A DNA stretch of 26,702 bases from a virus. The translations under genes were made by a program, and so were the position numbers. The notes below the pieces were generated by a model. That model saw nothing but the letters and a program-made list of their open reading frames with translations. It was not told the DNA's origin and did no database searches. This document shows, in pieces, positions 1 to 26,702 of this stretch (position 1 is the first letter of the stretch; the number at the start of each line of letters is the position of its first letter). The stretch lies in IMG/VR virus record IMGVR_UViG_3300032323_000758, positions 1 through 26,702 of that record; one strand, written 5' to 3'.

Positions 1-267
1 AACGCCATCACCAATCTCTACGGGATTTCAAAACGGGAGTTGGAGGGTGAGGGTCCCCGCACAAAAACCTTCCCGGCTTTCGTGCATTATGTGTGGGCTG
101 CAACAAGATACAATCCAAACGTCACGGTTGCAGAGATTGGTAAGAGGATCGGACGCCACCACAGCACCGTTATTTACCACAGAAACCACTTCGAGAGCAA
201 AAAGCACCTCTACCTCGACAACATCAAGATAATCGATGACATCTTCGACTACAAAGAGCCCGTTTAG
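1..267 (+). CDS. DnaA domain IV-like DNA-binding protein (5' end outside window)
   Basis: The frame is open from base 1 without a stop, so the gene begins upstream; a TTG at 40 is only an internal codon. The visible 88 residues look like the C-terminal DNA-binding domain (domain IV) of the replication initiator DnaA: an N-terminal helix region with LYGISKREL, then VTVAEIGKRIGRHHSTVIYH, which matches the helix-turn-helix signature of DnaA (typically GGRDHTTVLHA). No AAA+ ATPase part is visible and its presence upstream is unknown. In phages, stand-alone DnaA-C-like domains occur as small DNA-binding proteins, so a role in replication or transcription control is inferred, not shown. The stop codon (265-267) lies inside the tRNA gene that starts at 258. 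The family call is fairly secure; the function is not. Confidence 0.75.
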   Translation, partial: NAITNLYGISKRELEGEGPRTKTFPAFVHYVWAATRYNPNVTVAEIGKRIGRHHSTVIYHRNHFESKKHLYLDNIKIIDDIFDYKEPV

Positions 268-331
268 TTAAGTGGCATAACATCGGTTTTGTAATCCGAG
301 GTTGGGAGTTCGATTCTCTCAACGGGCACCA
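258..331 (+). tRNA. tRNA-Thr (anticodon UGU)
   Basis: A full cloverleaf can be drawn. The acceptor stem is GCCCGTT (258-264) with AACGGGC (321-327), seven perfect pairs. The D stem is GTTA (267-270) with TAAC (278-281) around a loop containing GG. The anticodon stem is 283-287 with 295-299, with a U-U mismatch at the closing pair. The loop TTTGTAA (288-294) gives anticodon TGT at 290-292, reading ACA (Thr). The T stem is 304-308 with 316-320 (one G-U pair) around loop TTCGATT. Discriminator A is 328 and CCA (329-331) is encoded. The gene overlaps the last 10 nt of the DnaA-like CDS and ends 12 nt before the terminase start. It may supply a threonine isoacceptor for phage codon use; as a tRNA gene it could also be an integration site, but no integrase is in the window. 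Confidence 0.93.
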
Positions 332-343
332 TATAATTGGCGT
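332..343 (+). promoter_or_regulatory. Possible -10 element directly before the terminase gene
   Basis: A perfect TATAAT lies at 332-337, immediately after the tRNA CCA and six bases before the terminase ATG at 344. A -35 at the usual 17-nt spacing would fall at 309-314 (TTCGAT, in the T loop), a weak match. If used, transcription would start at or next to the ATG, giving a leaderless terminase mRNA, in line with the lack of a clear Shine-Dalgarno sequence there. This is an inference from spacing only. Confidence 0.35.
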
Positions 344-1843
344 ATGAATTACGCCGAATTGATTGAAAAAATCCCCGAAAACGAGAAGCCGGAAATCCTC
401 CGGCTTCTTCGCTTGTTGGATGAGGCAAAGCAGCGGGAGTCTGCTCAAGAAAACTATCTCGACTTCGTAAAGCTCATGTGGCCCGGTTTCATATCGGGGC
501 GGCACCACAAAATCATGGCAGAAGCCTTCGAGCGAGTGGCCAGAGGTGAGCTTAAGCGGCTCATCATCAATATGCCACCCCGCCACACCAAGTCTGAGTT
601 CGCCTCATACCTCCTTCCAGCTTGGTTCCTTGGGAAATACCCAAACAAGAAAATCATCCAAACGGCCCACACCGCAGAGCTTGCGGTTGGTTTCGGTCGG
701 AAGGTGAGGAACCTCGTTGGCTCTGACGACTACCAAAAGATGTTTGGCGGCGTTGGGCTCCAGTCCGACTCAAAGGCCGCAGGTAGGTGGTCCACCAACA
801 AGGGTGGTGAGTACTTCGCTATCGGTGTGGGTGGTGCCGTTACTGGTAAGGGTGCCGATTTGCTGATCATCGACGACCCCCATTCCGAACAGGAAGCCAT
901 GATGGGCCAGTTCGATATGTCGGTATATGATAAGGTGTTTGAGTGGTATAGTTCTGGCCCCCGCCAGCGTTTACAACCGGGTGGAGCCATCGTCATTGTT
1001 ATGACCAGATGGGCCAAAAGAGACCTTACAGGGCAGATTATCGATGCCTCAGTGAAGAAGGAGGGCTCAAGCGAGTGGGAGGTTATTGAACTCCCGGCAA
1101 TTATGCCGTCTGGAGACCCTCTCTGGCCTGAATTCTGGTCCATAGACGAGCTTCAGAAGCTTAAGATCGAACTCCCGATATCCAAGTGGTCGGCACAATA
1201 CCAGCAAGATCCCACCTCTGAGGAAGGGGCTCTGATCAAGAGAGATTGGTGGAACATCTGGGAAGGAGATAAAGCCCCAAGTTGCAGTGCCGTTATTGTG
1301 GCGATGGATACCGCGTTCTCTAAAACAGAACGCTCCGACTACTCCGCATGTGTGTGTTTCGGGGTTTTTGACCATCCAAATTCAGTGGGGAAACCCATCC
1401 CCAATCTCATTCTGCTGGATGCTTGGAAAGATAAACTGGAATTCCCGGAACTTAAGGCCACAACAGTGCAGTATTATAAAGATTGGCAACCGGACATGTT
1501 TATTGTGGAAAAGAAGGCATCTGGGGCACCTCTGATTGCAGAACTCCGCAATGCAGGTATACCTGTGCAGGAATTCACCCCAACTCGGGCCACCGGAGAC
1601 AAGATCGTTCGTGTAAACAGCATCACAGACATCTTTGCATCTGGGGTTGTGTGGGCTCCGGATGAGCAATTTGCGATTGATGTGGTGGAGGAATGTGCGG
1701 CGTTTCCGTCTGGAGATCATGATGACTTCGTGGACGCCGTTACAATGGCACTTATGCGGTTCAGGCAGGGTGGTTTTGCCATTCCCACCGACGAAGATGA
1801 CATGATCGAAACCCCGAAATTCCGCAAAGAACCCTATTACTGA
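344..1843 (+). CDS. terL: Terminase large subunit
   Basis: This 499-aa protein is the ATP-driven DNA packaging motor and nuclease that docks on the portal. The ATPase half shows a Walker A-like MPPRHTKS (residues 77-84), a hydrophobic Walker B LLIIDD (173-178) and a coupling motif ending in TRW (221-223). The nuclease half shows an RNase H-like fold with acidic residues D322 in AMDTAFS, E389 in FIVEKK, and D460, D461 and D464 in SGDHDDFVDAV. Length and motif order fit full-length phage TerL of the Terminase_6-type nuclease families. An in-frame TTG at 302 lies inside the tRNA, so the ATG at 344 is chosen. There is no strong ribosome-binding site. No small terminase is recognisable in the window; it may lie upstream. 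The portal gene follows after 29 nt, the usual order. Confidence 0.97.
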   Translation: MNYAELIEKIPENEKPEILRLLRLLDEAKQRESAQENYLDFVKLMWPGFISGRHHKIMAEAFERVARGELKRLIINMPPRHTKSEFASYLLPAWFLGKYPNKKIIQTAHTAELAVGFGRKVRNLVGSDDYQKMFGGVGLQSDSKAAGRWSTNKGGEYFAIGVGGAVTGKGADLLIIDDPHSEQEAMMGQFDMSVYDKVFEWYSSGPRQRLQPGGAIVIVMTRWAKRDLTGQIIDASVKKEGSSEWEVIELPAIMPSGDPLWPEFWSIDELQKLKIELPISKWSAQYQQDPTSEEGALIKRDWWNIWEGDKAPSCSAVIVAMDTAFSKTERSDYSACVCFGVFDHPNSVGKPIPNLILLDAWKDKLEFPELKATTVQYYKDWQPDMFIVEKKASGAPLIAELRNAGIPVQEFTPTRATGDKIVRVNSITDIFASGVVWAPDEQFAIDVVEECAAFPSGDHDDFVDAVTMALMRFRQGGFAIPTDEDDMIETPKFRKEPYY

Positions 1844-1872
1844 TACAATAGAGCAAATTGAGAAAGAAAAAG

Positions 1873-4206
1873 ATGGCTGAGCCCTATATCCCGATTTCTC
1901 CGGAAACGCCTCCGATCAATGTTGAGATTCCCGAAGAAAATCTCGGCCCGAACATCACTCCTATGGAGGATGGCGGCGTTACTGTTGATTTTGGAGGTGT
2001 TTCGCCTGAGATTCAGCCTCCCGAAGACCATGCAGCAAACCTCGCTGAGATCATGGATGACTCCGATCTTGATGCAATTGCTGGCGATCTTATTTCAAGC
2101 TTCGAAGACGATCTTGATACCCGCTCAGACTGGGAAAAGGCCTATATTCAGGGTCTGGATCTCCTTGGTTTGAAGATTGAGGAGCGCACAATGCCTTGGC
2201 CGGGTGCCTGTGGTGTGTATCATCCGGTCCTCACTGAGGCTGTGATCCGGTTCCAAGCCCAAACTATTATGGAGGTTTTCCCTTCTCAAGGCCCCGTCCG
2301 GACAAAGATTGTGGGGAAGTCGAATGAAGAACTCCTGAAGCAGGCTCACCGCGTTCAGGAAGAGATGAATTTCATCGTCACTGAGAAGATGACCGACTAC
2401 AGGTCAGAAACTGAACAGCTTCTGTTCCGCCTCCCGCTTGCTGGTTCTGCCTTCCGCAAAGTCTACTACAACACAATCAACGACCGCCCCGCAGCGGTTT
2501 TTGTGCCTGCGGAGGATTTTGTTGTTGCCTACGGCACCACAGATCTCGCCGCTTGCCCGCGCTACACCCATGTAACGCGAACTTATCCGAATGAGCTTCG
2601 AAAACTACAGGTTAGTGGTTTTTACCGGGATATTGATATCCCCGTTCCGTCTCCAGACTACTCTAGCCTTCAAAAGAAGTATGACAAGGTAAAGGGTGAA
2701 ACCCCATCCTTCACAGACGACACCCGGCACACAATCCTTGAGATGTGTGTTGATCTTGATCTTCCTGGTTTTGAAAACCCCGATGGTATCGAACTCCCCT
2801 ATGTTGTTACTATCGAAAAATCCAGCCGCGAGATCCTCTCAATCCGCCGTAATTGGCGGGAAGGAGACCCCGCATTTGAGAAGAGGCAGTATTTTGTCCA
2901 TTATCAGTACCTTCCGGGCCTCGGTTTCTACGGCACTGGGCTCATTCACCTTATTGGGGGAATCGCTAAAAGCGCCACTTCAATCCTCCGCCAACTTGTT
3001 GATGCTGGCACTCTTTCAAACCTACCGGGAGGACTCAAGGCACGCGGACTCCGAATCAAAGGAGATGACAACCCGATCATGCCGGGAGAGTTCCGGGATG
3101 TAGATGTTGCTTCTGGCAATATCCGTGACTCAATCACCTTCCTCCCCTACAAAGAGCCTTCGAGTGTTCTTTACCAGCTTCTCGGGAACCTTGTCGATGA
3201 AGGCAGGCGTATTGGTTCCATCGCTGAGATGGATATCGGGGATTCAAACCCCGAAGCTCCTGTCGGCACTACCCTAGCCCTCCTCGAACGGTCCATGAAG
3301 GTGATGTCTGCCGTGCAGGCTCGCGTTCATGACTCGCTTGGCAAAGAGTTTAAACTTATTGCCGAGGTTGTGAAGGAGTATATGGGGCCAGAGTATGAGT
3401 ATGTTGCTTCAGATGACCAAAATACCCCGGTAAACCGGGTTCAGGATTTTGGCGACCCGGTTGATATCATTCCTGTGTCGGACCCGAACGCCTCCACAAT
3501 GGCCCAGAAGGTTATGCAGTATCAGGCGGCGATGCAGCTTGCCCAGAATGCGCCTCCGGGCATGTATAATATGGAGCTTCTCCATAGGCAGATGCTCCAT
3601 GCTTTAAACGTGCAGAACGTGGATCTGATCATCCAAGGTCAGGCACAGGCGGTGTCTATGGACCCCGTGACCGAAAACCAGATGGTTATGTCTGGCAAGC
3701 CAATCACGGTGTTTCTTGAGCAGGACCATGATGCCCATATCAAGGTGCATACCGCGTTTATGCAGGACCCGATCTACCAGCAGTTTGTGTCGCAGAGCCC
3801 GAACGCCCAAGCCTTTGTCGGGGCCATGCAGCAGCATCTTGCTGAGCATTTTGCCTATTCTTATAGGCGTCAGATTGAACTCAAGCTTGGCGTGAGCCTT
3901 CCCCAGATTGGCGAAAAGCTTCCGCCGGATGTCGAGAACGATATCGCGAAACTGGCCTCCGTTGCCGCTGACCGACTTCTCCAGCAGCACAACGAAGAAT
4001 CCAAGGCCGCAAAGCAACAGCAGGAGGAAAATGACCCGCTCACAGTCATGCAGCGTGAAGAGCTTCGTATCAAGGACGAAGCGGTCAAGGTCAAGGAAAA
4101 GCAAGCCGAAACAGACGCCAAGTACAAAGAGGACAAGATCCTCTTGGAAACGGCTAAAGTGGTCGGTCAGACGCTCTCTTCAAATGCAAGAACCGGAGGC
4201 AGGTAA
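1873..4206 (+). CDS. Portal protein (P22-type)
   Basis: This 777-aa protein should form the dodecameric ring at the capsid vertex through which DNA is packaged and ejected. It follows terL directly and has the length of P22-type portals, longer than HK97 or SPP1 types. The central part has the typical mixed fold with WEKAYIQGLDLLGL and a MPWPGACGVYHP stretch near residues 100-120, and a GLGFYGTGLIHLIGG helix region near 355. The long C-terminal tail (about 620-777) is Gln, Lys and Glu rich and helical, like the barrel and coiled extension of P22 portals. The ATG at 1873 is chosen over an in-frame TTG at 1858 because it gives a usual MAEP start; the upstream purine-rich GAGAAAG is only a modest ribosome-binding site. 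The end carries GGAGG, the ribosome-binding site for the next gene. Confidence 0.9.
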   Translation: MAEPYIPISPETPPINVEIPEENLGPNITPMEDGGVTVDFGGVSPEIQPPEDHAANLAEIMDDSDLDAIAGDLISSFEDDLDTRSDWEKAYIQGLDLLGLKIEERTMPWPGACGVYHPVLTEAVIRFQAQTIMEVFPSQGPVRTKIVGKSNEELLKQAHRVQEEMNFIVTEKMTDYRSETEQLLFRLPLAGSAFRKVYYNTINDRPAAVFVPAEDFVVAYGTTDLAACPRYTHVTRTYPNELRKLQVSGFYRDIDIPVPSPDYSSLQKKYDKVKGETPSFTDDTRHTILEMCVDLDLPGFENPDGIELPYVVTIEKSSREILSIRRNWREGDPAFEKRQYFVHYQYLPGLGFYGTGLIHLIGGIAKSATSILRQLVDAGTLSNLPGGLKARGLRIKGDDNPIMPGEFRDVDVASGNIRDSITFLPYKEPSSVLYQLLGNLVDEGRRIGSIAEMDIGDSNPEAPVGTTLALLERSMKVMSAVQARVHDSLGKEFKLIAEVVKEYMGPEYEYVASDDQNTPVNRVQDFGDPVDIIPVSDPNASTMAQKVMQYQAAMQLAQNAPPGMYNMELLHRQMLHALNVQNVDLIIQGQAQAVSMDPVTENQMVMSGKPITVFLEQDHDAHIKVHTAFMQDPIYQQFVSQSPNAQAFVGAMQQHLAEHFAYSYRRQIELKLGVSLPQIGEKLPPDVENDIAKLASVAADRLLQQHNEESKAAKQQQEENDPLTVMQREELRIKDEAVKVKEKQAETDAKYKEDKILLETAKVVGQTLSSNARTGGR

Positions 4207-4392
4207 TTGAGCGAATTCTTTGTATTGAAAGGGAAGATCCGCCAAATGATGAACGATTTTGCAGATGACCTTGCCCTTGGCGGGGCTCAAGACTTCAATC
4301 AATACAAGTACATGACTGGCGTTATTGCTGGTCTTGCTATGGCTGAAAGAGAAATACTTGATCTTGAAAAGAAAAACAAAGATGAAGACTGA
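4207..4392 (+). CDS. Small conserved protein after the portal, function unknown
   Basis: This 61-aa acidic, helical protein starts with TTG directly after the portal stop codon. The TTG is supported by GGAGG at 4195-4199 with 7-nt spacing, inside the portal gene. The sequence has a predicted helix (KGKIRQMMNDFADDLALGG) and a second helix (MTGVIAGLAMAEREILDLEKK) and ends in a charged tail. Similar-length proteins sit in the same place, between portal and capsid genes, in related podovirus-like genomes; I know of no assigned role. The position suggests a head-assembly or connector accessory function, which is only inferred. Confidence 0.8.
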   Translation: MSEFFVLKGKIRQMMNDFADDLALGGAQDFNQYKYMTGVIAGLAMAEREILDLEKKNKDED

Positions 4393-4478
4393 TTTTGGGT
4401 TGAGTATTCTTTGATATATTATAGGCTTACACCATAAAGGTGGCTATCGCCGCAAGGCGCAACAACGTAGGAATACGC
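4393..4478 (+). promoter_or_regulatory. AT-rich intergenic leader before groES, possible promoter
   Basis: This is one of the few real gaps in the head operon. It contains TTGGGT (4395-4400) and, 16 nt further, TATTAT (4417-4422), a weak -35/-10 pair. Downstream there is a small perfect hairpin CGCC-GCAA-GGCG (4448-4459) with a GNRA tetraloop, and then TAGGA (4468-4472), the likely ribosome-binding site for the ATG at 4479. The layout suits a separate promoter for the chaperonin-scaffold-capsid part, but the match is weak. Confidence 0.3.
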
Positions 4479-4844
4479 ATGTACTCTGAGATCAAGGTTT
4501 CGAAAGAAATCCTTAATAAGCTTCCTCGCCCCACAGGCTATAGGATTCTTATTGCAGTGCCGGAGGTCGAGGAAAAGACCAAGGGCGGGATCATCCGACC
4601 GGATGTTCTAAAAACCAAGGAGGAGACGGCCAGCATTGTTGGTCAGGTCCTCAGCATGGGGCCTGATTGCTATTCAGACCCCGACCGTTTCCCCGAAGGC
4701 CCTTATTGTGAGCCGGGAAATTGGATCATGTTCCGTGCTTATTCCGGCACACGATTCAAGGTGGGGGGTAAAGAGTTCCGCCTGATCAACGACGATAGCG
4801 TTGAGGCGATCCTTGATAATCCAGAAGGGATTGAGCGGGCATGA
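4479..4844 (+). CDS. groES: Phage-encoded co-chaperonin GroES (Cpn10)
   Basis: This 121-aa protein belongs to the Cpn10/GroES family, which caps the GroEL chamber. Seen in the sequence: an N-terminal strand LPRPTGYRILIAVPEVEE, the mobile-loop region EEKTKGGIIRPD with the GGI segment that contacts GroEL, a GQVLSMGPDCY stretch and a C-terminal DDSVEAILD, all in the usual order. It is somewhat longer than bacterial GroES (about 97 aa), the extra residues lying around DPDRFPEGPYCEPGNW. An in-frame GTG at 4440 exists, but the ATG at 4479 with TAGGA upstream is the better start. It sits between portal and scaffold-like genes and overlaps the next gene by 4 nt, so it is probably made to help host GroEL fold the capsid protein, as T4 gp31 does. 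That role is inferred. Confidence 0.92.
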   Translation: MYSEIKVSKEILNKLPRPTGYRILIAVPEVEEKTKGGIIRPDVLKTKEETASIVGQVLSMGPDCYSDPDRFPEGPYCEPGNWIMFRAYSGTRFKVGGKEFRLINDDSVEAILDNPEGIERA

Positions 4845-5776
4845 GCGATATGGATAATGAAGCGGTAGGTCCGGAGTCCGACAAGATTGCGGACACGGGA
4901 ACCGATCTTCAGGTAGAGATCGTAGACGATACTCCGCCTGAAGATAAAAATAGGCCCCGCCGTGCTGGTGAGCCCGATCTTCCTGACGAAGATGAGGTCT
5001 CTCAGTACAGCGATAAGGTCAAGAAGCGCATAAGCAAGCTCAAATACGAGTACCACGAAGAACGCCGTGCGAAAGAGGAGCTTGAGCGCCAGCAGTCTGC
5101 GCTTGCGGGCTATGCAAAGCAGGTTATGGCTGAAAATGCCAACCTGAAGAAGGCTCTGCATTCTGGTCAGTCGATTATCGCTGATCAGATGCAGACCCGA
5201 GTTGAGAGCGAACTTGAGGTTGCCAAGCGGCGTCTCAGGGAGGCTATGGAACTCGGGGACATCGATAAGCAGGTTGATGCACACAAGGATCTTGCGCGCC
5301 TCTCTATTGAGGCAGACAAGGTAAGGGGCTTCCGCCCCGTTGAGATTGAGGAATTCGAACCCGAACCTCCGCCTCAGTATCAGCCCCAAACCCCGCCGCC
5401 GCAGCCGGATGCCCGGACGGTAGCGTGGGCAAAGAAGAACACTTGGTTTGGCCGTGACCGCGAGATGACCGATTACGCGCGGCACATCCATGACCGACTT
5501 GTAGTTTTTGAGCGTATTGATCCCAGTACCGAAGATTACTGGAATGCGCTCGACAGGGAAGTGCGTAAGCGCTACCCGCATATTGCTGCTGATGAGGATT
5601 ACGCCGATAGCAGGCCGACTCAGCAGAACAAGAGTGTAGTGGTCGCTCCAGTAAAAAGAAATTCGACCCCACCACGCAAAATCCAGCTATCGGCATCCGA
5701 AGTTGCAATCGCTAAGCGCCTCGGATTGACAATCGAGCAGTACGCTGCTGAAAAATTGAGGTCCATGAATGGATAA
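4841..5776 (+). CDS. Putative scaffold or head-assembly protein
   Basis: This 311-aa highly charged protein has an acidic N-terminus (1-55), a long heptad-like coiled coil (about 57-165, with KVKKRISKLKYEYHEERRAK and ERQQSALAGY), a Pro-rich linker (about 180-195, PEPPPQYQPQTPPPQP), a small conserved segment NTWFGRDREMTDYA, and a basic C-terminal helix (about 280-311). Acidic coiled-coil proteins with a basic C-terminal helix between portal and capsid genes are typical scaffolding proteins, which guide procapsid assembly and are later removed. The ATG overlaps the groES stop (ATGA), indicating translational coupling; an alternative ATG lies at 4850. No protease motif is seen. Function is inferred from composition and position. 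Confidence 0.75.
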   Translation: MSDMDNEAVGPESDKIADTGTDLQVEIVDDTPPEDKNRPRRAGEPDLPDEDEVSQYSDKVKKRISKLKYEYHEERRAKEELERQQSALAGYAKQVMAENANLKKALHSGQSIIADQMQTRVESELEVAKRRLREAMELGDIDKQVDAHKDLARLSIEADKVRGFRPVEIEEFEPEPPPQYQPQTPPPQPDARTVAWAKKNTWFGRDREMTDYARHIHDRLVVFERIDPSTEDYWNALDREVRKRYPHIAADEDYADSRPTQQNKSVVVAPVKRNSTPPRKIQLSASEVAIAKRLGLTIEQYAAEKLRSMNG

Positions 5777-6221
5777 GCGCACACCTCGCGAAAGCGATAA
5801 TCGCGAAGCTACTTCGCGCAAGAAGTCTTGGGCTCCGCCCACGGTTCTTCCCGAACCAGATAAGAAGGATGGCTGGCGTTATCGCTGGGTCCGCACCTCC
5901 ACTCTGAATAGCTCGGACAACACAAATGTTTCGTCTAAGTTCCGTCAGGGATGGGAGCCTGTAAAGGCAGAGGAGCATCCTGAAATAACTGTGTTGCGTG
6001 ACCGTAATTCGGATTTCAAGGAAAATATTGAAGTTGGTGGCCTTCTTCTCTGCAAGGCCCCGGAAGAAACAATGACTGAGCGTGACGCCTACTACCGTCA
6101 GACTGCTCAGAATCAGATGGTCTCCGTGGAAAACAACTTTATGCGTGAAAACGATCCGCGTATGCCGCTCTCCAAGCCGGAGATCACAACGCGGGTAACA
6201 TTTGGCAAGGGCCGGGGTTAA
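5769..6221 (+). CDS. Conserved head-module protein, function unknown
   Basis: This 150-aa hydrophilic protein starts within the end of the scaffold-like gene (8-nt overlap). It has a basic N-terminus (DKRTPRES, SRKKSW), then a conserved-looking block GWRYRWVRTSTLNSSDN and SSKFRQGWEPVKAEEHPE, a small hydrophobic centre VGGLLLCKAPEE and a C-terminal ITTRVTFGKG. I recognise the general pattern from other aquatic podovirus-like genomes, always between scaffold and capsid genes, but no function is established to my knowledge. It could be a minor head protein or an assembly factor. There is no transmembrane segment or enzyme motif. Confidence 0.8.
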   Translation: MDKRTPRESDNREATSRKKSWAPPTVLPEPDKKDGWRYRWVRTSTLNSSDNTNVSSKFRQGWEPVKAEEHPEITVLRDRNSDFKENIEVGGLLLCKAPEETMTERDAYYRQTAQNQMVSVENNFMRENDPRMPLSKPEITTRVTFGKGRG

Positions 6222-6230
6222 CCCGGCTTT
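6211..6230 (+). promoter_or_regulatory. Hairpin overlapping the stop codon, followed by TTTAAAC
   Basis: GCCGGG (6211-6216) pairs with CCCGGC (6222-6227) around a 5-nt loop that holds the TAA stop of the preceding gene. TTTAAAC follows. The T-tract is too short for a strong terminator, so partial termination or mRNA processing and stabilisation before the structural genes is more likely. The hairpin at 8183-8198 has the same downstream TTTAAAC. Confidence 0.45.
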
Positions 6231-6247
6231 AAACAAGGTAAAAAAAC

Positions 6248-6895
6248 ATGGCTTCTACAGCAGCCCCCTATGGCCTGCGCCCTGTTAATCTTATCGGCGG
6301 TCAGCCCTATGCTGGCTCCACCCGTCTGATCAAGATTGCAAATGCGTATGCCGCGAATATCTTCTACGGCCAGCCTGTTGCCATCAACGCTTCCGGCGTT
6401 GTTGTTGCAGAAACTGGCACCACCACCATTGCCTCGACTGGCGTTGTTGGTGTTTTTGTTGGTTGCACCTTCACAGACCCGAACCTGAAGTATAAGATCT
6501 TCAGGCAGAGTTGGCCCACTGGCACAGTCGCCACCGACGCTTTTGCGTATGTGGTGGATGATCCGGATGTGGTGATGCAGATTCAGGCCGACGATACTGT
6601 CCCGCAGTCATCGCTTGGTCTTAATATTGGCTTCAGCACGTTCGCTGGTGACACCAACACTGGCAACTCGGAAACATCTGCTGATGTGGGTACCGCCGCC
6701 GTTACTGCAACGCTGCCCCTTCGCATCGTTGGCTTTGTTGACGGTCCTGAGTCTGCGGTTGGTGATGCTTTCACCGATCTTCTGGTCAAGTGGAACATGC
6801 CCGCCGCTGTTTACACAGCAGGCGATACCAACGCTCAGAACGCGACTGTTGTGATGGCCCGTGGCCATTCCTACATGAACCCGACTGGCGTGTAA
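6248..6895 (+). CDS. Probable capsid-associated (decoration-type) structural protein
   Basis: This 215-aa protein is rich in Ala, Gly, Thr and Val and has mainly beta-type alternation, with no signal peptide, membrane segment or enzyme motif. The N-terminus TAAPYGLRPVNLIGGQPYAG is a familiar opening of conserved virion proteins encoded next to major capsid genes in aquatic phages. The gene lies directly before the major capsid gene, 16 nt away, and has AAGG upstream of its ATG. Beta-rich proteins at this place are often capsid-stabilising or decoration proteins, which is the best inference here; a minor head protein is the alternative. Expression may be set by the hairpin at 6211-6227. Confidence 0.75.
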   Translation: MASTAAPYGLRPVNLIGGQPYAGSTRLIKIANAYAANIFYGQPVAINASGVVVAETGTTTIASTGVVGVFVGCTFTDPNLKYKIFRQSWPTGTVATDAFAYVVDDPDVVMQIQADDTVPQSSLGLNIGFSTFAGDTNTGNSETSADVGTAAVTATLPLRIVGFVDGPESAVGDAFTDLLVKWNMPAAVYTAGDTNAQNATVVMARGHSYMNPTGV

Positions 6896-6911
6896 TAGGA
6901 GAATATAGAAA

Positions 6912-7823
6912 ATGGCTATTTCACGCGCACAACTTCTCAAGGAACTGCTTCCGGGTTTGAATGCCCTGTTCGGTCTTGAGTATAAGAAGTACGAAAACGA
7001 AGACGAGGCGATCTACGAAACAGAGACCTCCGAGCGTTCGTTTGAAGAGGAACTGAAGCTTTCGGGCTTCGGCACTGCCCCGGTCAAGGCCGAAGGCTCT
7101 GCCATCTCCTACGATAACGCGCAGGAAGTCTGGACCGCCCGTTACAACCACGAAACAATCGCTATGGGCTTCTCCATCACCGAAGAGGCGATGGAAGATA
7201 ACCTCTACGATTCGCTCTCCTCGCGCTACACCAAGGCTCTCGCCCGTTCGATGGCCTACACGAAGCAGGTTAAGGCGGCTTTCCCGCTGAATAACGGCTT
7301 CTCTGGTGGTTCGTTTGTGTCGGGTGACGGCGTTACGTTGTTTAACACTGCCCACCCTCTGGTGTCTGGTGCCACAAACAACAACACGCAGTCCACCCCC
7401 GCCGATCTGAACGAGACCTCGCTTGAGGCCGCTGTGATTCAGATTGCTGGTTGGAAGGACGAGCGCGGTCTGCTTATCGCGGCTCGCCCGCGCAAGCTGA
7501 TCGTTCCGCCGAACCTGATGTTCGTGGCTACGCGCCTGCTGGAGACTGAACTCCGCACAGCAACTGCCGACAACGACATCAACGCGATCAAGACCAATGG
7601 TACGATCCCGGAAGGCTACTCTGTAAACCACTACCTTACAGACACCGATTCGTATTACCTGATCACGGACGTTCCGAACGGCATGAAGCACTTCGTTCGT
7701 ACACCGATGTCTACATCTATGGATGGCGACTTCGACACAGGCAACGTGCGGTATAAGGCTCGTGAGCGTTACTCCTACGGCGTCTCTGATCCGCTCGGCA
7801 TCTGGGGCTCCCCCGGCGCTTAA
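6912..7823 (+). CDS. Major capsid protein
   Basis: This 303-aa protein is the likely shell subunit. It has an N-terminal helical arm (LLKELLPGLNALFGLEYKKY), an acidic E-loop-like region, and a core with FSITEEAMEDNLYDSLSSRY, FNTAHPLVSGATNNN and RPRKLIVPPNLMFVATRLLE, blocks I recognise from HK97-fold capsid proteins related to the Mu gpT-like major head subunits. No N-terminal scaffold or protease domain is present, agreeing with a separate scaffold gene. An AGGAG ribosome-binding site precedes the ATG. The gene ends the head operon: a strong terminator follows 17 nt after the stop. Codon use is regular and C-ending, as in highly expressed genes. Confidence in the role is high, lower for the exact family. 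Confidence 0.9.
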   Translation: MAISRAQLLKELLPGLNALFGLEYKKYENEDEAIYETETSERSFEEELKLSGFGTAPVKAEGSAISYDNAQEVWTARYNHETIAMGFSITEEAMEDNLYDSLSSRYTKALARSMAYTKQVKAAFPLNNGFSGGSFVSGDGVTLFNTAHPLVSGATNNNTQSTPADLNETSLEAAVIQIAGWKDERGLLIAARPRKLIVPPNLMFVATRLLETELRTATADNDINAIKTNGTIPEGYSVNHYLTDTDSYYLITDVPNGMKHFVRTPMSTSMDGDFDTGNVRYKARERYSYGVSDPLGIWGSPGA

Positions 7824-7840
7824 TCGCCCCCCCACTTAAG

Positions 7841-7870
7841 AAAAAGGCCCCTTCGGGGGCCTTTTTATTT
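7841..7870 (+). terminator. Intrinsic terminator after the major capsid gene
   Basis: AAAAAGGCCCC (7841-7851) and GGGGCCTTTTT (7856-7866) form an 11-bp perfect stem around a UUCG tetraloop, ending in a T-run. It lies 17 nt after the capsid stop codon. Because the A-run pairs with the T-run it could also work on the minus strand, although no minus-strand gene ends here. Confidence 0.93.
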
Positions 7871-7983
7871 GTGCTAAAATTCAAGTACTCCCAACACTTG
7901 GGCACCGGGCAACCCGGCCTTTCAGACTGTCCCGGCAGACGCTTGCAGAGACTGACTGGTCAAAATCCTGCAAGGATAATACA
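7871..7983 (+). promoter_or_regulatory. Promoter-like site and structured 5' leader before the 64-aa gene
   Basis: After the capsid terminator a new transcript probably starts. TGCTAAAAT (7872-7880) resembles an extended -10. The leader holds a tight hairpin CCGGG (7905-7909) with CCCGG (7913-7917). A second CCCGG copy (7931-7935) could replace the first as partner. A 7-bp stem joins CTTGCAG (7942-7948) to CTGCAAG (7968-7974). The last stem covers the first three bases of the ribosome-binding site AAGGA (7972-7976), 7 nt before the ATG at 7984. This layout fits translational control or a structured RNA. There is no ORF here. Confidence 0.5.
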
Positions 7984-8178
7984 ATGGCGAATACCAGCTT
8001 TTCCGGCCCCGTAAAGGTTTCAGAAACCTTCACAGTGGCTACTGTTCCTGATGCGACTCTCAGCGAGGGCGGTCAGATCTATGTAAACAACGGCGCGAAC
8101 GGCGCTCCCATCATTGCCTTCTCCAACGGCTCCGCTTGGCTTCGCGTTGATACACGCGGCGTTCTTTCCGCCACCTAA
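7984..8178 (+). CDS. Small Gly/Asn-rich virion-type protein
   Basis: This 64-aa protein starts at an ATG preceded by AAGGA at 7-nt spacing. It has the pattern SEGGQIYVNNGANGAPIIAF followed by SNGSAWLRVDT, a short beta segment commonly seen in phage tail-fibre and virion surface proteins (a gain-of-display-like GG-IYV-G-P-AFS-G-W pattern). As a free-standing small protein next to the capsid gene it may be a minor decoration or head protein; the function is not known. It stands alone between a terminator with a structured leader and a second hairpin at 8183-8198, so it may be expressed separately and strongly. Confidence 0.75.
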   Translation: MANTSFSGPVKVSETFTVATVPDATLSEGGQIYVNNGANGAPIIAFSNGSAWLRVDTRGVLSAT

Positions 8179-8180
8179 CA

Positions 8181-8204
8181 AGCGGGGCTTCGGCCCCGTT
8201 TAAA
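8181..8204 (+). terminator. Terminator-like hairpin with UUCG loop
   Basis: CGGGGC (8183-8188) pairs with GCCCCG (8193-8198) around TTCG, a very stable hairpin just after the stop of the 64-aa gene. The tail is TTTAAAC, with only three T residues, so termination is likely partial. AGGAGG (8208-8213), the ribosome-binding site of the next gene, follows. Confidence 0.6.
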
Positions 8205-8218
8205 CTCAGGAGGCTTGA

Positions 8219-8704
8219 ATGGCTCAGCAGTATGACGTAAAGTCATTTCACAACACAGTTTCTGGTGTTGCGGTTGACTACAAGACGCGCCTTAAGGGTG
8301 TCGTTATTTCCCCTTCAACGTCCGTAACGTATAATATTTCGTTTTGCGACAACATTTATGTCTCCGGTACATATGATGTGCCGGGATCTACAGTTTGCAC
8401 CGTGACAATTGCGAACCACGGCCTTTCGGACAACGACAGGGTTTATTTAAACTTCACTTCCGGCACATCTCAGGATGAGTCGTATGATGTTTCAAACGTG
8501 ACGCAGAACACATTCACGGTTACTGTTGCCTCCGCTACGACAAGCGGGAATGTGGATCTGTATCCTGTTGTTTTGGCGGAGTTTGATTGCTCAAGCGGCA
8601 CATCATTCTACACCTTGATCCCCGGAGAAGGCATTCTTGCCGACAATGGTATTTATGTTGGAATCCCCAGCGCATCCGTGACCACAACAATCTTTTACGG
8701 GTGA
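8219..8704 (+). CDS. Virion-type beta-rich protein, paralogue 1
   Basis: This 161-aa protein has a perfect AGGAGG ribosome-binding site before its ATG. It opens with QQYDVKSFHN, continues with DYKTRLKGVVIS and has a central module VTIANHGLSDNDRVYLNF followed by YDVSNVTQNTFTVT, ending in IPGEGILADNGIYVG. The central HGL-GD-V...NTFTV pattern is the beta module that is often labelled an E1 FCCH-like domain in phage virion proteins. The next gene encodes a protein of the same length and layout, so the pair is a tandem duplication. A surface role (decoration, head fibre or tail part) is inferred from composition and position; no enzyme motif is seen. Confidence 0.78.
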   Translation: MAQQYDVKSFHNTVSGVAVDYKTRLKGVVISPSTSVTYNISFCDNIYVSGTYDVPGSTVCTVTIANHGLSDNDRVYLNFTSGTSQDESYDVSNVTQNTFTVTVASATTSGNVDLYPVVLAEFDCSSGTSFYTLIPGEGILADNGIYVGIPSASVTTTIFYG

Positions 8705-8708
8705 TGCC

Positions 8709-9194
8709 ATGATGCAATATGATGTTAAAAGCTATCTCGCGAACCAGTCTTCAATTGCTGCGAATTACAGAACAAGACTCAAGGGCATAACTGTTACGTC
8801 TGCCACTGTCTCGGCCCGCAATATCGCAATTGCAGACCCAACTGTGGTGAAGTCTGGCACTTGGGACCGCACCGGAACCCTCGTGACTGTCACGATCACC
8901 AACAACGGGGTCGCAGATGGAGACCGCGTATTCATCGACGTTGCTGCTGGCACAACCATGCGAGATGGCGTTTACACGGTATCAAACGCAACTCAGAACA
9001 CGTTCACGGTAACATCTGTCACATCCGGCACTGCCAATGGCACGGTGGATATGTACACCGACATTCTGCTTGAACTCGACACATACAACACAATTGGCCT
9101 GCCCGTGAAGATCCCCGGAGAAGGAATTCTCTGCGAGAACGGCATCTTTGTTGGCGTTGGTGCCAATGTAACCGCCACAGTCTTCTACGGTTAA
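8709..9194 (+). CDS. Virion-type beta-rich protein, paralogue 2
   Basis: This 161-aa protein aligns end to end with the preceding gene product: MQYDVKSYLAN, NYRTRLKGITVT, VTITNNGVADGDRVFI, YTVSNATQNTFTVT and IPGEGILCENGIFVG in the same order, both ending FYG. The start may be the ATG at 8709 or the adjacent one at 8712; no strong ribosome-binding site is seen and the gap to the previous stop is 4 nt, so coupled translation is likely. Identity between the two copies is partial and lowest in the first third, so the duplication is old. It probably occupies the same or an alternating position in the virion as paralogue 1. Confidence 0.78.
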   Translation: MMQYDVKSYLANQSSIAANYRTRLKGITVTSATVSARNIAIADPTVVKSGTWDRTGTLVTVTITNNGVADGDRVFIDVAAGTTMRDGVYTVSNATQNTFTVTSVTSGTANGTVDMYTDILLELDTYNTIGLPVKIPGEGILCENGIFVGVGANVTATVFYG

Positions 9195-9197
9195 ACA

Positions 9198-9452
9198 ATG
9201 GCCAAATCCCCTGCTTGGACCCGCAAGGAAGGCAAGAACCCCAAAGGTGGCCTCAACGCCAAGGGGCGCGCCTCTTATAATCGTGCAAACCCCGGTAAGC
9301 CGGGGCTCAAAGCCCCGCAGCCTGAAGGTGGGTCTCGCAAGGATTCGTTCTGTCGGCGGATGAAGGGTATGAAGAAGAAGCTCACCTCGGCAAAGACAGC
9401 CAAAGATCCCAACAGCCGCATCAATAAATCCCTCCGCGCATGGAATTGTTAA
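9198..9452 (+). CDS. Small basic conserved phage protein (DUF6321-like)
   Basis: This 84-aa, very basic protein has the pattern SPAWTRKEGKNPKGGLNAKG, then a KPGLKAPQPEGG linker, FCRRMKGMKKKLTSAKTAKD and a C-terminal NSRINKSLRAWNC. I recognise this as the small family named DUF6321, widespread in phages near virion genes; its role is unknown. The high Lys and Arg content and lack of hydrophobic core suggest nucleic-acid binding, perhaps as an internal capsid or DNA-condensing protein, which is inference. The gene starts 3 nt after the preceding stop codon and is the first of several basic proteins in this part. Confidence 0.82.
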   Translation: MAKSPAWTRKEGKNPKGGLNAKGRASYNRANPGKPGLKAPQPEGGSRKDSFCRRMKGMKKKLTSAKTAKDPNSRINKSLRAWNC

Positions 9453-9462
9453 GGAATAGAAA

Positions 9463-10293
9463 ATGGCTGAAATAACAAAAATGCCAAATCGCAGCCCCCG
9501 CGCAACGAGCAAAACGTATACCCCCAAACAAGGTGTGAGATCTTACCCCTCTCCCAAAGGAGGAGGGTGGGAAACATTTCGGTTAACACCGGAAAAACCC
9601 GCGAATAAGAACGTACCCCGCGCAACGAGGGAACAGGCCATCCGCGCAAAATACGCAGGTACACCGAAAGGAACGGTGATCAACTCCGGCAAGTATGCTT
9701 ATGGGCCGAAAACGCCCGCTGGTCCTTCGGTTGCCTCGCGAGTTGCTGGTGCCATTGGTCGCAATGCGTTGCGCGCTGCTGGCCCTGTTGGCGCGCTTGT
9801 AGGTATGACCACCCCTGCTGGAGTTGGCTCTGATAAGCCACCGAAGGGTATTAGTGGCATGTCCCAGAAAGATCGGTCTGCGGCAAATAAGGCAACTTCC
9901 GCAAAGCGTCCAACATCAAATAGTTTAAACGCACCTGTGCGTACATCCTCTTCTGGATCGGCAAGGCCAACTTCAAGCAATCTGGACGCTCCATCCCGTA
10001 CCGCACCATCCAAGGCTTCAACCTCCAAGTCAAAGCCCACTAAATCTTACATGGGGCCTTCTGGCGGTGCAAAGTTTGGCAATACTGTTCCCGCTCGTGG
10101 AGGTAATGCCTTGTCTTCTGGTCGCGGGCCTGCTGCGTCTATGGCTGCTTCAAAAGCATCTTCCAAGTCTTCGGCATCGTCTCGGCCATCTTCTGGTCCA
10201 ACTTCCGCTCCCAGCCGCACCGCTCCGTCCAAGGCAAACCTTGGCACATCTCGCTTTGCAAAAGGTGGTGCAATCAAGCGCCGCAAAAAGTAG
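9463..10293 (+). CDS. Low-complexity Ser/Ala/Pro/Lys-rich protein, function unknown
   Basis: This 276-aa basic protein starts at an ATG with AAGGA upstream. The N-terminal 80 residues are Pro and Lys rich (TSKTYTPKQGVRSYPSPKGG). A short Ala/Gly/Val-rich segment RVAGAIGRNALRAAGPVGAL (about 89-108) could be an amphipathic or membrane-active helix. Residues 130-260 are low-complexity with repeated SAKRPTS, SSNLDAPSRTAPSKAS and SRTAPSKAN units. The end FAKGGAIKRRKK carries a KGG-type basic tail also found in other proteins of this window. No catalytic motif is present. It could be an internal virion or linker protein. The repeats are coding and in frame. Confidence 0.7.
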   Translation: MAEITKMPNRSPRATSKTYTPKQGVRSYPSPKGGGWETFRLTPEKPANKNVPRATREQAIRAKYAGTPKGTVINSGKYAYGPKTPAGPSVASRVAGAIGRNALRAAGPVGALVGMTTPAGVGSDKPPKGISGMSQKDRSAANKATSAKRPTSNSLNAPVRTSSSGSARPTSSNLDAPSRTAPSKASTSKSKPTKSYMGPSGGAKFGNTVPARGGNALSSGRGPAASMAASKASSKSSASSRPSSGPTSAPSRTAPSKANLGTSRFAKGGAIKRRKK

Positions 10294-10303
10294 GCGGGCG
10301 TTT

Positions 10304-10675
10304 ATGGGGCGCACCAACGAAGCATTGTGGTCGAGGGCTAAGGCTGAAGCCAAGGCAAAGATGGGTGGCAAACACAGCGCCAGAGCCATGCAGCTTGCTG
10401 GGAAGATCTACAAGAGCAAGGGTGGTGGATATTCTGGCGAAAAAACCTCCGCCCAGAAGTCCATGAGCAAATGGTCCAAGGAAGATTGGGGCACGAAGAG
10501 CGGAAAACCCTCCGGCAAGACTGGAGAGCGCTATCTCCCAAAGAAAGCCCGCGAATCTCTCACCTCGAAAGAATACGCCGCCACAACCAAGGCGAAGCGT
10601 GAAGGCACAAAGAAGGGCAAGCAGTTTGTCCCGCAACCCAAAAAGATAGCCGCCAAAACGGCGAGGTTTCGGTAA
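10304..10675 (+). CDS. Basic conserved phage protein (DUF5872-like)
   Basis: This 123-aa protein is read from the ATG at 10304; the frame is open further upstream but overlaps the previous gene with unlikely sequence. It has ALWSRAKAEAKAKMGGKHSA, RAMQLAGKIYKSKGGGYSG, MSKWSKEDWGTKSGKPSGKT and GERYLPKKARESLTSKEYAA, ending in KKIAAKTARFR. I recognise this order as the DUF5872 family found in phages and some large viruses; its function is not known. It is strongly basic and probably binds nucleic acid or acts inside the virion. The stop is 2 nt before the next ATG, so it belongs to the same transcript as the lysis genes. Confidence 0.85.
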   Translation: MGRTNEALWSRAKAEAKAKMGGKHSARAMQLAGKIYKSKGGGYSGEKTSAQKSMSKWSKEDWGTKSGKPSGKTGERYLPKKARESLTSKEYAATTKAKREGTKKGKQFVPQPKKIAAKTARFR

Positions 10676-10677
10676 AA

Positions 10678-10893
10678 ATGGACAAGGTTGAAGTTTCGGT
10701 TGCGAGGATGGAAGTGCAGGTAGAGCGTCTGGAGAAGGATGTTGCCGAAATGAAGGGCGACATCAAGTCAATTCTTGCAACCCTTGATAAAGCAAGCGGT
10801 GGCTGGAAGATGCTTATGCTTGTTGGTGGATTGTCTGCGGCCATTGGTGGGTTTATGGCGAAGGTTATTAGCGCTTGGCCTTTCGGTAAGTAA
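10678..10893 (+). CDS. XhlA-like coiled-coil membrane protein (holin-associated)
   Basis: This 71-aa protein has an N-terminal heptad-rich helix (SVARMEVQVERLEKDVAEMK, residues 7-26), a short linker, and one hydrophobic segment near residues 44-66 (MLMLVGGLSAAIGGFMAKVI), ending SAWPFGK. This coiled coil plus single C-terminal membrane segment is the layout of haemolysin XhlA-type proteins, which work with holins and endolysins at the inner membrane in host lysis. The endolysin gene follows after 1 nt. A second holin candidate lies at 11902, so this protein may be an accessory or antiholin-like partner; which one forms the lesion cannot be told. Confidence 0.82.
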   Translation: MDKVEVSVARMEVQVERLEKDVAEMKGDIKSILATLDKASGGWKMLMLVGGLSAAIGGFMAKVISAWPFGK

Positions 10894-10894
10894 T

Positions 10895-11344
10895 ATGGAA
10901 TTCTCGAAATCATCTTTGGCGAAACTTAAAGGGGTGCATCCGGATCTTGTCCGGGTTGTTATGCGTTGCGCGAAAGACTGGAAGGATAATTCCTTCACAT
11001 TCGGCATTACATGCGGACCCCGCACTCTTGAAGAGCAAAAGATCCTCGTGAAGAAGGGTGCATCCAAAACACTTCGTTCCCGGCACATCCCTGCCGCGAA
11101 TGGTTTTTCCCACGCGATTGATGTTGTGGCCATGCTTGATGGCAAGGTTCGTTGGGATTGGCCATTGTATTTAAAAATAGCAAACGCGATGAAGGCTGCT
11201 GCAATTGCTGAAAAAATCCCACTTGAATGGGGCGGGACATGGAGTTTATTAAATTCCGTGAAGGGTTCAGTGACCTCTCAAATGCTCAGTAAGTCATTCC
11301 CTGATGGGCCTCATTACCAATTGCCTAAGTCAACCTATCCATAA
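10895..11344 (+). CDS. Endolysin, M15-family peptidase (L-alanyl-D-glutamate or D,D-peptidase type)
   Basis: This 149-aa enzyme should cut the peptide stems of peptidoglycan in the periplasm at the end of infection. The M15 metal site is visible: SRH (62-64) followed by HAID (73-76) for the first His and Asp, LEWGGTW (110-116) with the likely catalytic Glu, and DGPHYQL (137-143) with the second His. GITCGPRTLEEQ (37-48) matches the N-terminal fold of phage M15C peptidases. The ATG at 10895 is used; the frame open upstream overlaps the XhlA-like gene. There is no signal peptide, so release through a holin is expected. The 3' end overlaps the minus-strand HNH gene by 20 nt. Confidence 0.92.
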   Translation: MEFSKSSLAKLKGVHPDLVRVVMRCAKDWKDNSFTFGITCGPRTLEEQKILVKKGASKTLRSRHIPAANGFSHAIDVVAMLDGKVRWDWPLYLKIANAMKAAAIAEKIPLEWGGTWSLLNSVKGSVTSQMLSKSFPDGPHYQLPKSTYP

Positions 11345-11855
11345 GAACCTTCCTTATTGCAGCGCCTATTACCTTCATTTCCTCAAATGAAAATCTGTCG
11401 CCGCGAGCAAAATTGCATGGGGCACAAGATGAAACCACATTCCCCCTTATGTGGGGCAGGGAATTGTCTATTCGATCAAGGCCACGATTTTCATCTGTTG
11501 TTCCGCAGTGCGTGCAGGGTTGTGATATAAGTTCCAAGACTTCGTCAACAGTTAAATCACAAGAATCAACGCGCTGATATGCTTTCCTAAGAAAGATAGC
11601 CCTGCCCTTCGGGGTCTTGTTGTATTTCTTTTGACGCTCTCTTGTAAGAATTTTTTGCTCTGGTTCAAGGTTGCTCCATCTCTCCTTTCTTCTGTCTCTG
11701 CCAATTTTTCTTTTTGAGTGACATGGTTTACACTCGTAAGAGATGCCAAGAAGCCTTGATGAGTCTTTCACAAAAAACTCAAGGGTAGATGGGTGTTCAA
11801 CCCCGCACCTGTTGCAGCAACGGAAACCGGGCTTTGATTTTGTATATTTTCTCAT
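11325..11855 (-). CDS. HNH endonuclease (probable homing endonuclease) in the lysis cassette
   Basis: This is the only minus-strand gene: 176 aa, with two zinc-binding parts. The N-terminal ribbon has C13, C14 and C17 and then C42 and C45. The C-terminal HNH domain has CTHC (114-117), GLDRIDN (125-131), H135, GNVVSSC (138-144) and CAPCN (144-148), the beta-beta-alpha metal finger of HNH nucleases. Between them is a Lys/Arg-rich helical region likely to bind DNA. Free-standing HNH genes of this size in phages are usually homing endonucleases that spread by cutting alleles lacking them. It sits between endolysin and holin candidate, against the direction of all neighbours, and overlaps the endolysin end, so it looks like a later insertion. 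Its sequence is more AT-rich by eye than its neighbours. Confidence 0.88.
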   Translation of the reverse strand: MRKYTKSKPGFRCCNRCGVEHPSTLEFFVKDSSRLLGISYECKPCHSKRKIGRDRRKERWSNLEPEQKILTRERQKKYNKTPKGRAIFLRKAYQRVDSCDLTVDEVLELISQPCTHCGTTDENRGLDRIDNSLPHIRGNVVSSCAPCNFARGDRFSFEEMKVIGAAIRKVLMDRLT

Positions 11856-11864
11856 AAACTAAAC

Positions 11865-11886
11865 AATGGGGAGTGTTCCCCATTTT
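11865..11886. terminator. Palindromic hairpin between the HNH start and the holin gene
   Basis: AATGGGGA (11865-11872) and TCCCCATT (11877-11884) form an 8-bp perfect stem with loop GTGT. On the + strand two more T residues follow, so it could be a weak terminator for readthrough from the endolysin side. On the minus strand it lies about 10 nt before the HNH start codon, where it could act as an operator or lower HNH translation. The ribosome-binding site AGAGG (11891-11895) of the next gene follows. Confidence 0.45.
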
Positions 11887-11901
11887 GTCAAGAGGTAAGA
11901 A

Positions 11902-12063
11902 ATGACGAAGGATATGGTTTGGGGTATCGCTCGCGCTGTGCTTGCGGCTGGTAGCGGTTATCTTGTTGGTACTGGCCTGATTGATCAGGCTATGGCCTCT
12001 GAGGTTATTGGTGCCATCGGTGTGATCTTCACCGCCGCTTGGTCGGTCTGGTCTAAGAAGTGA
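11902..12063 (+). CDS. Small two-TM holin candidate (Pam3 gp28-like)
   Basis: This 53-aa protein has an ATG preceded by AGAGG at 6-nt spacing. It has a short charged N-terminus (MTKDM), a hydrophobic segment VWGIARAVLAAGSGYLVGTG (6-25), a turn LIDQAMAS and a second hydrophobic segment EVIGAIGVIFTAAWSVW (34-50), ending SKK. Two short helices with a charged tail fit a small holin; the pattern resembles the putative holins named after Pam3 gp28. It should form the inner-membrane lesion that releases the endolysin. It overlaps the next gene by 4 nt (GTGA). The assignment rests on topology and lysis-cassette position; another small membrane role is possible. Confidence 0.78.
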   Translation: MTKDMVWGIARAVLAAGSGYLVGTGLIDQAMASEVIGAIGVIFTAAWSVWSKK

Positions 12064-12299
12064 CATTAATCGAGGCGGCGCTGCTTGCGGCTGTACTCAC
12101 TGGCTTGATCGCTGGTGGGTTCCTTGTCGCACAGCGCCCCTCATTCTGGTTTGGGCTCGGAACCGTCATGATTCGTGCCGGGATGCCGCATTTTATTAAA
12201 TATATCACCAAAAGAATGCCTCCAGAGCAAGAAGCCGAATGGCGTAAATGCCAGCGGCAGGGTGGTAAGTGGAACCACAGAAAAAAGCGGTGTGAATGA
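12060..12299 (+). CDS. Small membrane protein of the lysis cassette, function unknown
   Basis: This 79-aa protein starts with GTG overlapping the stop of the holin candidate. Residues 2-24 (IEAALLAAVLTGLIAGGFLVA) form one N-terminal membrane segment. The rest is amphipathic and then strongly basic, with MPPEQEAEWRKCQRQGGKWN and ending HRKKRCE. Similar small proteins with an RxCxxxGGKW-like end are common in phage lysis or virion modules; I cannot name a function. One membrane helix with a charged C-terminus could suit an inner-membrane spanin or an accessory holin factor, but no lipoprotein outer spanin or embedded spanin frame was recognised, so that remains a guess. Confidence 0.75.
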   Translation: MTLIEAALLAAVLTGLIAGGFLVAQRPSFWFGLGTVMIRAGMPHFIKYITKRMPPEQEAEWRKCQRQGGKWNHRKKRCE

Positions 12300-12496
12300 T
12301 GGCTATAGGTCGCGGAAATATGGGCAAGCAAACCACCCGCCCCGGCAAGGTTCGCCGCGTAATGAATGAATTTAAGGTGGGGAGCCTCAAGTCAAGCTCT
12401 GGCCAGAAGGTGAAGAAGAAGAAGCAGGCCATCGCCATTGCGCTCTCTGAGGCGCGTAGACCCCGCAGACCCCGCCGTCCAAAGAGAACGCTTTGA
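12296..12496 (+). CDS. Small basic conserved protein (DUF6496-like)
   Basis: This 66-aa protein overlaps the previous stop (ATGA). It has RVMNEFKVGSLKSSSGQKVK, KKKQAIAIALSEARRPRRP and an Arg/Lys-rich end. The VMNEFK-G-LKS...KQAIAIALSEAR pattern is that of the DUF6496 family of short basic proteins found in bacteria and phages, without known function. The start may be the ATG at 12296 or the adjacent one at 12299. High positive charge suggests DNA or RNA binding. It links the lysis genes and the large hydrolase-bearing gene by 4-nt overlaps on both sides, so all are read as one transcript. Confidence 0.85.
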   Translation: MMAIGRGNMGKQTTRPGKVRRVMNEFKVGSLKSSSGQKVKKKKQAIAIALSEARRPRRPRRPKRTL

Positions 12497-15408
12497 TGAG
12501 CAAGAAAAAAGTAACAGCACCTCTCACATATAATCCGGGGAAAGGCCGTCCCAAGGAATATCTTGCCTATCTCAATTATCAAGAGATGCAGGCTCTTAAG
12601 CGTTTAAACGGGAACAATCAAGAGAGAGGCCCGAGAGGCCTTCCTTCCTTCCCGCCTGCTGGAGCAATGAGCGGCGGGTCCGCAAAGAGCCCCGCCTCCA
12701 CAAGCAAGGAGGCAGGTGCCGGGTCAAGGCCCTCCAGCGGTGGACCTCGCTCTGGTGAGAGAGGTTCTGTTTCGCCATCCTCCGGAAGCCCGCGCGGTTC
12801 AAATCCTCCCGGTGCTGGAGGCAGCGACAGCGGTAGTAGGCAGTCTGGCGGTAGTAGGCCGTCTGGCGGCATGATGGGTGGCACAGGTGCTGGAGGCTCA
12901 TCCAGAACCACCCCTTCTCGCGCGTCATCGGATAGGGAAGCTATCGATGCTGCAAACAAAGCAAATTCCAGTATCGCGAAAACAACCCCAGCGCTTAAGA
13001 GCGACCTCTCTCGCTCAGTGAGTGCCAAGCCTATGGGCGCTTCTGTGGGTGTGAATTTTCCTACGGGCGGGAGGATTAGTGGTGCCATTAAAAGCTTGCA
13101 GGCTCCGGCAGCACCTGTAAATCAAGATGTAAGCCGTAAAGTTACGATTCCTGCCGCAACAATCAGCACCAATCAATCTTTATCTCCTTCAGCCGCAAGA
13201 ATTGCTATGGGCGATGTTGCGCCCACGCCTTCTATCTACAAAACGGTCGCGGAAGCTGACAGGGCTATTGTGGCGAAGGCTACGCAAACATATAATCAGC
13301 GTTTTGGCACAAACTACACCCCCGATCAGTTCAGCCGTCTTGCAAAAACAGTTGCTGGCGAGGCCGCTGGAGAAAGTGATTTTGGCAGAGCAGCCGTGGC
13401 AAACACATTTGGCAACAGAGCGGCACTCGCCCAGCAGGAGGGAAGCCCCTACGGTTATATGGGCGGTGGTGATTTTGCTTCTCTTGCAGACCAGTACGAT
13501 GCCTACAGGGTGCAGAATGCCCCCTACCGCGCCGCTGTTCCGGGGACAAAGACATACCAGCAGGGCGTAAACGCCATGTACCAGACGATGAACCCTCAAA
13601 GCACGTTCTCAAGAACGGCAAGCCCGAAAGTTTTGACCTCCACTCACTACTACAACCCTGCTGAAGTAAGGCGTGAGCCTGACTGGGCAATGGATAAAAC
13701 AAAGTTTGAGCGTATTGGTTCCCATCTTTTTGGAACTGCGGAAGCCAGCCCAAGCACTGTGGCCAAAGCAAGGGCTGCACAACTCGCCAACGCTGACGCA
13801 AGCATTGTGCCAACCTCTTTTACGCCTGAAGAATCAGGTGTGCCCACCCCTCGCTCTCGCCCACCAAGTCAAAACATGCAGCGCCCGCCTAGCGCGGGGA
13901 GAAGCATTGTTGTGCCGACAACATCCGCCCAAGAAGCAGCCAAACTTCGCGGATTGATGGAGTCTTATCAGCAGCCACCGGGATACGGCAAGCAGTTCGT
14001 AGACAGGGTTCCAACTTATGATGGTGGCCCTCCAAAAAGCTTTAAGATGTCTACTGAAATTCAAGGCCCAGTCAGACCTGCGAAGCTTTACACAGACCGC
14101 ATAAAGCCTGAGTCTCAATACTCTGGGTATGGGACAACCGGGTATTCAACACTCTCTGGCATCCCAACTCCGGACAGCGTTGGATTGCTGCCATCTGACT
14201 CTTCTTATAAGGGGGTATTCGGTCTCGCGAAGTCTGGTGTTAACGCACTTACTGGTGGTCTTAAGACACTTTCCATGCCTGAAACATACAAGATGCCAGA
14301 AGCTGCCGCTGAAGGCTTAAGAAACTGGGGTCTGGCAAAGGGCATAGAAACACCAAAGAATCTTTATGAAGAAGCTATGTCTCTTTATTCGGATCCCCAA
14401 GCTGATGCAGACCTTATTAAAGCTGCAACGCCATTTGCTGAATCCCTTCGCAATAAGTTTGTAAGTGGTGTTTCTGGTCTTCAGGAGAGCTATAAGAATG
14501 CACTGTCAAATCGCGCTGCCTCTGAAGACGATATGCCTTCGGTTGACACAAGCACTACAAAAATCTCTGTTGGCCCAAAATTGGGAACAATCGACAAAAT
14601 TGTTGAGGATCAAAAAAACCTCACCAAACAGGAGAAAGATGAATTAAAACAAATACTCTCAGAGGCTGCGTCGAGGAGCAACGTGGAGTGGTCCACCGAT
14701 GAGTTTAACGCAACAATTAATGAGGCAAAGAGAAATCTTGCCAGTGGTGAGAACCCATCATCCCCCAAGGCTCAACCTGCGCCCAAAGGTGGGTATCCCC
14801 TTACCTCAATGGGCACAGCACCGGAGGTTATTTCTCCAGATATCTTTGTTCCTCTTGAGCAGAGAAAGAAATATGAAAAAAGGTTGAAGAATGCTGAAAG
14901 AGGCATAAAGGGGACAGGCGCTGTTGCATCTGCACTCACAGGGATACCGGGCGGCAGAAAGCTTGGTGGCGTTTTAAGTGAAACGTACAATGCTTCCGTA
15001 AAAGAAAAGCTTGACAATTATGTTCTTTCCACTCCCGAACAGAGGGCTGAAATGGAGAGGAAGGACCCAAGCCTTACAGCTTGGGCTGATATTATTGGCG
15101 AAACACCCCAGTTGGACAGGAGAAACTACACGGACTGGGCTGAAAAGTCTGGCCTTCGTGTGGCTCCTGATCGCAGGGGCGGTGGGGAAAACCCTGAAAT
15201 TCGCTCTCTCACCAGAAAGCCAAAGGGGGACGAAACAACAACGCCGGAACCCGACACACCGTCCACCACTCCCGGACGCCGCCCCGACATCTATTACATG
15301 TGGGATCTTGGCATAAATATTCCATCTCCGAGTGATCCGAACTATAATCAATATCAAACATACTTGGCTGAAAGGCTCGCCGCTCAGCGGGCAATGGGAT
15401 ACGTTTAA
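12493..15408 (+). CDS. Large low-complexity virion-type protein with SleB-like cell-wall hydrolase domain
   Basis: This 971-aa protein begins ATGATG, overlapping the previous stop. Residues 40-160 are Gly/Ser/Pro-rich low complexity. Residues about 279-400 match the SleB/CwlJ hydrolase fold (Hydrolase_2): LAKTVAGEAAGESDFGRAAV with the expected Glu, then NTFGNRAAL, YDAYRVQNAPYRAA, and STHYYNPAEVRREPDWA, the HYYNP-PxWA end block. This family cleaves peptidoglycan glycan strands. The remaining 570 residues are Pro/Ser/Lys-rich, with a hydrophobic stretch TGAVASALTGIPGG (about 814-827), and no other known domain. Size and position between lysis and connector genes suggest a virion-associated wall hydrolase or ejected protein used at entry, rather than a second endolysin; that is inferred. 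Confidence 0.85.
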   Translation: MMSKKKVTAPLTYNPGKGRPKEYLAYLNYQEMQALKRLNGNNQERGPRGLPSFPPAGAMSGGSAKSPASTSKEAGAGSRPSSGGPRSGERGSVSPSSGSPRGSNPPGAGGSDSGSRQSGGSRPSGGMMGGTGAGGSSRTTPSRASSDREAIDAANKANSSIAKTTPALKSDLSRSVSAKPMGASVGVNFPTGGRISGAIKSLQAPAAPVNQDVSRKVTIPAATISTNQSLSPSAARIAMGDVAPTPSIYKTVAEADRAIVAKATQTYNQRFGTNYTPDQFSRLAKTVAGEAAGESDFGRAAVANTFGNRAALAQQEGSPYGYMGGGDFASLADQYDAYRVQNAPYRAAVPGTKTYQQGVNAMYQTMNPQSTFSRTASPKVLTSTHYYNPAEVRREPDWAMDKTKFERIGSHLFGTAEASPSTVAKARAAQLANADASIVPTSFTPEESGVPTPRSRPPSQNMQRPPSAGRSIVVPTTSAQEAAKLRGLMESYQQPPGYGKQFVDRVPTYDGGPPKSFKMSTEIQGPVRPAKLYTDRIKPESQYSGYGTTGYSTLSGIPTPDSVGLLPSDSSYKGVFGLAKSGVNALTGGLKTLSMPETYKMPEAAAEGLRNWGLAKGIETPKNLYEEAMSLYSDPQADADLIKAATPFAESLRNKFVSGVSGLQESYKNALSNRAASEDDMPSVDTSTTKISVGPKLGTIDKIVEDQKNLTKQEKDELKQILSEAASRSNVEWSTDEFNATINEAKRNLASGENPSSPKAQPAPKGGYPLTSMGTAPEVISPDIFVPLEQRKKYEKRLKNAERGIKGTGAVASALTGIPGGRKLGGVLSETYNASVKEKLDNYVLSTPEQRAEMERKDPSLTAWADIIGETPQLDRRNYTDWAEKSGLRVAPDRRGGGENPEIRSLTRKPKGDETTTPEPDTPSTTPGRRPDIYYMWDLGINIPSPSDPNYNQYQTYLAERLAAQRAMGYV

Positions 15409-15548
15409 TGTCGAATAAGCAATCTATTGGCTCTGTTGTGACGCTTCACAAGACCAAGCACCGCCGCAGGTCAAAGCCTTTACATCTGCGGGGTTTAAAA
15501 AAGCTTGGCCCGAAAAGCGGAAACAGGGGCAATAGAGGGGGCTTTTAA
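15408..15548 (+). CDS. Short basic protein, 46 aa
   Basis: Read from the ATG at 15408, which overlaps the preceding stop codon by one base (TAATG). It has MSNKQSIGSVVTLHKTKHRR followed by RSKPLHLRGLKKLGPKSGN and ends with Gly/Arg/Asn residues. About a third of the residues are basic. The TLHKTKHRRR block resembles other very short phage proteins located beside connector genes; the function is unknown. It has no hydrophobic core, so it is likely disordered or folds only on nucleic acid or a protein partner. Coding is supported by tight TAATG coupling and clean composition. Confidence 0.65.
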   Translation: MSNKQSIGSVVTLHKTKHRRRSKPLHLRGLKKLGPKSGNRGNRGGF

Positions 15549-15560
15549 TAAAGTCGGGCA

Positions 15561-15620
15561 GTGAGCATTTGGGTTGGCGGCTCCTTTAATCGGCGGAATG
15601 CCTCTCGGAGCGGGGCTCAC
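15561..15620 (+). other. Intergenic segment with nested inverted repeats (possible structured RNA or tiny ORF)
   Basis: GTGAGC (15561-15566) can pair with GCTCAC (15615-15620), GCTCC (15580-15584) with GGAGC (15607-15611), and GGC (15592-15594) with GCC (15600-15602) around GGAAT. The three stems are nested, giving one branched-free arm of about 60 nt. The same bases are also open as a 23-codon GTG-started frame up to a TAA at 15630-15632, with GSFNRRNASRSGAHI inside, but without a ribosome-binding site. The next gene has its own GAGG at 15624-15627. Confidence 0.4.
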
Positions 15621-15634
15621 ATTGAGGTTTAAAT

Positions 15635-16336
15635 ATGACAACAAGCGGCACAACAATTTGGAACCCCGACATTGGGGAGATCGTGGAAGAGGCGTTCGAG
15701 AGGGCTGGTCTCGAACTCCGTTCGGGCTATGACCTTAAAACGGCACGCCGCAGCCTTAACTTTCTTTTGACCGAGTGGTCCAACAAGGGGTTGAACCTTT
15801 GGACTATTGCTTCCGGCACTCTCACGCTTGTACCGGGCCAAAAAACCTACACCACCGCTGATGGTCTCCCGGCTGATGCAGTGGATTATGTTGAGCATTT
15901 AACCCGCACAACCAATGCGGGAATCCCTACCGATATCTCGCTCAACCGCATTTCTGTTTCGACCTATGCCAATATCCCCACAAAGGAGCAAACTGGCAGG
16001 CCTTACCAAATCTACGTAAATAGGGCCACAGCCTCGCCGCAAATCACGCTCTGGCCTGTGCCCGACTCCAGCACGCCATATATTCTGGCTTATTGGTATT
16101 TGAAGCGACTTGACGATGCCACCAATCCTATCAGCCAAACCATTCAGGTGCCGTTCCGGTTCTACAACGCCTTAACTGCGGGGCTGGCATACCACATTGC
16201 GCTCAAGAAGCCCGAGGCTCAGGACCGTATTTCGATGCTCAAAGACCTCTATGATGAGGCTTTCCAGCTTGCGGCTGACGAAGATCGTGACCGCTCCAGT
16301 GTACGGTTTACACCATTTGTAGGGTATAATTTCTAA
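15635..16336 (+). CDS. Head-tail connector / tail accessory protein (P22 gp4-like)
   Basis: This 233-aa protein has the pattern of P22 gp4-type tail accessory factors, which bind below the portal and close the filled head: EEAFERAGLELRSGYDLKTA, RRSLNFLLTEWSNKGLNLWT, VPGQKTYTTADGLPADAVD, a central TGRPYQIYVNR and ITLWPVPDSS, and a C-terminal helix FRFYNALTAGLAYHIALKKP. The length is slightly above P22 gp4 (166 aa) and typical of the family in aquatic phages. GAGG lies 7 nt before the ATG. It overlaps the next gene by one base. Together with the adaptor at 17556 it makes the neck. Confidence 0.88.
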   Translation: MTTSGTTIWNPDIGEIVEEAFERAGLELRSGYDLKTARRSLNFLLTEWSNKGLNLWTIASGTLTLVPGQKTYTTADGLPADAVDYVEHLTRTTNAGIPTDISLNRISVSTYANIPTKEQTGRPYQIYVNRATASPQITLWPVPDSSTPYILAYWYLKRLDDATNPISQTIQVPFRFYNALTAGLAYHIALKKPEAQDRISMLKDLYDEAFQLAADEDRDRSSVRFTPFVGYNF

Positions 16337-16692
16337 TGAGTGTACCGTATGCAAGAGGTAGGCGGGCGTTCGGGTTCTGCGACACCTGCGGGCAGCGTTA
16401 CGACCTCAACGAGCTTAAAGTGCAGATTGTTGCAGGTCGAGCCACAAACCTCAAGAATTGCACCTATTGCCTCGACAAGGACCATCCGCAGTACTTCATT
16501 GGCCGCGTTCCGATCAATGACCCGATTGCGCTTCTTAATCCCCGCCCAGACACTGCTCAGGTAGAGAGCCGAGAGCTTTGGGGCTGGAACCCCGTTGGAA
16601 ACCCCGCAGTTTACGCCACAGGACAGGTTGGGATTATCTCCCTTGTTATTAATGGCGTTAAGAGCCAAGTCACCTACTCAGGTGAGATGTAA
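16336..16692 (+). CDS. Zinc-ribbon-like conserved structural-module protein
   Basis: This 118-aa protein starts at TAATG overlapping the connector gene. It has CDTC (15-18) and CTYC (42-45), a four-cysteine pattern that could bind one zinc ion, then DKDHPQYFIGRVPINDP and LNPRPDTAQVES, and a hydrophobic strand-rich end VGIISLVINGVKSQVTYSG. I recognise the general form from phage connector modules; in some homologues the cysteines are not kept. It has no nuclease motif. A neck or tail-completion role is inferred from its coupling to the connector gene; the function is not known. Confidence 0.78.
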   Translation: MSVPYARGRRAFGFCDTCGQRYDLNELKVQIVAGRATNLKNCTYCLDKDHPQYFIGRVPINDPIALLNPRPDTAQVESRELWGWNPVGNPAVYATGQVGIISLVINGVKSQVTYSGEM

Positions 16693-16709
16693 ACAGAGAA
16701 AGAAATAAG

Positions 16710-17387
16710 ATGAAGAAGAAAAAGAAGATGAAGCGTATGATGGATGGCGGTATGGCCAACGCCATGATGCAGCGCGGCACACAGCCCAATGAACGCGGCC
16801 CCATCAAGGGTGCTCCTGACTACACAACGATGCCGATTCGTGGTCCGGGTGGTCGGATTCGTGGTGGCGGTGGCGTTCCTGTTCAGGGTCCGGGTGGTGT
16901 TGTGGTGCCGCCCATGCGCCCGGAAGGGAAGAAGACTCCCGGTCAGATTCGGGATCGCTTGATGGGCATGATGGGACGGGCTGGCAAGGGCACAGAATAC
17001 CCCGGTATGCCCAAGAAATTAGACTTAGGTCGCGGGACAAACATCCAAATTGGTGGTGGTGGAAGAACTCCGGGAATACGCGGGGTGTCGGATGCTCCGG
17101 GACGCATTAACCCTGATTACGCTCGAAATCGTGCTGGGATTCCTTCTATTACTCAGATTGAAAGCAAGCCTATTTCTGGCATGAGGCCAGATCCGGTGAC
17201 GGGGCGGTTGCCCACGCCAGTCCCCAAGGTTGACATGACAGCACCGCGTCAGCCGGGACAGAAAGGTTATGGCATGAAGGGCGGTGGTCTTGCTCGTAAG
17301 GGCGTTGGTATGGCTCTCGCCAAGGGTGGCCTTGTAAAGGCAAATGGCTGCGCTCAGCGCGGTAAGAGCAAGGGGAAGATAGTATAA
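16710..17387 (+). CDS. Basic Gly/Pro/Met-rich protein with conserved C-terminal KGG tail
   Basis: This 225-aa protein starts MKKKKKMKRMMDGGMANAMM. The middle is Gly/Pro/Arg-rich low complexity (PIRGPGGRIRGGGGVPVQGP). The end is GGLARKGVGMALAKGGLVKA, then NGCAQRGKSKGKIV. This C-terminal block is one I recognise at the ends of many otherwise dissimilar phage structural-module proteins. No enzyme or membrane motif is present. It probably is an internal or assembly-related, disordered basic protein. It is followed by a gene overlapping its stop by one base. Function unknown. Confidence 0.75.
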   Translation: MKKKKKMKRMMDGGMANAMMQRGTQPNERGPIKGAPDYTTMPIRGPGGRIRGGGGVPVQGPGGVVVPPMRPEGKKTPGQIRDRLMGMMGRAGKGTEYPGMPKKLDLGRGTNIQIGGGGRTPGIRGVSDAPGRINPDYARNRAGIPSITQIESKPISGMRPDPVTGRLPTPVPKVDMTAPRQPGQKGYGMKGGGLARKGVGMALAKGGLVKANGCAQRGKSKGKIV

Positions 17388-17554
17388 TGGCAAAGCAGAA
17401 CGCACGGCTTAAGCTTCCCTCCGATGCCACAGTTGAAGGTGGCATGAGGCGGGGTGTGAATGTGGGCGATATGAAGGTGCTGAAGAAGCCGCTCAAGATG
17501 CGCGGCGGCGGTGCTGCCACACGGGGTTTGAAGATCTCGGAGAAGCAGGGCTGA
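17387..17554 (+). CDS. Short basic protein with RGGGAATRG motif, 55 aa
   Basis: Read from the ATG at 17387, overlapping the TAA of the previous gene (TAATG). It is basic, with MAKQNARLKLPSDATVEGGM, then KVLKKPLKMRGGGAATRGLK and the end ISEKQG. The RGGGAATRG segment is a known recurring C-terminal block of very small phage proteins near head-tail genes; no function is assigned. Its position, one base after the KGG-tailed protein and 1 nt before the adaptor gene, puts it firmly in the neck operon. Open frame, tight coupling and the recognisable block support it as a real gene. Confidence 0.75.
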   Translation: MAKQNARLKLPSDATVEGGMRRGVNVGDMKVLKKPLKMRGGGAATRGLKISEKQG

Positions 17555-17555
17555 T

Positions 17556-18200
17556 ATGTCCTTCACCTACTCACAGCTTGTAGACGCCATCCACGGGTAT
17601 CTCCAAACAGATGCCAATGGTATTCCCACTGCCGATATGGACACGATCATCCGGCAGGCGGAGCAACGCATCTATTATGATGTGCAGATCCCTGTTCTGA
17701 AGAAGAACGTGACGGGGACATTATCTAGCGGCAACCGCTACCTCTCGACCCCGACAGACTACCTCGCCACATATTCAATTGCGGTAAACAACAACAACAA
17801 TTATGAATACCTCCTGCCGAAGGATGTGGCGTTCATGCGCGAAGCCTACCCTTTAACCACCACCACTGGTGTGCCGCGCTACTACTCTCTCTTCGACAAC
17901 GACACGATTATTCTCGCACCCCCGCCTAACTCCAACTACGAAGTTGAGCTTCATTACTTCTATGAGCCTCAGTCGATTGTGGAGGCAACATCCGGCACAT
18001 GGCTGAGCGAGAACGCCGAAACCGCTCTTTTGTATGGATGTTTATTCGAGGCTTATTCTTACCTGAAGGGTGAAGCGGATCTTATCTCGCTCTATGCTGG
18101 AAGATACAAAGAGGCCATCGAGGCTCTTAAGGTTATTGGTGAGGGCCGTAACCGCTCCGACACCTACCGCAACAATGAACCAAGGATTGTACCGAATTGA
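17556..18200 (+). CDS. Head-tail connector / phage adaptor protein (tail tubular A-like)
   Basis: This 214-aa protein has FTYSQLVDAIHGYLQTDANG, MDTIIRQAEQRIYYDVQIPV, a RYLSTPTDYLATYSIAV strand region, PRYYSLFDNDTIILAPPP and a C-terminal helix LYGCLFEAYSYLKGEADLIS. This is the layout of phage adaptor or tail-tubular-A-type connector proteins (T7 gp11-like), which form a ring between portal and tail hub. It is a second connector-type protein besides the P22 gp4-like one at 15635, with similar helix-strand-helix order, so the two may be distant paralogues. The last codons overlap the next gene (TTGA). Confidence 0.88.
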   Translation: MSFTYSQLVDAIHGYLQTDANGIPTADMDTIIRQAEQRIYYDVQIPVLKKNVTGTLSSGNRYLSTPTDYLATYSIAVNNNNNYEYLLPKDVAFMREAYPLTTTTGVPRYYSLFDNDTIILAPPPNSNYEVELHYFYEPQSIVEATSGTWLSENAETALLYGCLFEAYSYLKGEADLISLYAGRYKEAIEALKVIGEGRNRSDTYRNNEPRIVPN

Positions 18201-18481
18201 GCATGGGTTTTGGGGCCGTTGGGTCTTTTCTTGTGAAAACCACAAACGAGCGGGGTTTCACGGTTGAGGAGGTTGCAGAAGATCTCCTTAACAAGCTTAT
18301 CTTCATTTCGAGCGAGTCTCATCCTGCCATTCGCGAACAGGCGATTGCGTTTAAGGATCAGATCCGCCCCGTTATTGTGCACTACATGAAACAGGCTGTG
18401 AGGTCAGACAGAACTACGCTGGCAGCGCAGCTTTCAAGCCAAGGCCATATTGACATGGCTGAAATTATAAGGAAACTCTGA
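18197..18481 (+). CDS. Small helical conserved protein of the neck module
   Basis: This protein of 94 aa (TTG start at 18197) or 92 aa (ATG at 18203) contains FLVKTTNERGFTVEEVAEDL, SESHPAIREQAIAFKDQIRP and VIVHYMKQAVRSDRTTLAAQ, ending GHIDMAEIIRKL. The TTG is preferred because AAGGA (18182-18186) lies 10 nt before it but 16 nt before the ATG, and because TTGA overlap matches the style of this operon. I recognise the family from many aquatic phages, always beside connector genes; its role is unknown. The all-helical sequence with a conserved hydrophobic face suggests an oligomeric accessory protein. Confidence 0.82.
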   Translation: MSMGFGAVGSFLVKTTNERGFTVEEVAEDLLNKLIFISSESHPAIREQAIAFKDQIRPVIVHYMKQAVRSDRTTLAAQLSSQGHIDMAEIIRKL

Positions 18482-18924
18482 TGGCGGAGAAGTTTTGTGC
18501 CGGGTGCCAAAACAATTTGCCATTGCTTAACTTTACAATCAGGAAAACTGGACCTCGTACTGGTCAGCCAGCTTCAAAGTGCAAACAATGCAGGATTGCT
18601 GTCCAAGTGAAATACAGGGAACGGGACAAAGGTTTATACGATAGAGTTGAATGGCCGTCCAAGATAAGGAGGGCTTATGGCATTGAGCCAGAAAATTATT
18701 ACAGGATGCTGGAGGATCAGGGCGGAGGGTGCGCCATCTGCAAATCCAAAGTTCCGGGTTATAATAAGAAAAGAAGGTTTGCCATTGACCACTGCCACAC
18801 AACCGGAAAGGTCCGAGGCGTGCTTTGTCATCCATGCAACAAGGCTTTAGGCTCATTTAAGGATGATCCAGAAATCATGCTTGAGGCCGTAGCCTACATA
18901 AAAAAATCAAGACAGGAGAATTAA
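18481..18924 (+). CDS. HNH endonuclease, recombination endonuclease VII type
   Basis: This 147-aa protein has an N-terminal ribbon with C6, C9, C34 and C37 and a C-terminal endonuclease VII domain: CAIC (84-87), FAIDHCHTTGKVRGVLC (100-116), HPCNKALGSFKDDPE (117-131). T4 endonuclease VII resolves branched DNA before packaging, and many phages carry small homologues as homing or repair nucleases. The gene starts on the last base of the preceding stop codon (TGATG), and its end holds the AGGAG ribosome-binding site of the next gene, so it is built into the operon rather than standing apart. Both roles, junction trimming for packaging and homing, are possible. Confidence 0.9.
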   Translation: MAEKFCAGCQNNLPLLNFTIRKTGPRTGQPASKCKQCRIAVQVKYRERDKGLYDRVEWPSKIRRAYGIEPENYYRMLEDQGGGCAICKSKVPGYNKKRRFAIDHCHTTGKVRGVLCHPCNKALGSFKDDPEIMLEAVAYIKKSRQEN

Positions 18925-18925
18925 A

Positions 18926-19354
18926 TTGCCAATTTCCACAGCTATGTGTACTTCGTTCAAGTCCGAACTTATGTCGGCACTGCACGACTTCGACAACCCC
19001 GGTGGCAACACCTTTAAGATCGCGCTCTACACTTCAGCCGCCACACTTGGTGCCTCCACCACAGTTTATGCCGCAACAAACGAAGTGACGGGCACAAACT
19101 ATGTTGCTGGCGGCAACACTCTCACCGCAGTGAGCCCGACCACCTCCGGCACCACAGCCTTTATTGACTTTGCCGACACAACTTGGTCTTCCTCCACAAT
19201 CACGGCCAACGGTTGCCTGATCTACAACAACACGAACGCAAACCGCGCTGTTGTGTCGCTTGCCTTTGGCTCTGACAAGTCTTCTTCAAACGGCGACTTC
19301 CAGATCGTGTTCCCCACAGCAAACGCCACTGACGCGATCATCCGCATCGCCTAA
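18926..19354 (+). CDS. Conserved beta-rich tail or virion protein
   Basis: This 142-aa protein starts with TTG, supported by AGGAG (18914-18918) at 7-nt spacing; the first ATG (18944) leaves the conserved start out. It shows CTSFKSELMSALHDFDNPGG, NTFKIALYTSAATLGASTT, NYVAGGNTLTAVSPTTSGTT and TAFIDFADTTWSSSTITANG, ending FPTANATDAIIRIA. I recognise this protein type as common in tail modules of phages of Gram-negative bacteria; it is presumed a virion protein, with role not established. It is beta-rich, with Thr, Ser and Asn in high amounts, and has no enzyme motif. The next gene, with the repeat array, follows after 13 nt. Confidence 0.82.
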   Translation: MPISTAMCTSFKSELMSALHDFDNPGGNTFKIALYTSAATLGASTTVYAATNEVTGTNYVAGGNTLTAVSPTTSGTTAFIDFADTTWSSSTITANGCLIYNNTNANRAVVSLAFGSDKSSSNGDFQIVFPTANATDAIIRIA

Positions 19355-19367
19355 GAAAGTTTAAACA

Positions 19368-20735
19368 ATGCCGGGCGTAGTTGTCCCATTTCAGGGTTGG
19401 GGCTCGTTCGGCTGGGGCGAGGCTCCGTGGGGGTACTCCGGTATCCTCAACACTGGCGCAACGGGCTCCGTTGGGTCCGTCACTGTATCCGCCAAGGCTG
19501 TTGTACCTGTAACGGGAGTTTCGGCAACGGGCTCAGTGGGCACTGTTGCTGTTAAGTGTTCTGCAAATGTAAACGTGAGTGGCGTATCTGCCACTGGGCA
19601 GGTCGGCACCGTAACGGTTCTTGCTGGAAGCGTTACCGCTCAAGTAACTGGTGTTGCTGGAACCGGAGGGGTCGGCTCCGTAACCGTGAAGGGGGCGGCA
19701 AGGGTTGTTGTTTCTGGCGTGAGCGCAACAGGCTCAGCAGGAACAATCACAGTTATAGGCAAGGCCAATGTTCCCGTAAGTGGCGTTTCCGCAACGGGGC
19801 AGGTTGGCACCGCAACCGTATCCGGCAGGGCAATTGTGCCCGTCACAGGGGTTTCTGCAACTGGTTCGGCAGGGTCTGTTACGGTACGAGGGGTTGCAAA
19901 TGTTGCTGTTTCTGGCGCAAGCGCGACTGGCTCGGTAGGCACAGTCGCAGTCAAAGCGGGTGTTAGTGTCACCGTTGTTGGCGTCTCGGGAACTGGTCAG
20001 GCCGGGACAATAGCAGTATCCGCCAAGGCGAATGTTAATGTTACTGGCGTTTCTGCAACAGGCGCGGCAGGTACAGTTGTAGCAAAGGGTGCGGCAGTTG
20101 TTGCTGTTACGGGGCTTCAGGCTACAGGATCTCCGGGGTCTGTAACTGTATCTGGCGATGCCAATGTTGGCGTAAGCGGAGTGCAGGCCACTGGCAGTGC
20201 CGGGACAGTTGATGTCGATATAAATTCCATTATCCCTGTTTCTGGCGTTTCTGCAACCGTAAGTTCTGGATCGGTTGGGGTTATCGGGGATGCGAATGTT
20301 GATGTAACCGGGGTTTCAGCCCTTGGAGAAGTTGGAACTGTAGAGGTTTCAACAGACCAATCGATTGATGTTGTTGGCGTCTCTGCCACAACGACGGTCG
20401 GCAGTGTTATAATCAAGATAAACTCAGTCATCCCTGTAACGGGCGTTGAAGCAACAGGGGCGGCTGGCGATGTCCTTGTAAGACTTGGCGTCACGGTCGA
20501 TGTAACGGGTGTTCAGGCAACAGGTTATGTGAATGATAACCTCCTCATCTGGGGCCTCATCGACACAAACCAAACCCCTGATTGGACTGGCATATCGGAT
20601 GGTCAAACCCCGAACTGGACGCCCATCACTGGCAGTCAAACCCCCGGATGGGTATCGGTTGTTGATTCTCAGACCCCGAATTGGACGCCAATCAACGACT
20701 CAGATTCTGTAACTTGGACGCAAATAGCGGCATAG
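19368..20735 (+). CDS. Repeat-built fibre-like virion protein
   Basis: This 455-aa protein has three parts. The N-terminus (1-25) carries Trp/Gly-rich GWGSFGWGEAPWG, a motif also seen in the tail-hub protein at 23308. Residues 26-392 are an array of a 22-residue unit, V(T/S)GVSATGS.GTV.V at its core, fifteen full copies and two partial ones, alternating short strands and Gly turns as in a solenoid or extended beta fibre. The end (about 398-455) has five 11-residue units starting QTP.W, rich in Trp and Thr. No cysteine-rich, enzymatic or transmembrane part is seen. It probably forms an extended spike, fibre or whisker on the virion; no certain homologue family is named. The array is in frame throughout. 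Confidence 0.8.
   Translation: MPGVVVPFQGWGSFGWGEAPWGYSGILNTGATGSVGSVTVSAKAVVPVTGVSATGSVGTVAVKCSANVNVSGVSATGQVGTVTVLAGSVTAQVTGVAGTGGVGSVTVKGAARVVVSGVSATGSAGTITVIGKANVPVSGVSATGQVGTATVSGRAIVPVTGVSATGSAGSVTVRGVANVAVSGASATGSVGTVAVKAGVSVTVVGVSGTGQAGTIAVSAKANVNVTGVSATGAAGTVVAKGAAVVAVTGLQATGSPGSVTVSGDANVGVSGVQATGSAGTVDVDINSIIPVSGVSATVSSGSVGVIGDANVDVTGVSALGEVGTVEVSTDQSIDVVGVSATTTVGSVIIKINSVIPVTGVEATGAAGDVLVRLGVTVDVTGVQATGYVNDNLLIWGLIDTNQTPDWTGISDGQTPNWTPITGSQTPGWVSVVDSQTPNWTPINDSDSVTWTQIAA
19443..20540 (+). repeat. Tandem 66-bp (22-codon) repeat array
   Basis: From 19509 to 20501 there are exactly fifteen units: fourteen of 66 bp and one (the second) of 69 bp, with partial units at either end. At protein level the first half of each unit (GVSATGS.GTV) is conserved and the second half varies. 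At DNA level copies differ at many third positions, so the array is old rather than freshly amplified. The array lies wholly inside the fibre-like gene. Confidence 0.92.
20571..20732 (+). repeat. Tandem 33-bp (11-codon) QTPxW repeats
   Basis: Units start at 20571, 20604, 20637, 20670 and 20703, exactly 33 bp apart. The first four encode QTP(D/N/G)W and then five or six variable residues; the fifth has DSVTW in place of QTPNW. They form the C-terminal end of the fibre-like protein, next to the 66-bp array. Confidence 0.9.
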
Positions 20736-20739
20736 GAAA

Positions 20740-22695
20740 ATGGCATCAACTTATTCTCCCAATCTTCGCCTTGAACTGATCGGCACTGGTGAACAGCAGG
20801 GCACATGGGGCTCTACCACCAACACCAACCTCGGCACTCTCATTGAAGAGGCTATCGGCGGTTATGTGTCTGTAACCGTGTCGGATGTTGCCGACACCAC
20901 TCTCACGACAAGCAATGGCTCCGCAGACCAGTCTCGCAATATGGTGATTAATCTTACGGGGGCTCTCACAGCCACTCGTAATGTGATTTGCCCCGCGATT
21001 GAAAAGCTCTATGTCGTGAAGAACGCCACAACTGGCGGTCAGTCGGTTGTTTTCAAAGTGAGTGGTCAGACGGGCGTTACGGTCCCCAATGGCATTATCG
21101 AATTTGTTTATGTGGACGGAACGGACGCCCGCTCCATCACGGGCTCTATCGCAATCCAAGATGCCAACAATGTAGCCATCACTGGCGGCAGCATCACGGG
21201 CATCACGGATCTTGCTGTTGCAGATGGTGGCACTGGTGCATCCAATGCTACATCAGCCCGAACCAATCTTGGGATCGGCACGATTGGAACCCAGAACGCG
21301 AATGCCGTTGCAATCACTGGCGGCACGATTGTTGCGAATGCCTCCAGCCTGAGCGTGAGAGACAGCGATGGATCGAATATCCTTTCGATTGCTGTTGGAT
21401 CGAACCTCACAGCGAACACAATCCTTACGCTCACCACTGGTGCCACATCAAATAGAACTCTCGATATCTCTGCATCAAATGTGACAATCTCCACTGCTGG
21501 TGCCGCACTCATTGACGATGCTGATGCCTCTACTCAGCGCACAACGCTCGGCCTCGGAACGATTTCTACGCAAAACGCAAATGCCGTTGCGATCACTGGT
21601 GGATCGATATCCGGCATTACAGATCTTGCTGTTGCTGATGGCGGCACTGGTGCATCTGATGCAACAACTGCAAGAACCAATCTTGGAATCGGTACGCTTG
21701 GTACGCAGAATGCCAACGCAGTTGCGATCACTGGCGGTACAATTGTTGCGAATGCTTCTGGCATCTCGATCAGGGATGCTGACGCTTCGAACGTGATGAC
21801 AATAGCTGTGGGCTCAAACCTCACAGCCAACACAGTGTTGACACTCACCACTGGCGCAACATCAAATAGAACACTTGATATTTCTGCCTCGAACGTGACG
21901 ATTTCCACCGCTGGTGCGGCTCTTATCGATGACGCGGATGCCTCCGCTCAGCGCACCACACTTGGTCTCGGCACAATCGCGACACAGAATGCGAACGCAG
22001 TGAGCATTACTGGCGGCTCCGTAACTGGCATCACTGACTTGGCTCTTGCTGATGGCGGCACGGGCGCAAGTCTTGCTGACCCGAATGCGAACGCGGTTCT
22101 TGGGTGGAATGACACAGCAGGAGCAATGACTTTCCTGACTGCCGGAACAGGCATCACGATAAACGCCACATCAAACACCATCTCTTCAACCGTTACAAGT
22201 GATATTCCGGTTGCTTCTGTCATACCGTATGCAGGAACATCAGCACCTACTGGATGGCTTCTGTGCTTTGGTCAGGCAGTAAGCCGCACCACTTATGCGT
22301 CTCTTTTTGCAGTGGTAAGCACGACTTACGGCGTTGGTGACGGTTCCACAACATTCAACCTTCCTGACCTTCGTGGCCGTGTTGTTGCTGGCGAAGACGA
22401 TATGGGCGGCACATCCGCCAATCGACTTACGAACCAGAGTGGTGGTGTAGATGGTGACGTTTTGGGTGCCGCTGGCGGTTCAGAAACGCACACCCTTACA
22501 ACCGCACAACTTGCAGCGCACACGCATACCGTTCCATATGCAACATCTTCGGCTGGTTCAGGCTTGCCGCGCTATGAAACTAACAGCACCGACCCCGAAG
22601 GAAATACTGCCGTAAACACAGGTTCGGCGGGTTCCGGTTCGGCCCACAATAACGTGCAGCCAACATTTATTCTTAATTACATCATTAAAACTTAA
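20740..22695 (+). CDS. Tail fibre with 138-aa repeats and C-terminal tail-collar domain
   Basis: This 651-aa protein is a probable host-recognition fibre. Residues 1-130 (YSPNLRLELIGTGEQQGTWG, NTNLGTLIEEAIGGYVS) are a virion-attachment domain type common in phage fibres. Residues about 146-450 hold repeats of 138 aa: AITGGSI.GITDLAVADGGT, GASNATSARTNLGIGT, then IVANAS...LSIAVGSNLTANT and TLDISASNVTISTAGAALID. Residues about 488-651 are a tail-collar domain (IPYAGTSAPTGWLLCFGQAV, DGSTTFNLPDLRGRVVAG, TTAQLAAHTHTVPYA, NNVQPTFILNYIIKT), typical of short fibre tips with His-x-His metal-binding trimers. A 72-aa protein follows after 9 nt and could be a fibre chaperone. Confidence 0.92.
   Translation: MASTYSPNLRLELIGTGEQQGTWGSTTNTNLGTLIEEAIGGYVSVTVSDVADTTLTTSNGSADQSRNMVINLTGALTATRNVICPAIEKLYVVKNATTGGQSVVFKVSGQTGVTVPNGIIEFVYVDGTDARSITGSIAIQDANNVAITGGSITGITDLAVADGGTGASNATSARTNLGIGTIGTQNANAVAITGGTIVANASSLSVRDSDGSNILSIAVGSNLTANTILTLTTGATSNRTLDISASNVTISTAGAALIDDADASTQRTTLGLGTISTQNANAVAITGGSISGITDLAVADGGTGASDATTARTNLGIGTLGTQNANAVAITGGTIVANASGISIRDADASNVMTIAVGSNLTANTVLTLTTGATSNRTLDISASNVTISTAGAALIDDADASAQRTTLGLGTIATQNANAVSITGGSVTGITDLALADGGTGASLADPNANAVLGWNDTAGAMTFLTAGTGITINATSNTISSTVTSDIPVASVIPYAGTSAPTGWLLCFGQAVSRTTYASLFAVVSTTYGVGDGSTTFNLPDLRGRVVAGEDDMGGTSANRLTNQSGGVDGDVLGAAGGSETHTLTTAQLAAHTHTVPYATSSAGSGLPRYETNSTDPEGNTAVNTGSAGSGSAHNNVQPTFILNYIIKT
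21175..22080 (+). repeat. 414-bp (138-codon) repeat in the fibre gene
   Basis: Equivalent points fall at 21175, 21589 and 22003, exactly 414 bp apart: two full units and the start of a third, cut after the DGGTGAS motif. The two full units are highly similar in protein (ISASNVTISTAGAALIDDAD in both) but differ at third positions. Direct repeats of this size in a fibre gene invite recombination and unit gain or loss. Confidence 0.9.
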
Positions 22696-22704
22696 GGTAC
22701 GGAA

Positions 22705-22923
22705 ATGAAGGTTACAGTTGTTTTTGAGGATGGCGTGATTGTTGTTGACCTTGTTCCAAAGTTTGGGTTTGTGTTTGAAGGCATAGACCCAAGCTGGCTC
22801 GTTATTCAGTGGCAAGGGGATTATGGATGGGTTGATGTTAAACACGGTGATCGTTTATGGATCACAGACCCTGCTTTTGTGCAGCCATATATTGACCTCT
22901 GGAACAGCAAGCCACTTGAATAA
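22705..22923 (+). CDS. Small acidic protein after the tail fibre, function unknown
   Basis: This 72-aa protein has KVTVVFEDGVIVVDLVPKFG, a Trp-rich middle IDPSWLVIQWQGDYGWVDVK and HGDRLWITDPAFVQPYIDLW. The beta-strand then helix layout and several Trp residues suggest a small folded domain. Similar small proteins often follow tail-fibre genes in phages; some genes in that place are fibre assembly chaperones, but nothing in this sequence proves it. It lies 9 nt after the collar-fibre stop, with AAGG upstream, so it is probably translated from the same mRNA. Confidence 0.8.
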   Translation: MKVTVVFEDGVIVVDLVPKFGFVFEGIDPSWLVIQWQGDYGWVDVKHGDRLWITDPAFVQPYIDLWNSKPLE

Positions 22924-22940
22924 TAAGGGTGTAAATAAAG

Positions 22941-23297
22941 ATGATTGAAGAACTCATCGCGATGGTGTTTCGGACTCGCAACCAAGCGCATCTCGCACAT
23001 TGGAAGACGAAATCCTATGCTGAGCATCAGGCTCTTGGATCATTCTACGACGATCTTATCGACGGCCTCGACAAGCTTGTAGAGGCTTGTCAGGGATCAA
23101 AGGGGATCATCGGTCACGTTGATCTGTCCTGCAAGGATGAGTCTGTGGAGATCATTAAGTGCCTCACGGATGATGCCAACTGGATCTCCCGCAACCGCGC
23201 CAAGATCGGTCATGGTGTCCCGGCACTCGAAAACATCCTTGACGAGATCGTTGGGATCTACCTCACCACCCTCTACAAACTGAAGAACCTTTCTTAA
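22941..23297 (+). CDS. Four-helix, ferritin/Dps-like phage protein (DUF5856-like)
   Basis: This 118-aa protein is all helix: ELIAMVFRTRNQAHLAHWKT, SYAEHQALGSFYDDLIDGLD, LVEACQGSKG, and later NWISRNRAKIGHGVPALENI and DEIVGIYLTTLYKLKNL. The first two helices with AHLAHWKT-S-AEHQAL-FYDDL resemble the Dps/ferritin type and the phage family I know as DUF5856. The usual Dps metal ligands (HxxxD-x-E patterns) are only partly present, with H17, H20, H28 and D38, so iron handling is uncertain. The role in the tail module is unknown. It could be an accessory virion protein or affect the host cell. The fold call is moderately sure, the function open. Confidence 0.78.
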   Translation: MIEELIAMVFRTRNQAHLAHWKTKSYAEHQALGSFYDDLIDGLDKLVEACQGSKGIIGHVDLSCKDESVEIIKCLTDDANWISRNRAKIGHGVPALENILDEIVGIYLTTLYKLKNLS

Positions 23298-23307
23298 GGG
23301 CATTTAA

Positions 23308-25488
23308 ATGCTCGCCAAAATCAAATTACAGCCGGGTATTAACAGAGACTCAACCAACTACGCAAACAGCGGTGGTTGGTTTGACTCCGATTATATTCGC
23401 TTCAGAAATGGCTTGCCCGAGAAGATTGGCGGCTGGACAAGGATCTATTCCAATCAGGAAGCCCTTATCGGTGTGTGCCGCAAGCTGTATGATTGGTCGA
23501 GCCTGATCGGCACTCAATATCTTGCCTGCCCAACAAACATCAAATTCTATGTCGATAACACATCGAATATCGTTGATATCACCCCGCTTCGCCGCACCGT
23601 AACGCTTGGCAACAACCCAATCGCGACAACCAACACCTCGAATGTCATCACGATCACCGACATAAACCACGGTGCCATATTGGGTGACTACATCACAATT
23701 TCGGGGTCCTCAAATGTGAATGGCATTCTTTCGACCGCCATCAACAAAGAGTTTGTTGTGTCGAATGTGATTAACGTGGATGCCTATAGCGTAACAACAA
23801 CAGGCACCGCCACATCCACCGGGTCTGGTGGCGGCGCGAGTGTGGTTGTGGAGTATCAATTCCACCCCGGTATTGCTCAAACAGCCGTTTTTGAAGGCTG
23901 GGGCTCAGGCCCGTGGGGTGGCGTATCTGGATCTTACGGCTGGGGATTCGGCCCCGCAACTACCCTCACGACATACTACAGCGGCCTATGGACAGTGGAC
24001 AACTATGGCGAGGACATGATTGCCTGTCCGCGCGACCTTACCAACGGTTATGTTCTTGGCAATAATCCAATCGCCACCACAAACACAAGCAACGTCATCA
24101 CCGTCACGCAAGCCAACCATGCGTTCTCGAATGGCAACGCAATTATAATCGGTAATGTAACGAGTGAGATTGGCGGGATTCCAGTAGGTCAGCTTAATGG
24201 CACTCAGACAATCACGGTTGTGAATGCCAACGCCTACAGCTTCACCGTGGCGAACACAGCTACTTCGAGCGCTTCTGGTGGCACAGGTGCTTATGCGTTT
24301 ACATCCTCCATCATTTATTGGGACATCACTGATGATGACGGCCCCGCAGTAAGTTTGAGCAATCTTGGGTCTGCATATGCGAAAAAGTATCTTCCGTATG
24401 TGGCTGCTGAAGTCATGGTTTCGGACCAGAACCGTCAGGTTATTGCATATGGGTGCAATCCATATGACGTTACGCAAGAACAAGACGCGATGATTGTGAG
24501 GTGGTCTGATTCTTCTGACCCCACAAACTGGGACATTGCCGACACCACCAAGACATCCGGTGAACAGAGGCTTTCTTCGGGGTCTTATATCGTCACTGCA
24601 ATCCAGAACCGCGAAGAGATCCTTATCTGGACCGATTCATCGCTCTACACAATGACTTATGTGGGGCCTCCAACAGGCTATGGATTTAATCTTGTTGGTA
24701 CAAATTTCGATATTATTGGCCCGAATGCCAAGATCGTGACTGGTGCGGTTGCATACTGGATGGGCACAAACAACTTCTACGCCTACAATGGTAAGGTTGA
24801 GCCCATGCCCTGCACCGTCAGGGATTATGTGTTTCTTGATCTTAGCAAGGACGATGGCGATAAGGTTTATTGCTCAGCCGATTCCGGCAACAATGAGATC
24901 ATCTGGTTCTACCCTTCTGAAAGCCAAGGCGGAACTCCCGGTTTCCGCGAAGTTGACCGTTATGTTGTTTACAACTATGCGGAGGGTGCGTGGTATTATG
25001 GTTCTATGGCCAGAACGGCATGGATTGACAGGCGCACACACCCGACCCCGCGTTCTGTGAGCCCCGATGGGTATCTCTATAATCAAGAGACGGGCTTTGA
25101 TGACGGCTCCACAAACCCGGCATCTCCAATCAATGCCTATATCCAGTCCAGCCCGATTGAAATCGAAGACGGCAACAACTTCCTGTTTATCAATCGCGTT
25201 ATTCCTGACCTAACATTCCGCAATTCCACAACCAACAACGGCACTCAGCCCATCGTTAAGTTCACCATCAAGCCGCAGGATTATCCGGGCGGGGAGATTG
25301 GTGTTGGGGACGAAAGGAATGTGCAGAGGAATAGTGCCGCAACACTGAACGTGAACAGGTTCACCAACCAAGTGTTTACACGACTTCGTGCAAGGTCTGT
25401 GGCTCTTCGTGTTGAGAGTGATGTTATTAATGTTTCTTGGCGTCTCGGGGTTCCAAGATTTGATATGCGGCAGGATGGACGCAAATGA
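23308..25488 (+). CDS. Tail hub / DNA-stabilisation protein (P22 gp10-like, tail-tubular-B-like)
   Basis: This 726-aa protein opens with LAKIKLQPGINRDSTNYANS and GGWFDSDYIRFRNGLPEKIG, a start I recognise from the large tail-hub proteins of podoviruses related to P22 gp10 (packaged DNA stabilisation) and T7 gp12. A large beta-propeller-like body follows (DSSDPTNWDIADT, LLIWTDSSLYTMTYVGPPTG, YWMGTNNFYAYNGKVEPMPC). Two inserted modules at residues 100-165 and 250-330 begin with the same LGNNPIATTNTSNVIT and carry NHA/NHG beta motifs like those in the 8219 and 8709 genes. EGWGSGPWGGVSGSYGWGFG lies between them. The protein should plug the DNA exit and hold the fibres. It overlaps the next gene by 4 nt (ATGA). 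Confidence 0.87.
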   Translation: MLAKIKLQPGINRDSTNYANSGGWFDSDYIRFRNGLPEKIGGWTRIYSNQEALIGVCRKLYDWSSLIGTQYLACPTNIKFYVDNTSNIVDITPLRRTVTLGNNPIATTNTSNVITITDINHGAILGDYITISGSSNVNGILSTAINKEFVVSNVINVDAYSVTTTGTATSTGSGGGASVVVEYQFHPGIAQTAVFEGWGSGPWGGVSGSYGWGFGPATTLTTYYSGLWTVDNYGEDMIACPRDLTNGYVLGNNPIATTNTSNVITVTQANHAFSNGNAIIIGNVTSEIGGIPVGQLNGTQTITVVNANAYSFTVANTATSSASGGTGAYAFTSSIIYWDITDDDGPAVSLSNLGSAYAKKYLPYVAAEVMVSDQNRQVIAYGCNPYDVTQEQDAMIVRWSDSSDPTNWDIADTTKTSGEQRLSSGSYIVTAIQNREEILIWTDSSLYTMTYVGPPTGYGFNLVGTNFDIIGPNAKIVTGAVAYWMGTNNFYAYNGKVEPMPCTVRDYVFLDLSKDDGDKVYCSADSGNNEIIWFYPSESQGGTPGFREVDRYVVYNYAEGAWYYGSMARTAWIDRRTHPTPRSVSPDGYLYNQETGFDDGSTNPASPINAYIQSSPIEIEDGNNFLFINRVIPDLTFRNSTTNNGTQPIVKFTIKPQDYPGGEIGVGDERNVQRNSAATLNVNRFTNQVFTRLRARSVALRVESDVINVSWRLGVPRFDMRQDGRK

Positions 25489-25742
25489 CAACGAATTCTG
25501 CGCTACCACTCCCCCCAAAAGACTACAGTCAAGAATATATGAATAGGTTGCTCAAGCAGCTTAGTCTTGTCATTGCAAAAATTAACGCCGTTCGGCCACT
25601 CACCGTTGGTTCAGACTTGAGCCAGCAAACGGTTGGATATCCAATTTCGGGCCTCACAATTGTGAACGTCCCGACCTCTTCCGCAAACCTACCTTCCGGC
25701 AGTGTGTGGTCCGATGGCGGCACACTCAAGATTGTGAGCTAA
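25485..25742 (+). CDS. Small tail-module protein, function unknown
   Basis: This 85-aa protein starts in the stop of the tail-hub gene (ATGA overlap). An N-terminal Pro-rich piece (LPLPPKDYSQEYMNRLLKQL) leads into a helix (SLVIAKINAVRPL), followed by a Gly/Ser/Thr-rich end GYPISGLTIVNVPTSSANLP and SGSVWSDGGTLKIVS. The last block looks like the short beta end of phage minor tail proteins. Small proteins of this plan that follow tail-hub genes are common in podovirus-like genomes; none has a proven role that I can name. It may be a trimeric short-fibre or plug piece. Coding is supported by the overlap and clean frame. Confidence 0.75.
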   Translation: MTTNSALPLPPKDYSQEYMNRLLKQLSLVIAKINAVRPLTVGSDLSQQTVGYPISGLTIVNVPTSSANLPSGSVWSDGGTLKIVS

Positions 25743-25743
25743 A

Positions 25744-26702
25744 ATGTATTTCAGCAATATCCCTCAGAACTTCGGTCTTGCACCTGAACAAGACCCCAAT
25801 CAACTTATGCAAACGCCTGTTCTGGGCTATAATCAAGGCATTGGAGGCATCCAGCCCCAGCAGAGGAATGAGTACCAACCTGCACCGCAGCTTGGGAATC
25901 TTGGTGGTGCAAATGCCACCACATCCGGCCTTGGCGGGAAATCAATCACACCCTTGATGCCCTACAGCAAGAAGGGTCCGGGCCAGACCATGCGTGGTGG
26001 TGGTGAGGTGAGTGCCACCGAGCCGGGTTATCTCGACTATCTCGCCACAGTGGCCCGCAATGCCGCAGATAAGGCAACCTTCGGCACTGCCAAATATGGG
26101 ATGGCCGCTGGTGATTATAGCTATGACGCTCTCATGGATATGATGGGCTATGAAAGCGAAGCCGATTATTTCCGCTCCCTTGCCGAGCATGAAAATGCGC
26201 TCAAAGAGGGTGAAGAACAGATGCCAACGGCTGCATTGGTTGGTGATGTTATCGGGTATGCGGCACCATATTTCGCAATTGGCCCCGCAGAGGCCGCTCT
26301 TTCGGGTCTTGGAGCCTTGAGCAACTACGGAACAAAGGCAGTTTCTCTTGCTCATCTTGCCCGCCGCAGCATGGGTTATGCAGGTGGTGGGATTGTGAAG
26401 CAGAATCTCGCAAAGGGCGGTGTGGTTGCTGGGGGTATTGCAGCGCTTCGGGGTCAGCATCCTGACCCTAGATCAGCCCTTGATGCCTACGACAGAACAT
26501 TCGGCCCTGACGCCACAGCAGAACTCATGCGCTCCTACGCCGATGGCGGTGTGGTGAGTGGCCCCGGCTCTGGGGTTGCGGATCTGATCCCCGGCTCCAT
26601 TGATGGCCGCGAGGATGTGAGGATTGCAAGCGGTGAGTATGTTATTCCGGCTTGGGCTGTCGCCACACTTGGCGATGGCTCCACAGAGGCTGGTGCTAGA
26701 GT
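25744..26702 (+). CDS. Large virion protein, N-terminal 319 residues (runs off right edge)
   Basis: Open from the ATG at 25744, one base after the preceding stop, to the end of the window. The N-terminus is Asn/Gln/Gly-rich (MYFSNIPQNFGLAPEQDPNQ). A helical part has DYLATVARNAADKATFGTAK and YESEADYFRSLAEHE. A hydrophobic segment LVGDVIGYAAPYFAIGPAEA lies near 164-183. Then come GG-type motifs YAGGGIVKQ, LAKGGVVAGG and YADGGVVSGPGSG, and DLIPGSIDGREDVRIASGEY followed by VIPAWAV. The GPGSG...SGEYVIPA block is a common one in phage tape-measure and internal virion proteins. An ejected inner or virion protein is likely. An opposite-strand open frame over 25942-26460 is a shadow. Confidence 0.78.
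   Translation, partial: MYFSNIPQNFGLAPEQDPNQLMQTPVLGYNQGIGGIQPQQRNEYQPAPQLGNLGGANATTSGLGGKSITPLMPYSKKGPGQTMRGGGEVSATEPGYLDYLATVARNAADKATFGTAKYGMAAGDYSYDALMDMMGYESEADYFRSLAEHENALKEGEEQMPTAALVGDVIGYAAPYFAIGPAEAALSGLGALSNYGTKAVSLAHLARRSMGYAGGGIVKQNLAKGGVVAGGIAALRGQHPDPRSALDAYDRTFGPDATAELMRSYADGGVVSGPGSGVADLIPGSIDGREDVRIASGEYVIPAWAVATLGDGSTEAGAR

Follow-up and report, generated by a model that had tools for sequence, protein, structure and literature searches.

The window, that is, the whole stretch of viral DNA analysed (26,702 nucleotides), contains genes of a tailed-phage structural module, including those of the terminase (302-1843) and the portal protein (1858-4206). A Mu gpT-like major capsid protein gene occupies 6912-7823 on the + strand, and its product was matched to phrog_371 (E 2e-19) and to Pfam Mu-like_gpT (38.9 bits, cut-off 20.1). 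Behind it, on the same strand, are found an intrinsic terminator with an 11-bp stem and a T run (7841-7866), a putative extended -10-like promoter element, TGCTAAAAT (7872-7880), recognized by its sequence and its position in relatives, the leader studied here (7890-7983) and a gene encoding a 64-aa protein that starts with the cement-type N-terminal arm MANTSFSGPV (7984-8178). A first-pass annotation of this DNA had proposed a riboregulator-type leader of a virion gene directly behind a terminator and an extended -10-like element; both elements, and all the other motifs that it named, were located at their positions when the sequence was checked. Further downstream, two tandem paralogous genes (8219-8704 and 8709-9194) that are 49% identical showed weak likeness to baseplate-wedge and tail-spike PHROGs, and an 84-aa gene (9198-9452) matched the C-termini of several large PHROG proteins whose function is unknown.

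When folded alone, the window leader reached -28.3 kcal/mol, a value that 28 of its 200 shuffles did as well as (z = -0.99); this non-significant energy was rejected as evidence for structure, and the case was therefore built on relatives. Viral contigs were searched with three capsid proteins and the 64-aa protein, yielding several hundred loci (individual relatives are designated L plus a number), and from the region before the next gene in these loci 259 distinct leaders were collected, of which 117 were dissimilar to each other. A search with the RNA pattern and no protein anchor has revealed another 80 loci, with the capsid gene upstream in 78 and with contigs cut short in the remaining two. 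A start of the T-T-F-x-G-P-V type was found about 30-40 nt downstream in about 76 of these 80, the others mostly ending early or being printed in another frame. Overall, the leader is present in hundreds of aquatic phage contigs, behind a Mu gpT-like capsid gene and ahead of the small gene that follows it, at most once per phage record, and in the isolates HTVC023P, DSL-LC04, HTVC027P (weaker match) and CRP-901/902 (short form, see below). Among 84,980 cellular genomes searched it was found in one contig, between a capsid gene and a TTFxGPV-type gene; this contig is itself phage-like, and a cellular origin was discarded. The leader was absent at distant Mu gpT-like capsid loci that have no TTFxGPV gene type (L131, L132, L135-L137), and present in L134, which has this gene type and a capsid gene only 38% identical.

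The leader at 7890-7983 precedes the gene of a cement-type, capsid-stabilizing protein; on comparative grounds, it is practically certain to have a conserved RNA fold composed of the helices P1, P2, U-L2 and K. The 5' strand of P1 (7916-7925) pairs with 7952-7961, interrupted in the window by a 2x2 mismatch (7920-7921/7956-7957), and both strands are supported by covariation. P1 encloses a nearly invariant junction A (7926, conserved in at least 90%), the covarying 3-bp hairpin P2 (7927-7938, pairing 7927-7929 with 7936-7938), an AC that is invariant in the alignment columns of 44 sequences (7939-7940), the 5' strand of K (CTTGCAG, 7942-7948, covarying in the unguided alignment) and the junction AGA (7949-7951), whose GA is invariant in the alignment columns and is preceded by A in 84 of 93 leaders. 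The pentamer U (CCGGG, 7905-7909), supported by a permutation test and by anchored covariation, is the 5' strand of the pseudoknot helix U-L2, and its 3' strand (CCCGG, 7931-7935) lies in the P2 loop (7930-7935). The 3' strand of K (CTGCAAG, 7968-7974) overlaps by 3 nt the Shine-Dalgarno site AAGGA (7972-7976), identified from the sequence ahead of the start codon at 7984. A 7-bp stem had been described as covering part of AAGGA; its pairing and its overlap with the site were confirmed, and it is the covarying pseudoknot helix K, not a local hairpin. Similarly, the recurring CAGAC (7923 and 7936) and AGAGAC (7947) are all present, although the family alignment identifies them as pieces of the P1/P2 junction, A-CNG...CNG-AC...nGA, and they were rejected as independent repeats forming protein sites. 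An optional hairpin, H0 (7890-7902, pairing 7890-7894 with 7898-7902), is specific to the window clade (L089-L118), where it sits between the promoter-like element and U, and is supported by compensatory forms: CCCAA/TTGGG in the window, CCACA/TGTGG in L099 and AACCC/GGGTT in L100. The parser returned 24 of the 117 dissimilar leaders as having no core; some of them were missed through a mismatched innermost P1 pair, and many still match the covariance model.

The two pseudoknot helices were subjected to a permutation test with 76 dissimilar leaders in which only P1 and P2 were required. U-L2 pairing was found in 67 of them, against a mean of 16.6 and a maximum of 26 with permuted loops, and K pairing in 70, against a permuted mean of 16.1 and a maximum of 26. 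Covariation was evaluated in the R-scape style, by a G statistic with average-product correction, against null alignments in which parsimony substitutions were redistributed over a FastTree tree. The 17 significant pairs of the anchored alignment are all located in P1, P2, K and U-L2 (four of the five U-L2 pairs being significant), and the 11 obtained with the unguided MAFFT alignment are all located in P1, P2 and K. The latter include six pairs of P1, in which all seven counted pairs vary on both sides, and four of K (7945-7971, 7946-7970, 7947-7969 and 7948-7968); in P2, CTG/CAG is exchanged with CAG/CTG and the middle pair is significant. In the unguided alignment 91.3% of the cells were paired, compared with 60.4% after shuffling and 17-42% when slid, and the covariation score was 0.81, compared with 0.24 and at most 0.18, respectively. 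The U and K anchors of the anchored alignment were picked by complementarity, and therefore the permutation test, the unguided alignment and the pair counts constitute the less biased support; since U is misaligned in the unguided alignment, support for U-L2 comes from the permutation test and the anchored alignment. U and its loop partner were found as CCGGG/CCCGG, CTAGG/CCTAG, CCTAG/CTAGG, CCAAG/CTTGG, CCGAG/CTCGG, CTGGG/CCCAG, CCAGG/CCTGG and CCCGA/TCGGG, and the variants of K include ACATGC/GCATGT, TAGTAG/CTACTA, GTATAG/CTATAC and CCTAG/CTAGG. In P1, G-U combinations numbered 52 and A-C combinations 5, indicating that the strand that folds is the + strand, the mRNA. Compensatory changes in relatives, on which the first-pass annotation had made its proposal depend, were thus found through hundreds of base changes, and together with the strict genomic context they support a riboregulator-type leader.

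Two copies of CCCGG had been noted as possible partners of CCGGG, in a switch-like choice. The pairing of U with the distal copy (7931-7935) holds throughout the family, whereas pairing with the proximal copy (7913-7917) is a feature of CCGGG-type leaders, in which it was found in 26 of 31 cases (1.7 expected from shuffled spacers). This local hairpin changes in step in L023, L028 and L036; with other U sequences it was present in only 4 of 36 leaders (permutation p 0.01), and it was discarded as a family-wide feature. The local pairing occupies the outer P1 bases 7916-7917 and is mutually exclusive with U-L2, which makes a two-state leader plausible from the pairing pattern, confined to the CCGGG part of the family.

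The N-terminal motif MA-x-TTF-x-GPV is common to 212 ORFs of about 60-310 aa that share little else; behind this constant arm (MAxTTFxGPV) the C-terminal domains are unrelated and differ greatly in length. From these sequences, the leader and the arm resemble a fixed cassette in which the body can be exchanged. The AlphaFold model of a 151-aa relative in L336 (mean pLDDT 71, with a disordered N-terminal arm) has as its top PDB matches the phage cement/capsid structures of Pam1 (7eel), KHP30 (7dn2), GP4 (8h89) and KHP40 (7dou), with E values from 4e-6 to 8e-5, in agreement with the fold of the trimeric Ig-like phage cement proteins that bear an N-terminal arm, and the gene behind the same leader in DSL-LC04 is annotated as 'cement protein'. 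The model of the 64-aa protein of the window consists of an N-terminal arm and a small beta domain, and a fold search with it gave no significant match; its designation as a putative cement protein is taken from the arm-sharing relative in L336. PDB sequence searches with the cement relative and the capsid protein gave nothing usable, and the PHROG label 'Rz-like spanin' of the cement relatives was rejected, being weak and in conflict with fold and synteny. In Pam1 the N-terminal loop of the cement protein touches the E-loop of the capsid, and in GP4 the cement and capsid proteins are each present in 540 copies (PMC9698820).

Masking of the Shine-Dalgarno site recurs in the family by different means, through K in the long form present in the window and through P1 itself in a short form found in sister phages. 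In the long form the site starts -4 to +1 nt from the end of K, abutting or overlapping it, in 60 of 73 relatives; all 15 representatives of the short form have the 3' strand of P1 plus AG as the site (CCUG/CAGG-AG). In L013, L016, L017, L040 and L041, which have no obvious K, a local hairpin was observed around the site just before the start codon (TTTTTT-CGGAG-AAAAAA in L016). The short form is the Rfam Mu-gpT-DE RNA (RF03012), with scores of 59.1 bits in L015 and 72.3 bits in Roseobacter phage CRP-902 at a gathering cut-off of 49 bits. The window leader did not match RF03012, a search of the whole window giving only a chance 11.9-bit match at 18879; no Rfam family was matched by the long form, and L219 scored only 10.9 bits against Mu-gpT-DE, although in register. 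Both forms follow a Mu gpT-like capsid gene, directly precede a start codon and have the core order P1 - A - P2 - AC...GA - P1'. Mu-gpT-DE, of about 53 nt, has a long P2 and the Shine-Dalgarno site inside P1, with U-L2 and K not modelled, whereas the window form has a 3-bp P2, U-L2 and K, with the site at K. As it fails the RF03012 model, the window form was classed as a variant of the Mu-gpT-DE kind, not a member. Intermediates were found in L013/L017, with U-L2 plus a GCCAAGA segment like that of the short form, and in L219/L230, with K and without U. From synteny, the common core and these intermediates we infer that the long and short forms share ancestry.

The leader has been replaced by a homing-endonuclease-like gene, so labelled by eye from its GIY-YIG-like start, in L003, L005, L090, L094-L096, L101 and L112-L116, where the stop codon of this gene is overlapped by the cement ATG; in L012, L019, L037 and L054 a similar gene, again between the capsid and cement genes, lies upstream and the leader is retained. 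The leader is therefore dispensable in the L003/L005/L090 lineage, and phages can do without the RNA, at least if coupling of translation to another gene is possible.

The preferred reading of these data, to which a probability of about 0.6 is given, is that the leader would act in cis as a translational operator on the cement gene, folded over its Shine-Dalgarno site and probably held or released by a capsid protein of the phage. Conservation of the fold through hundreds of base changes in aquatic phages argues that the leader is very probably a real switch or brake for the cement gene, and cis control of translation initiation, as such, is highly probable. The folded K would keep the 30S subunit off the start site, and the leader would thereby set the output of cement protein in cis; in CCGGG-type leaders an alternative state would be available, with the 5' pentamer in the local hairpin. 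A phage capsid protein would probably hold or release the fold through the invariant P1/P2 junction, candidate ligands being free capsid protein and the cement protein, which would act by way of its conserved N-terminal arm. A phage protein is favoured as ligand because one virion gene is strictly paired with the leader and the junction bases are invariant, and a leader sensing it would match the supply of cement protein to the capsid lattice. Feedback by the cement or capsid protein is put forward tentatively, as slightly more doubtful than not: the cement proteins have in common just the short N-terminal arm, and they are not known to bind RNA. The widest version of the proposal is more speculative. 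It would be an RNA switch class that meters cement protein, with the P1/P2 junction reading free cement or capsid protein or the assembly state and the pentamer toggling between U-L2 and the local hairpin. Abundant phages of the sea and of fresh waters, those of SAR11 among them, would share it, and Mu-gpT-DE would be its reduced form.

The main rival of a translational operator is a passive leader that senses nothing and that, located at the start of the mRNA, hides its 5' end from decay enzymes and fixes a moderate initiation rate for a virion protein needed in abundance. In 44 of 68 dissimilar relatives a terminator-like hairpin separates the capsid gene from U, and -10-like hexamers (score of at least 5) were found upstream of the leader in 51% of the relatives versus 29% of the shuffles, which supports the position of the element in the window; a terminator and a promoter-like element would give a separate transcript, in line with a passive leader. 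The hexamers end mostly 7-10 nt 5' of U, so that transcription in relatives likely starts at or next to U, and the message would begin with this strand. In the window this distance is 24 nt because its clade carries the additional hairpin at 7890-7902, and a further 5' hairpin also agrees with end protection. The strict tie of the leader to one gene is equally expected of a passive leader. However, such a leader explains neither the invariant junction nucleotides nor the clade-wide competing hairpin, simpler hairpins would suffice for it, and it is considered unlikely.

A metabolite riboswitch carried by phages would account for the compact pseudoknot with an invariant core adjoining the Shine-Dalgarno site, as in preQ1 and SAM-II, but the aptamers of known riboswitches are usually found before more than one gene and in more than one host, whereas this leader is bound to one virion gene, with at most one copy per phage and one contig in 84,980 cellular genomes, and matches no known Rfam riboswitch family; this explanation is improbable. 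The Rfam type of Mu-gpT-DE (Gene; sRNA) and the position behind the capsid gene would suit a trans-acting small RNA derived from the 3' end of the capsid mRNA. Against it, a terminator usually separates the leader from the capsid gene, the positions of K and the Shine-Dalgarno site are tied to that of the following start codon, and the RF03012 model ends in AUG, so Mu-gpT-DE is also a 5' leader and a trans-acting role is highly improbable. Its filing as an sRNA and a 'downstream element' looks like a misread 5' leader, and it is among the families whose database structures have no covarying pairs (PMC7657543). A small double-pseudoknot RNA with invariant unpaired bases also recalls a self-cleaving ribozyme, which would trim the cement mRNA. 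Ribozymes are carried by some phages, but no Rfam ribozyme family was matched and the strand order is unlike that of HDV-like and pistol ribozymes, so that this possibility is hardly credible.

Phages of the leader-bearing HTVC023P type make up about 7.6% of ocean virome reads (PMC12753301). RNA-seq data of HTVC027P infection are publicly available (PMC12753301) and, since there are leader-bearing isolates, the idea is testable now. With an operator of this kind, Mu-gpT-DE, an orphan that Rfam lists as sRNA, would become the short extreme of a broader group of translational leaders whose target gene is defined. It would also be a rare phage-wide case of RNA control over the supply of a capsid part, in some of the most abundant viruses on Earth.

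In the preQ1-I/II and SAM-II riboswitches a pseudoknot helix masks the Shine-Dalgarno site in a compact leader, but their ligands are metabolites, they belong to bacterial metabolic genes and their sequence and topology are unrelated to those of the window leader. The E. coli rpsO (S15) leader is also an mRNA pseudoknot acting as a translational operator, in that case for its own protein product (PMC3014915), although it belongs to a host ribosomal protein gene and has a different fold. The leader of T4 gene 32 is, like that of the window, a phage mRNA leader with a pseudoknot upstream of the next gene, whose translation it controls in T4; autoregulated by gp32, it was considered by reviewers as possibly the only viral example in translational autoregulation (PMC3014915). 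In the T4 system the pseudoknot lies about 67 nt upstream, nucleates protein binding and does not cover the Shine-Dalgarno site, and the fold and the gene, restricted to T4-type phages, are different. The analogy with T4 gp32 (PMC3014915), joined to the single virion gene and the invariant junction, favours a phage protein as the probable ligand of the window leader.
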